64,000 bases of DNA from an uncultured Bacteroidota bacterium (lineage in GTDB: Bacteria; Bacteroidota; Bacteroidia; Flavobacteriales; Flavobacteriaceae): the NCBI GenBank assembly GCA_902515405.1, contig CABXUS010000005.1, positions 1-64,000 of the forward strand, given 5' to 3'. The notes beneath the pieces are model-generated. The model saw only the letters and a program-made list of their open reading frames with translations. It ran no database searches and was not told the DNA's origin. Position numbers and translations under genes: made by a program. Shown here one piece after another: positions 1-64,000 of the stretch; positions within the stretch are counted from its first letter, which is position 1; each line of letters starts with the position of its first letter.

Positions 1-1170
1 GTTGTTTTAGAAAGAATTGATGGACATGCGTATATTGTAAATGACAATGTCCTAAACCTAGCTGGAATAAATAAAAACACTTTGGTTCGTGGAGGATTGG
101 TCTTATTGAAAGATGATAAGCCTACGGGAGTTTTAATCGACAGCCCAATGTCTTTAGTTGATGATGTATTGCCTAACAAAACAATAAATGAAAAAATAAA
201 TGCTTTAAAAACTGCTGAACAAATCTGTTTTAGTTATGGCCTTACAACTGTTGATGATGCAGGATTAAGCCCCGAAATTATTGATATTATAAATAATCTT
301 CATAAATCAGATGATTTAAAAATTAAGATATATGCTATGATTAGCGTATCAAAAAATAATATTAAAAAATTTCAAAAATCAGGTATATTAAAAACGGCTA
401 AACTGAATGTTAGATCATTTAAAGTTTATGGAGATGGTGCGTTAGGTTCCAGAGGAGCAGCACTAAAAAAGCCGTATTGTGATGATCCTCATAATTATGG
501 AATTTTAAGAACTGACATAAATGATTTAAAATACTATGCAAAAGAGATAGCTAAAATGGGATTCCAAATGAATACACATGCTATTGGAGATTCAACTGTT
601 TCAATTCTACTTAATGAATACCAAAAAGTATTATCTGATATTAAAGATCCACGTTGGAGAATTGAGCACTCTCAAGTTATTGATTTAAATGAATTCAAAT
701 TATATAATGATAAAATTTTACCTTCAATTCAACCAACACATGCAACCAGTGATATGTATTGGGCCTATGATAGACTAGGTGAAAGAATTGAGGGTGCATA
801 TGCCTTTAAAGATTTACTTGAAAGATCAAAAAGAGTCGCTCTAGGAACTGATTTTCCAGTAGAAAAAGTTAATCCATTCCATACGTTTTATAGCTCTGTA
901 GAAAGAAAAGACCTAGATGGATATCCAGAAAATGGTTTTCAAATGGAAAATGCGTTGACAAGAGAGGAAACACTTAAAGGCATGACAATATGGGGAGCAT
1001 ATTTTAATTTTGAGGAAAATGAAAAAGGTAGTATAGAAATCGGTAAATCAGCAGATTTTATAGTAATTAATCAAAATATAATGGAAATTGATGCAGATAA
1101 AATTCCTAAAACTAAAGTTTTAAAAACATTTTTAGATGGCAAACTAGTTTATCAAATTGATAACCTGTAA
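1..1170 (+). CDS. Amidohydrolase family protein (YtcJ-like), 5' truncated by window edge
   Basis: Frame is open from base 1 (VVLERIDGHAYIVND...). Has GDGALGSRGAAL, NTHAIGD, RIEHSQ and ALGTDFPVE motifs of YtcJ-like amidohydrolases. Confidence 0.85.
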   Translation, partial: VVLERIDGHAYIVNDNVLNLAGINKNTLVRGGLVLLKDDKPTGVLIDSPMSLVDDVLPNKTINEKINALKTAEQICFSYGLTTVDDAGLSPEIIDIINNLHKSDDLKIKIYAMISVSKNNIKKFQKSGILKTAKLNVRSFKVYGDGALGSRGAALKKPYCDDPHNYGILRTDINDLKYYAKEIAKMGFQMNTHAIGDSTVSILLNEYQKVLSDIKDPRWRIEHSQVIDLNEFKLYNDKILPSIQPTHATSDMYWAYDRLGERIEGAYAFKDLLERSKRVALGTDFPVEKVNPFHTFYSSVERKDLDGYPENGFQMENALTREETLKGMTIWGAYFNFEENEKGSIEIGKSADFIVINQNIMEIDADKIPKTKVLKTFLDGKLVYQIDNL

Positions 1171-2966
1171 CCTAATATAAGGTTTTGTCCTGGCATCTGG
1201 ACGAGATTTGTCTCCCAGTAATATTCATCAAAAATATTATTTAAGTTCAGAAAAAACTCTCCTTTTTCATTAAAAGGTTTATAAATTATATTTGAGTCCA
1301 AAATTCTATAATTTGTTTTATCTGAACGTTCTGCATATCTAAAGACAAAATTTTGAGACAATTTTTTTGAATATTTAAAGGAAATTTTTGAGATAAAATT
1401 ATGCTTTAATGAATTTAGGGAATACTTTGAAAAGCTTATATTATTGATGTATGTATCATCTTCTAAAAATGCATATCCTAATTTTAAGTTAGTAGCATTT
1501 TTAAAATTAAAAATTAAATCGGTTTCAAAACCATTGGTTTTCAAAGACCTAATATTTGTAGCTTGCCATAAATCATTCTCATTATTTTTTACGTAATCAA
1601 TTATATTTTTTGACTCTCTGTTGAAAATGGCAGCTGTTAAAATAAATTTAGAGGAGTTGTATTTAAATCCAAACTCAGTTGAAACAGCACTTTCTGGTTC
1701 TAACTCAGAATTACCTATCGTTGTCCGATCACTGTAATACAAATCAGTGTATGTTGGTATTCTAAAGGTTTTCCCAAAGTTTCCATATAATTTGATCTTT
1801 TCAGAAACATTATATCCTAAATCTATTCCAGGGAATGAATTAGATGATAAATCAGAGAAGTAACTAAAAGAAATGCCTGGCGAGAGAGTTAATTTATCAT
1901 TTATAAGAGAAAAAATATGATTAACATATAAGCTTGTTATTGATCTTTTATGATTACCTAAGTTATTACTAGAAATTGAAACATTTGAAAAGTCAATACC
2001 AAATCCTGTATTTCCAATTGATGATATATAATTAAAATTTACTTCAGCTGAAATTTTATTCGTTTTATGTAGGTTTCTATAAATTGATGGATTACTTCTA
2101 ACATATATATATTCATCTTGATTTCTTCTCCAATATATTTTAGGTTTAATTATTAAATTTCCCGAGCTATATTTAGAGTAAATACCTATCAGACTTGTTT
2201 GTGTCTCTTCATATTGATCAGTAGCAGCTGGTGAAGCATAGAACCCATTAGCCCCGAACTTTCTATTTGATAAAGTAGCTAAAACTATTGTATTAGGGTT
2301 ATTCTTAGATAAACTTGATTTTAAAAATAAATTATCTGTTTTATAATCTGTATTATATTTGTAACCATTTGATTTCTCACGAGAATAATTAATCAAACCT
2401 TTATAATTATCCTTTGATATATTGCCTCTAACAGAGTACTTAAAGTTCCCAAAAGAACCTCCAGAAATATTATTTAAAAAAGCTGAAAACTCTCCTTTTC
2501 TTGTTTTGTAAGCAGACTTAGTAACTATATTAATTGCTCCGTTAAATGCATTTTGACCAAATATTCTTGCAGCAGGTCCTTTAATTATTTCTACTCTTTC
2601 AATTAATTCAATTGGAATTAGCATATTAAGAGTGTGATGACCCGTTTGTGAATCATCCATCTTCATACCATCAAGAAGTAAAAGAGTTTGATCAAACCCC
2701 CCTCCTCTTATATATAAATCTGCTTGAACCCCACCAGCTCCTCTTCTTCTTATATCTAAGCCAACAGATTGCTGTAAAAGATCTATAATATTTGAAGCTC
2801 CACTTTTTATAATATCAGATGAACTGATAATTTCAATAGATCTAAAATTCTTTGAGAACGGTACGTTAATCTTTGAATCTGAAACTATTACTTCATCTAA
2901 TTGCTGATTATTTTGAGAAAATATAGTTAATGAAAAAAAGAGCGATAATGTTAAGATATACTTCAA
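1152..2966 (-). CDS. TonB-dependent receptor (BtuB-like)
   Basis: Signal peptide; plug domain (SGASNIIDLLQQSVGLDIRRRGAGGVQADLYIRGGGFDQTLLLLDG, VEIIKGPAARIFGQNAFNGAINIVTK); beta-barrel C-terminus. Confidence 0.88.
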   Translation of the reverse strand: MKYILTLSLFFSLTIFSQNNQQLDEVIVSDSKINVPFSKNFRSIEIISSSDIIKSGASNIIDLLQQSVGLDIRRRGAGGVQADLYIRGGGFDQTLLLLDGMKMDDSQTGHHTLNMLIPIELIERVEIIKGPAARIFGQNAFNGAINIVTKSAYKTRKGEFSAFLNNISGGSFGNFKYSVRGNISKDNYKGLINYSREKSNGYKYNTDYKTDNLFLKSSLSKNNPNTIVLATLSNRKFGANGFYASPAATDQYEETQTSLIGIYSKYSSGNLIIKPKIYWRRNQDEYIYVRSNPSIYRNLHKTNKISAEVNFNYISSIGNTGFGIDFSNVSISSNNLGNHKRSITSLYVNHIFSLINDKLTLSPGISFSYFSDLSSNSFPGIDLGYNVSEKIKLYGNFGKTFRIPTYTDLYYSDRTTIGNSELEPESAVSTEFGFKYNSSKFILTAAIFNRESKNIIDYVKNNENDLWQATNIRSLKTNGFETDLIFNFKNATNLKLGYAFLEDDTYINNISFSKYSLNSLKHNFISKISFKYSKKLSQNFVFRYAERSDKTNYRILDSNIIYKPFNEKGEFFLNLNNIFDEYYWETNLVQMPGQNLILGYRLSI

Positions 2967-2980
2967 AAAAGTATTATTGA

Positions 2981-3253
2981 TTAGTCAACTAATATAATAA
3001 GTTTATTTTTCTTCATTTCAATAACACCAGACTGAATTTCTAATGATGCTTCTTTATTATTTTGAACATTTAAATTTTCTGCAGAATCATTGTCAAAGCT
3101 TCCTATAAGCTTTATTTCACCTTTTTTTAAAGTAGAAACAATTGGTGCATGATTATTTAAAATTTGAAAAGAACCTTCAGATCCAGGAAGTTGTACTGAA
3201 AAAACATCTCCAGTAAATAAAGTTTTTTCAGGACTTACAATTTCTAAAAACAT
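2981..3253 (-). CDS. atpC: ATP synthase F1 epsilon subunit (start likely the internal Met, MFLEIVSPEKTLFTGDV)
   Basis: MFLEIVSPEKTLFTGDVFSVQLPGSEGSFQILNNHAPIVSTLKKGEI; directly downstream of atpD. Confidence 0.9.
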   Translation of the reverse strand: MFLEIVSPEKTLFTGDVFSVQLPGSEGSFQILNNHAPIVSTLKKGEIKLIGSFDNDSAENLNVQNNKEASLEIQSGVIEMKKNKLIILVD

Positions 3254-3257
3254 AATA

Positions 3258-4790
<1,533 letters not shown>

Positions 4791-4809
4791 TTACTTAATA
4801 TTAGATGTG

Positions 4810-4817
4810 CAAATATA
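4810..4817 (-). promoter_or_regulatory. Candidate Bacteroidota -7 promoter element upstream of atpDC
   Basis: Minus strand reads TATATTTG, matching the TAnnTTTG consensus, about 38 bp upstream of the atpD start. No clear -33 TTG seen. Confidence 0.35.
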
Positions 4818-4851
4818 GTTTAAACTAATATATTTTTTTTTAAAAAGACAC

Positions 4852-4875
4852 AAAAAAAGGCGTCAAAAAGACGCC
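4852..4875 (-). terminator. Rho-independent terminator after the 4903-7785 TonB receptor
   Basis: Minus strand reads GGCGTC-TTTTT-GACGCC followed by TTTTTTT: perfect 6-bp GC-rich stem plus U-tract, just after the stop. Confidence 0.85.
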
Positions 4876-4902
4876 TTTATTAACAATATCTGTTGATATG
4901 TA

Positions 4903-7785
4903 TTACGGATTTAAAGTAAATGTAACATAATACTGACTTCCAATCATTCCAGAACCCGGCATCATCACATAATCTTTACCAGAGATGTTTGTTGCTCCAA
5001 CTTTCACATTACCATTAAGCTCTGGTACTGCAAAATTCATTGCAGCATCAAATACCCAATTAGCTGGAATTTGACCAGACATAAATGTAGAGTCCCAATA
5101 ATAAGAGTCTTGATATCTAGCTGATACATTGAATGCGAAATCATCACTAATTTCTGTTGAACCAAAACTAAACTTGGTTCTTATTTTTGGTGTATTAAAG
5201 AAAGTATCAAAGTTTGGGTCAATGTTAGATCTATCCATTTCATTGTAACTAAATGTAGCTCCAAAATCAAATTTATCATTGATGACTTTAGATTCAAGCC
5301 CTATATTAACACCCATTGTAGTAACAACTTCTTCTGTATTGTTATCAACACTAAAAAGTCTAAAATCACTTACAATAGCACCAGCATATAAAGGAACTGC
5401 AACCTGCTTAGAGGCAATAAAATTATTGAATTTGCTCCAGTGAGCAGCTATATCAATTGAAACTTTTTTACCGTTAAGTCTATATCCTAATTCTCTTGAA
5501 ATTACATGTTGTGGCTCAACAGGATCAAGGCTTGCAGGTGTCAGTATACCATTAAGAAAGTCTTGAGCAACAAATCCACCATTCATAACCATATCTCCAG
5601 TTACAGTGTATTGACTAATGAAATCTGAACCTGTAAATGACATTTTAAATCTATCAATACTGTCAGGAGAAGATCCCATAAGTACACCAGATCCAACATC
5701 CAAACCAATATACATGTCTTGAGTTGAGGGGTTCATAAATCCTGTTTGATAAGAAAGTCTGAAGTTTTGATTTTGAGATAAAGCAATTACAGCACCTAAT
5801 CTTGGAGTGAATGTTCCATCAAAATATTGACTTTTATCATACCTCATAGAACCTGTTAATTTAACAGCACCATCAAATAAATCTCTTTGAACTTGGGTAT
5901 AAACACCAAGTTGTGAAAACTCTATTGGTTCATCATAGTCCGTAAATAATGATCCTCCTGAATTAAGTACATATTGTCTTGCCTGAGCACCAATTTGAAA
6001 ATCGAATCCATTAACTAAATCTGACGCATTATAATTAACTTCAAAATTATTGCTCTTAGAATTATCTTTGATTGCAGCACCACCACCAGAAATTGGAGTT
6101 GTTGTTGCATTATAATAAGCTGTTTTAAAAGCATCACTTCCAGGCACTAACATGTTTTGATCAGCTTGAGATCTTGCAAATGCGTGCGCCCTGTAGTTCA
6201 TCGTTGGTGTAACAAAACTATCGTACATATCTGTATCACCTAAATACAGGATACCTCCCAGCATTTGATTAACAGCAACTAATGGGTTTGGGTTAACTTG
6301 TCCAAATAAATTCAAGAAATAATTTTGTAAATAAATTCCAGCCCATCCACCTAGAATACCACCTGGCTGAGCATTAGCAATTCTACCACCTAATGCAGTT
6401 AAATCATGGGTATTACCAGAATCTTCTATACTTGTATATGCTCTTAAACTAAGATTTTTAGTTTTATATTCAAGTCTATGTTGTTGAATAATAAAGTTTT
6501 TAAGCATATTTCTATTTGTTGCATGATACATTGTATTACCTAAACCAATCTTTGAATTATAAATTAATTCAGAGTTTCCATTGAATCTATAGTGTACAGC
6601 AATATCACCTTTAAAACTTGAGGCTATGCCATCAGTTAGGTCTAATTCTGAATATCCAGTTGTTTGAAGTAATTGATCTCCAAAGAATGCCGGGGCATAA
6701 GCACCCACTAAACCAGAAACTTGAGCTGCCTGCGCAGCACCTATTAAGTTTAACTGAACAAGACCAGGTACAACCAATGATGTAAATGTATCAGTTAAAT
6801 CTAAATTAGCTGCTTGGCTACCATAAACATTTACGCCAACATAATCAGGAAATGATGATGGCTCACCAAACTCCAGGGTTCCAGGAATATATCTTCCATA
6901 TTCATAATTTCTATCACTTAGGTCATTTGCACCCCAATCAATACCCTCAGTATAACTAATATTTGCTTTAACAGCAATTTTATCGGAAAATGCTTTAGCA
7001 AAACGAACTCCTAAGTCGTAATAATGATTATCTCCAGAAACATCCTGTGATGTTACACCATTTGTTAAATATGCGCTTGTTCCTTCAAAATCAAAAGGGT
7101 TTTTAGTGTACATTAAAAGAATACCTTTAAAAGCATTTGCACCATATAAAGCAGATGCAGCACCTGGAAGTAACTCTACAGATTGAAGGTCTAATACACT
7201 AGCTCCAACCAAGTTACCAGCTGCAAAACTCAATCCGGGAGCTTCATTATCCATTCCATCAATCAGTTGAACAAAACCTGTATTATCAATCGTTGAGAAA
7301 CCTCTTACGCTTATTGTTTGTAAGAGTAACCCTCCACTATTAATTTGAACACCTTTTAATCCGCCTAAGCTAGAATAAAAGTCAGCGCCTGTTGATTGAG
7401 CTATATCTTTATAGTCAAACCTTTCAATAGTAACTGGTGAATCAAATAATCTTTGTGGGACCCTAGATGCAGATATAACCACATCATCTAAAAGGTTTTC
7501 AGATTCTTTAAGCACTACCAATAGAACTAAATCACCTGATACAACTGAAACAGTCTCTGTTTGAAAGCCAATACTTGAAACTGAAAGTGAAAAAGGCGGG
7601 GTTTGATTTAATGTTAATGAAAAATCACCGTCGAAGTTAGCAACAGCTCCAGTTGATGAATCGAAAACAATATTAGCTCCAGGAATCGGATTATTATCTT
7701 CATCGACAACAGTTCCTGAAATATTAGTTTGTGCGGATATGACAGTACTTATTAATACTGCCATCATGGACAAAATTCTTTTCAT
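4903..7785 (-). CDS. TonB-dependent receptor with N-terminal carboxypeptidase-like regulatory domain
   Basis: ISGTVVDEDNNPIPGANIVFDSSTGAVANFDGDFSL domain, then plug (ISVRGFSTIDNTGFVQLIDGMDNEAPG) and barrel. Confidence 0.9.
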   Translation of the reverse strand: MKRILSMMAVLISTVISAQTNISGTVVDEDNNPIPGANIVFDSSTGAVANFDGDFSLTLNQTPPFSLSVSSIGFQTETVSVVSGDLVLLVVLKESENLLDDVVISASRVPQRLFDSPVTIERFDYKDIAQSTGADFYSSLGGLKGVQINSGGLLLQTISVRGFSTIDNTGFVQLIDGMDNEAPGLSFAAGNLVGASVLDLQSVELLPGAASALYGANAFKGILLMYTKNPFDFEGTSAYLTNGVTSQDVSGDNHYYDLGVRFAKAFSDKIAVKANISYTEGIDWGANDLSDRNYEYGRYIPGTLEFGEPSSFPDYVGVNVYGSQAANLDLTDTFTSLVVPGLVQLNLIGAAQAAQVSGLVGAYAPAFFGDQLLQTTGYSELDLTDGIASSFKGDIAVHYRFNGNSELIYNSKIGLGNTMYHATNRNMLKNFIIQQHRLEYKTKNLSLRAYTSIEDSGNTHDLTALGGRIANAQPGGILGGWAGIYLQNYFLNLFGQVNPNPLVAVNQMLGGILYLGDTDMYDSFVTPTMNYRAHAFARSQADQNMLVPGSDAFKTAYYNATTTPISGGGAAIKDNSKSNNFEVNYNASDLVNGFDFQIGAQARQYVLNSGGSLFTDYDEPIEFSQLGVYTQVQRDLFDGAVKLTGSMRYDKSQYFDGTFTPRLGAVIALSQNQNFRLSYQTGFMNPSTQDMYIGLDVGSGVLMGSSPDSIDRFKMSFTGSDFISQYTVTGDMVMNGGFVAQDFLNGILTPASLDPVEPQHVISRELGYRLNGKKVSIDIAAHWSKFNNFIASKQVAVPLYAGAIVSDFRLFSVDNNTEEVVTTMGVNIGLESKVINDKFDFGATFSYNEMDRSNIDPNFDTFFNTPKIRTKFSFGSTEISDDFAFNVSARYQDSYYWDSTFMSGQIPANWVFDAAMNFAVPELNGNVKVGATNISGKDYVMMPGSGMIGSQYYVTFTLNP

Positions 7786-7901
7786 GTTATAAAATTTAGT
7801 TTTTAGTTGTTTTATATAATCTGTAAATATAAGGGAATTTTATAAAACTATTATTTTTTGACCTCTATAATAGAGAATTTGATAAAAAAATGCTAAATAA
7901 T

Positions 7902-8561
7902 CTATAATATGTAAAAAACAAGTCCAAGTTTAAATTGTTCTAGTTCAAGAGGAAAATTATCAACTTTCTTATTAAAAAAAGGCCTTAATGACTTATACAA
8001 ACCTATGTTCCAAGTATTGTAACCAATATTCAATGTAAAGCCTAATTGATCAATATTAATTGGGATATTATCCAACTTATAAACGTCAGAGTTACTTTCA
8101 TAAGTATAAGATGAAGAAATTAGTCTTGAGTATTTCAAGCCAGTATAAATTCTCCAAAATTTGTAATTGGTTGAAGATGAATTTCTCCACCTAATTTCAA
8201 AAGGGAGCTGTAATTCACTAAAATTAAAGGTGTTTTTTTTTGGAATATCTCTATTGTTTAAAAGATTAATTGTATTCGAACCATCTGATGAAAGTTTCAA
8301 ATTATTATTAAAAGAATTTATCCCTAAACCAACTCCAAAGCCAAAAGCAAACTTGCCAGATTTCGAAAGAGGTATGTCTCTAATAAAGCCTAAATTAAAA
8401 CTTGTAGAGAACTTATTTTCTTTAAAGCTGGTCAATTCATCCCCTAACGAATTGTAATAAACACTTACATAAAATTGATCTTCTCTATAATTATCAAAAT
8501 TATTTTGTGATTTAGATATATATGCTGAAAAAAAGAATACTATTAAAAGAATATTACGCAT
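7902..8561 (-). CDS. PorT-like outer membrane beta-barrel protein
   Basis: Signal peptide; FGFGVGLGINSF, LQLPFEIRWR, YTGLKYSRLI pattern of PorT-family barrels; downstream of the ExbD genes. Confidence 0.65.
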   Translation of the reverse strand: MRNILLIVFFFSAYISKSQNNFDNYREDQFYVSVYYNSLGDELTSFKENKFSTSFNLGFIRDIPLSKSGKFAFGFGVGLGINSFNNNLKLSSDGSNTINLLNNRDIPKKNTFNFSELQLPFEIRWRNSSSTNYKFWRIYTGLKYSRLISSSYTYESNSDVYKLDNIPINIDQLGFTLNIGYNTWNIGLYKSLRPFFNKKVDNFPLELEQFKLGLVFYIL

Positions 8562-8600
8562 TTATGTAGTTTAATGCTAATATAAAGGAAAAAGGTAAAT

Positions 8601-9080
8601 CTAATTGTTCTGAGTGAAGTCCCCGATTCTAGTAGTGTAATTAATTTTAAGGGCATTAACTTTTCTAAGTTCTTGTTTAATATCAGAAATTAATCCCATT
8701 TTGGTCTCACCATCAACTTTCAAAGCGGTAGTTAATACATTTTGAAGTTCTTCTCTTTTAGATGCTCTTTCTGCTAAAATATAAGCTCCTACATCTCCTA
8801 CAGTGGCAAATTTATCGTTAAGTTGAATTCTAGGTTGATTACCATATTTATCTTGATATCTTGCACTAGGTTTTCCAGCGTATATATAAATTACTCTATC
8901 TTTTTTGTCAAGCTTTTGAATTTGATCTGCTGCAGGTAATGTGTTTTGAATCATCAATGTATTATCTCTTAATACTGTTGCAACCATAAAGAAAAATAAG
9001 AGCATAAAAACAATATCAGGTAATGATGCTGTAGAAATTTTTGGTAGTTCACCACTACCCTTCTTTTTGAACTTAGACAT
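8601..9080 (-). CDS. Biopolymer transporter ExbD/TolR family
   Basis: ISTASLPDIVFMLLFFFMVATVLRD single N-terminal TM with the conserved Asp. Confidence 0.88.
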   Translation of the reverse strand: MSKFKKKGSGELPKISTASLPDIVFMLLFFFMVATVLRDNTLMIQNTLPAADQIQKLDKKDRVIYIYAGKPSARYQDKYGNQPRIQLNDKFATVGDVGAYILAERASKREELQNVLTTALKVDGETKMGLISDIKQELRKVNALKINYTTRIGDFTQNN

Positions 9081-9081
9081 T

Positions 9082-9705
9082 TTAACTTGTTTTATTAGGT
9101 TCAGCTTCAGATAACTTCATCGGATACATTAGCTTGATTACACTTAATTTTTCCTTTAATTCATCCTTAACTTTTTTATCAGTTCTTGGATCAGTATATT
9201 TTCTATCAGCTTGCACATAATCCATATTTTCCTGTGGATAAAGTCTCATGAACTCTCTATTTCTTAATTCATTATAAGCTGCCACAAGTTCATTTTGAAC
9301 AGATATGTAAACTTTATAATCAGTTTCTCTATCATTTTTAAGTGAAATAATAGCCTTATCTGGGTTGTCAGATGAACTTCTGTCTTTTGAACCTTGACAA
9401 TAATTGCATACTTCTTCAGCTAAACCTCCTCCATTGTCTAAAAAGGATACTGCCTCTCTTCTTAAATTCCTTAATTCCATTAACTTTTCTTCAACTAAAA
9501 TCTGATTGTTCTTATTAACAACGACCGTAAATATATTTCTTTCCTTGATAATAGGTGGATCAATTATTTCTTCCATAGGCGGAAGTTTTCTATTAATACC
9601 TGAGTCAGTTTCAATTGTAGTTGTTACTAAGAAAAAAATCAAAAGCAAAAAAGCTATGTCAGCCATAGATCCTGCATTGACTTCTGGTGCAGACCTTCTT
9701 CCCAT
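9082..9705 (-). CDS. Biopolymer transporter ExbD/TolR family
   Basis: NAGSMADIAFLLLIFFLVTTTIETDSGINRKLPP; tandem second ExbD. Confidence 0.9.
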   Translation of the reverse strand: MGRRSAPEVNAGSMADIAFLLLIFFLVTTTIETDSGINRKLPPMEEIIDPPIIKERNIFTVVVNKNNQILVEEKLMELRNLRREAVSFLDNGGGLAEEVCNYCQGSKDRSSSDNPDKAIISLKNDRETDYKVYISVQNELVAAYNELRNREFMRLYPQENMDYVQADRKYTDPRTDKKVKDELKEKLSVIKLMYPMKLSEAEPNKTS

Positions 9706-9706
9706 A

Positions 9707-10156
9707 TTATTTCTTAAAGAATTTACTAACAGAAAAATATATCATAATCCCACCAGCTATTAGAGTTAATAAATAAAAAGTTCTTATACCAGCCTCAACA
9801 AGTCTTGATCCCAATGCTGAAAGCATTTTTCCATCTTGCATTGGAGTTTCAACTCCAGATGATAACACAAAAGCAACAATAAATACAAACACAAAAGAAC
9901 CAATAGACATACCAGCCTTTTTTAGTCGACTTTTTTCTGAAAAAAGATTTTTTACTGAGAATACAAGAGTCATCAAAACTGTTATGGCAAAGACAAATAA
10001 AGCTAAGTTTATCATAATGGAAACAAATCCATAATTACCCTGCATAGCAGACATTTCAATATATTCATCACCTTGACCAATAATAACACCCAAGACTATT
10101 AGAGCTAATACAGCCAATAATACAACGGAAATATTTGTAATTTTTTGAATATTCAT
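9707..10156 (-). CDS. Small multi-pass membrane protein within the exbB-exbD cluster
   Basis: 149 aa with several predicted TM segments; packed between exbB-like and exbD-like ORFs. Confidence 0.65.
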   Translation of the reverse strand: MNIQKITNISVVLLAVLALIVLGVIIGQGDEYIEMSAMQGNYGFVSIMINLALFVFAITVLMTLVFSVKNLFSEKSRLKKAGMSIGSFVFVFIVAFVLSSGVETPMQDGKMLSALGSRLVEAGIRTFYLLTLIAGGIMIYFSVSKFFKK

Positions 10157-10158
10157 AA

Positions 10159-10959
10159 TTATTTTTTGTATGAAACTAGAATATCAATTAGTGTTATTGA
10201 AGCATCTTCCATATCATTTACAATACCATCGATTTTAGAAACAATATAATTGTAAAAGATTTGAAGAATGATAGCAACTATTAATCCGAATACAGTTGTA
10301 AGTAAGGCAACTTTAATACCTCCAGCAACTAAAGAAGGTTGCATGTCACCAGCAGCTTGAATTTTATCAAATGCTTGGATCATACCAATTACAGTACCCA
10401 TAAACCCAAGCATAGGAGCAAGAGCAATAAATAATGAAATCCATGATACATTTTTTTCTAATTGTCCCATTTGAACGCCGCCATAGGCAACAACTGCTTT
10501 TTCAGCACTTTCAACTCCTTCACCAGCTCTGTCCAGTCCTTGGAAAAAGATTGATGCAACAGGACCTGGTGTGTTTAAACAAAGTTCCTTAGCAGCCTTA
10601 ACTCCTCCAGATTTTAATGCACTTTCAACATCACTTACTAATTTATCAGTATTTGTAGTAGCAAAATTTAGATATATGATTCTTTCAATTGCAATAGCCA
10701 AACCTAAGATTAAACAAGCTAATACAATACCCATAAATCCAGGGCCTCCTTCAATAAATCTATTTTTAAGCTCTTGAGTAAAACCAACAGCCTGTGGTTC
10801 CTCAACAACAGATTGCTCAACTTGCTGCATTGGTTCTGATTCTGTAGCTTCAACCATTTCTGGCTCTTGATCTTGGTCCTGATTAAATGAAGCGAAATTA
10901 ACTTGTCCTATAAATAGAAATATTGAACAAATTAGTGATAATGATAATATTTTTTTCAT
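10159..10959 (-). CDS. MotA/TolQ/ExbB proton channel family protein
   Basis: ISLFIALAPMLGFMGTVIGMIQAFDKIQ...VALLTTVFGLIVAII; signal peptide and acidic N-terminal segment. Confidence 0.92.
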   Translation of the reverse strand: MKKILSLSLICSIFLFIGQVNFASFNQDQDQEPEMVEATESEPMQQVEQSVVEEPQAVGFTQELKNRFIEGGPGFMGIVLACLILGLAIAIERIIYLNFATTNTDKLVSDVESALKSGGVKAAKELCLNTPGPVASIFFQGLDRAGEGVESAEKAVVAYGGVQMGQLEKNVSWISLFIALAPMLGFMGTVIGMIQAFDKIQAAGDMQPSLVAGGIKVALLTTVFGLIVAIILQIFYNYIVSKIDGIVNDMEDASITLIDILVSYKK

Positions 10960-11080
10960 GGTTATACTATTATAGTTTTTTTTGGAAATCTAAATATATA
11001 CAAAAAAGTTAAAAACTCAAATCAATTGTAAACTGGATTTAAATGATATAAATAATTATAATTAGGTGTTATGATAGTGT

Positions 11081-12304
11081 CTATCTAATCATTTTCTGTT
11101 TTTTACCGTAAGTAAAAGATCTCCATAACCATTCTAATGGACCAAATCTAAATTTTTCAAGCCATGGTTTTGACCAAATAAGCTGTAACATCCAAATTAG
11201 TAATACAATAATAACTTGCATCCATCTATCTATTTGACCAAATAAACCAAATCCAAATCCAAAAAATAACGTAACACATATTAGTGATTGTGAAATATAG
11301 TTTGTCAGTGCCATGCGACCCACGGCCGCTAATCTATTTTTCAAAAAGTATAAAATATTTGAGTTTATAATTATCATAAATATTGACATGTATCCAATAC
11401 TCAAGAATAAGCTTCCCCAGTAATTGAATTGTGATCCTAAGAACATTGAATATTTCCAATTCCAATCAGCATTAAAATTTTTAATTACACCAATAATTAT
11501 AAGTGTAAGTCCAATTGGTAATAAAGTCAATGAAAGCTTTTTATAAAAAGTATTAGACTTTTTTGAAATAAAAAACCCCCACTTATATAACGACATACCA
11601 ATAAGCATTAGTCCACTAACTCGCCAAAACCCATACAATGAAAAGAAATAATTGGTCTGCAAATATGTGGCAACAGCTGAATTATGTTGAATTTGTTGTG
11701 ATAAACTTCCAGTTAGCATCCCAACTTCATAGTTAATTCTTTCAATCGCAGGAGTCCAAGATTGTGCAGTTTCAGATAGTGATTCAACTGGCCAGTAATT
11801 GATTGAACTTGCGAAAAATAAATATATTATTGATTGAATACTGAAAATAAAAAATCCTAAAATCATCTGTAATGATGGTTTTAATTTTCGTAAAGGGAAA
11901 AGAATTAAAGCACATAAAGAGTAGGTTACTAGAATATCTCCATACCAAATCAAATGTGCATGAATCAGTCCTAAAACCAATAACCAAAAGGTTCTTTTGT
12001 AATGTAATCCAGCTGATTTTCCAGTTTTTATTTCAGATCTTGATGTAACTAAAATAATTCCTGCACCAAAAAGAATTGAGAATATATTCATAAACTTCAT
12101 GTCAGTAAACACATGACTTAAAATCCATACCCATTTATTAATTCCGTTTAAATCCCCGAAGGCCATAGGGTTTGAATATGCAGAGCCTGGCATTGAAAAA
12201 CTTTGTATGTTCATGATCAAAATTCCCAGAATAGCAATTCCTCTTATGATGTCTAAAGATTGAATCCTTTCATTTATTACAGTTGGTGATAATATTGAAG
12301 CCAT
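11081..12304 (-). CDS. DUF418 domain-containing membrane protein
   Basis: RIQSLDIIRGIAILGILIMNIQSF, FSILFGAGI, MALTNYISQSLI, GPLEWLWRSFTYGK motifs. Confidence 0.88.
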   Translation of the reverse strand: MASILSPTVINERIQSLDIIRGIAILGILIMNIQSFSMPGSAYSNPMAFGDLNGINKWVWILSHVFTDMKFMNIFSILFGAGIILVTSRSEIKTGKSAGLHYKRTFWLLVLGLIHAHLIWYGDILVTYSLCALILFPLRKLKPSLQMILGFFIFSIQSIIYLFFASSINYWPVESLSETAQSWTPAIERINYEVGMLTGSLSQQIQHNSAVATYLQTNYFFSLYGFWRVSGLMLIGMSLYKWGFFISKKSNTFYKKLSLTLLPIGLTLIIIGVIKNFNADWNWKYSMFLGSQFNYWGSLFLSIGYMSIFMIIINSNILYFLKNRLAAVGRMALTNYISQSLICVTLFFGFGFGLFGQIDRWMQVIIVLLIWMLQLIWSKPWLEKFRFGPLEWLWRSFTYGKKQKMIR

Positions 12305-12422
12305 CTATTTTATATTTAGCACATACTCATTCTTTAATTTATAATAGAAAATTTAATATAACTCTAATGTATAATTATAAATTAAATAACAACAAAATAA
12401 TTAGAAAACTCTAATATATCAA

Positions 12423-12671
12423 ATGATGCTGTATTTTATTGAAAATAATATGACTGATTATTTTCTGATTTATGAAATATTGGGTGAGGTAGGGATATTT
12501 CAAAATAAGTTTCAAAGGGATGTTAGCTCAAGTCTAAAACAGATTAGTAGTGCTATTCATTCAATAAATAACAATTTAGAAAGGATTAACAGTAAATTAA
12601 ATTATCAAAATTTAGTTTTAACATACAATACTATACAACTGCACAATATTAAAAAGTCATTGAAGCATTAA
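12423..12671 (+). CDS. Hypothetical small protein (82 aa)
   Basis: Isolated ORF between divergent/convergent genes; no recognisable motif; amphipathic Asn/Leu-rich C-terminal half. Confidence 0.4.
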   Translation: MMLYFIENNMTDYFLIYEILGEVGIFQNKFQRDVSSSLKQISSAIHSINNNLERINSKLNYQNLVLTYNTIQLHNIKKSLKH

Positions 12672-12704
12672 TTTTTGTCAATTATAAGTTAAAATATGGG
12701 TTAG

Positions 12705-12792
12705 CAGAGAGGAAGGGATTCGAACCCTCGATACGCTATTAACATATACACGCTTTCCAAGCGTGCGCCTTAAGCCACTCGGCCACCTCTCT
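12705..12792 (-). tRNA. tRNA-Ser (anticodon GGA)
   Basis: Minus strand AGAGAGGTGGCCGAGTGGCTTAAGGCGCACGCTTGGAAAGCGTG...GGTTCGAATCCCTTCCTCTCTG; 7-bp acceptor, long variable arm, GGA in the anticodon loop. Confidence 0.97.
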
Positions 12793-12811
12793 AATTTCGC
12801 CAAAAATAGTT

Positions 12812-13585
12812 TTATTTATTAAAATTAAAAACATCATTAGCATTCAATGATGTTTGATAGATTATTTCTTCACTTTTAAGATTATATATCTCAGATAGTT
12901 TATCAATAACATACATAATATAAGAGCTTTCATTTCTTTTTCCTCGAAAAGGTGCTGGCGACAAGTACGGTGCATCGGTTTCCAATACAATATTTTTTAT
13001 GTTTATTTTATTTAAAAACTTATCTAAACCTCCATTTTTAAATGTAACTACACCACCTATACCAATTTTAAAATTCAAATCAGCTAATTTATTAGCATCA
13101 TCAAAGGTTCCAGTAAAACAATGTAAAATTCCCCTTAATTTATCACAATTATATTTTAATAAAATTTCATAAATATCATCAAAAGCCTCTCTGCAATGAA
13201 TAACAACTGGGAGATCAAGTTCAAGAGCCAGCTCTATTTGCTTTTGAAAAGCTATTTTTTGATTATCAAAAAATGAAAGATCCCAATGCTTATCTAAACC
13301 AATTTCACCAATTGCTACATAATTGTTTGTTTTTAAATTTTCTTTTACAATTTTTAATTCCTTTTCATATTCATTATTGACATAAACAGGATGGAGGCCA
13401 GCCATTAAAAAAATATTTGAAGGATATTTACTGTAAGCTTTAATCATCCTTTTGTTATATTTTGAGCTTATCGAAGGAAAAACAAATTTTTTAACTCCAC
13501 ATTTAAAGGATCTTTCCATTACTTCATCAAAATCATCTTCAAATTGTTCTAAATATAAATGAGTATGTGTATCAATTATCTCCAT
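12812..13585 (-). CDS. tatD: TatD family DNase/hydrolase
   Basis: MEIIDTHTHLY, AIGEIGLD, PVVIHCREAFDD, HCFTG, ETDAPYLSP. Confidence 0.93.
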   Translation of the reverse strand: MEIIDTHTHLYLEQFEDDFDEVMERSFKCGVKKFVFPSISSKYNKRMIKAYSKYPSNIFLMAGLHPVYVNNEYEKELKIVKENLKTNNYVAIGEIGLDKHWDLSFFDNQKIAFQKQIELALELDLPVVIHCREAFDDIYEILLKYNCDKLRGILHCFTGTFDDANKLADLNFKIGIGGVVTFKNGGLDKFLNKINIKNIVLETDAPYLSPAPFRGKRNESSYIMYVIDKLSEIYNLKSEEIIYQTSLNANDVFNFNK

Positions 13586-13621
13586 TGGCTTAAAGTTATT
13601 ACATTAGTTGAAAATTATAAT

Positions 13622-14059
13622 TTGAAATTAAATGCATTTTTAAAACATAGTGAATACTCATCTGTTAAGTTACAGAGATTAAAAACTAATCACATACAAA
13701 TTGAAGCTAAAATTAATGGAGTTAAGGGAGTTTTTATCCTTGATACTGGAGCTTCAAATTCATGCGTAGATATAAAACTTGGAGGTTTTTTTAAAATACA
13801 ATCCAGTGAAAGTTCTGAAAAGGCATCCAGTGCAACATCTGAAATCTCTAATACATTAATATCAAAAAATAACAATATAAAAATTGGAAAATGGAATAAT
13901 AAAAAGTTTCAAATAGTATTATTTGATATGTCTTATATTAATAAAACATTAATAGAGCAAGGTTCAGAAAATGTTTCTGGTATTATTGGATCTGACTTAT
14001 TAAAAAAGGGAAAAGGAATAATAGACTATTCCAGTAATAGGTTGTTTTTAAAAAATTAA
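13622..14059 (+). CDS. Retropepsin-like aspartyl protease (start probably TTG at 13622, not 13559)
   Basis: [13 protein letters not shown] catalytic motif and [24 protein letters not shown]. The ORF-track start at 13559 overlaps the tatD 5' end. Confidence 0.72.
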
Positions 14060-15273
14060 ATTTCTAATGACTTTTTGATATCATTATCCATAAGGCCTTC
14101 AGTAGGATTTTCCAACAATTCCTTTATTTTTAGTAGAAAGCCAACTGATTCCTTACCGTCAATTATTCTATGATCATAGCTTAGTGCAAGGTACATCATA
14201 GGATGAATTTCAACTTTTCCTTCAACTGCAATAGGTCTTTCAATTATATTATGCATTCCTAGTATAGCAGATTGAGGTGGATTTAAAATTGGGGTCGAGA
14301 GCATCGATCCAAAAACACCACCATTTGAAATGGTAAATGTTCCGCCAGACATATCCTCAACTGTAATTAATCCATCACGAGCCCGAATCGCAAGTCTTTT
14401 AATTTCTTTTTCAATTCCAGAAAAAGTAAGTTTTTGTGCATCCCTTACAACTGGAACCATTAATCCTTTTGGACCAGAAACTGCTATGCTTATATCATAA
14501 AAATCAAATTTTATTTGTTGATCACCATCAATCATAGAATGAACATCAGGAAAATCTTTTAAAGCACAAACAACTGCTTTAGAAAAAAAACTCATAAAGC
14601 CCAGGCTTACATCATGCCTTGATTTAAAAGTCTCTTTATATTTTTTTCTAATTTCAAAAATTGGAGTCATATTAACTTCGTTGAATGTAGTTAACATAGC
14701 TGTTTGATTTTTTACAGCTACTAATCTTTGTGAAACTTTTCTTCTTAGAAGTGACATTTTTGAAGATTCTACTTTTCTGTTTTTTGATATACTATCTACA
14801 TCAACTTTAGGTAAGGCTTTTAATGCATCCTCTTTTGAAATTCTTCCATTTTTACCAGACCCAATTACATCTTCAGATTTAATTCCTTTTTCATCCAAAA
14901 TTTTTCTAGCAGCTGGCGAAGGAGATCCTGAAGCAAAAGTTATGTCTTTTTCAATATTAACTAGAGTATCTTTTTTTGAATCCTTAACAATTTCAATTTT
15001 TGTGTTTTCTTCATTAGTCTTTTTTGATGTTTTTTTTCCGGATGTGTCTATTAAACAAACTATATTACCAACAAGTACTGTATCTCCTTCTTCAGCTTTA
15101 AGGGTTATTATTCCACTTTCTTGGGCAGGTAAATCTAATGTAGCTTTATCTGAATCTACTTCAGCAATCGTTTGATCCTTTTCTACATAATCTCCATCCT
15201 TAACAAGCCACTGTGCAATTTCAACTTCTGAAATTGATTCACCAGGGGATGGAACAGGCATCTCAACAATCAT
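14056..15273 (-). CDS. sucB: 2-oxoglutarate dehydrogenase E2, dihydrolipoyl succinyltransferase
   Basis: Lipoyl domain ([13 protein letters not shown]), E3-binding domain, catalytic [16 protein letters not shown]. Confidence 0.96.
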
Positions 15274-15314
15274 CTATATATGTTTTTAATTTTAAATTTA
15301 ACACTTTTAATTTT

Positions 15315-16388
15315 TTAATTTGAGATAGTTGCAGCATTAATTTCTTGATCACTTTTTAGTACAATAAATGATGATATTGCGTTGTAAGCATTTTTATTAT
15401 TATACCCTGGTGTTCCTAAAAAGTCATTTACCCATGGTTCAAAATAATATTCAAATTCTAAATTACTACTTGAAATATCACTATCAAATTTATCAATCCT
15501 AACAGGCACAATCATCCCAGGACACCAGCCTGCCCTATCAGGCGACCAATTACCACCTTGGTTTTTTATTGGATTAGAAGCACAACCAATTGGTCCCATA
15601 TAATGATTAAACTTATTAGTATTATTTATTTTTATTTTATGTGTTCTAAAACACCATTCTGCGCATGCCCTTCCATTACTGTCAGCAGGCGTAGCGTGAC
15701 CCCATCCAGAAATAATAGTTCTAAAATGAGCGCTTTTTATATTTGCTCCAATAGAAATAGATTTTTTTAAATCAAATTTTGTCTCATCAAGTTGTGTATT
15801 TCCATTTTCACCACCATATGGCACACCTCCTAATGAATTATTATTAAATTGGATAACTGGGCTTATTTGGTAATATTTATAGTCTGGGTTTCCATCCAAA
15901 AAATCAAACTCTAAAGAAATAACCCATCCACTAGCTACCCATGTTTCAGCAAATATTTTTAATTCAACATTTCCAGTAAGAATTGTTTTAAAATCAGTAA
16001 CATCAACTTCCAATCCTCTATCTAATACTGAATTTCCAACTCCATATGGTGTAATATGTCTAGCCATTTCAAACCACTGATTAGTGTCTTGATTTTTAAC
16101 AAGTATGTTTGCATAACGATCCCATGGGTCACATCCGCCAGATGGGCACTCTAACCTTACAAACATTTTAATTCTTTCAATATTGGAATTATCAGTATGA
16201 AGATCAAACTTTTTTGAGGCAGACTGGCTATATCCAGATCCCCAGGCTAATCTTTGTTTGCTAAAAGCAGGGTAATTATATATAAGCTGAATTCCCTCTT
16301 CAGGAATTACAACATCAGAGGAAGATTCATCAACTCCGCAACTTATTGTAATAAATAAAAAAATAAAAAATTTAAACTTTAAATCCAT
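15315..16388 (-). CDS. PNGase F-like peptide-N-glycosidase, predicted lipoprotein
   Basis: Lipobox-like FITISCG; RLECPSGGCDPWDRYANILVK and ISGWGHATPADSNGRACAEWCFRTHKI resemble the N- and C-terminal PNGase F domains. Confidence 0.82.
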   Translation of the reverse strand: MDLKFKFFIFLFITISCGVDESSSDVVIPEEGIQLIYNYPAFSKQRLAWGSGYSQSASKKFDLHTDNSNIERIKMFVRLECPSGGCDPWDRYANILVKNQDTNQWFEMARHITPYGVGNSVLDRGLEVDVTDFKTILTGNVELKIFAETWVASGWVISLEFDFLDGNPDYKYYQISPVIQFNNNSLGGVPYGGENGNTQLDETKFDLKKSISIGANIKSAHFRTIISGWGHATPADSNGRACAEWCFRTHKIKINNTNKFNHYMGPIGCASNPIKNQGGNWSPDRAGWCPGMIVPVRIDKFDSDISSSNLEFEYYFEPWVNDFLGTPGYNNKNAYNAISSFIVLKSDQEINAATISN

Positions 16389-16834
16389 CTATCTACTTTT
16401 TTACAATAGTTTTCAAAATTTTCGCCAAATTTTTTTCTCATTTCATATTCTTCAGGCTCAATTTGAAATTTATTTATATAAAATATAAAAGAGGGTATAA
16501 TAATACAACCTATTAAGCTTAATTTATAAAATGTAAAAGAAATAATTAAAAATAACATTCCTAGATACATTGGGTTTCTAGTAATTCTATAAATACCAGT
16601 AATTACTAATGAAGAAGTCTTGGATGGTTTAGTTGGGTCTACTGTAGTCTTAGTTTTTGCAAACTTAAACAGTGCAAAAGCAATTATTATTAAACCAATT
16701 ACTAAAAATAGTATTGAAATATAAGTATTCCAATCTTCAAAAAAATTAAATTCTCTTTCAAAAAAATATATAATTAAAATACATAACAGTGTTATTATTG
16801 GGGGAGGTACTTTTGTTTCTAGATTTAGTTTCAT
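16379..16834 (-). CDS. Isoprenylcysteine carboxyl methyltransferase (ICMT/PEMT-like) family membrane protein
   Basis: LVITGIYRITRNPMYLGMLFLIISF...EPEEYEMRKKFGENFENYCKKVDRWI. Confidence 0.88.
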   Translation of the reverse strand: MKLNLETKVPPPIITLLCILIIYFFEREFNFFEDWNTYISILFLVIGLIIIAFALFKFAKTKTTVDPTKPSKTSSLVITGIYRITRNPMYLGMLFLIISFTFYKLSLIGCIIIPSFIFYINKFQIEPEEYEMRKKFGENFENYCKKVDRWI

Positions 16835-16848
16835 TTTTAACTTAGTTT

Positions 16849-18162
16849 TTAATATCTATAATAATTTGGTTTAAATGGTCCTTCTATTTTTACTCCAATA
16901 TAACTTGCTTGTTCGTCAGATAATTCATCAAGTTCAACTCCTAATTTATTAAGATGAAGTTTTGCAACCTTTTCATCCAAATGTTTAGGCAACATATAGA
17001 CTTCATTTTTATAATTTTTACTGTTAAACCATAATTCAATTTGAGCTAAAACTTGGTTAGTAAAAGAATTACTCATAACAAAACTAGGGTGACCAGTAGC
17101 ACATCCCAAATTTACAAGCCTTCCTTCCGCAAGAACAATTATTTCTTTGTTATCAAAACTGTAAAGATCAACTTGAGGCTTAATTTCAATTTTAGAACTT
17201 CCATAGTTTTTATTTAACCATGACATATCAATTTCATTATCAAAATGACCAATATTGCAAACAATGGTTTTATCCTTCATTAATCTAAAATGTTTTTCCT
17301 TGATAATGTCTTTGTTCCCTGTTGCAGTAACAACAATATCAGCATTTGAAATTATACTTTTCATTCTTTTTACCTCAAATCCATCCATTGCAGCTTGCAA
17401 AGCACAAATAGGATCAATTTCACAAACAGTGACAATTGCACCAGCTCCAGAGAAAGATGCTACAGTTCCTTTACCCACATCTCCGTATCCAGCTACAACA
17501 ACTCTTTTTCCGGCTATCATAATATCGGTAGCTCTTCTAATTGCATCAACAGCACTTTCTTTACATCCATATTTATTATCAAATTTAGATTTAGTTACAG
17601 AATCATTTATATTAATTGCTGGGATAGGCAGTGTTCCTTTTTTCATTCTTTCATAAAGCCTATGAACACCTGTTGTTGTCTCCTCAGACAAGCCCTTAAT
17701 ATTATTAACTAATTCAGGATATTTATCTAGAACTAAATTTGTTAAATCTCCTCCATCATCCAAAATCATATTTAAGGGGTTTTTATTCTCTCCAAAAAAT
17801 AAGGTTTGTTCAATACACCAATTAAATTCATCTTCATTCATACCTTTCCAAGCATAAACAGAAATACCTGATGCTGCTATTGCTGCTGCTGCATGATCCT
17901 GAGTTGAAAAAATATTACAAGAACTCCATGTAACATCAGCTCCTAATTCTACTAAAGTTTCTATTAATACTGCGGTTTGAATAGTCATATGTAAACAACC
18001 CGCTATTCTAGCTCCACTTAAAGGTTTTTTGCCCTTATACTCATCTCTTAATGACATAAGACCAGGCATTTCAGCTTCTGCAAGATTTATTTCTTTTCTA
18101 CCCCACTCAGCAAGAGAGATATCCTTTACTTTATATTTTAAATAACGCTTTTTATTACTCAT
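16849..18162 (-). CDS. ahcY: Adenosylhomocysteinase
   Basis: [59 protein letters not shown]-terminal KPNYYRY. Confidence 0.97.
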
Positions 18163-18166
18163 TAAT

Positions 18167-19417
18167 TTATAATTTAAAATTTTTAATTATTTCTTGAACA
18201 AAATCTAATTTTTCCCATGTAAAAAGTTCAACTTCTATTGTTTTTATTTTACCAGAAACTGACTTAAATGTCTTATTAACTATTTTGTTTTTTCTTCCCA
18301 TATGTCCATATGCAGCTGTTTCAAAATAAATAGGGTTTCTTAATTTTAACCTTTTTTCAATATGGTATGGTCTCATATCAAATATTTCTTCAATTTTTTT
18401 TGAAATTTCACTATCAGATAAATTAATTTTTGAAGTACCAAAAGTATTAACAAAAATAGCTGTTGGTTTTGCAACTCCGATTGCATAGCTTACTTGAACC
18501 ATACATTCGTCCGCAACACCCGCAGCAACTAGATTTTTTGCTATATGCCTGGTTGCATAAGCAGCACTTCTGTCTACTTTACTAGGATCTTTACCTGAAA
18601 ATGCTCCACCACCATGTGCGCCTTTCCCACCATAAGTATCTACAATTATTTTTCTTCCAGTTAAGCCAGTATCCCCATGAGGACCACCAATAACAAATTT
18701 CCCTGTAGGGTTAATATGATATTGTATTTGTTTGTTGAAATACTGCTTATATTTTGGATATTTTTTTATTATTCTTGGAATTAATATAGATATTAAATCC
18801 GATTTTATCTTCGATAACATCAAATCTTCTTTATCAAAATCATCATGTTGTGTTGAAATTACTATTGAAACTATTTTTTCTGGTTTATTATCCTTTGAAT
18901 ACTGAATAGTAACTTGAGATTTTGAATCAGGCCTAAGATATTTAATATCTTTTTTTTCTCTTCTTAATTCCGCTAATTCTATAAGTAATTTATGAGACAA
19001 ATCTAAGGTCAAAGGCATAAAATCTTCTGTTTCATTACAAGCATATCCAAACATGATACCTTGATCGCCAGCCCCTTGATCTTCAATGATTTTTTTTTCA
19101 ACTCCTTGGCTAATATCAGGAGATTGTTTGTGAATATATGATAATATTCCACATGAATTACCATCAAATAAATATTCACTTTTATCATATCCAATCTTAT
19201 TAATCACCTCTCTTGCAATTGATTGAATATTTAAATAAACTTTTGAATTGACTTCACCAGCCAAAATAACTTGTCCAGTAGTAACCAGAGTCTCACAAGC
19301 TACTTTAGAATTTTTATCAAAAGCTAAAAAATTGTCAATTAATGCATCACTAATTTGATCCGCAATCTTATCGGGATGTCCCTCACTAACTGACTCTGAA
19401 GTAAATAAATAACTCAT
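18167..19417 (-). CDS. metK: S-adenosylmethionine synthetase
   Basis: [52 protein letters not shown]. Confidence 0.98.
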
Positions 19418-22149
19418 TATTTCATGTTATTTTTTGACTTATCAAAAACATACTCAATAACTTCATTATGTCTTTTTTCAAATCTAGCTTTACTTCCTGA
19501 AGCTGGTGAACCATAAAATCTTCTTGATGCAACTCTAAAATTCTTCGCATCTTCAAAGTGCATAAGTAAATGACCCCAAGCGCCCATATTTCTAGGTTCT
19601 TCTTGTGCCCACACTATCTCATCATAGGAATAGCTTTCAATTATATTATTAATTTCTTTTACAGGTAATGGAAATAATTGCTCAATTCTAACAATAGCTA
19701 CATCTAAAATTTTATTTACTCTTTTAAAATGTAGAAGATCATAATAAAATTTACCACTACAAAAGACTAAAGATTTTATGTTTTTTTCTTTATCCTTATC
19801 ATCTATTACAGCTGAAAATTTACCATTAATTAGATCACTAGTTTTTGAAATTACTTTTGGATGCCTTAGTAAACTTTTTGGAGTTAATAACACAAGAGGT
19901 TTTCTAAATTTTGTTGAGAGCTGCCTTCTGAGAATATGAAATAAATTTGAGGGAGTTGTACAATTTGCAACATACATATTATCCTTAGCACATAATTGTA
20001 AATATCTCTCTAATCTTGCTGAAGAATGTTCAGCACCTTGCCCTTCATATCCGTGAGGCAACATTAAAATCAATCCATTTTGAAGTTTCCACTTATCTTC
20101 TGCCGAAGATAAATACTGGTCAATCATGATTTGAGCTCCATTGCTAAAATCTCCAAATTGTGCTTCCCATATTGTTAAAGTATTTGGAGCTGCCAATGCA
20201 TATCCATACTCAAAACCCATAACCCCATACTCAGATAATGAAGAATTAAATATTTGAAATGAACCTTGATCTTTTTTAATATTATTTAATGGTATGTATT
20301 CCTTTTCTGTGTTTTCTGTTTTTAAAATAGCATGACGATGAGAAAACGTACCCCTTTCAACATCTTGGCCTGAAATCCTTATGTTATAATTCTCATTTAA
20401 CAAAGTTCCATATGCTAGAAGCTCAGCAATTGCCCAATCTATTTTATCTTGTTCAAAAAACATTTTATTTCTTTCATTCATCAAGCGAACAACTTTTTTT
20501 AGATATAACTCGGGGTTTTCAAGCTTAAAAATATTTTTTGCAACCTTATTAATATCTTGTTGATTTACAGATGTTAAAAAATTCTTAAGCATATCTTTTT
20601 TCTTAACCCTAGAAAGTCCTTTCCACTCATGTTTCATAAAAGGAGTTATAACAACATTTTTTTCCTTCTTAGAGTTTGAAAGGTCATCGTCTAAATCCTT
20701 ACCATAATCAATTTCTATTTTTTTAATTTCATTTTTATCAATAATTTTTTCTTTTAAAAGTTGGCTTGAATATATTTCTTTGACGGTTGGGTGACTTGAA
20801 ATAGATTTATATAATTTTGGTTGTGTAAATCGTGGTTCATCTCCTTCGTTATGACCATACTTCCTATAACCTAATAAATCAATAAAAACATCTCTTTCAT
20901 ATTTCATTCTATATTCTACAGCAAAATTAGCAGCGTGAACTACAGCTTCTACATCATCAGCATTTACATGAAGGATAGGACAAAGATTTGCTTTACCAAC
21001 ATCGGTACAATAAGTAGAAGATCTTGCATCTATATAATTTGTAGTAAAACCAATTTGATTATTTACAACAATATGTATAGTACCTGATGTTTTATATCCC
21101 TTTAATCTTTCCATTTGGATTACTTCATAAACTACCCCTTGTCCTGAAATTGCGGCATCACCATGTATTATTACTGGTAATACATTTTTGGGAATATCTT
21201 TATGATATTTATCTTGTTTTGCCCTAGAAATACCCTGAACTATTGGTCCAACAGATTCAAGGTGAGATGGGTTTGGGGCTAGATTCATATATACATTAAG
21301 TCCAGTGTCATACCTTATTTTAGAAGTCCATCCAAGATGATATTTTACATCCCCATCAAAAATTTGCTCTTCATAATCTTTTCCATCAAATTCATTGAAA
21401 ATTTCTTTTGCAGGTTTTCCAAAAATATTTGAAAGCGTATTAAGTCTTCCCCTATGTGCCATTCCAACTACAAATTCTTTCACACCCATAACAGCAGCAT
21501 TTTCAAAAATTGAATCTAAAGCGGGTATTAGACTTTCCCCACCCTCTAGAGAAAATCTCTTTTGACCAACATATTTTTTTTGTAAAAATTGCTCAAAACT
21601 AGTTGCTTGAACTAATTTTTTTAAAATATGTTTTTTTTGCGTATTTGAAAAATTAGGTCTATTGCTATTTTTATTAAGCCATTTCTGAATCCATTCAATT
21701 CTTTCAGGTGTTCTAATATACATGTACTCAGTTCCAATAGAATCACAATAAATTCTTTCAAGATGAATTAAAATATTGGAAAGTGAGGTATTTCCAATAC
21801 CAATTATTTCACCAGCATTAAATTTTAATTCTAAATCATCTTTTGAAAGTTCAAAGTTTTCTAAATCAAGAGTAGGAACATATTTTCTTCTTTCTCTTAC
21901 AGGGTTTGTTTTGGTAAATAAATGACCACGAGTTCGATATGCATTTATAAGTTTAATAACCTTAAATTCTTTTAAAATATTTTCTGGTATTTGATTTTCT
22001 TTTTCGGAAGCTTTATCGATTCCAAATTCAAAACCTTGAAAAAATGCACGCCAAGTTGGCTCAACTGAATCTGGATTAATTAGATATTTATCGTATAATT
22101 CAGCAAAATAAGCTGTATGAGCAGTATTTAAAAATGAATAGGGATCCAT
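19417..22149 (-). CDS. sucA: 2-oxoglutarate dehydrogenase E1
   Basis: [57 protein letters not shown]. Confidence 0.97.
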
Positions 22150-22183
22150 AAATACTTTATCTGCATAAAATTACAACTAATCT

Positions 22184-22212
22184 ATAATTTAAAATAGAAT
22201 ATTTTAAATTAT
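22184..22212 (-). terminator. Perfect 13-bp inverted repeat over the stop codon of the 22209-22691 cupin gene
   Basis: ataatttaaaata-gaa-tattttaaattat: perfect 13-bp arms, 3-nt loop, between the cupin gene and sucA. A/T-only with no U-tract. Confidence 0.4.
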
Positions 22213-22691
22213 CTACCATAATCATCACTTAGTCTAACAATATCATTTTCATCAGAGGGGTTTGAACTATCAGTATGCTGCCAAATCTCTGCAATTACTG
22301 CAAAATCATCTAACCCCACAAGTCTATGTCTTTCTCCTTCTTTTAATTTGATTTGGTCACCAGTAATCAAATTTTTTAAAGGTTTTTCATTATTATCAAG
22401 ACTCTTTGAAATTCCAACTTCTCCTTTAAAAACTTTCCATATTTCAGCTCTTCTATTATGATATTGCCATGATAGTTTTGAATTGGGGTTTACAATCAAA
22501 ATTTTTGGACTAAGTTTCCCCCCAATTTTTAGAGTTTCTACATTAATTCCATTAAAAAAGGTGTTTGCAAAATCCTGAGCTTGAGATTCATCGATTACTA
22601 AAAATCCTCCCCAAGGCCTATCAAAATCCTTTGAAATTATTTCAAAGCCTAACTCTATAATCTCACCCTCAATTTCAGTTAAATAATTCAT
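22209..22691 (-). CDS. Cupin, mannose-6-phosphate isomerase type II C-terminal-like
   Basis: RPWGGFLVI, LSWQYHNRRAEIWKVFKGEVGI, LKEGERHRLVGLDDFAVIAEIW. Confidence 0.82.
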   Translation of the reverse strand: MNYLTEIEGEIIELGFEIISKDFDRPWGGFLVIDESQAQDFANTFFNGINVETLKIGGKLSPKILIVNPNSKLSWQYHNRRAEIWKVFKGEVGISKSLDNNEKPLKNLITGDQIKLKEGERHRLVGLDDFAVIAEIWQHTDSSNPSDENDIVRLSDDYGR

Positions 22692-22761
22692 ATTTTAAAG
22701 TTATCTAAATTTTAACAAAAAAGTCTTGAATTAAGTATTATTTCAATGTATTTTTAAATAG

Positions 22762-24021
22762 ATGTTTGCTCTAATAGATTGTAATAATTTTTATGTCTCC
22801 TGTGAAAGAGTTTTCAATCCACAACTCGATAAAAAACCTGTTGTAGTTTTATCTAATAATGATGGATGTGCAATATCCAGAAGTAATGAAGCAAAAGCTC
22901 TTGGCATACCAATGGGAGCACCAGCTTTTAAATACGAAAAGGTATTTCGAAAAAATAATATTCAAGTATTTTCTTCAAATTTTCCACTATATGGCGATAT
23001 GAGCAGTAGAGTTATGAGTATACTTTCGAAATTCAGTCCAAATATTGAAATATACAGTATTGATGAGGCTTTTTTAAAATTTGAAGGATTTGAAAATTAT
23101 GATTTAGAATCCTACTGCCAAAATATAAAAGATATGGTATTTAAATGGACAGGAATACCGATAAGTATAGGAATTGCACCAACAAAAGCACTAGCAAAAG
23201 TTTCCAATCGAATCTCTAAAAAATTTCCAAATAAAACAAAAGGAGTTTATTTAATGAACTCAGAAGAAAAAAGAATTAAAGCTTTAAAATGGCTGAAAAT
23301 TCAAGATGTTTGGGGTATTGGTTTTAGACACTATGAAAGGCTAAAAAAATATAAAGTAAATAATGCATATGATTTTATTTTATTGCCAGATAATTGGGTT
23401 AGAAAAAAAATGAGTGTGGTAGGTTTAAGGTTAAAAAAAGAATTAGAAGGAAAATCTGTGTTGGATTTAGAAGAAGTTAAATCTCCAAAAAAAGCAATTG
23501 CTACAACTAGAAGTTTTGAAGGTACAATAACTGATTATGAAAAAATAAAAGAACGAATATCAACTTTTGCTGTTTGCTGTGCTGAAAAACTGAGAGCTCA
23601 AAATAGTAACTGTAATTCTATATATGTGTTTGTAAAAAGTAATAAATTTCAAAAAAATAAAACTCAATACAGGAATGGAATATTAATGACTATCCCCTAC
23701 TCTACAAATTCAAATATCGTAATTAGTAAGTATGCAATTGAAGGATTACAGAAAATATTTAAAAAAGGGATTAATTATAAAAAAGTAGGAGCTATAGTAA
23801 TGGGGTTAGATTCATCAGGTAGTCATCAACTCAGTCTATTTGAGAATGAAAATCCAAAACATAAATATCTGATGAAAACTATAGACTATATTCAAAAAAC
23901 AGAGGGACAAAGTAAAATTAAGCTCGCCTCTCAAGACTTAAGAAAAAGATGGAAGATGAAACAAGAAAAATTAAGTCCAAATTATACATGCAAGATAGAC
24001 CAAATCATAAAGGTGAAATGA
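22762..24021 (+). CDS. umuC: Y-family DNA polymerase V catalytic subunit UmuC
   Basis: [51 protein letters not shown]-terminal [16 protein letters not shown]. Confidence 0.95.
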
Positions 24022-24449
24022 AACAAGAAAAATTAACTTTTTTAAAGCCAGGAAAGGGAAATTCATTAGGGCAATGGCTAATAGAGCAAGGAATATCCGC
24101 GGGATTTCCTTCTCCAGCTGATGACTTCAAAGAAATAAGAATTAGCTTAGATAAGGAGCTTGTAAAAAATAAAGAGGCTACATTTTATGCTAAGGTAAGT
24201 GGAGATTCAATGATTGATGCGGGGCTAGATGATGGGGACTTACTGGTAATCGATAGATCATTAGATCCTAAAAATGGGAAAATAGCAATTTGTTTTATTG
24301 ATAGAGAATTTACAGTAAAAAGAATAAAAAAAGAAAGAAATAAACTGTACTTAATGCCAGAAAATAAAAAATATAAGCCGATTGAATTAAAAGAAGAAAA
24401 TGAACTGATTATATGGGGAATTGTAGAGTATGTAATTAAGAAAGTTTAA
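24018..24449 (+). CDS. umuD: LexA/UmuD-family peptidase (start trimmed to ATG 24018)
   Basis: [11 protein letters not shown] cleavage site, [43 protein letters not shown] overlap with the umuC stop. Confidence 0.94.
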
Positions 24450-24547
24450 CTCTGTTCATACATCATTTAATAATCTTTATAATCTCCTGAAGTGACATTA
24501 CTTATCCATTCTTGATTTTTTAAAATTATAACCTTAGATAGTATAAT

Positions 24548-25315
24548 TTATTTGGTTTTAAAAATAGATCTAAAGGCATAAAAACAAAAACAAAAACAAG
24601 ATTTTAAAAGACTTAAGTGTTCAATATTTCTGTAAATAAACCATTGTCTTAGTGCTTTTTTTATTTTATTTCTAGAAATTGAATTTGGTGTGATTCTATA
24701 TTTAGTAAGAGGTAATGAAATTACATGAGCTTTCTCATCAGTGTTCTTTAATAATTTTAACCAAAATGCGTAATCTTGGCCTGTTCTGATAGATGGAATA
24801 TTCATTAGACCATTAAATTTTGATTTATTTAACATTACTGTGGAACAACCAAGAGTTGCTTTTTTTAAAAGCATATCTTCATAAGAAAAAGCACCCTTCT
24901 GCGAAGTGTCAACACTTTTACCTGTAAAATTTCCATTTTTATCTATTATATCATATCCTGAAAAACTAAAAGCAATTTTATTACTTTTCATGAAAAACAA
25001 TTGTTTTTCAAGTTTTTCTTTAACCCAAATATCGTCACTATCTAGAAAAGCTAAATAGGTATACTTACTCTCTATAATAGCAGTATTTCGTGTAAATGCG
25101 GCACCTTTATTTTCTGTGTTTTTTATTAATTTTATTCTACTATCTAAAGAAATAAAAGATTCTATAATACTTGCTGTGTTATCATATGAAAAATCGTCTA
25201 CTAAAATTAATTCCCACTTTTCATAGGTTTGATTTAAAACAGATTGAATAGTTTCTTCAATATATTCCGCAGAATTATAAGAAGGTGTAATAATTGATAT
25301 GTAATCATTTTTCAT
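24548..25315 (-). CDS. Glycosyltransferase family 2
   Basis: ISIITPSYNSAEYIEETIQSVLNQTYEKWELILVDDFSYDNT, FLDSDDIW. Confidence 0.93.
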   Translation of the reverse strand: MKNDYISIITPSYNSAEYIEETIQSVLNQTYEKWELILVDDFSYDNTASIIESFISLDSRIKLIKNTENKGAAFTRNTAIIESKYTYLAFLDSDDIWVKEKLEKQLFFMKSNKIAFSFSGYDIIDKNGNFTGKSVDTSQKGAFSYEDMLLKKATLGCSTVMLNKSKFNGLMNIPSIRTGQDYAFWLKLLKNTDEKAHVISLPLTKYRITPNSISRNKIKKALRQWFIYRNIEHLSLLKSCFCFCFYAFRSIFKTK

Positions 25316-25382
25316 TAATTATAGATTTTTTAGGACTCAATGTTGAATTTAATAAATAATTAAATCTTTGTAAGATATAACT

Positions 25383-26168
25383 TTATACTACTTTAAGAAT
25401 ATCCTTATTTGAGTAAAAACCTAATTTACTCATAAGGATTTTGGGAATAACAACTTCAGTTGAGCCATCTAGACAATGTGCTGCCCACCACGAAAAAGTA
25501 CTAGGAGCACAAAATAATTTTTTAGCAGACACTAAATGTTTAAAGTCATCTATTGCTGTTTCCGACTTTATTATCTTGGTATTTTTTATATCAATAAAAA
25601 AACTGGTTGCTTCTTCAACACTATCTGTAACAATTAAAATTTCACTTTTTTCGTGTCTTAAAAATTTCTTAATATCCGTATAATATCTTTCATATTTCAA
25701 TGCCCAAACTGAGTCTCCTCTCCTGTAATGAACAACTGTATAATCAGGAAAATACGAATATCTTGTTCTTAAGACTAGCCCTAAATCTAAAAGCTCTTTT
25801 TTATACTCTTTTAAAAAACTCTTATATTGAAAATAACTAAAGATATTTTTTGAACAATTGACTGAAAATTTATTTTTTGAGTTATAAAAAGCAACTCTTT
25901 TTAAATTTAATTTAAAGAATTTACTAAAGGCTAGTAAAAATAAATTAAATAGATCAGATAGAATTGAGTTTTTAAGAATAGATTCTTGATTAATTAAATC
26001 TAAATAAATAGGTTCATGAATTTTCCACTTTAGAAACTTTGTAATAATATTATTTTCTGTTAATGTAGTTTTAAACATAACCGATTCACCATTTTTAATC
26101 AAGATATTATAAGCCAATATTTGAAATAATGTGTTTCCAAAGCCTCCCATTAACCAAATTTTTTTCAT
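25383..26168 (-). CDS. GT11-like alpha-1,2-fucosyl/colitosyltransferase
   Basis: GGFGNTLFQILAY, VVHYRRGDSVW, FCAPSTFSWWAAHC. Confidence 0.75.
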   Translation of the reverse strand: MKKIWLMGGFGNTLFQILAYNILIKNGESVMFKTTLTENNIITKFLKWKIHEPIYLDLINQESILKNSILSDLFNLFLLAFSKFFKLNLKRVAFYNSKNKFSVNCSKNIFSYFQYKSFLKEYKKELLDLGLVLRTRYSYFPDYTVVHYRRGDSVWALKYERYYTDIKKFLRHEKSEILIVTDSVEEATSFFIDIKNTKIIKSETAIDDFKHLVSAKKLFCAPSTFSWWAAHCLDGSTEVVIPKILMSKLGFYSNKDILKVV

Positions 26169-26222
26169 TTTTTATAATTTTAAAAGTTATGTTTTAAGGT
26201 ATTATGATGATTAATATTTTGG

Positions 26223-27359
26223 TTATATTAAAATTAAAAGTAAAAATCTAGAATCAATGAGATCTCCACTAACCATAGAATTAAGAAATAGAAAAATTAG
26301 AAGTTGTTTTTCAAATAATTTAAGATTAGGATTATTTAACATATTATATATTTTTAATAGGAGAATATAAACAATGCCTAACCCAAAAATACCTAATTCT
26401 GAGATAAGTTCTAGAAATAAATTGTGTGGATACTCAGACATATAAAAATCATTTGATTCAATTATCTGTGTTGCAGGGACATAATTACCGAAACCAACTC
26501 CAAATGGGTTTTCTAAAAAAACTCTAATAGCCATTCTCCATCTTTCAATTCTGCCAATACTTGATGTTGCATCTAATAAATCAACCGAAAATATAGAAGA
26601 TAACCTTGGTCCTAATATTTCAATTATAATCTCAAAAGACACAATCGATAAGCAAAGTATTAAAATGCCAATTAAAAAAGTTTTAAAACTAAAATCTGAA
26701 ATATATTTATATAAAACAGATACTATTAAAAAAATAAATGGTCCTTTAGAACCAGCCTTAATAATCAACAATAAAGAAAAGATAGCAAGAATCCATTTGA
26801 GAATATTATTTTTTATAAAGTTAAAACATAAAATAAGGAATACACATATCCATCTTGAGAATACAATTGGCCCACCTCCAAGGATTGCCATACGCTCAGA
26901 ATCAATATTGAATTGAGATATACCAAAAATAAAGAATACTGAGCAAGCAAAAAATAAAGCATAATAAAAATTTTTGTCTAAACCATTTACATACTTATAA
27001 AAAACAATTGGCGCTAATACCAAAAATAAATACATTATTTTGTTAAACGAATAATTATCAGTTTCATTAAATCCGTAATGAATAAATAGTATTGAAGAAT
27101 ATATAGTTGTTACAATTAGCAACAAGAAAAAAAAAGAAAAATTTTTATTAATTTTTTTCTTGCTGAGGACATAAAAAAAAGCAAAAAATGTAGGAATAAG
27201 ATTTATAAATATTATAAAATTAAAGCCATAAATTGATAATCTTGAATCGTATATTCTTCCAACCATTATTAAGGAAATAATAGAAAATGCCCATATTAAA
27301 CTGAAAAAATTTTTGGTTAAGTATGAAGAGTTTGAGTAAGTTTTATTTAATCTATCCAA
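26223..27359 (-). CDS. O-antigen ligase/polymerase (Wzy-like) membrane protein
   Basis: Many TM segments; RIERWRMAIRVFLENPFGVGFGNYVPATQ...EYPHNLFLELISELGIFGLGIVYILL. Confidence 0.82.
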   Translation of the reverse strand: MDRLNKTYSNSSYLTKNFFSLIWAFSIISLIMVGRIYDSRLSIYGFNFIIFINLIPTFFAFFYVLSKKKINKNFSFFFLLLIVTTIYSSILFIHYGFNETDNYSFNKIMYLFLVLAPIVFYKYVNGLDKNFYYALFFACSVFFIFGISQFNIDSERMAILGGGPIVFSRWICVFLILCFNFIKNNILKWILAIFSLLLIIKAGSKGPFIFLIVSVLYKYISDFSFKTFLIGILILCLSIVSFEIIIEILGPRLSSIFSVDLLDATSSIGRIERWRMAIRVFLENPFGVGFGNYVPATQIIESNDFYMSEYPHNLFLELISELGIFGLGIVYILLLKIYNMLNNPNLKLFEKQLLIFLFLNSMVSGDLIDSRFLLLILI

Positions 27360-27369
27360 AATTATTGTT

Positions 27370-28470
27370 TCAATAATCTTTTACAAAATATAAAACCATG
27401 ATGAAATAATAAAATATAAAACTAAATATTAAAGGTATCGAGTCTAAGAACTTATAACTTAATTTATTAGCTAATTTGGCTTGAAACGATAAATCAAAAT
27501 AACCTAAAATTAGAATTGGGATTATTAGAAATAATGATAGTTTTAATGGGCCTTGAAGTTGGAATGTGTAATCATAAAAAAATACATTATTTGGAGTAAA
27601 CAGTATTAATATGAAAATTCCTATGAAGAAAATTGTTGAAAATAGCCAATATATTTTTTTCATTTTTTTACTTAATGTAAAAGTTTGAATTTGTTGTTTT
27701 ATTAATTGACTATTTAAATTTTTACTAAAAACAGTATAAAAAGTTAATACAATAAGCATTGAATAATTAATCAAAGCCATTTGATTTATAAAAAAAAGGG
27801 AGGAAAAAATTCTAATTATTAAAACAAAAAAAAGAACATTATTGACGGAAATAAATCTAGCAACGGATTTTTTTATAAAATCAGGTTTTAAACTATAGTT
27901 TAAAAACTTAATTTCGATATCTTTCCAAACAAAAAAAAGAATCAAAACTATATTAAAAATTATAGAAATTAACCTTGAATAAATTAAACCAATAACACCA
28001 TAATCAATTAAAACAAATGTTAAGACTAAATAAACTAGACCATTTAAAAATGCTACTATTAAAAATTCTTTTCTTTTATCTAAATAAATTAATATTGAAT
28101 ATAAAATTGAATTGATGATTAAAGGAATTGTAACAATTGATATTACAATCATTAAATGAATCTTATCATTCGAATCAAATAATATGTAGTTATAAAAAAA
28201 AAGAATTAAAGGTATAATTAGAATAGATATAATTATTTGAAAATTCAACTTAATTACTACACCTTTTTTTTCTAACCAAATTGGAAACGCTATAGAATTT
28301 ATAATGGAAGTATCGGAAAAAAAAATTAAAATACTTAATATAGCTATAAGTGAAAAATAAAAACTTATTTCATAAGAATAACCAAATTCAGAGAGTATTA
28401 GTAACTCTCTAATAATTCCAAATAGTTTTGCGAATATAGTCCCTAAAACTAAGTATTTAAATCCTCTCAA
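27370..28470 (-). CDS. Polysaccharide flippase-like (Wzx/MurJ-like) membrane protein
   Basis: RGFKYLVLGTIFAKLFGIIRELLI N-terminus, about 10 TM segments, locus context. Confidence 0.65.
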   Translation of the reverse strand: MRGFKYLVLGTIFAKLFGIIRELLILSEFGYSYEISFYFSLIAILSILIFFSDTSIINSIAFPIWLEKKGVVIKLNFQIIISILIIPLILFFYNYILFDSNDKIHLMIVISIVTIPLIINSILYSILIYLDKRKEFLIVAFLNGLVYLVLTFVLIDYGVIGLIYSRLISIIFNIVLILFFVWKDIEIKFLNYSLKPDFIKKSVARFISVNNVLFFVLIIRIFSSLFFINQMALINYSMLIVLTFYTVFSKNLNSQLIKQQIQTFTLSKKMKKIYWLFSTIFFIGIFILILFTPNNVFFYDYTFQLQGPLKLSLFLIIPILILGYFDLSFQAKLANKLSYKFLDSIPLIFSFIFYYFIMVLYFVKDY

Positions 28471-28514
28471 ATTTTTGATTGATTTTATTAGAGATTATTA
28501 TTTTTATAAAATTA

Positions 28515-29669
28515 TTAACCAATAATTCTTTTAAGATAATTAAGTTCTTTAGTTAAATCCGTGTGAGAATTTCCCACAAAAAGACCACTATCGTGAAGTT
28601 TATCTGCATTATCTAAATTATTATGTATTGAATAATTAAAATATTTCATAACTTGATTTCTAGTAAAGTTTCCAGTAACTATAGGTCTACAATCAATATT
28701 ATTATTGCCAAGTAATTTAATAATACTTTTTCTGCTTATTGATTTATCATTAATTATTAATGAAAAACCAAACCATGAGCTTTCACCTATTTCTTTTTGA
28801 ATTATAAATCGATCATCATTTTTAAATAATTTAATAAAAACTTGTGCGTTTTCTCTCCTCATATCAATGAAACTAGGAAGTTTTTTTAATTGTTCAATAC
28901 CTATAGCTCCAGACATTTCAAGTGGTCTTACATTATATCCAGGTAAAACAAAACGAAAGGATTCTTCAAACCACTCATCTGACTTATTTGAAACATGGTT
29001 TTTATCAGGTAAATTTCTTGTCCAACCATGCGCTCTTAGACATAATAATATGTGGTAGTATTCCTCATCATCAGTTAAAACCATACCACCTTCCATAGTT
29101 GCTATATGATGAGAAAAAAATGAACTAAATGTTCCCATCAGACCAAAAGTTCCAGTAAATTTCCCGTCTAATTTCGCCCCCATTGACTCACAATTATCTT
29201 CGATTATAACTATGTCTTTATCCTTAATTAAACCATTAATAATGTTAAAATCATTAGAATTCCCTAGAAGATTAACAACCATTATCCCTTTTGTTTTAGA
29301 ATTAATAGCACTTTCTAAATCAACTAAATTGTAATTAAGTGTATCAATATCAATATCTACGAATTTTAAATTTAAACCATATTGTTGGAGTGGAAAATAT
29401 GTAGTTGACCATGAAACTGCTGGAACGATAATTTCATCACCTAACTTTAGTTTAGGGTTTTTTGAAAAAAATAAAGATGCAACCATTAATAAATTTGCAG
29501 TAGAACCTGAACTACACATAACACCATATTTAGATCCAAAAAATGATGCAAACTGTTTTTCATATTCCTCAACTTTAGGACCCATTGAAAATTTATCTGT
29601 ATAAATAACTTCTTGAATAGCATTAATTTCTTCTTTACCCCACGTAGATGTTGCTAATTTATATTCCAT
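28515..29669 (-). CDS. DegT/DnrJ-fold NDP-4-keto-6-deoxyhexose 3-dehydratase, ColD-like
   Basis: DegT fold (GSTANLLMVASL, DEIIVPAVSWSTT, VIIEDNCESMGA), but SSFFSHHIATMEGG has His where aminotransferases have the PLP Lys, as in ColD/RfbH-type dehydratases. Confidence 0.83.
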   Translation of the reverse strand: MEYKLATSTWGKEEINAIQEVIYTDKFSMGPKVEEYEKQFASFFGSKYGVMCSSGSTANLLMVASLFFSKNPKLKLGDEIIVPAVSWSTTYFPLQQYGLNLKFVDIDIDTLNYNLVDLESAINSKTKGIMVVNLLGNSNDFNIINGLIKDKDIVIIEDNCESMGAKLDGKFTGTFGLMGTFSSFFSHHIATMEGGMVLTDDEEYYHILLCLRAHGWTRNLPDKNHVSNKSDEWFEESFRFVLPGYNVRPLEMSGAIGIEQLKKLPSFIDMRRENAQVFIKLFKNDDRFIIQKEIGESSWFGFSLIINDKSISRKSIIKLLGNNNIDCRPIVTGNFTRNQVMKYFNYSIHNNLDNADKLHDSGLFVGNSHTDLTKELNYLKRIIG

Positions 29670-30579
29670 AATTCTCTAAATAATATTTATATGTTTTTGT
29701 TAATCCTTCCTTAAGAGTATGCTTCGGTTTCCATCCCATTTTAACTTGTTTTTTTATCGAACATTGTTTTCTTTTCATTCCAGATGGCTTAGTAAGATCA
29801 AAAACAAAATCGCCACTATAACCAACTATGGAAGAAATTTCGTTGTAATAGTCTAAAATTGAATAATCAATTCCAAGACCAACGTTTGTGTAATAGTCAA
29901 GAGAATTATAGTTATTTAAGCTATGATTAATAAAATCAGCTAAATCTTCGGCATACATAAATTCTCTTCTTGAAGTTCCATCTCCCCATATTTCAGCATT
30001 TTCTTCCCTTAGTTTAGCTAAATGAAGTTTTCTAATAACAGCAGGAATCATATGAGAATTTTCGGGATCAAATTTATCCCACATTCCGTAAAGATTACAT
30101 GGGATTATAGTCTTATAATCAAAATTAAACTCTTTTTTAGCATATTCACATAACTTTGCTACTGTGATTTTAGCAATTGCATATCCTTCATTAGTTGGCT
30201 CTAAAACTCCAGTCAAAATATCTTCTTCTTCTAGCTCTCTTTCAAAATCCTTAGGATACATACAAGAACTTCCTAAATTTATTAATTTCTTAATATTATC
30301 AGCAATTGCAGCTTCAATTACATTAGACCCCATTATTAAATTTCGGCTTAAAAAAGAATATGGATATTTTATATTAGCCTGAATACCACCAACTAAACCA
30401 GCACAATGGATGATAGCATCTGGTTTTTTTAATTTAAAATAATGTTTAACTGCAATGTTATCCAATAAATTTAAATCTGAGCTAGTTGGATAAAACAATT
30501 TATGATTAGTGTTTTTTTTTAAAAAGTGAACCAGGTTTTTTCCAACCATACCACTTCCTCCAGTAATTAATATTTTCAT
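29659..30579 (-). CDS. GDP-L-fucose synthase / GDP-L-colitose synthase-like epimerase-reductase
   Basis: ITGGSGMVGKNL, AGLVGGIQAN, LGSSCMYPKDF, LEPTNEGYAIAKI, PCNLYGMWDKFDPENSHMIPA. Confidence 0.9.
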   Translation of the reverse strand: MKILITGGSGMVGKNLVHFLKKNTNHKLFYPTSSDLNLLDNIAVKHYFKLKKPDAIIHCAGLVGGIQANIKYPYSFLSRNLIMGSNVIEAAIADNIKKLINLGSSCMYPKDFERELEEEDILTGVLEPTNEGYAIAKITVAKLCEYAKKEFNFDYKTIIPCNLYGMWDKFDPENSHMIPAVIRKLHLAKLREENAEIWGDGTSRREFMYAEDLADFINHSLNNYNSLDYYTNVGLGIDYSILDYYNEISSIVGYSGDFVFDLTKPSGMKRKQCSIKKQVKMGWKPKHTLKEGLTKTYKYYLENYGI

Positions 30580-31694
30580 TATTCGAAATAATTATTGATT
30601 TTGAATCCACCTTCAAATAGATACTTGTCCTTAGTCATTAGTTTTAGGTCAGATTTCATCATATCATTTACTAATTCCTCCAATTCTATTTCAGGTATCC
30701 AACCTAATTTTTCTTTAGCCTTTGTAGCATCACCAATTAAGAGATCAACTTCTGTAGGACGGAAGTATTTTGGGTCAATGCTTAATACTTCCCTTCCAAT
30801 TTCTATTTGAAATTTTGGATTTGAACATAATTTTATTCTAGCTAGTTCATCCAGACCACTTCCCTCAAATTCCAATTCTACACCAATATGTTTGAACGCC
30901 ATTATTACAAAATCGCGAATAGTGGTAGTCCTTCCTGTAGCAATTACCCAATCTTCAGCTTTTTCGGCTTGAAGAATCATCCACATCATTCTTATGTGGT
31001 CCTTTGCATGACCCCAATCTCTTTTGGAATCAAGATTTCCTAAGTAGATTTTATCCTGAAGCCCTAGGGCAATTCTTGAAACTGCTCTTGTAATTTTTCT
31101 AGTTACAAATGTTTCACCTCGGATTGGAGATTCATGATTAAAAAGTATCCCATTTGAAGCAAAAATTCCATAAGCCTCTCTATAATTTACTGTAATCCAA
31201 TAGGCATACATTTTTGCGACGGCATAAGGAGATCTTGGATAAAAAGGGGTTGTCTCCTTTTGGGGGATTTCTTGAACTAGACCATATAACTCCGAGGTTG
31301 ATGCTTGATAGATCTTAGTCTTTTTCTCAAGTCCTAATAATCGAATAGCTTCGAGTAATCTCAAAGTTCCAATACCATCTACGTCAGCTACATACTCAGG
31401 CATATCAAATGAAACACGAACATGAGACATTGCAGCAAGATTATAAATCTCATCGGGTTGGATTTCCTTTATTAATCTTATAAGATTAGTACTATCTGTC
31501 ATGTCTCCATAATGGAGAATGAATTTTTGATCTTCAATATGTGGATCCTCATACAGGTGATCAATTCGATCAGTATTAAATAAGGAAGTTCTTCGTTTTA
31601 AACCATGAACGGTGTACCCCTTTTTTAGTAAAAATTCAGAAAGATAAGCTCCATCTTGACCTGTAACCCCTGTTATAAATGCTACTTTTTTCAT
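30579..31694 (-). CDS. gmd: GDP-mannose 4,6-dehydratase
   Basis: [71 protein letters not shown]. Confidence 0.97.
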
Positions 31695-31706
31695 TTTAAA
31701 TATTTT

Positions 31707-33029
31707 TTATTTACCAATTCTATAATATTCTAAACCCTTATTATTTAAATCGTAAGCTATATATTGATTACGTCCATCAAAAATAACCGGAGTTTTCAAT
31801 TGTGTTTTTATCTCTTCAAAATCAGGCGATCGAAACTCTTTCCATTCGGTGAGCAGTACTAGTGCATCTGAATCTTTTAAAACATCATATTTCGAGGCCA
31901 CATACGTTATGTTTTTAATTCCTTTTAGGTAATGCTCTTTAGCTTCATCAATCGCCTTCGGATCATAGGTTTTTATTTTGGCACCTCGTTTCACTAGTTC
32001 TTTTATTACATAGATAGCTGGTGCTTCTCTCATATCATCAGTTCCTGGCTTGAATGCCAAGCCCCAAATACCAAAAGTAAAACCCTTTAGGTCTTCTCCA
32101 AATCGATTAATAATTTTTTGGGCAACTACAAATTTTTGGGCATCGTTTACTTCTTCAACTGCTATGATTAATTTTGCATGATAATCGTGTTCTTTAGCAA
32201 TTTTTGTTAATGCTTTTACATCCTTTGGAAAACAAGAACCTCCATAGCCTGCACCAGGATAAATGAAACTATAACCAATACGCTGGTCCGAACCAATACC
32301 GATTCGTACTAGATTGGCATCAGCTCCTACCTTTTCACAGATATTGGCAATTTCGTTTATAAATGATATTTTAGTTGCTAGCATTGCATTGGCAGCATAC
32401 TTGGTCATCTCAGCAGAACGAATATCCATGATAATAAAGCGGTCATGAGATCTAAAAAAGGGTGAGTATAATTCTTTCATTTTTTTAGATGCTGTCTCAG
32501 AATCTACTCCAATAACCACACGATCTGGCTTCATGAAATCTGCAATAGCAGCTCCCTCTTTTAAAAATTCAGGATTAGAAACCACATCAAACTCTAAATC
32601 AGAATTTCGTATATCTAACTCTTTTTGAATGGTCGCCTTTACCTTATCTGCAGTCCCAATAGGAACGGTTGACTTGTCAACAACAATCAATCTTTTTTGC
32701 ATCGACTGACCTATCGATTTTGCTACAGCTAATACATATTGTAGGTCTGCAGACCCATCATTTCCCATGGGAGTTCCAACGGCTATAAATGCTATTTCAG
32801 AATTGTGCAGAGCTTTATCTAATTCTGTTGTAAAAAACAAGTTTTTATTTTCTACATTTTTTAAAACCATAGTCTCTAAACCTGGTTCAAATATTGAAAT
32901 AATTCCTTGGTTTAGTTTTTCAATTTTAACGGGGTCTATATCAACACAAGTAACTCTGTTTCCCATTTCTGCAAAACAGGTTCCTGAAACGAGCCCAACA
33001 TATCCAGATCCTACAACAGTAATATTCAT
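31707..33029 (-). CDS. ugd: UDP-glucose 6-dehydrogenase
   Basis: MNITVVGSGYVGLVSGTCFAEMGN, FIYPGAGYGGSCFPKDVKAL, FGIWGLAFKPGTDDMREAPA. Confidence 0.96.
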   Translation of the reverse strand: MNITVVGSGYVGLVSGTCFAEMGNRVTCVDIDPVKIEKLNQGIISIFEPGLETMVLKNVENKNLFFTTELDKALHNSEIAFIAVGTPMGNDGSADLQYVLAVAKSIGQSMQKRLIVVDKSTVPIGTADKVKATIQKELDIRNSDLEFDVVSNPEFLKEGAAIADFMKPDRVVIGVDSETASKKMKELYSPFFRSHDRFIIMDIRSAEMTKYAANAMLATKISFINEIANICEKVGADANLVRIGIGSDQRIGYSFIYPGAGYGGSCFPKDVKALTKIAKEHDYHAKLIIAVEEVNDAQKFVVAQKIINRFGEDLKGFTFGIWGLAFKPGTDDMREAPAIYVIKELVKRGAKIKTYDPKAIDEAKEHYLKGIKNITYVASKYDVLKDSDALVLLTEWKEFRSPDFEEIKTQLKTPVIFDGRNQYIAYDLNNKGLEYYRIGK

Positions 33030-33898
33030 TTATTTTTTTCTTTATTACCGACGGTAGTCATGTTAATTTTTTTTTTATAACTCACAGATCTTCCCTCTTT
33101 TAACTCCCAATCTTTCTCTGGTCTTACTTTTAGGTTCGTAGCCCAGCCACCCGCAACGGAATTTAATTCAATATTGTTTTTTTTAGAAAAAGATAAAAGT
33201 GCATTGACATCTTTAGGAAAACATGTTCCTCCATATCCAAGCTTTCCGTCATGCCCAGGAACATTTAAATGACTGTCACCTATTCTTCCATCAGAGACAA
33301 AACCTCTTAGCGCATCTTCCCAATTCGCTCCAATTTTATCACATAAGAGTCTAAACTCATTCATGATACTCACTTTTGTCGCAAAAAAAGTGTTGTTCAT
33401 GTATTTAGTAAGCTCAGCTGTTTTTGAATCCGTTTGAATTATATTTTTAATTTTAAATCTTTGATTAAATAAGGTTTTTGCTTTTTCAGTTAATTTGGAC
33501 TGCCCACCTAAAATAATTCTGGATTGAGTAAGCATGTCTAACTTCGCCGTTCTTTCAGTTAAAAATTCTGGAGAAAAAATAATTTTAAAGTTTGAGTATT
33601 TTTTAGATAATTTTTCTGTAGTTCCAGGTAAAACAGTAGATTTTAGTATATATACTGGCTTATTAGTTGCATTCTCAAAAGCATTTTCAACATATGACAA
33701 ATCTTGAGAACCATCCTTAAACATAGGGGTTGGGACGCAAATAAATACAAAATTACAATTATGTACAGACTGTAAATCATCCACAGTCTTCAAAGGATTT
33801 GTATCGTATACATAAATATGGGAAACTGAGGAAAAAGCAAATGAAATAGCTTCACCCACGAAACCATTTCCAATAATACCTACTTTATATTTTTTCAT
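33026..33898 (-). CDS. Short UDP-glucose/GDP-mannose dehydrogenase family protein without the C-terminal domain
   Basis: KVGIIGNGFVGEAISFAF, DSHLNVPGHDGKLGYGGTCFPKDVNALL; 290 aa, ends after the central domain. Confidence 0.85.
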   Translation of the reverse strand: MKKYKVGIIGNGFVGEAISFAFSSVSHIYVYDTNPLKTVDDLQSVHNCNFVFICVPTPMFKDGSQDLSYVENAFENATNKPVYILKSTVLPGTTEKLSKKYSNFKIIFSPEFLTERTAKLDMLTQSRIILGGQSKLTEKAKTLFNQRFKIKNIIQTDSKTAELTKYMNNTFFATKVSIMNEFRLLCDKIGANWEDALRGFVSDGRIGDSHLNVPGHDGKLGYGGTCFPKDVNALLSFSKKNNIELNSVAGGWATNLKVRPEKDWELKEGRSVSYKKKINMTTVGNKEKNK

Positions 33899-34037
33899 TT
33901 AAATATCAATTAATCTTAGCTTATATAATGGATTCACAATTTTTTTAAAATATTTTTAAAAATAATTTAAGCTTCAAAAATAGTTAATGACTTTCGTTTT
34001 AAAAGCTTATTTGAAACAAAAAAATCAATTTTTTTCA

Positions 34038-35171
34038 TCATATATTTTTAAAAAAAGTTAAAACTTTTTCAACTATTTTAGTTTGGCTAGAATTTTCAAT
34101 CTCAGAGTGAATTGGTAGAGAAAAAACTGAATTACAAAGGCGCTCAATATTATCAATTTCAAAATTTAGTTCAACAAAGTTTGAAAAAGCTTCTTGTTTG
34201 TACAAAGGAACTGGATAGTATATCATTGCAGGTATTGCATTATTTGAAAGATAATCAATTATACTATTTCTCAATTTTTTTTCAATTTTTAAAGTATATT
34301 GATGAAAAACATGGTTTGAATTTGAAGACCTGTAAGGTGTTACTAATTCATTTATATTCTTAAATGAATCATCATATATATCAGCCATTTTTAATCTGTT
34401 TAAATTATATTGATCTAAATATTTCAGTTTAATATTCAAAATTGCTGCCTGGATTGAATCGAGTCTAGAATTACAACCCGTTAGTTTATGATAGTATTTT
34501 TTATTTTGACCATGATTTGCAATCATTTTCATTTTTAAAAAAAGTTCTTCATTATTTGTAAAAATTGCTCCTCCATCTCCATAGCATCCCAAATTTTTAG
34601 ATGGAAAGAAAGATGTAGTTCCTATATCACCAATAGTACCAGTTTTTTTTGTTTCACCATTAGAAAATTTATAATTACAACCAATAGCTTGAGCATTATC
34701 CTCAATTACAAACAAATTATATTTTTTAGCGAGAGTAATAATCTCCTCCATATCAGCTGATTGACCAAAAAGGTGAACAGGTACAATTGCTTTTGTCTTT
34801 GAATTAATTAATGGTTCAATGTGTTTAGCTTTTATATTAAAAGATTCATAATCTACATTTGCCATCACTGGTTTTAATCCTAAAAGAGCTATAACCTCTG
34901 CAGTTGCAACATAGGTAAATGAAGGACATATAACTTCATCTCCTGGCTCTAATTCACAGGCCATTAAAGCAATCTGCAACGCATCAGTTCCATTTCCACA
35001 AGGAATAACATGATTACATCCCATGTAATTTTTTAAATTTTCCTGAAATTCTTGAACTTTTGGACCATTAATAAATTTAGTAGATTGAATTGTCTGTAAT
35101 ACTTCATTGTCAATTTCATTTTTTATTTTTAGATATTGACTTTTTAAGTCAACCATTTGTATATCACTCAT
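34038..35171 (-). CDS. DegT/DnrJ/EryC1/StrS aminotransferase
   Basis: IPCGNGTDALQIAL, VIEDNAQAIGC, TTSFFPSKNLGCYGDGGAI with the PLP Lys intact. Confidence 0.92.
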   Translation of the reverse strand: MSDIQMVDLKSQYLKIKNEIDNEVLQTIQSTKFINGPKVQEFQENLKNYMGCNHVIPCGNGTDALQIALMACELEPGDEVICPSFTYVATAEVIALLGLKPVMANVDYESFNIKAKHIEPLINSKTKAIVPVHLFGQSADMEEIITLAKKYNLFVIEDNAQAIGCNYKFSNGETKKTGTIGDIGTTSFFPSKNLGCYGDGGAIFTNNEELFLKMKMIANHGQNKKYYHKLTGCNSRLDSIQAAILNIKLKYLDQYNLNRLKMADIYDDSFKNINELVTPYRSSNSNHVFHQYTLKIEKKLRNSIIDYLSNNAIPAMIYYPVPLYKQEAFSNFVELNFEIDNIERLCNSVFSLPIHSEIENSSQTKIVEKVLTFFKNI

Positions 35172-35173
35172 AA

Positions 35174-35382
35174 TTACAGTCTAGAGTTTAACTTATCTTT
35201 TTTGAAAAATACTTTTAAATCAAACACAACTAAGTTTTCGTTTTTTTCAAAGCTTTTAAATCAAGCTAACTAAATTTTAAATGTTTAACTGCCAAAATAA
35301 TCCCAGGTTTGTATTTTAAAAAATTACATTTTGTTGCTGCAGAGTAACCAACAAATCCTTGACCTACTATTACTGTATTCAT
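35174..35382 (-). pseudogene. Remnant of a WbpA/WbpO/TviB-type nucleotide-sugar dehydrogenase
   Basis: Minus strand encodes MNTVIVGQGFVGYSAATKCNFLKYKPGIILAVKHLKFS* and, in another frame, SFEKNENLVVFDLKVFFKKDKLNSRL*; these resemble the N- and C-terminal ends of that family. Confidence 0.75.
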
Positions 35383-35504
35383 TAATTAAATTTAATTATT
35401 CTTACGATTTTTTACTAATTCTTATGAGAAAAACATGACATTAATAAAAAGCTTCGCTAGATGAACCACAAAGATTCAATAAAATTATTTATAAAAAAAA
35501 TCAA

Positions 35505-36014
35505 TTAATTACTAAAAACTAATAATTTATCAATTTTTATTTTTGAGCTAGACGAAGATATAATAACAACTTTTTTATTTAACAAATTAGATAATCTAAT
35601 CTCCAAATCTGATATGTAATCAAGATTTAAATTATTTCCAGTAATTAAAACATCTATTTGATCGGTGTATATCCCATTTGCAAAATCACCAAGTAAAAAA
35701 ATTTCTCTAACTGAACCCATTCTTTCTAAAACTGTTGAAACCAAATCTTCTATACCTAAATATTTTTTTACAATATTTTGAAGATCGTAAAAAAGTGGAT
35801 GATTTTTATTTGCTTGATATACAACTTTGTTTTGAACAGTTTTTTTTATCAAAAAATTGGCTTTTGTTAAATTATTTAATTCCTTTCTAACTGAATTTGT
35901 TGACTCGGAAAATTCATCAGCCAGTTGATTTAAATATCCTGTATTAGCTATATTTACAAAAAACTTAATTAATAGCTTTTGTCTTGTTTGAGATTTAATT
36001 ATACTTTCAATCAT
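35505..36014 (-). CDS. Winged-helix regulator fused to a minimal nucleotidyltransferase-like domain
   Basis: N-terminal HTH (NQLADEFSESTNSVRKELNNLTKANFLIKKTVQNKVVYQAN) plus REIFLLGDFANGIYTDQIDVLITG. Divergent from the UXS gene. Confidence 0.72.
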   Translation of the reverse strand: MIESIIKSQTRQKLLIKFFVNIANTGYLNQLADEFSESTNSVRKELNNLTKANFLIKKTVQNKVVYQANKNHPLFYDLQNIVKKYLGIEDLVSTVLERMGSVREIFLLGDFANGIYTDQIDVLITGNNLNLDYISDLEIRLSNLLNKKVVIISSSSSKIKIDKLLVFSN

Positions 36015-36046
36015 TAATCAAGTAATAAAAGTACTAAAAAAACGTA

Positions 36047-36982
36047 TTGAAAACAACATTAATTACTGGTTGTGCTGGATTTATTGGATCTCACTTAACA
36101 GATTTTTTATTGAAAAAAAAACATAAAATTATTGGAATAGATAATTTATTGACTGGAGATGAGAGGAATTTACATCATTTAAAAGATAATAAAGACTTTA
36201 AATTTATAAAGCATGATGTATGTAAAAATCTTGAGATTGATTATGATATAGATTATATCCTACATTTTGCCTCTACAGCAAGCCCAACTGATTATTTAAA
36301 ATATCCGATTAGAACATTGCAAATTGGTTCAATTGGTACTGAGCAGATTCTAAAATTAGCCTTAAAGAAAAATGCTACTGTTTTGGTTGCATCAACTTCC
36401 GAAGTTTATGGAGATCCACTTGAACATCCTCAAAAAGAGACCTATTTTGGAAATGTAAACCCAATTGGACCAAGAGGAGTTTATGATGAAGCTAAAAGAT
36501 ATCTGGAAGCAATAACAATGGCTTACCATTCGAAAATGAATCTTGATTGTAAGATTGTAAGAATTTTTAACACATATGGGCCTAGAATGAGGGTGGGTGA
36601 TGGTAGGGCAATTCCAAATTTTATAAATCAAATTATTAATAATAATGATATTACAATTTACGGAGATGGATCACAAACAAGATCTTTTTGCTATATTGAT
36701 GATACAATAAAGGGTATATATAAAGTTTTAAAATCAAATTATAATTTACCTATAAATATTGGAAATCCTGATGAATATTCAATAAATGAACTTGTAAATA
36801 TTTTAAAAAAACTTATACCAAATTCATGTAATACTATTTACTTTGATTTACCAGAAAATGACCCTAAAGTGAGAAAACCAAATATTTCTTTAGCCAAAAA
36901 AATTATTAAATGGGAGCCTAATTATAATCTAATTGATGGATTAAATAGTACAATAAATTATTTTTTAAAATTAGACAAGTAA
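36047..36982 (+). CDS. UDP-glucuronate decarboxylase (UXS)-like SDR, TTG start
   Basis: ITGCAGFIGSHLTDFLL, HFASTASPTDYLKYPIRTLQIGSIGT, STSEVYGDPLEHPQ, NPIGPRGVYDEAKRYLEA. Confidence 0.92.
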   Translation: MKTTLITGCAGFIGSHLTDFLLKKKHKIIGIDNLLTGDERNLHHLKDNKDFKFIKHDVCKNLEIDYDIDYILHFASTASPTDYLKYPIRTLQIGSIGTEQILKLALKKNATVLVASTSEVYGDPLEHPQKETYFGNVNPIGPRGVYDEAKRYLEAITMAYHSKMNLDCKIVRIFNTYGPRMRVGDGRAIPNFINQIINNNDITIYGDGSQTRSFCYIDDTIKGIYKVLKSNYNLPINIGNPDEYSINELVNILKKLIPNSCNTIYFDLPENDPKVRKPNISLAKKIIKWEPNYNLIDGLNSTINYFLKLDK

Positions 36983-38209
36983 TCAAAGTTTATTAATTTC
37001 AGTAAACAACCAATCCATCCGATTACTAATCCAATCTTCTAAATATGACTGTTCATCTTCAAAGGAGTTTCCAATAAAATAATTTGGCCAGATATATTTT
37101 CCTAAAAGATTCCAAACGGATTCGTTATTAATTCTTGATTGCTTAATCAGATTAGAATATCTCTCAACTTTTTCTAATAACATATATTTATTAATGTAAA
37201 AATAGTTATATCTTAATTTTACTTTGTCAATAAATTTTTCATCCTCAAAGAGTCTTTCAATCCATAAGCTATTTTTTACCCAGAAACCATCAATTTTTTC
37301 ATTATTGTTATAGTTTATGTTTCCAAAAGCAATATCAAAGTCCCACAAAGGACCCATCTTTAATTTTTCACCTGAAACATAGTTCATATAAACACTACTA
37401 AAAAAAATTGCATCATTATTTTTTGCAATTTCATTTATAATATACCAGTCAACAAAAGAATCAACATCTAAATATTTTGAGTATCCTAAAATGGGGTCTT
37501 TAAAATTATCACCATAAAGTATATTTTCTGTTTTATTTATATACGACTCTATCTCTTTAAGCTCATCAGACCCCCAAGCTAAGTCTGGGTCTTTTACTAC
37601 AAATAACAATCTTTTATTAGTCCAAAAAGCAATATCATCACTATCGATTCTATCGAGCTGGTCAACCTCGATTAGAAATCCTTCATCACCAATTTTTACT
37701 CGATTATCTTTTCCAGTTTCAACCTTTTCCATAAATTGATATAGACCTTTATCCTTACCATTAATTTTAACTTCTGCAAAATGAAATGCAGTTGTAAAAT
37801 CCAAAATACTCATGTAACCCAATTCACATGCAATTGCATTCCTAATCATAGTTTTATCTGAATAATTAGCCAGCATTAACCACTTTTTATCCTCAGGCAT
37901 GTCAAATAAACTATACTTTTCATCAAATTTAAATTGGTAGGATTTTTTTGGAAAATTCCATGTAGAATTTCCTCTTCCTCTAATTTTAATTGGAGATGAA
38001 AAACTCTCAAATTCATAATCTTTTGGAAAAAAATCAAAAGTCCCAGTAATATATTCATCTTTGGAAATTATATCTTGAAAGTCTTCGGTTTGGATATTTA
38101 TTTTAGGGAGTTCTTTTACAATTTGATTACAACAGTTTAATTCTTCAGCGTTACAACTTAATAAAATTGGTAATATTATATAAATAAATTTATGTTTCAT
38201 TTTTAACAA
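36983..38209 (-). CDS. CotH kinase family protein, predicted lipoprotein
   Basis: Lipobox-like ILLSCN; IKIRGRGNSTWNFPKKSYQFKF, DKTMIRNAIACEL, KGLYQFMEKV, GPLWDFDIAFGN. Confidence 0.9.
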   Translation of the reverse strand: MLKMKHKFIYIILPILLSCNAEELNCCNQIVKELPKINIQTEDFQDIISKDEYITGTFDFFPKDYEFESFSSPIKIRGRGNSTWNFPKKSYQFKFDEKYSLFDMPEDKKWLMLANYSDKTMIRNAIACELGYMSILDFTTAFHFAEVKINGKDKGLYQFMEKVETGKDNRVKIGDEGFLIEVDQLDRIDSDDIAFWTNKRLLFVVKDPDLAWGSDELKEIESYINKTENILYGDNFKDPILGYSKYLDVDSFVDWYIINEIAKNNDAIFFSSVYMNYVSGEKLKMGPLWDFDIAFGNINYNNNEKIDGFWVKNSLWIERLFEDEKFIDKVKLRYNYFYINKYMLLEKVERYSNLIKQSRINNESVWNLLGKYIWPNYFIGNSFEDEQSYLEDWISNRMDWLFTEINKL

Positions 38210-38255
38210 ATAAATAAAAAATATTTAACATATAATAATGTACTTTTGATGTTTA

Positions 38256-38948
38256 ATGAAAATAGTTTTAACATTATTTCTACTGATATTATTAGGTTGT
38301 TCATATCCAGAAATTAGCTCTGACAAACTTGCATATCAAAATAATTTTGAAAATAATGATTTATCCGATATTGATGGTGGAAATCTATCTTCATTTAATA
38401 ACACAACTGTTTTAGGCGATTACAATAATGATGGGTTCACTATACACTTAAATGATGTTGGCAAGCATGATTATATATTTATTTCATTTGATCTTTATAT
38501 TCATGGCTCTTGGGATGGTAATTTTAATGGTAATTCTGATTCAAGTAGAGTTCCGGACAAATGGATTATGGAATTGAACCCAGAAATGAATGTTCATAAT
38601 GATTTCTCTTACAATAAGTTTGAAACAACTTTTTCTAATAGCGCTTGTTTTGGAAATTATTGTTTAAAACAATCTTATCCTCAAAATTATCCTTTTTCTA
38701 ATAATCCAAAAACTGGGTCTCTTAATACAGATTTACCTAGAAAATGCTTTGGATTTTTTGGGGGACCATCCACAACATTATACAAAATTGAAAAGGGTTT
38801 TAGGAGTTCTGGTAATGCAGTTGTTATAAGATTTTACGATCAACTTTGGCAACCAAATGCTATTGATAAAGATGGTATAAGTAAGGAAAAGTGTGATGAA
38901 AGTTGGTCAATTGATAATATTTCTATAAGGGTTATAAAATACGAATGA
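38256..38948 (+). CDS. Hypothetical secreted lipoprotein, possibly jelly-roll/lectin-like
   Basis: Lipobox LLGCS; YIFISFDLYIHGSWDGNFNGNSDSSRVPDKWIM; overlaps the Wzi gene start by 4 bp. Confidence 0.6.
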   Translation: MKIVLTLFLLILLGCSYPEISSDKLAYQNNFENNDLSDIDGGNLSSFNNTTVLGDYNNDGFTIHLNDVGKHDYIFISFDLYIHGSWDGNFNGNSDSSRVPDKWIMELNPEMNVHNDFSYNKFETTFSNSACFGNYCLKQSYPQNYPFSNNPKTGSLNTDLPRKCFGFFGGPSTTLYKIEKGFRSSGNAVVIRFYDQLWQPNAIDKDGISKEKCDESWSIDNISIRVIKYE

Positions 38949-40648
38949 AAAGTTTTTTTTATTTAATATTTACTTTTAATATAATTATTAGTTTAAATGG
39001 GCAAGTAGTTAACTTGAACGAAAGTTCTATTATAGAAGATATAAGAGATCAATTACTGATAGGTAATATAAATTCAAATATTACTTTTAGTAGTCAGCCA
39101 ATAAGCTTAGAAAATTTTGACTCAAATGAATTAAAAAAACTGAAATTAAATAAATATGCTCCATCAATTTTTAAATATTTAAATGGTAAGATTGATTTCA
39201 AAATACTTCCAGTTGATTATAATTTAGAATTCAGTTCTAATCATCCTTATAATAGGAATAATGGTACAATGATTCCTAACAAAGGTTTTCAACACATTCT
39301 TAGTTTAGGACTTTACGCAAAAATTGGACCCCTTTATATTACAATAAAACCTGAGCATCATTATGCAGAAAATAAAAGTTTTGATGGATTTTGGGATAAA
39401 CACAGGGATATTATTTGGGAGAGAAGATACATATTGTGGAATAGAATTGATTTGCCAGAAAGACATGGAAACATTAGACATAATGAAACACATATTGGTC
39501 AATCAAGCATAAGACTTAATTTTAAAAACCTAAGCCTTGGTATTTCAAATGAAAACCTATGGTGGGGACCATCAATGCGCAATAGTATTATGTTAAGTAA
39601 TAATGCAAGAGGATTTAAACATATAAGTTTTAATACTATTAAACCAATCGAAACAAAAATTGGAGATTTTGAATGGCAACTAATTTCTGCAAGATTGGAA
39701 AATTCAGGATATAAGCCATCTGGATTTGACAGAAAAAGTGCAGGATTCCCTATATACATTCCAAAAATTAATCAATCAGGTGAAACTGATGATTGGAGAT
39801 ATATGCAAGCTTTATTGCTTTCATACTCACCTAAATGGATTGAAGGGTTAAATTTTGGCTATATAAGGTGGGTACAATTTTATAGTGCGTTGGTTGAAGG
39901 AAGATATTGGTGGATGAGTGGTAACACTAATTATTTTCCAGTTTTTTCTAATTTATTTCGAAAGAATGATATTAACCCGTCTCATGAGGCTCAAACTGAT
40001 CAAGCCGCTGGATTATTTCTTAGATGGTTATGGGCGGATTCAAATACAGAAATCTACACTGAGTACCACTTCAATGATTCAAAAGTAAATTTAAGAGATC
40101 TTTTGTTAGATTCGAGACATGCTAGAGCTTTTACAATAGGATTTCAAAAATTTTTCAAAAAAAGTTCATTAAAACTAAACTTTGAATGGACTCAAATGGA
40201 ACAAACTGGGGGAAGAATTTTAAGAGATGCTGGGTCATGGTATGCGCATCATTTTGTATATGATGGTTTTACCAATAAAGGAGAGGTTATTGGTTCGAGT
40301 ATTGGACCTGGAAGCAATTCACAATATATTTCAATAACAAAACTCAAAGAAAAATTTAAGTTAAGTTTAGGCTTAGAAATTATTCATCATGATAATGATT
40401 TTTATTACTTATCCTTTGAAAATTCAAAAGATTTTAGGAGATACTGGAAAGACTATAATTTTAATTTAAAATACCAAAGGAGGCTTAAAAATATACAATT
40501 TTCATTGGATATGTTTTATATAAGAAGTTTAAATTATCAGTGGGGATTGGAAGAAAGTGCTACAAATTATTATATTCCAGGGATTGATAAAAATAATTTT
40601 CATTCTAGTTTAAAATTAACTTATTTTATTCCCTTCATTAAGTCATAA
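38945..40648 (+). CDS. Capsule assembly Wzi family outer membrane protein
   Basis: Signal peptide; NLSLGISNENLWWGPSMRNSIMLSNNARGFKHI, WLWADSNTEIYTEYHFND, ARAFTIGFQKFF. Confidence 0.88.
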   Translation: MKSFFYLIFTFNIIISLNGQVVNLNESSIIEDIRDQLLIGNINSNITFSSQPISLENFDSNELKKLKLNKYAPSIFKYLNGKIDFKILPVDYNLEFSSNHPYNRNNGTMIPNKGFQHILSLGLYAKIGPLYITIKPEHHYAENKSFDGFWDKHRDIIWERRYILWNRIDLPERHGNIRHNETHIGQSSIRLNFKNLSLGISNENLWWGPSMRNSIMLSNNARGFKHISFNTIKPIETKIGDFEWQLISARLENSGYKPSGFDRKSAGFPIYIPKINQSGETDDWRYMQALLLSYSPKWIEGLNFGYIRWVQFYSALVEGRYWWMSGNTNYFPVFSNLFRKNDINPSHEAQTDQAAGLFLRWLWADSNTEIYTEYHFNDSKVNLRDLLLDSRHARAFTIGFQKFFKKSSLKLNFEWTQMEQTGGRILRDAGSWYAHHFVYDGFTNKGEVIGSSIGPGSNSQYISITKLKEKFKLSLGLEIIHHDNDFYYLSFENSKDFRRYWKDYNFNLKYQRRLKNIQFSLDMFYIRSLNYQWGLEESATNYYIPGIDKNNFHSSLKLTYFIPFIKS

Positions 40649-41727
40649 AAAACCAAACAGTATTGTTCAGTTATATAATCCCAATTATATTTCTTTGAAA
40701 TTGTATAAGAACTATTTTTTAATGGATTATAGGTTTTTTCAAAAGAGTTTATTGAATTTAAAATTGATATAGAATTTTTTTTAAAAAAAGTAGATTTTTT
40801 ATTTTCAAGCATTTCTCTATTAAAAGAGGTATCCAATGCAATTATCTCACAATTCAAATCCAAAGCATTAATCATTGTAGGATTTGTACCTCCAAATTCA
40901 TGTCCATGTATATATCCAAAACAATTTTTATATAATTGAGTTAAACTTTCTTGACAATTTATATATCCTGTCAAAATAATTTTATCACTAGCCATTGATT
41001 TAATCATTTTGGCATAAATGTCTTCGTATGGAACATCCCCAACTATAACTAACTTTTGTTTCGATTTTGACTTTAAAAAACTCTTACAAATTAAATTTGA
41101 GTTGTTATCAGGTATTAATCTCCCGACAATTAAATAATAACTTTTTTCCTCCAGATTATATTTTTTGAGTATTGTTTTATCTTTAGTATTAGTCATTGTA
41201 GATCCATAAGCAATTACTGTAGAATCTTTTTTAAATCTTTTTTTATAAATCTCATTCATTTTGAATGAATCTGTTATTATTTTATCAAAAAAAATTGTCG
41301 ACAACTTAGATGCAAATGAAAAATACATTGAGCCAAGGCCTTTCCACTTTGGCCTAAGCCATTCTAATCCATCTACATTAATACAAGTTTTTTTTTGTAA
41401 AATTTTTGTCAGAATTCCAAATGGTCCATTAGCAGAATTAACAACTAGGATAACATCAAAATTTGAGAAACATATATGAATAAATGAGAATAATGAATTT
41501 AGAATTTGTGATAAAAATTTTGTTTCAATTGATGGTGTGTATATTAATTCAATTCCATTAACATGTCTTGGTTTGTTTATAAATAGTGCTCTGTGACAAT
41601 ACACTCTCACGTTATGCCCTTTTTTAACTAATCTTTCACTAAGCTCCTTCACTAATGTTTCATATCCTGAGTATACATATGGATAGCCTCTTGAGCCTAT
41701 AATTGCTATTTTTAATTTTTTACTCAA
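40621..41727 (-). CDS. DUF1972-containing glycosyltransferase (rhamnosyltransferase-like)
   Basis: KLKIAIIGSRGYPYVYSGYETLVKELSERL, GYIHGHEFGGTNPTMINAL. Confidence 0.9.
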   Translation of the reverse strand: MSKKLKIAIIGSRGYPYVYSGYETLVKELSERLVKKGHNVRVYCHRALFINKPRHVNGIELIYTPSIETKFLSQILNSLFSFIHICFSNFDVILVVNSANGPFGILTKILQKKTCINVDGLEWLRPKWKGLGSMYFSFASKLSTIFFDKIITDSFKMNEIYKKRFKKDSTVIAYGSTMTNTKDKTILKKYNLEEKSYYLIVGRLIPDNNSNLICKSFLKSKSKQKLVIVGDVPYEDIYAKMIKSMASDKIILTGYINCQESLTQLYKNCFGYIHGHEFGGTNPTMINALDLNCEIIALDTSFNREMLENKKSTFFKKNSISILNSINSFEKTYNPLKNSSYTISKKYNWDYITEQYCLVFYDLMKGIK

Positions 41728-41833
41728 TTGTTTTAAAGATTTTTATTTTAAATTTTTTAATAGAAAACTTTCAATATTATAAGAAAATGTATCATCAATA
41801 TTTCTTTTTTGAAGTTTTTATTTTTTATATAAT

Positions 41834-41986
41834 TTAAAAATTTTTAATTGATTCATCAATCAAATCATCATTAATTATTAAGCCATTTTAGCACTTATTT
41901 GATATTTCATATCCTCTGCCAAGATTATTTGTAATTATTGGTGTTTTAAATTGAAAAACTTCAAAAATAACAAAAGCTTTTATTAT
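41834..41986 (-). pseudogene. GT4 glycosyltransferase C-terminal remnant
   Basis: Minus strand reads KAFVIFEVFQFKTPIITNNLGRGYEISNKC*NGLIINDDLIDESIKNF*, alignable to VIFEAIQSGTPVITNNLGGAYEILNNGKNGLIIENNLIQNS of the 43166-44293 GT4. Confidence 0.82.
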
Positions 41987-42022
41987 CTAGATATTTAAAA
42001 ATTTAATTTAAGTTAACTTTAT

Positions 42023-43009
42023 ATGATTTTGAAAAATGTTAAAACATTCATAATTGAGTTATTATTTGATAAGCATATTAGCTTTATACCTAATCTTGAT
42101 AATAATTTTTTTTGGGAAAATCTTGTCAAGATAGGTTCAAATCAAGTTATAATTCCTGCAATATACTTTAAATTAAAAGAAAGGAATCTTTTAAATAAAA
42201 TCCCTCTTGAATTAAAAAAATATCTTAATGAAATATATACTTTCAATAATGAAAGAAACAAAAATATTTTAATTGAAATCAATAAAATTGAAAAGGAATT
42301 AAAAAAAAATAAAATAGATTTTGTTTTTTTAAAAGGATCTTCACTATTAAAAACAATTTATAAGAAAAATATTGGAATTAGAATGATGCATGATATTGAT
42401 ATCCTAATTAAAAAAAACCAAATCATTAAAGCAAAAAAAAAACTAAATAATCTTAATTATAAAGATAGAGGATTTGAAAATAAAATAGTTAAAAATCTAC
42501 ACTTACCAATTCTTATAAATAAAGATAAGAACATTGGTGTTGAAATACATTATGAATTAACTAAGGAAAATTCATTTTTTGATTATAATAAAATATTTGA
42601 AAATAATAATCTAAACATATTAAGCATAAATGAGAATTTATATCATATTATATTAAACTTAGAAAAAATTGACCATGGATCTTTACTTGGGACAATCAAC
42701 TTAAGAACAAAATTTGATTTTTTTAATTTAAATAAATTAAAAAATGATTTTAGTTTTAATAGAAATATTTATACCAAGAGATTTAAAACTAAAGTTGATT
42801 ATTTAAATATTTACGATGAATTACGAGTTAAAAATTTATACTATTACTACTTAGTTTTCAATAAAACAATTCCAGGAAAAATTTCAACAATTATATTAAA
42901 ATTTTTTATCAATTTAAAACTAATTTTTATGCAAGTTTTAGAACTTATTATTAACTCCCAATACAGGAAAAATATTTTAAAAAAAATAAAATATAAAGCT
43001 GGAAAATAA
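42023..43009 (+). CDS. Nucleotidyltransferase family protein (PF14907-like)
   Basis: NKIDFVFLKGSSLLKTIYKKNIGIRMMHDIDILI core and VEIHYELT; extremely Lys/Asn/Ile-rich. Confidence 0.75.
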   Translation: MILKNVKTFIIELLFDKHISFIPNLDNNFFWENLVKIGSNQVIIPAIYFKLKERNLLNKIPLELKKYLNEIYTFNNERNKNILIEINKIEKELKKNKIDFVFLKGSSLLKTIYKKNIGIRMMHDIDILIKKNQIIKAKKKLNNLNYKDRGFENKIVKNLHLPILINKDKNIGVEIHYELTKENSFFDYNKIFENNNLNILSINENLYHIILNLEKIDHGSLLGTINLRTKFDFFNLNKLKNDFSFNRNIYTKRFKTKVDYLNIYDELRVKNLYYYYLVFNKTIPGKISTIILKFFINLKLIFMQVLELIINSQYRKNILKKIKYKAGK

Positions 43010-43095
43010 AATATTTGGAAAAGTTGATATTATAAATTATTTAATTTAAAGTAAAAAACCTTAATAGTATCTAATAAAATATCTATAATAAAAAA

Positions 43096-43170
43096 TTATT
43101 TTTCTAAATCAAAAGTTTAGTAAACATAAGGATATTATATTGAGCCTGTGATAGAAATTTTTAATTTACT
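43096..43170 (-). pseudogene. N-terminal remnant of a DUF1972 glycosyltransferase
   Basis: Minus strand reads SKLKISITGSI*YPYVY*TFDLEK*, matching SKKLKIAIIGSRGYPYVYSGYETL of the 40621-41727 gene. DNA is also alignable (GGCTCAATATAATATCCTTATGTTTAC vs GGCTCAAGAGGCTATCCATATGTATAC). Confidence 0.78.
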
Positions 43171-44293
43171 CTACAATTGTATTTAAGATTTTTTTTCTAA
43201 ACTCAAGAAAAGAAAATTTTTTACAAATATAATCAAAAGCTAATTTAACATTTTCTTCTTGAAGCCTTTGTTTATTTATGTAATCCAATATTGTTTCAGC
43301 AGAATTTTGGATTAGATTATTTTCAATAATTAATCCATTTTTTCCGTTATTTAAAATTTCATAAGCACCACCAAGATTATTAGTTATAACTGGTGTTCCG
43401 CTTTGTATTGCCTCAAAAATAACTGTTGGAAATGGATCAGGAGATATTGGCGTATGTATAAAAAAGTTGGATTTAGTTAAAATAGTAGTAATATCTTCTC
43501 TAAAACCAATAAATGTAATTCTATCATCTAATCCCCTGTCTTTAATATTCAATTTTAATTGACATAAATATTTTTCATAATGAGTTAATGTATCTCCAAC
43601 AATTTGTAAATGAATTTTATTATTTTTTTTACATAAAACATCAAATAATCTAATTAATAATTCATGACCTTTATATGGAATTATTCTAGATACGGATGTG
43701 AATATTATTTTCTTCTGATCAAGGTTTTTTTGCTTTATCTTTTTATAATTAAATCCATTATTAATAGTATTTACTTTAAATTCTTTTAAACCTGTTTTTA
43801 TCCAAAAATCAGTAACAGATTTTGAAACACAGATAATATTTCTAGAGAAATTATTTAAAAAAGTGGTAATAAATTTTGCATAAATATAATTACTGTTAGG
43901 TATTTCATGAATATGATGGATTGAAGGTTTCCCAACAAATTTGGCTGCAATTGATGGACTTATTACTGTAGATGTATTTGTGTATACTAAATCAATTTGA
44001 TTTTTTTTTAAAAAGCGTTTAATATAAAGTGATGATTTTATTATAAAATAAAGACGGTTTATCAACCCAAAAATATTAAAGTATTTTTTTCTAAAAACTC
44101 CAAGGTTAATAATTTTAAGATTTGTTTTTTTTATTATTTCATTATTATTTAATGGACCCTCATTTGGTAATAATAAATAAATATCATATCCATTTTTAAT
44201 AAAAATATCTATAGTAGAAATTAAAACTTTACTAGCTCCGTAATTATCATTTGAACTATGCGCTATTAATATTTTTTTAATAGTGTTTTTCAA
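43166..44293 (-). CDS. Glycosyltransferase family 4 (start likely TTG near 44293)
   Basis: ILIAHSSNDNYGASKVL, FTSVSRIIPYKGHELLI, FPTVIFEAIQSGTPVITNNLGG. The ORF-track start at 44362 overlaps the upstream gene by 86 bp. Confidence 0.9.
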   Translation of the reverse strand: MKNTIKKILIAHSSNDNYGASKVLISTIDIFIKNGYDIYLLLPNEGPLNNNEIIKKTNLKIINLGVFRKKYFNIFGLINRLYFIIKSSLYIKRFLKKNQIDLVYTNTSTVISPSIAAKFVGKPSIHHIHEIPNSNYIYAKFITTFLNNFSRNIICVSKSVTDFWIKTGLKEFKVNTINNGFNYKKIKQKNLDQKKIIFTSVSRIIPYKGHELLIRLFDVLCKKNNKIHLQIVGDTLTHYEKYLCQLKLNIKDRGLDDRITFIGFREDITTILTKSNFFIHTPISPDPFPTVIFEAIQSGTPVITNNLGGAYEILNNGKNGLIIENNLIQNSAETILDYINKQRLQEENVKLAFDYICKKFSFLEFRKKILNTIVE

Positions 44294-45407
44294 ATCCTTT
44301 AATAAAGTTTTTTTGATTAAATAACTTAGCTCTTTTATTTCCTTTAGAAACAAGGCTTCCAAAAAGAATTTTATTCTTTATAATTAATTTCAACTTATTG
44401 TACAAATCATTATAATTTTGCTTTTTAAAATAAATTACAGAGTCTCCCCCAATCTCTTCAAATATTTTAATATCTGAACATATAACTGGAATTTGAGCCC
44501 TCATAGCTTCTATCAATGGTATTCCAAATCCTTCATCAATTGATGGAAAAACATAACAGAGAGCATTATTATAATAATTAATAGCTTGTTTTTTATTTAT
44601 ATATCCAGGCATAGTTATGGATAATGTTAAATTATTTTTTGAAATATATCTTTTAATCTCTTTGTAGATTTGCTTATTACCATTGAAATTTTTTGACCCT
44701 GCGAGTACTAATTTTAGATTTGAGCTAGTATTATCTTTAAATAATTTAAATGCTTTGACAAGAGTCAGTAAATCTTTTCTCTTTTCAAATGTTCCAATAT
44801 GTAAAATATAATCCTTTGAACTGTTTTTTTTATTATCATAATAAATTCTTTCAGAACTTTGATATAAATAAGTAATTTTTTTATTGTGAAAAATATTTTT
44901 CAAACCGAGTTTTGAATAACTACTTGTCGTTACAATCTCAGCATTTCTTAATAACCCAAGTTGTATAAGCCTAATGAAATAATTACGCCATAAGATTGGA
45001 TAGTTTTTAGAATATTTCCAAAAAAAGTTATCGTGAATAACTACTATTTTTTTACATCTTGAAAAAATTGGAGCAACATAATCAGGACAAATTAAAATAT
45101 CTGCTGAACTGGAAAGTAATTTTACAGGTAATATTATTTGTTTCCAAATAAGATATCTGATTTGAAAAATCCATCTTATAAATCTGTATTTAGAATTAAT
45201 AAAAAACTGTTTATTTTTTAACTTATCTATATCATGAGAAAAGATATACTCCACATCACTTCTTCCAAATTTCTTTGATGCAGTAACTAATTCTTCAATA
45301 TATGTTTTTATACCTGAAAGTGCAGTGATATAATAAAAAACATCAATATATACTTTTATTTTTTTCAAATTTAATTTCTGTATATCTTGATTCAATATAT
45401 CCAGCAA
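44277..45407 (-). CDS. Glycosyltransferase family 4 (true start may be near 45368)
   Basis: YILHIGTFEKRKDLLTLVKAF, FPSIDEGFGIPLIEAMRAQIPVICSD. Confidence 0.92.
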   Translation of the reverse strand: MLDILNQDIQKLNLKKIKVYIDVFYYITALSGIKTYIEELVTASKKFGRSDVEYIFSHDIDKLKNKQFFINSKYRFIRWIFQIRYLIWKQIILPVKLLSSSADILICPDYVAPIFSRCKKIVVIHDNFFWKYSKNYPILWRNYFIRLIQLGLLRNAEIVTTSSYSKLGLKNIFHNKKITYLYQSSERIYYDNKKNSSKDYILHIGTFEKRKDLLTLVKAFKLFKDNTSSNLKLVLAGSKNFNGNKQIYKEIKRYISKNNLTLSITMPGYINKKQAINYYNNALCYVFPSIDEGFGIPLIEAMRAQIPVICSDIKIFEEIGGDSVIYFKKQNYNDLYNKLKLIIKNKILFGSLVSKGNKRAKLFNQKNFIKGFEKHY

Positions 45408-46728
45408 AAAACCAAGTAGTTAAAGATACGAAAAGGTATAGTTCTGCGTTAGAAGTTAATAAAGGCAGTAATAATCCAAACTTTGTACATGCAACAATAA
45501 ATGATATATGTTTATCAAGATTTGATGTCTTTAAATAAACTTGGGAACTTCTTCTGATTATAAAATATAAAATTGAGGCGTATAGAATAATAGATAAAAG
45601 TCCCATTTGAACTCCAAATATCAAAAATTGATTTTCACCTCCAACCTTTATTGTTTGATCAACCCCACTTGCGTTTCCACTCATAGCTAATCCTATTCCA
45701 AATGGATTTTCTAGAATAGATAAAGTACCTTCAATCCATTCAACTAAGTGTCCTAATGAAGACGTATTTTCAAATTTTATAGTATCAACTATAAGATATC
45801 TTATTTCATCTGATCCAAATGAAACTAAACTTAAAGTTGATAACAGAAATGCTGCAATAATAAAAAATAAAATTTTATAATTTTTATTTAATATTAACCC
45901 AAATAAAATAATTCCAACACATGCAACAATAGCTCCTCTTGAAAATGAAAAAAAGAAAGCAGAAGTAACCATAAAAAGCAAAAAGTAATTAATGTTCCTT
46001 TTATTATTCCAAAAATTAAAAATTAATAATGAAGTCAATAATAACAATGAGGCTGATAACTCCAATGGGTCTGCAAAAAAAGCTGCATATCTAGGAGATG
46101 AGCCTTGTGATTCAAATGACCAACTCAAACCATAGTTTCCTTGGGAATCAATTTCATTAATAATAGTATTATAATTTGAAAAATCAATTATAGTGTGAAA
46201 GTGTGTGGATAAAATAAATTCAAAGCATAAAAAAAATGTAAATGATAAAATCAAATACTTAAGTGTTTTTTTAATTGTATTAAAAAATACTTGATCAATT
46301 TTTATATTCCTTCCAATCAAATAAGTTATTGAAATTATATATAAGTTTTTTGCATAGATCAGTTTGGAAAAAATATCTGCCTCTCCTAAAGGAATTAAAG
46401 CATATATGGTTACAAGAAAAGTAAAGAATAAAATTAACTTATCTACTAATGAAAATTTAAATAATCTTTTAAATAAATGGGTATTTTTTCCAAAAAGGAA
46501 TATCATAAAAGCATATATAAATATTAGGTCTTTAGATAACTTAATTATTGTAACAATAATTTCACTATCAAATATCTTAAATGCTTGAGATTGAAGAGTT
46601 GTATAAATCGGAAGACAAGTACATATATATATAATTATATATTCAATTTTTCCTCTAGATATCTTATCAATTGTGTATATAAAAATTATAAAATAAAAAA
46701 TAATAAATAAAAGACCAATTAATATCAT
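45343..46728 (-). CDS. O-antigen ligase/polymerase (Wzy-like) membrane protein
   Basis: About 12 TM segments; FSFSRGAIVACVGIILFG, WIEGTLSILENPFGIGLAMSG, GENQFLIFGVQMGLLSI. Confidence 0.85.
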   Translation of the reverse strand: MILIGLLFIIFYFIIFIYTIDKISRGKIEYIIIYICTCLPIYTTLQSQAFKIFDSEIIVTIIKLSKDLIFIYAFMIFLFGKNTHLFKRLFKFSLVDKLILFFTFLVTIYALIPLGEADIFSKLIYAKNLYIISITYLIGRNIKIDQVFFNTIKKTLKYLILSFTFFLCFEFILSTHFHTIIDFSNYNTIINEIDSQGNYGLSWSFESQGSSPRYAAFFADPLELSASLLLLTSLLIFNFWNNKRNINYFLLFMVTSAFFFSFSRGAIVACVGIILFGLILNKNYKILFFIIAAFLLSTLSLVSFGSDEIRYLIVDTIKFENTSSLGHLVEWIEGTLSILENPFGIGLAMSGNASGVDQTIKVGGENQFLIFGVQMGLLSIILYASILYFIIRRSSQVYLKTSNLDKHISFIVACTKFGLLLPLLTSNAELYLFVSLTTWFFAGYIESRYTEIKFEKNKSIY

Positions 46729-47627
46729 TTTTTAATTTTAAAAGCATCCATAACCCCATTTAAAACCATTTTAAATTTTTTAAACCTTAATCTAAATAAA
46801 AAATATATTAAATAAGATGATATTTTAATTAACTGATATATAAAAACTCCAATTATATTAAATGATTTTGAATGTTTTTTTAAAAGTAAAATATGATTTC
46901 GAATATTCAGATAATGGACATATGGTGATAAATTTCCTTCGCCTTGATAAATAGATTTTGATGAAGATGACTCAAAGTGTTGTAAATATGAATCATTCAT
47001 CATGCCAACAGAATAACCAAATGTTTTAAGACGAATAGAGAAATCGATATCTTCATAATAAGCAAAAAATCTTTCATCAAAATAACCAACTTCATAAAAA
47101 ATTTCTGACTTGATTAAAACACAGCATCCAGTAAACCAATCAGTAGAACCGCTATTACCTTTGAAATCTTTAAAACTTTTCCCCTTTTTAAGGGTTTGAA
47201 AAGTTCCAAAAAAATTATTTATAGTTCCACCTGCATTCCAAATCTTAGTTCCATCATAATTTAAAATCAAGGGTTGTATTATTTTTTGATTTAAAGTATT
47301 TGAATAATTAATTAATGTTTTGAGTAAGTCATTATTTATTAAAGTATCATTATTTAATAGCATTATATAATCATAATTATTTTCTAATGCATATTTTATT
47401 CCCTGATTATTTGCTTTAGCAAAACCATGATTAATTTTATTTTTAATTATGTGAATTTTTTCACTTTTATTCAATTGATCAGACATCGTTTTTTGATACT
47501 CATTATCAATCAAAATAATTTTAAAATTTTTGAATGAACTGTTTAGAACTGATTCAATACAATTTGATGTAAAATCATACTTTTTCCAATTAACAATTAT
47601 AATGGCTATTGATATATTATCTGACAT
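46725..47627 (-). CDS. Glycosyltransferase family 2 (rhamnosyltransferase-like)
   Basis: IAIIIVNWKKYDFTSNCIESVLNSSFKNFKIILIDN, MLLNNDTLI, WFTGCCVLIKSEIFYEVGYFDERFFAYYEDIDFSIRLK. Confidence 0.94.
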   Translation of the reverse strand: MSDNISIAIIIVNWKKYDFTSNCIESVLNSSFKNFKIILIDNEYQKTMSDQLNKSEKIHIIKNKINHGFAKANNQGIKYALENNYDYIMLLNNDTLINNDLLKTLINYSNTLNQKIIQPLILNYDGTKIWNAGGTINNFFGTFQTLKKGKSFKDFKGNSGSTDWFTGCCVLIKSEIFYEVGYFDERFFAYYEDIDFSIRLKTFGYSVGMMNDSYLQHFESSSSKSIYQGEGNLSPYVHYLNIRNHILLLKKHSKSFNIIGVFIYQLIKISSYLIYFLFRLRFKKFKMVLNGVMDAFKIKK

Positions 47628-48846
47628 TTTTTAATAGAATTGAATGTATTACAAATGAGAAAATTTCTGTCAAAATTAACGCAATTGCTAATCCATAACC
47701 TCCATAATGATATGAAAGAATAATTGAAGATAATGACATAAAAAATAGTGTAAAAAATGTAGCTTTATTTAATAAAGCTTTATAATTATTCACCAAAATA
47801 TAATTAATATTTTTAAAATTTAACATAGCTAAAAAAGGAATAAAAGATAAAATGGTTAAAATATTAGAGCTATATTCGATTTTTTCATTTGCAAAAATTT
47901 GTATAATGAAATCAGCGAAAAATATCATTAGCAAAGCTAAAAAAAATGTAAATAGTAGTCCAAAATTAAAATATTTTGAAATATACTTGTTAAAGTCTGA
48001 TTTAGATTTTTTAAATAAATTAGATGCCTTTTGAAGGCCAGATTGTATAAAAAAAACTGGAATCATTCTGATGAGAAAAGCTATTTTATAAGCTAAAGTG
48101 AACCTGCCTAATTCTTTGTGATTTATAAAAAAAGATAATATAATAAGAGCGCTATTTAATGTCAAATGAGTAGAGGAAGAGGAAAGAAAAAGCACAAAAT
48201 TTTCATTTATTCTATTTTTTAAATTTATTAATGAAAATCTAGTTTTGGGAAAACTATAATTTATAAAGTGATTTAACCAAAAGATAAAAACAAATAATAA
48301 TGCAGTAAAGCCATAAAAAAAGTTTGCCAAATATGCTTCATCAGAACTTAATACAAAAAAATATATTAGAACTATATACAAAGATTTTGAGAAAAAATTA
48401 ATTACTGCTTGGGGAAAAATTTTATTCTTCCCTTGTAAAAAAAATAATGGATTTAATGCCTCATTTAAAAGAATTATAAATGAAAAAATTAAAATTTTAT
48501 AAAAATTATCTGAACTAAAAAAAATAATTAAAGGTGTGCTAATAAGAAAAATTATTAAAGCATTAAAAATTCTTAAACTTAAAATATCCCTAATTATAAA
48601 ATTTTCAGCCTCTAGGCTTTTTGATTCTGTAATTTTTATTGGTCCGTTTAAATTATACCCATAACTAACAATAATTGATAATATTATAATTATAGAAAAG
48701 GCTAAATGAATCAGTCCAAAATTTTCATCTCCAAGTCTTTGAAAAAGAATTGGTGTATATATTATTGTAGCGAAAATATTTACTCCTTGATTTAATGAAA
48801 GATTGAAAAAATTTTTATAAAAAATAGATTTAGTCAAAGAAGACAT
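47617..48846 (-). CDS. Oligosaccharide flippase (Wzx-like)
   Basis: SLNQGVNIFATIIYTPILFQRLGDENFGLIHLAFSIIIILSIIVSYGYNLNGP; polytopic. Confidence 0.9.
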   Translation of the reverse strand: MSSLTKSIFYKNFFNLSLNQGVNIFATIIYTPILFQRLGDENFGLIHLAFSIIIILSIIVSYGYNLNGPIKITESKSLEAENFIIRDILSLRIFNALIIFLISTPLIIFFSSDNFYKILIFSFIILLNEALNPLFFLQGKNKIFPQAVINFFSKSLYIVLIYFFVLSSDEAYLANFFYGFTALLFVFIFWLNHFINYSFPKTRFSLINLKNRINENFVLFLSSSSTHLTLNSALIILSFFINHKELGRFTLAYKIAFLIRMIPVFFIQSGLQKASNLFKKSKSDFNKYISKYFNFGLLFTFFLALLMIFFADFIIQIFANEKIEYSSNILTILSFIPFLAMLNFKNINYILVNNYKALLNKATFFTLFFMSLSSIILSYHYGGYGLAIALILTEIFSFVIHSILLKNVR

Positions 48847-48869
48847 AACATAGTTTATATAAAAATAAA

Positions 48870-49919
48870 CTATTTAATCAATGAATTGTAAAACCTTAAT
48901 AATGAAAAGTAAAAAATTGCAATTAATAGTCCTCCAAAAAGTCCATAAAATAAACATTCAAAAAATTTTAATCTAGAATTTTCTAAGGGAAGATTTGGTT
49001 TATCAATAATTTGAATTAATGGTGTCTTATTCCTGTGAGTTACTTTAGCGAGTTCCAATTGTGTTACAATTTCTTGATAAATTGCCCCGTTTGCTTGAAC
49101 ATCTACAAGAGCTTTTTGATAAGGTACTAATGAGACTTTAGTCAGAGGATTTGGATTAGGTATACTTTGATCTTTTTCAGCTAGAATTAAAATTGATTTA
49201 TCTAAAACCTTTTTTACGCTATCGGCTTGTCTTTGTAAAATTTTTAGGTTTTCACCAGTTTTCCTAGTTTTTGTTTTAAAATAGAAGTTATTTACAATAG
49301 ATACCAAGTTTTCATTAAATGACTTTGCAAAAAGCTCATCCTTGTGGTCAAATCCAATTTCTAAAATTGTTGTTTTTCTGCTTGGCTTATCAACCATTAA
49401 GTACTTTTCCTTTATGATTTTTACTGCCTCAAATAATACACTGTCATGCAATCTGGACTTTGACCTTAGTAATGATTCATTTGAAAAGTCAATTCCTAAA
49501 TTATTCCATTTTTTATTAATTTTTTCTTCTTGTCCAAACCTATTAATTAATAATTCATTTTTATTTCCAAATAAAGAATTAGTTAATAAAGTTTCTTTTA
49601 TCATTGATGAGGACCTGTAAAGCTCTTGGATATTGTCAATTTGGAAAAGGCTGCTGGCATCGATAAAGCTTGAAGCATTAATTCCAGCAAGAGAAGCTAA
49701 GGATGATATATCTGCAATTGAATTTGAGGAGGACTCGCTATCTAAAACAAATGAGGTTCTTGCATAATGAGTAGGTGATTTAACATAATTATATATTAAT
49801 GAAATTACCAATATAGATAAGGATAAAATAATTATCTTCTTAGAATTCTCTAAGAAATAATTTAACCAGTTTTTAATTGACTCTATGACAAATAAAATCG
49901 AATATTCTTTGTTATCCAT
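48870..49919 (-). CDS. Wzz/chain-length determinant protein, no kinase domain
   Basis: Two TM segments flanking a coiled-coil region; ARTSFVLDSESSSN, LIQIIDKPNLPLENSRLKFFECLFYGLFGG. Confidence 0.87.
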   Translation of the reverse strand: MDNKEYSILFVIESIKNWLNYFLENSKKIIILSLSILVISLIYNYVKSPTHYARTSFVLDSESSSNSIADISSLASLAGINASSFIDASSLFQIDNIQELYRSSSMIKETLLTNSLFGNKNELLINRFGQEEKINKKWNNLGIDFSNESLLRSKSRLHDSVLFEAVKIIKEKYLMVDKPSRKTTILEIGFDHKDELFAKSFNENLVSIVNNFYFKTKTRKTGENLKILQRQADSVKKVLDKSILILAEKDQSIPNPNPLTKVSLVPYQKALVDVQANGAIYQEIVTQLELAKVTHRNKTPLIQIIDKPNLPLENSRLKFFECLFYGLFGGLLIAIFYFSLLRFYNSLIK

Positions 49920-49923
49920 TTAA

Positions 49924-52470
49924 TTAATTAATCTGATTAATTGCTAAAATTAAAGCAGCAAGTCCAGTGGTAAAATTTAAAATTTGAGAAGCGGCTAATG
50001 GGTTCTTTAACGATTTTTTTGGGACTATAACTTCACATCCTGGTTCAGCCTTTGGAAATAAATTAAAAAATAATAATTTTTTAGTTCTTGACACATCACC
50101 ATTTGCGTAAACTACATATGTACCACTTCTTTTAGCTTTTGTATCAAAACCACCAGCAGAATTTATATAAAATTTCAATCCTCTTAGAGGAATGTGTCTT
50201 ACAGTTGTTGGGTATAATAACTCGCCTCTTAATCTAATAGTTTCTAACCTCTTAGGAACTACAATGATATCTCCATCTTCAATTAATAAATCTGACCTTG
50301 TGCCAGAATCTTGTAATATTTTTTCTAAGTCAATTCCTATTGACTCTGATTTAGCGAATGGTATGTCATCTTCAGAAATTGCATTTCTTTTTACAATTTC
50401 ACTAATTCTTTCTTTTTTTACATAACTAGAAAAATCTTGATTTGAGTTATCTTCAGACTTAAATTTTTCTAGATCTTCATCAATTCTGATTATTAAAAGT
50501 TTTTCAGATTCAGTTAAATTTTCATGATTCAAAGAAATTTTATTTTTAAGATTATTTAAATCTTCAATTTGTTTTTGAATATCAGAATAGTTTTCGGCAA
50601 ACTCAGTCTTTCTAATTATTGTAGCCCCTTTTAAATAAGCAAATTCATTTAATCCACCTGCTCTTTGAATTATATCAGAAATTCGTTCTTTTTTTGAGGA
50701 AATAGCATATTTACCAGGATAGATAACTTCACCTTCGACTCTTATAAATTTTATAGTCTCAATATTTGGATCTTTTCTAATAACAACATTATCAAAAGGC
50801 ATAAGAGTAAAATCAGAACTAGATTTCAAATCATTAATATTGACATAGAAAACTTCTGAACTTTTTTGAGAATTATTTGATGATTTAGTTCTAGAAATTT
50901 CAATATTATTTAGAGTTGCATTTTTTCTAACCCCACCGGCTAAAAGAATTAAATCATCTAAATCTAGATTAACAGAAAAAGGATATACTCCAGGTTTATT
51001 TACTGCTCCAGAAATTTCAATATAACTATCATCCTTTAAATCATTAACTGATAATACATTTAATATGTCATCATTTTTAAGGTAAATTGGGGAATCAGAT
51101 TTATTCATTTGATCTAAAATATTAAATGAAATATTAGTTGTTGAATAATCATTATTTGTTCTTGTTATGAATGCTCTATCCATAAAAGTATCAGGTTTTA
51201 AACCTTCTGCCTTTTCAATTAATTCTTTTACAGTCATGTTTTCATCAAGAGAAAAAGTTCCAGGCTTAAAAACAGAGCCTTTAACTACCAATCTATTTTC
51301 AAATTTTTCAATAACCTTATCAATTTTAATAATATCCCCCGATTTAAGTTGAAAGAATTCAAATTGATCTTTATTTACATCTACAATTTTATATTTATTA
51401 TCTATTATTCTAGTAATCTTCACAGATTTAGAATAAGCCTTTTCAGTAAAACCACCAGCATATTTCAAAAGATTAGAAATTGTTTCTCCTAATTTAATTT
51501 CAAATTTTCCTGGATTTTTAACTCCTTTTGATATTGTTACTCTATTTGTATACGGACCAACAACTATCAAATCATTATTTTCTAATCTAACATTAGAGGA
51601 CCCATCACCGTTTGATAAAAATTTATAGATATCAACTGTATTTATTAACTTATTATTTCTGTAATGTTTAACTTCTCTTAAAGTTGCATTCTCAGTAATA
51701 CCACCTGCTAAATAAATTGCATTATAAACTGTATTAAAAGCACTAAAATTATAGGTTCCAGGCAGATTAACCTCTCCAACTATATTAATTCTAACTACTC
51801 TAGGGATGCCAACTGAAATATTTACAAATGTTTTAGCGGAAGCAATACCTTTATAAATCTTTTTAAGTCTTAAAACTAATCTTCTCTTTGCATCATTAAT
51901 GTTTAAGCCAGATACATTTATTGGGCCAAAATTCTCTAATATTAAATCTCCATCAGGACTTATCTCTGCCTGATAATAATTTTCAGATTGTCCATAAATA
52001 TCAATAAATAATTTATCTCCAGGACCTAATATATAATCAGGTGGAGTTGGTAAGTTTAAGTTAGATTGAAAAGATAAAAAATTATTACCACTAAAAACTT
52101 CAAATCCATATATATCACTCTTTAATTCTCTGAATACCTCAATTTCTTCCTCCCATTTTTGTCTCATTCTAGTATCTTCCAACGGAGTCGATGCATTTTG
52201 AGCTACATAGGATTTATTTTGAGCCACTTTAAGTTTTTTATCTAATTTATTAATATCAGAATCAGAATAGCCTTTAGATTTAGCCATCTTTAATAAATCT
52301 GATTGGGTTAATCCTTGAGCTTTTGCTCTTCTAATCAATAATTCCATTTCTGAACTGCTTAATTCACGAAAATCTTTGCTAGAAATATCTTCAAATGTTT
52401 GAGAATACTGAAAGTTATTTGACATTAAAGTCAAAATAAAAATGAGTAAAAATGTTACTTTTTTTAACAT
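49924..52470 (-). CDS. Polysaccharide export protein (Wza-like), multiple SLBB domains
   Basis: PPDYILGPGDKLFIDIYGQSENYYQAEISPDGDLILENFGPINVSGL, repeated GxVxxPGxY/F SLBB units. Confidence 0.94.
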   Translation of the reverse strand: MLKKVTFLLIFILTLMSNNFQYSQTFEDISSKDFRELSSSEMELLIRRAKAQGLTQSDLLKMAKSKGYSDSDINKLDKKLKVAQNKSYVAQNASTPLEDTRMRQKWEEEIEVFRELKSDIYGFEVFSGNNFLSFQSNLNLPTPPDYILGPGDKLFIDIYGQSENYYQAEISPDGDLILENFGPINVSGLNINDAKRRLVLRLKKIYKGIASAKTFVNISVGIPRVVRINIVGEVNLPGTYNFSAFNTVYNAIYLAGGITENATLREVKHYRNNKLINTVDIYKFLSNGDGSSNVRLENNDLIVVGPYTNRVTISKGVKNPGKFEIKLGETISNLLKYAGGFTEKAYSKSVKITRIIDNKYKIVDVNKDQFEFFQLKSGDIIKIDKVIEKFENRLVVKGSVFKPGTFSLDENMTVKELIEKAEGLKPDTFMDRAFITRTNNDYSTTNISFNILDQMNKSDSPIYLKNDDILNVLSVNDLKDDSYIEISGAVNKPGVYPFSVNLDLDDLILLAGGVRKNATLNNIEISRTKSSNNSQKSSEVFYVNINDLKSSSDFTLMPFDNVVIRKDPNIETIKFIRVEGEVIYPGKYAISSKKERISDIIQRAGGLNEFAYLKGATIIRKTEFAENYSDIQKQIEDLNNLKNKISLNHENLTESEKLLIIRIDEDLEKFKSEDNSNQDFSSYVKKERISEIVKRNAISEDDIPFAKSESIGIDLEKILQDSGTRSDLLIEDGDIIVVPKRLETIRLRGELLYPTTVRHIPLRGLKFYINSAGGFDTKAKRSGTYVVYANGDVSRTKKLLFFNLFPKAEPGCEVIVPKKSLKNPLAASQILNFTTGLAALILAINQIN

Positions 52471-52592
52471 AACATTGGTCCTAGAAGGAAAGCGAATATA
52501 ACTAAAATCTTATAAATTAAAATTTTACAGAGTTAGATATAAAAAAAATAGCATTTTTTTTAGATAAAATTCAATAATACATAAATTGCAGT

Positions 52593-53186
52593 ATGATTAA
52601 ATATTTTTTTAAATTATTAATTCTTTTTTCAATTACTCTTTCAAGTCAAACAGAATTAAAGTTTAATTTGGCTTCTGCTCCTTTTTTAGTGCCTAATATA
52701 GGTATTGAAGTAAAAATTACTGAAAAACTTGGATATCAGCTAGATACAAGTGCTTCATTCTATAATAATATTGAAGGTTCTCCTTTTCATATGACACAAA
52801 TTTTTAACGAGTTGAGATATTACCCCAACAAAAATAAAAAAAGAAATTTTTTTATTGGTGCACATATTGGATATGGAATGTATAACTTAAGATTACCCAG
52901 ATGGATTGTAAATATTTCTGGAAGCGAATATAAAGAAGAAGGAAGCTATCAATATGGAAGAAATGCATATTATGGAATTACAATTGGAAAAAAAATCCCA
53001 CTAAAAAATGAAAGATTTAACCTTGAACTTTTTGTTGGGGGTGGCTCATCTCAATCAAATTATAAATATTATAATGAAGAAGAACAAAGAATATTTGCTA
53101 TAACTAATTATAGGAGAAAATTTAATAAAAGTGGTGAAGAATTACCATACAGAGGTGGGCTAATGTTAACTTATAAATTAAATTAA
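52593..53186 (+). CDS. DUF3575-like outer membrane beta-barrel protein
   Basis: Signal peptide; KFNLASAPFLVPNIGIEVKITEKLGYQLD, RYYPNKNKKRNFFIGAHIGYGMYNL. Confidence 0.72.
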   Translation: MIKYFFKLLILFSITLSSQTELKFNLASAPFLVPNIGIEVKITEKLGYQLDTSASFYNNIEGSPFHMTQIFNELRYYPNKNKKRNFFIGAHIGYGMYNLRLPRWIVNISGSEYKEEGSYQYGRNAYYGITIGKKIPLKNERFNLELFVGGGSSQSNYKYYNEEEQRIFAITNYRRKFNKSGEELPYRGGLMLTYKLN

Positions 53187-54064
53187 TGAAGGGAATAATT
53201 TTAGCAGGTGGAAGTGGAACAAGACTATATCCTTTAACTATTGGACAATCTAAACAATTACTCGCTATTCATGATAAACCCATGATTTATTATCCTCTAT
53301 CAGTTTTAATGTTAGCCGGAATTAAAGATGTACTTATAATTTCAACACCAGAAGATTTACCTAATTTTAAAAGGCTACTTTCAAATGGGTCTCAATTAGG
53401 AATGAATTTTTCATATGAAGTTCAAATTCAACCTAAAGGTATTGCAGAAGCATTTATTATAGGAGAAAAATTTATTGGCAATGATTCTGTTTGCTTGATT
53501 CTTGGTGATAATATATTCTATGGAAGTGGTTTTACTAAAATTTTAAAAAAATCTGTAGAAGATATTGAAATAAATAAAAAAGCAAAGGTGTTTGGCTACT
53601 ATGTAAATAATCCTTCTAGATATGGGGTCGTTAAAAATGATGAAAAAGGAAATGTTATTAGTTTGGAAGAAAAACCAAAAAACCCAAGGAGTAACTATGC
53701 TGTTGTTGGATTATATTTTTATCCAAATAATGTAATTGATATAGCTAAGAACATAAAACCTAGTACTAGAGGAGAGCTTGAAATTACTTCAGTAAATAAC
53801 TCATTTCTTAAAAATAAAAGTCTAATAGTAGAATTGTTTGATAAAAACTTTACTTGGCTTGACTCAGGAACGCATGAATCTATGCTTGAAGCTTCAAACT
53901 ACATTCATACTATTGAAAAAAGAACGGGGTTAAAGATCGCTTGTATCGAAGAGATAGCCTTTAAACTTGGATTCATAAATAAGAAAAAATTTAATAAGAT
54001 TATAAATTACATTGGAGATAATCAATATGGTGAATATCTAAAAAAAATTAATGATGGAATTTGA
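53186..54064 (+). CDS. rfbA: Glucose-1-phosphate thymidylyltransferase
   Basis: MKGIILAGGSGTRLYPLTIGQSKQLLAIHDKPMIYYPLSVLMLAGI. Confidence 0.97.
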   Translation: MKGIILAGGSGTRLYPLTIGQSKQLLAIHDKPMIYYPLSVLMLAGIKDVLIISTPEDLPNFKRLLSNGSQLGMNFSYEVQIQPKGIAEAFIIGEKFIGNDSVCLILGDNIFYGSGFTKILKKSVEDIEINKKAKVFGYYVNNPSRYGVVKNDEKGNVISLEEKPKNPRSNYAVVGLYFYPNNVIDIAKNIKPSTRGELEITSVNNSFLKNKSLIVELFDKNFTWLDSGTHESMLEASNYIHTIEKRTGLKIACIEEIAFKLGFINKKKFNKIINYIGDNQYGEYLKKINDGI

Positions 54065-54608
54065 AAAAGTTGGTATTGAAGGTCTAGTTTTATGTAAACC
54101 AAAAGTCATTGAAGATGAAAGGGGATTCTTTTCGGAAACTTTTAGAAAAGATCTTCTAGAAAATTTTATCTCTAAAAAATTAGATTTTTGCCAACATAAT
54201 ACATCTGAATCAAGTTTTGGAGTTTTAAGAGGTCTTCATTTTCAAACTGCACCAAAACCTCAAACAAAACTTATATCTGTCTCACATGGTGAAATTTTAG
54301 ATGTTGCTTTGGATATAAGAAAAGATTCACCAAATTATGGAAAATATTATTCTGTAATATTAAATGATACTAATAATTTTCAGTTATTGGTTCCAAAAGG
54401 TTTTGCTCATGGATTTATATCACTCAGTGAAATTGTAAGAGTTAACTACCAAGTTGATAATTATTACAGTAATAAAAATGAATTTACAATAAATCCTTTT
54501 GATAAAGATTTGAAAATAAATTGGATTCTTGAAAAAAATCAAATAATTATTAATGATAAGGACCAATCATCAATAAAATTATCTCAATCACCAACTTATA
54601 AATTTTAA
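54051..54608 (+). CDS. rfbC: dTDP-4-dehydrorhamnose 3,5-epimerase
   Basis: DERGFFSETFRKD, GVLRGLHFQTAPKPQTKLISV, VPKGFAHGFISLSE. Confidence 0.96.
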   Translation: MMEFEKVGIEGLVLCKPKVIEDERGFFSETFRKDLLENFISKKLDFCQHNTSESSFGVLRGLHFQTAPKPQTKLISVSHGEILDVALDIRKDSPNYGKYYSVILNDTNNFQLLVPKGFAHGFISLSEIVRVNYQVDNYYSNKNEFTINPFDKDLKINWILEKNQIIINDKDQSSIKLSQSPTYKF

Positions 54609-54609
54609 T

Positions 54610-55461
54610 ATGAATGTTTTAGTAACTGGAGCTAATGGCCAACTGGGGCAAGAATTTAAAAATAATATTACTAAATCAGATTTTGAATTTTATTTTGCGA
54701 ATGAAAATGAATTAGACATTACTAACAAAAATGATATCTTAAAATATGTAAATAAAAGAGGAATTAATTTTATATTAAATTGTGCTGCATATACAGATGT
54801 TAATGAATCAGAATTAAATAAGGAATTAGCACTAAATGTTAATTCATATGCAGTTAAAAATTTAGTTGAAATTTGTGAAGAAAAAAGACTTAAAATGATT
54901 CATTTTTCAACGGATTATGTATACAACTCAGAAAGTTTAGATCCAATTAAAGAAGACAGAAACGTTAATCCTATTAACTATTATGGATACTCAAAAAGAG
55001 AAGGTGAAAAGTTTATTGAAAATTCATCATCTGAATCAATTATTATTAGAACATCATGGTTATACTCAAATTATAAAAATAATTTTGTGAAAACTATAAT
55101 TAATAAAGGAATTGATAATGAAAAACTATATGTTGTTAATGACCAATTTGGTTGCCCAACATATGCAAAAGATTTGGTAAATGTAATATTTCATATAATA
55201 GATTCAGGAATAAAACCTAATTATAAAATTTATAATTTTTCAAATGAAGGTTTTACAAATTGGTATGATTTTGCAAAAAAAATATTTGAATTAAAAAAAA
55301 TTAATTCCCTAATTATGCCAGTTAATTCGGAAAATTACAAGACTATAGCGAAAAGACCTAAATATTTAGTAACTGACAAATCAAGAATAAAAGATATATT
55401 TAATGTGAATATTAGAAATTGGGAAGAAGCCTTAAAAGAATTTATTTTTAATTATAAATGA
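54610..55461 (+). CDS. rfbD: dTDP-4-dehydrorhamnose reductase
   Basis: MNVLVTGANGQLGQEF, NCAAYTDVNESE, FSTDYVY, IIRTSWLYS. Confidence 0.96.
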   Translation: MNVLVTGANGQLGQEFKNNITKSDFEFYFANENELDITNKNDILKYVNKRGINFILNCAAYTDVNESELNKELALNVNSYAVKNLVEICEEKRLKMIHFSTDYVYNSESLDPIKEDRNVNPINYYGYSKREGEKFIENSSSESIIIRTSWLYSNYKNNFVKTIINKGIDNEKLYVVNDQFGCPTYAKDLVNVIFHIIDSGIKPNYKIYNFSNEGFTNWYDFAKKIFELKKINSLIMPVNSENYKTIAKRPKYLVTDKSRIKDIFNVNIRNWEEALKEFIFNYK

Positions 55462-56444
55462 AAAACATATTAATTACGGGAGGAGCTGGATTCATTGGAT
55501 CACATGTTGTAAAAAGGTTTGTGAACAACTACCCTGAATATAATATTTATAATATAGATAAACTTACTTATGCTGGTAACTTAAATAATTTAAATGAGAT
55601 AGAAAATAAAGAAAACTATACTTTTTTTAAAATTGACATTAATAATCATGAAGAAATATTAAAGTTATTTAATGAGAATAACATAACTGATGTAATTCAC
55701 TTAGCAGCTGAATCCCATGTTGACAGATCAATTGAAAGTTCATTTGAATTTGCAAAAACAAATGTATTGGGGACATTGTCATTATTAGAAGCTAGTAAAA
55801 AATCGTGGAACCTATCTTCAAAAAATAATATTTTTTACCATATTTCAACTGATGAAGTTTACGGCTCTTTAGGATTAAAAGGCTCATTTAATGAAAAAAC
55901 AAAGTATGATCCAAATTCACCCTATTCAGCATCGAAAGCTTCTTCTGATCATTTTGTTAGAGCATATAATAAAACTTTTAGTCTTCCTATATTAATTTCA
56001 AACTGTTCTAATAATTACGGACCTTTTCAACACAATGAAAAACTTATTCCAAATATTATAAATTCACTTATAAAAGGTGAAAAAATTCCAATTTATGGTG
56101 ATGGTAAAAACATTAGAGATTGGCTTTTTGTTAATGATCATTGTGATGCAATTGAATTGATTTTTAAAAAGGGGATTATAGGTCAAACTTACAATATAGG
56201 TAGTGGTTATGAAATTTCAAATATTGATTTGGCTCAATTAATTATTAAAATTTATGATAATATAAAATTAAATACCTCTGAATCATCAAAAAAATTAATT
56301 GAATTTGTTGATGATAGACTAGGACATGATTTCAGGTATTCAATTGACTTTTCTAAAATTAAAAACAATCTTGGTTGGAAACCAAAAACAAACTTTCAAG
56401 AAGGGATATTAGAAACTATTAAGTGGTACTTGAAAAAGAATTAA
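55458..56444 (+). CDS. rfbB: dTDP-glucose 4,6-dehydratase
   Basis: ILITGGAGFIGSHVVKRF, LAAESHVDRSI, ISTDEVYGSL, SPYSASKASSDHFVRAY. Confidence 0.97.
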   Translation: MKNILITGGAGFIGSHVVKRFVNNYPEYNIYNIDKLTYAGNLNNLNEIENKENYTFFKIDINNHEEILKLFNENNITDVIHLAAESHVDRSIESSFEFAKTNVLGTLSLLEASKKSWNLSSKNNIFYHISTDEVYGSLGLKGSFNEKTKYDPNSPYSASKASSDHFVRAYNKTFSLPILISNCSNNYGPFQHNEKLIPNIINSLIKGEKIPIYGDGKNIRDWLFVNDHCDAIELIFKKGIIGQTYNIGSGYEISNIDLAQLIIKIYDNIKLNTSESSKKLIEFVDDRLGHDFRYSIDFSKIKNNLGWKPKTNFQEGILETIKWYLKKN

Positions 56445-57798
56445 TCATTAAAATTCCTAAAGCAGTTTTTAAACAAATTTTTAAGTCAAACAGAATTGAC
56501 CAGTTTTTAAAATAATATCTATCAAGTTTAACTCTAGATGACATGTCATTTAAACCATAAATTTTTCCTCTAAAACCCCTTATCTGTGCAAGTCCTGTTA
56601 TACCTGGCTTAAATTGGTGTCTTTTACTAAATCTTTCTACTTTTTTTGAGAACTTTTCATTCAACTTTATCGGATGAGGACGAGGTCCTACTACAGACAT
56701 GTCCCCAAATAACACATTAATGAATTGAGGCATTTCGTCTAAAGCTGAAATTCTCAAAAATTTACCAAATTTTGTGAGCCTTTTATCATTATTGTCAGCA
56801 AACTTTATGTCTTCATCTTCATTCAAAATCATTGATCTAAACTTATAACAATAAAAAATTTTACCAACTAAACCGTTTCTTTTTTGCCTAAAAATTACTG
56901 GACCTTTGGATTGATATTTTATAATAATTCCAAAAATTAAATACATCCATGAAACAAAAAATACTAATACAAAAAGTGAGAAAATAATATCAAAAAATCT
57001 TTTTAGAGCCTTATTGTACCATAGGTCAAGAGGTAGTTGATTTACTTCAATAACGGGAATATTATAAAGTTTTTTAATAAAAAAGTTTTTAAACTCATAA
57101 TTAGCAAGCTCTGGTAGCAATTTAACAGAAATTAAATTTTGATCACAAAAATTGATGAGTTCTTTTTGTACTTTGTGAGGGAGCATACATGAAATAAAAA
57201 TTTCGTCAAATTTATTATGATTTTTGTAAAAATCATTTATTAATCCTAAGTAAGAAATTTGATAATTTTTTTTTATTTTCTTTAAACTAAAAACTCCATT
57301 TGATCTATATCCTAAATGAGTGTTTTCACTAATTGTTCTATAGAACTCTTTTCCCATTTTATCATAACCAATAATTGCAACATATTTAATATTTCCACCA
57401 TAAGACCTATAACTGTCAAGTATAAAGTGAATTAAAATTCTGTGTAAAATAATTAAAAAAGAAAAAACAGATAAGGCAAAAAATATGGATTCAATTGAAA
57501 AAGTAAAATAATCAACAAATAAATTACCTATTGCAACTACAGAAAATAATATAAAAATTGATTTTAAGGCAGTTTGTAAAGTATTTAAATATGAAACACC
57601 TCTTCCAATATTATAAGATTTAGTATATATATTGGTTAAAATCCAAAATATTACAATTAAAGTATTATAAAAGTTCCAACTTGTAAATGTTAGATAATGC
57701 ATGAAAGAACTTACAAGTGAAATTATAATCAATTCACTTAAAACAAAAATAATCGGAAAAAATACATTAAACCTATTCATGTATTCAAAACTAGTCAA
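56419..57798 (-). CDS. Undecaprenyl-phosphate glucose/galactose phosphotransferase (WcaJ-type)
   Basis: KRFFDIIFSLFVLVFF, GPVIFRQKRNGLVGKIFYCYKFRSM, SALDEMPQFINVLFGDMSVVGPRPH, KPGITGLAQIRGFRG. Confidence 0.93.
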   Translation of the reverse strand: MTSFEYMNRFNVFFPIIFVLSELIIISLVSSFMHYLTFTSWNFYNTLIVIFWILTNIYTKSYNIGRGVSYLNTLQTALKSIFILFSVVAIGNLFVDYFTFSIESIFFALSVFSFLIILHRILIHFILDSYRSYGGNIKYVAIIGYDKMGKEFYRTISENTHLGYRSNGVFSLKKIKKNYQISYLGLINDFYKNHNKFDEIFISCMLPHKVQKELINFCDQNLISVKLLPELANYEFKNFFIKKLYNIPVIEVNQLPLDLWYNKALKRFFDIIFSLFVLVFFVSWMYLIFGIIIKYQSKGPVIFRQKRNGLVGKIFYCYKFRSMILNEDEDIKFADNNDKRLTKFGKFLRISALDEMPQFINVLFGDMSVVGPRPHPIKLNEKFSKKVERFSKRHQFKPGITGLAQIRGFRGKIYGLNDMSSRVKLDRYYFKNWSILFDLKICLKTALGILMINSFSSTT

Positions 57799-57813
57799 AT
57801 TATTTTAAAATAG

Positions 57814-57897
57814 TACTTCGAGTGGGAATCGAACCCACACTCTGTTGCCAGAACTGGATTTTGAATCCAGCGCGTCTACCAATTCCGCCACCGAAGT
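57814..57897 (-). tRNA. tRNA-Leu (anticodon CAA)
   Basis: Minus strand ACTTCGGTGGCGGAATTGGTAGACGCGCTGGATTCAAAATCCAGTTCTGGC...GGGTTCGATTCCCACTCGAAGTA; anticodon stem CTGGA-TTCAAAA-TCCAG. Confidence 0.97.
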
Positions 57898-57978
57898 AAA
57901 GGAATCAAATTTATAAAAAGTTTTCATTTTAATACTTTCTGTTAAATTATTATTAAATTTGACCCCCAATAAAAAACA

Positions 57979-58920
57979 ATGGTGAGTCAAGGTCCAATAG
58001 CAAAAATTTTTTCATGTACTCAGAGTCTTGAATTATCGAAAGAAATTTCTAAAAAGTACGGAGTTAAAATTGGCAATGTAAATTTCTCTCATTACAGTGA
58101 TGGAGAATTTCAACCATCATTTGAAGAATCAGTTAGAGGTGCTAGATTGTTTATTATCGGTTCAACGCAACCCAGTTCTGAAAATTTAATGGAAATGCTT
58201 TTAATGATTGATGCCGCTAAAAGATCTTCTGCAAGACATATTACAGCAGTAATTCCTTACTTTGGTTGGGCTAGACAGGATAGAAAAGATAAGCCAAGAG
58301 TTCCAATTGGTGCTAAACTAATAGCTAATTTAATTGAAGCTGCAGGCGCTACGCGTCTTATAACAATGGATCTTCATGCAGATCAAATCCAAGGATTTTT
58401 TGAAATACCTGTTGATCATTTATATGCTTCAACCATTTTCATTCCCTATATTGAATCTTTAAATTTAAATGGACTTACAATAGCTTCACCTGATATGGGC
58501 GGTTCTAAAAGAGCTTACGCATATTCAAGGTTTTTGAAAAGTAATGTTGTTATTTGCTACAAACAAAGAAAAAAGGCTAATGTAGTTTCACATATGGAAT
58601 TGATTGGAGAAGTTAATGGGAAAAATGTTGTTATTGTAGATGATATGGTTGATACCGCTGGAACTTTAACTAAAGCTGCTAATCTAATGATGGAGAGAGG
58701 GGCCAAATCAGTACGAGCAATATGTACACATGCTTTACTGTCTGGTAATGCATATGAAAATATTGAAAAATCAAAACTTAAAGAATTAATAGTTACAGAT
58801 TCTATTCCTCAACAAAAAAAATCTGATAAAGTCAAAGTACTTACATGCTCAAAATTATTTGCAGATGTTATGCAAAATGTTAATAGTAATAAATCAATAA
58901 ATTCATTTTTTATAAAGTAA
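57979..58920 (+). CDS. prs: Ribose-phosphate pyrophosphokinase
   Basis: YSDGEFQPSFEESVRG, YFGWARQDRKDKPRVPIGAKL, NVVIVDDMVDTAGTLTKAA. Confidence 0.96.
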   Translation: MVSQGPIAKIFSCTQSLELSKEISKKYGVKIGNVNFSHYSDGEFQPSFEESVRGARLFIIGSTQPSSENLMEMLLMIDAAKRSSARHITAVIPYFGWARQDRKDKPRVPIGAKLIANLIEAAGATRLITMDLHADQIQGFFEIPVDHLYASTIFIPYIESLNLNGLTIASPDMGGSKRAYAYSRFLKSNVVICYKQRKKANVVSHMELIGEVNGKNVVIVDDMVDTAGTLTKAANLMMERGAKSVRAICTHALLSGNAYENIEKSKLKELIVTDSIPQQKKSDKVKVLTCSKLFADVMQNVNSNKSINSFFIK

Positions 58921-58926
58921 AATATC

Positions 58927-59640
58927 ATGAAATCAATCACAATCAATGGATCACAAAGAGAAAGCCTAGGGAAGTCTTCGACCAAAGCCCTACGTAATGC
59001 TGGAAAGGTTCCTTGCGTAGTATACGGTGGGGAAAAACCAGTGCATTTTTCATCAGATGAAATAAGTTTTTCTAAATTAATTTATACACCAAATGCTCAC
59101 ACTGTGGTCATTTCATTAGACGGGAAAGAAGAAATTAATGCTGTCATACAAGATATTCAATTTCATCCTGTCTCTGAAAAAATCTTACATATAGATTTTT
59201 TCCAACTATTCGAGAATAAGGAAATTAACATGAATATACCTGTTAAATTTAGTGGAAATGCCCCTGGCGTAAGACTTGAAGGTGGACTTTTATTTAAGAA
59301 TAAAAGAAAACTTTTTGTTAAAGCTTTTCCGAAAAACTTACCAGATTTTATTTCGGTTGATATATCAAAACTTAAATTAAATGACAAGGTTACAATTCAG
59401 GATCTTTTAAGTGATGATTATAGTTTTATTCATCCTGAGAATATGGTTGTTTGCCAAGTTAAAATGTCGAGAGCATCACTATCTCTTGAGACTGAAGGAG
59501 ATGAAGAAGAAGGAGAAGAAGGAGAAGAAGGAGAAGAAGGTACAGAGGGATCTGATGCTTCTGAAAAGGGAGGTGAAAAATCAGATAGTAAAGATTCTGG
59601 TGGAGATAAATCTTCTGATTCAGAAAAGAAAGAAGGTTAA
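58927..59640 (+). CDS. rplY: 50S ribosomal protein L25/CTC with acidic C-terminal tail
   Basis: [41 protein letters not shown]; Glu/Gly/Ser-rich tail. Confidence 0.95.
59512..59538 (+). repeat. In-frame 9-bp tandem repeat (GGAGAAGAA x3) in the rplY tail
   Basis: Three exact consecutive copies encoding GEE, with degenerate units on both sides. Confidence 0.85.
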
Positions 59641-59726
59641 CATCCTTATAATTTAATTTAGGAGAAATCTTAGGTATATTTATATAGGGTCAAAAACCTT
59701 TTATACTTTTACTTAAATTACAAATT

Positions 59727-60335
59727 TTGCTTTCAGTTTTTAAATATTTTAGAAAAAATAGTTCCTCTGAAAATTCTAAGAGTTTTCTCATTGTAGGATT
59801 AGGTAATGTAGGTTTAGAATATGAAAATACCCGTCACAATGTTGGCTTTGAAATAATAAATAAACTTTCAAAAAAAATTGAAGGTTCATTTGAAACTCAA
59901 AAGTATGGTGAAATTCACAAATCAAAATATGGTGGCAAACAATTATTTTTACTTAAGCCTAACACATTCATGAATCTAAGTGGGAAAGCAGTAAAATATT
60001 GGTTGAGTAAAGAAAAAATTAATTCTAAAAATTTAATAGTTATTGTCGATGATTTAAACCTTGATTTTGGCATCTCAAGATTAAGGCCCAATGGATCTGA
60101 TGGTGGGCATAATGGATTGAAGAGTATTATTAAATCATTGAATAATTCAAAATTTACTCGACTTAGGTTTGGTATAGGGAATAACTTTAAAAAAGAAAAT
60201 CAGGTAGATTTTGTTTTAAGTAAATGGAATAATGATGAATCTTTAAAAATTGATGAACTAGCTATTAAAAATGTAGAAATTATTTTATCAATTTTAAAAA
60301 ATGGAATCGAGTTTTCAATGAATAAGTTTAATTAG
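59727..60335 (+). CDS. pth: Peptidyl-tRNA hydrolase
   Basis: LIVGLGNVGLEYENTRHNVGFEI, LLKPNTFMNLSGKAV, DDLNLDFG, GSDGGHNGLKSI. Confidence 0.95.
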   Translation: MLSVFKYFRKNSSSENSKSFLIVGLGNVGLEYENTRHNVGFEIINKLSKKIEGSFETQKYGEIHKSKYGGKQLFLLKPNTFMNLSGKAVKYWLSKEKINSKNLIVIVDDLNLDFGISRLRPNGSDGGHNGLKSIIKSLNNSKFTRLRFGIGNNFKKENQVDFVLSKWNNDESLKIDELAIKNVEIILSILKNGIEFSMNKFN

Positions 60336-61271
60336 ATGATAGTTACCAAGAATTTAAAAAATGCAAAATCAAAAGAGCCTAGTATTTTAACTCTTGGAAC
60401 ATTTGATGGAGTTCATAAAGGACATGAAAAAATTATCAAAAGATTAATTAATGAATCGAAAAAATCAAACTTAAAATCATTAATATTAACTTTTTTTCCT
60501 CATCCAAGAAATGTAATTAATTCTAATTCAGAAGTTAAATCAATAAGCACATTAGAGGAAAAAACAGAAATATTTTCCAAATTGGGAGTTCAAGAATTAA
60601 TTATTCAAGATTTTGATAAATCTTTTTCGAATATAAGAGCTGAAGAATTTATTGAACTTTTAGTAAATAATTTAAATCTAAAAAAAATAATTGTTGGTTA
60701 CAATCATAAGTTTGGTAAAAATAGATCTGCTGATATTAATTCTTTAAAAAATTATGGTTCTAAATATAGTTTTGAAGTAATTGAAATTGAAGCTTTTGAA
60801 ATAGAAGACATTAAAATAAGTTCAACAAAAATCAGAAATTCTATAGAATCCGGGGAAATTCATAAATGCAACTCATTTCTTGGTTATAATTTTAATATTA
60901 AAGGTAAAGTAGTTAAAGGAAAATCAATAGGAAAAGCAATTGGTTTTCCAACAGCAAATATTGTTTTAGATGAGGATTATAAAATAATCCCAAAAAATGG
61001 AGTCTATTTGATTAAAAGTATAATTGAAAATGAAAAACTTTATGGGATGATGAATATTGGTTTTAATCCAACTTTTGGCATAAATAAAAAAACTACTGAA
61101 GTGAATTTTTTTAATTATGATAAAGATTTATATGGCATAATCCTAAAAGTTGAACTCATAAAATTTATTAGAGATGAAATTAAGTTTAGTGATGTTAAGG
61201 AACTTCAGTATCAACTAAAATCTGATAGAGAAAATTGTATAGATTATATAAATTCAACTTATAATAACTAG
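60336..61271 (+). CDS. ribF: Bifunctional riboflavin kinase/FAD synthetase
   Basis: LTLGTFDGVHKGHEKII, FPHPRNV, GYNHKFGKNRSAD, GFPTANI. Confidence 0.95.
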   Translation: MIVTKNLKNAKSKEPSILTLGTFDGVHKGHEKIIKRLINESKKSNLKSLILTFFPHPRNVINSNSEVKSISTLEEKTEIFSKLGVQELIIQDFDKSFSNIRAEEFIELLVNNLNLKKIIVGYNHKFGKNRSADINSLKNYGSKYSFEVIEIEAFEIEDIKISSTKIRNSIESGEIHKCNSFLGYNFNIKGKVVKGKSIGKAIGFPTANIVLDEDYKIIPKNGVYLIKSIIENEKLYGMMNIGFNPTFGINKKTTEVNFFNYDKDLYGIILKVELIKFIRDEIKFSDVKELQYQLKSDRENCIDYINSTYNN

Positions 61272-61286
61272 TTTTGTTACAGTATT

Positions 61287-62555
61287 ATGTTACAAGTAAA
61301 ATTCATAAAAGAAAATTTCTCTAAAGTAGTTGATAGTCTAAAAAAAAGGAATAAAGACTTTTCCTCGGATTTAAAAAAAATTATTGATCTTAATGATAAT
61401 AGAAAAGAATATCAATTAAAACTAGACAATCATTTATCTATGGTTAATAATTTATCTAAACAAATTGGTGAATTATTTAAAAATAATAAATCAACTGATG
61501 CAAATAGGTTAAAAAAAGAGGTTGAAGATGTAAAACCTGATATAAAAAAATTACAAGATTTGTTAATTAATACAAATAGTGATTTAAATGAACTTTTATG
61601 CTCAATACCTAACGTTCCAAATGAGATTGTTAAGAAAGGTAAAGATGAAATTGACAATGAAGTTGTATTTGAGAGTAAAATAAAATCTTACGATCTGGAT
61701 TTAAATGAGCATTGGAATCTTGCAGAAAAATTTAATATTGTGAATTTTGAATTAGGTAATAAAGTTACTGGATCAGGCTTTCCTGTTTATATTAATAAAG
61801 GAGCTAAACTTCAAAGAGCTTTAATAAATTATTTTTTAGATAAAAATACCTCTGCAGGTTATGTTGAAGTTCAACCCCCGATTTTGGTTAATGAAGATTC
61901 TGCCTTTGCCACAGGACAACTACCCGATAAAGAAGGCCAAATGTATCATATTAATAATGATAATTTATATTTAATTCCAACGGCTGAGGTACCCATAACA
62001 AATTTTTATAGAAATAGTATTTTAAATTCAAGTGAATTACCAATTAAATTAACAGGATATACTCCTTGTTTTAGAAGAGAAGCTGGAAGTTATGGAAAAG
62101 ATGTTAGAGGATTAAACAGACTGCATCAGTTTGATAAAGTTGAAATTGTTAGAATTGAAAAACCTGAAAATTCATATAAAGTTTTAGATGAAATGGTAAA
62201 TCATGTAAAGAAAATTTTAGAGGAATTAGAATTGCCTTTTAGAATTCTTAAGCTATGTGGCGGAGATTTAGGCTTTACTTCTTGTTTAACTTATGATTTT
62301 GAAGTATACTCAATGGCTCAAAAAAAATGGTTAGAAGTTAGTTCTGTTTCAAATTTTGAAAATTATCAATCTAATAGATTGAAGCTGAGAATCAAATTAA
62401 ATGAAAATGACAAGGTTCTCGCTCATACACTTAATGGTAGTGCTCTTGCATTACCTAGAATTGTTGCAAGTATAATTGAAAACAATCAAACAGAAAACGG
62501 AATTACTATTCCAAAAGTTCTTCATAAATATACTGGCTTTAAAACCATTAATTAA
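61287..62555 (+). CDS. serS: Seryl-tRNA synthetase
   Basis: Coiled-coil N-terminus; PTAEVPITNFYR, CFRREAGSYGKDVRGLNRLHQFDKVE, LNGSALALPRIVASIIENNQ. Confidence 0.97.
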   Translation: MLQVKFIKENFSKVVDSLKKRNKDFSSDLKKIIDLNDNRKEYQLKLDNHLSMVNNLSKQIGELFKNNKSTDANRLKKEVEDVKPDIKKLQDLLINTNSDLNELLCSIPNVPNEIVKKGKDEIDNEVVFESKIKSYDLDLNEHWNLAEKFNIVNFELGNKVTGSGFPVYINKGAKLQRALINYFLDKNTSAGYVEVQPPILVNEDSAFATGQLPDKEGQMYHINNDNLYLIPTAEVPITNFYRNSILNSSELPIKLTGYTPCFRREAGSYGKDVRGLNRLHQFDKVEIVRIEKPENSYKVLDEMVNHVKKILEELELPFRILKLCGGDLGFTSCLTYDFEVYSMAQKKWLEVSSVSNFENYQSNRLKLRIKLNENDKVLAHTLNGSALALPRIVASIIENNQTENGITIPKVLHKYTGFKTIN

Positions 62556-62577
62556 TCATCAATAATTTTTATAAATT

Positions 62578-63351
62578 TTGAATTTAGTTAAGCCTAAAAA
62601 AAAATTTGGTCAGAATTTTTTGACTGATAAAAATATTGCTGAAAAAATAGTTTCTTACTTATCATATAAAGAAGCAAAAACTATAATTGAGATTGGACCA
62701 GGTAAGGGCATATTATCTAAAATGATTATGAATTTACCTGTTGATAATAAAAAATTTGTTGAGATTGATTTAGATTGTGTTGAATATTTAAAAAAACAAT
62801 TTCCAAAAATTCAAAATGATATTATAAATGAAGATTTTTTAAAAATTGATATTACTAAGTTTAAAAATCCTTTGTCAATTATAGGTAACTTCCCATATAA
62901 TATTTCATCACAAATTTTATTTAAAATATATGAAAATAAAGATGTAGTAAATGAAATGGTAGGAATGTTTCAATATGAAGTTGCTGAAAGAATTTGTTCA
63001 AATTTTGGGTCAAAAAAATATGGGATTTTATCCGTTTTGATTCAAGCTTTTTTTAATGTAAAACTTTTAAAAAAAATTAAACCTGAATCTTTTAATCCAA
63101 TTCCAAAAGTCTATTCTGCAGTAATCAGGATTACAAAAAAAACTAACAATATAAATTGTGATGAAAATCTTTTTAAAAATGTTGTAAAATTATCATTTGG
63201 ACAGAGAAGAAAAACTCTTTGGAATAGCCTTAAAACCTTGAATATTCCTCAAATTAAAAAAGAAGATACTATCTTTGCCAAAAGACCAGAGCAACTTAGT
63301 GTCGCTGATTTTATTTATTTAACTAATTTGGTTAGTAATGAAAACATTTGA
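62578..63351 (+). CDS. rsmA: 16S rRNA dimethyladenosine transferase (TTG start)
   Basis: KPKKKFGQNFLTDKNIAEKI, IEIGPGKGILSKMI, GNFPYNISSQILFKI. Confidence 0.95.
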   Translation: MNLVKPKKKFGQNFLTDKNIAEKIVSYLSYKEAKTIIEIGPGKGILSKMIMNLPVDNKKFVEIDLDCVEYLKKQFPKIQNDIINEDFLKIDITKFKNPLSIIGNFPYNISSQILFKIYENKDVVNEMVGMFQYEVAERICSNFGSKKYGILSVLIQAFFNVKLLKKIKPESFNPIPKVYSAVIRITKKTNNINCDENLFKNVVKLSFGQRRKTLWNSLKTLNIPQIKKEDTIFAKRPEQLSVADFIYLTNLVSNENI

Positions 63352-64000
63352 ACTTTCAAAAGAAATTATTCAAGAGATCAGCAATCTTATATCTAATAAG
63401 AAAAATAAGGAAATAAAAAAATTAGTTGATGGAATTCATTATGCAGATTTAGCAGAAATTATAAATGAGTTAGAGTCAACTGAAAGGATTTATTTAATAA
63501 AAATTATTGACAGTGATAAAACTTCAGATGTTTTAACTGAAGTTGATGAAGATGTAAGAGATGAAATATTAAAAACCCTTTCTGAAAAGGAAATTGCTGG
63601 TGAGATTAAGGAACTTGATAGTGATGATGCTGTAGATATACTTTCTGAACTTTCAGATGAAAAACAAGAAAAAGTAATTTCCCTAATAAAAGATGAAAGC
63701 ATTACTGAAAATATTAGAGAACTTCTAAATTATGATGAAGATAGTGCAGGTGGATTGATGGCAAAAGAACTTATAAGTGTAAATGAAAATTGGAGTGTTT
63801 TAAAATGTTTAAGAGAAATCAGAAAACAGGCCAAGGATATTAAGAGAGTCCATTCAATTTATGTTTTAAATAAGAAAAAAATATTAATAGGTAGGTTATC
63901 ATTAAAAGATTTGATTACTTCTCCTTCAAAAAGTAAAATTCAAGAAATTTATATCCCCAAAGTTGATTATGTTCATGTAGATGACTCAGCAGATGAAGTT
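63338..64000 (+). CDS. mgtE: Magnesium transporter MgtE, N-terminal part (truncated by window edge)
   Basis: Absent from the ORF track because it has no stop in the window. Reads MKTFELSKEIIQEISNLISNKKN...LDSDDAVDILSEL...LLNYDEDSAGGLMAKELISV then a CBS domain. Confidence 0.9.
   Translation, partial: MKTFELSKEIIQEISNLISNKKNKEIKKLVDGIHYADLAEIINELESTERIYLIKIIDSDKTSDVLTEVDEDVRDEILKTLSEKEIAGEIKELDSDDAVDILSELSDEKQEKVISLIKDESITENIRELLNYDEDSAGGLMAKELISVNENWSVLKCLREIRKQAKDIKRVHSIYVLNKKKILIGRLSLKDLITSPSKSKIQEIYIPKVDYVHVDDSADEV

Follow-up and report, generated by a model that had tools for sequence, protein, structure and literature searches.

A probable remnant of two adjacent nucleotide-sugar dehydrogenase genes in a surface-polysaccharide locus of a marine flavobacterium

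A 209-base gap (positions 35174-35382, minus strand) in the surface-sugar gene cluster of a marine flavobacterium very probably holds the dead remains of two neighbouring genes in the same orientation, one of the ORF1 type, encoding a short dehydrogenase, and one of the TviB/WbpA-like ORF2 type; we put the probability of this reading at roughly 0.93. The gap lies within a stretch of 64,000 nucleotides, the window, which belongs to a genome assembly of 48 contigs that is 71.7% complete. Judged from alignment with an intact relative, the remnant joins the stubs of two genes and is not a single collapsed gene, with the apparent loss of two genes, and the event itself is one of ordinary gene loss and decay.

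On the minus strand, the gap reads MNTVIVGQGFVGYSAATKCNFLKYKPGIILAVKHLKFS from 35382 to 35266, a frame of 38 codons closed by an in-frame stop codon at 35266-35268. Past a change of frame, 35260-35174 reads FKSFEKNENLVVFDLKVFFKKDKLNSRL and a second stop, and the remnant ends 2 bp from the start of an aminotransferase gene (35171). A first-pass annotation of the DNA had described both frames and the 2-bp spacing, together with the GxGFVG start, stop and frame change, and each was confirmed. Pfam searches of the gap fragments returned zero matches, an uninformative result at lengths of 28-38 aa.

When the aminotransferase was used as a query against genome contigs, a single contig, L002 (NZZP01000033.1), matched at 85% identity, and all others matched at 76% or less. 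Synteny between the window and L002 spans several genes: a glycosyltransferase, a capsule-assembly-like gene, an SDR gene, the aminotransferase, and an HTH regulator (35505-36014, minus strand) that is 93% identical in L002 and anchors the comparison upstream of the gap. The order in L002 is HTH, ORF1, ORF2, aminotransferase and a WbpD-like hexapeptide protein. ORF1 (L002 5875-6699, 274 aa) contains only the N-terminal and central NSDH domains and would be a short nucleotide-sugar dehydrogenase without the UDP-binding C-terminal domain. ORF2 (L002 6702-7961, 419 aa), the intact dehydrogenase of about 400 aa that the first-pass annotation had expected upstream of the aminotransferase in related genomes, contains all three NSDH domains and matches TIGR03026 (nucleotide sugar dehydrogenase). 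Its best NCBIfam model is TviB (NF011729, E 8e-159), with a score of 529 bits that falls under the equivalog cut-off of 592, so ORF2 is called TviB-like only, with no exact substrate assigned. The intact arrangement was seen in this one relative; the contig is filed under a Gammaproteobacteria MAG despite its synteny with a flavobacterial locus, and is probably misbinned. A gene that we take to be CotH-like (36983-38209, minus strand) separates genes in the window that adjoin in L002, and is either a gain in the window's lineage or a loss in that of L002.

DNA alignment of the gap region with L002 resolved collinear blocks, the first of which consists of the regulator tail and the DNA that follows it. 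Within the gap, the remnant is composed of three collinear pieces on the minus strand. The 5' stub (35347-35382) retains the start codon and first 12 codons of the lost ORF1 (MNTVIVGQGFVG) and, together with the non-coding DNA upstream (35383-35437, within the 81% identical block q138-217), matches L002 at E 2e-16. The middle island (35304-35342), AATKCNFLKYKPG in the window and AAGTKWNFLKYKPG in L002, is about 40 bases long and covers about 13 codons of ORF2 (approximately codons 239-251; E 8e-7). The 3' stub (35174-35303) contains the last ~44 codons of ORF2 and, extended into the aminotransferase start, aligns with L002 at E 5e-46 and 81% DNA identity. With the intact dehydrogenase of L002 as query, a protein search over the whole genome also recovered 35177-35278 at E 5.3e-5 and 62% identity. 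In total, the window keeps ~57 of the 419 ORF2 codons.

Each piece was compared with its assigned source gene against 300 dinucleotide shuffles, and in all three cases the observed score exceeded every shuffle. The 5' stub with its upstream DNA scored 83 against ORF1 (shuffle maximum 35). Against ORF2, the score was 44 for the middle island (shuffle maximum 30) and 102 for the 3' piece (shuffle maximum 39). Two other sources for the 5' stub were rejected: ORF2 gave 23, a shuffle-level score, with the upstream DNA included, and the window's own short dehydrogenase (33026-33898) scored at or near shuffle level. By protein search, DNA alignment and shuffling, the match to dehydrogenase genes far exceeds chance. 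The shortness of the fragments and the lack of any Pfam match would suit a fortuitous resemblance in AT-rich intergenic DNA, but three pieces in collinear order, which individually outscore all 300 shuffles and sit within conserved synteny, refute that explanation, which has next to no probability left. The earlier proposal that the gap holds both ends of a nucleotide-sugar dehydrogenase was thus borne out by the protein search and the L002 alignment. Its single collapsed gene held up as a dehydrogenase remnant but not as one gene, since the N-terminal stub derives from a separate ORF1 that precedes ORF2 (83 versus 23). The middle island (E 8e-7, 0 of 300 shuffles) had been missed.

The L002 alignment and the reading frames likewise support an internal loss combined with a stop and a frameshift, as first proposed; the one large deletion then envisaged is instead two. 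Breakpoint arithmetic places junction 1 at 35343-35347, with a net loss relative to L002 of ~1502 bp that removed the greater part of ORF1 along with the first ~237 ORF2 codons and joined the two frames in frame. Junction 2 (35303-35305) is also in frame, at a shared GG, with a net loss of 375 bp (125 codons) that took the GGHC catalytic-cysteine region and the central and UDP-binding parts of ORF2; the middle island lies immediately ahead of where the missing catalytic GGHC motif would stand. The 3' stub carries a one-base frame change in a homopolymer around 35241-35247 and retains the original terminus, NSRL followed by a stop at 35174-35176. The disabling lesions present in the remnant are the loss of the GGHC motif, the stop and the frame change. 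Both deletions would keep the frame by chance about 1 time in 9, and an intermediate stage may have been under selection.

One open frame does run from the old ORF1 start through both junctions to the stop, and the fused 38 codons (35266-35382) might be taken for a new functional small ORF or a leader peptide controlling the aminotransferase. We consider this very improbable, as no conservation of the frame as a unit was found and its sequence consists of inherited pieces; a sigma-70 scan (Bacteroidota promoters lie outside its scope) gave no promoter- or terminator-like signal. Single-cell amplification or assembly could also have created the deletions, leaving both genes present in the living cell: the assembly is 72% complete in 48 contigs, single-cell genomes occur in the genus, as the AG- isolate names of L003 and L004 indicate, and junction 2 has the short shared sequence found in amplification chimeras. 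Such an artefact is nevertheless improbable, because it leaves the stop and frame change in the 3' piece unexplained and calls for two separate, precise events on the same strand at a distance of 40 bp.

The timing of the loss was approached through the distribution of differences from L002 over codon positions. The window's intact aminotransferase differs at 0.12, 0.07 and 0.33 of first, second and third positions, respectively. For the retained 3' part of ORF2 the corresponding counts are 7/44, 5/44 and 18/42; over 12 codons of the middle island they are 0, 1 and 6. Because the third-position bias persists in the dead pieces, most divergence from L002 would predate inactivation, and the decay is inferred, from few sites, to be recent compared with the split from L002. 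The lineage would then have dropped the dehydrogenase step recently, through short deletions in a variable polysaccharide locus, leaving the downstream aminotransferase intact.

That gene (34038-35171, minus strand, 377 aa) encodes a DegT/DnrJ/EryC1/StrS aminotransferase (Pfam PF01041, E 5.6e-109) that keeps the PLP lysine motif FFPSKNLG and belongs to the DegT/StrS fold family. It matches WbpE structures at E about 2e-88 and is about equally near in sequence to QdtB and an inositol transaminase; we call it WbpE/QdtB-like by resemblance. ORF2 would formerly have oxidised UDP-HexNAc (UDP-GlcNAc or similar) to a uronic acid, from which the neighbouring WbpE-like aminotransferase, acting with WbpB- and WbpD-like enzymes, could have produced a 2,3-diamino uronic acid. 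In the 71.7%-complete assembly, no other TviB-like dehydrogenase was found, nor were WbpB or WbpD homologues with specific queries (a general Gfo/Idh search being too broad to identify WbpB). The full set (WbpA-B-E-D) was thus not found, only the WbpE-like gene being intact, a result that the missing 28% of the genome could change. A WbpD-like remnant was also sought after the aminotransferase (33899-34037) and rejected, with a DNA score of 20 against a shuffle mean of 23; the opening sequence of this gap, ATGAAAAAAATTGATTTTTTTGTT (MKKIDFFV), bears a faint resemblance to MKNKDYFV, with which the L002 WbpD-like protein starts.

The first-pass annotation had suggested that the aminotransferase may now be orphaned, and the lack of detected TviB-like, WbpB and WbpD partners in the 72%-complete genome gives this partial support. 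Homologues with at least 73% identity occur in 7 of the 23 genomes searched in the genus, the window's own included, and two (G151 and G308) also have a TviB-like gene, but four congeners (G310, G312, G318 and G320; 73-76% identity), all incomplete assemblies, have the aminotransferase with no TviB-like dehydrogenase detected. The gene thus appears to be retained whether or not a dehydrogenase lies next to it, and its product may have a second substrate. WbpB- and WbpD-like genes were found in G318 and a WbpB-like gene in G151. The aminotransferase adjoins prs in most of these genomes and rfbABCD in several, and the latter proximity would fit, for example, a dTDP-3-keto-6-deoxyhexose. It is conceivable, though we hold it to be the less probable course, that the aminotransferase, kept without Wbp partners in the genus, now serves such another sugar and that the loss of the dehydrogenases marks a substrate switch, not orphaning.

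Other features of these loci were recorded in the genus. Short nucleotide-sugar dehydrogenases of 267-290 aa (33026-33898 on the minus strand, L002:5875-6699, L176:11440-12264 and others) combine NAD-binding and central domains with a catalytic-cysteine motif, GGTCFPKD or GGHCFPKD, but lack the UDP-binding C-terminal domain. They fall into two types that share about 40% identity, of which the window kept one and lost the other. The HTH protein matches no Pfam family above cut-off, with a weak HTH only; it occurs in 10 of the 23 genus genomes searched, often in polysaccharide loci (for instance L176:7832-8791, L177:4374-5325 and L183:8422-9392). Some of the HTH genes directly precede a gene for a protein with the sequence MNWYVLHTKPRHEKKVE that resembles a NusG/UpxY-type antiterminator.

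The analysis corrects the gap annotation. The lineage would have given up one sugar-making step that its nearest known relative still encodes. The locus clearly illustrates recent gene loss among the surface-polysaccharide genes of a marine flavobacterium with a small genome, and a relative still shows the ancestral arrangement; it cautions that context alone should not place a neighbouring aminotransferase in a uronic-acid pathway. Surface-polysaccharide loci often gain and lose sugar genes, so the wider importance is modest; a literature search on pseudogenes in such loci returned nothing specific.

Among known systems, the L002 ORF2 resembles the TviB/WbpO/WbpA-type UDP-HexNAc 6-dehydrogenases in its three NSDH domains and in having TviB as best model, whereas the window copy, with ~57 of 419 codons, is dead. 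The Wbp pathway (WbpA-B-E-D) is known from Pseudomonas aeruginosa O antigen and Porphyromonas gingivalis A-LPS (PMC4031482, PMC7468200), and the linking sugar on type IX secretion cargo in P. gingivalis is a product of this pathway (PMC7468200). The window's genome also encodes type IX secretion sorting domains, so a linking sugar of the Wbp type could have been put to use there; no tie between the lost gene and type IX secretion was seen in this analysis. Gene groupings that match this pathway recur: L002 carries consecutive WbpA-, WbpE- and WbpD-like genes, and two distant Bacteroidota (L031 and L064) group the same aminotransferase type with hexapeptide (WbpD-like), Gfo/Idh (WbpB-like) and TviB-like (WbpA-like) genes, the WbpD and WbpB names resting on resemblance to typed proteins; in the window's genome, by contrast, only the WbpE-like aminotransferase was found intact. 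A parallel in kind is P. gingivalis HG66, which carries a natural nonsense mutation in wbpB (PMC4031482). There a single mutation has a proven phenotype, whereas the window has two deletions and further lesions known from sequence; both are natural inactivations of a uronic-acid-pathway enzyme in a Bacteroidota surface polysaccharide.
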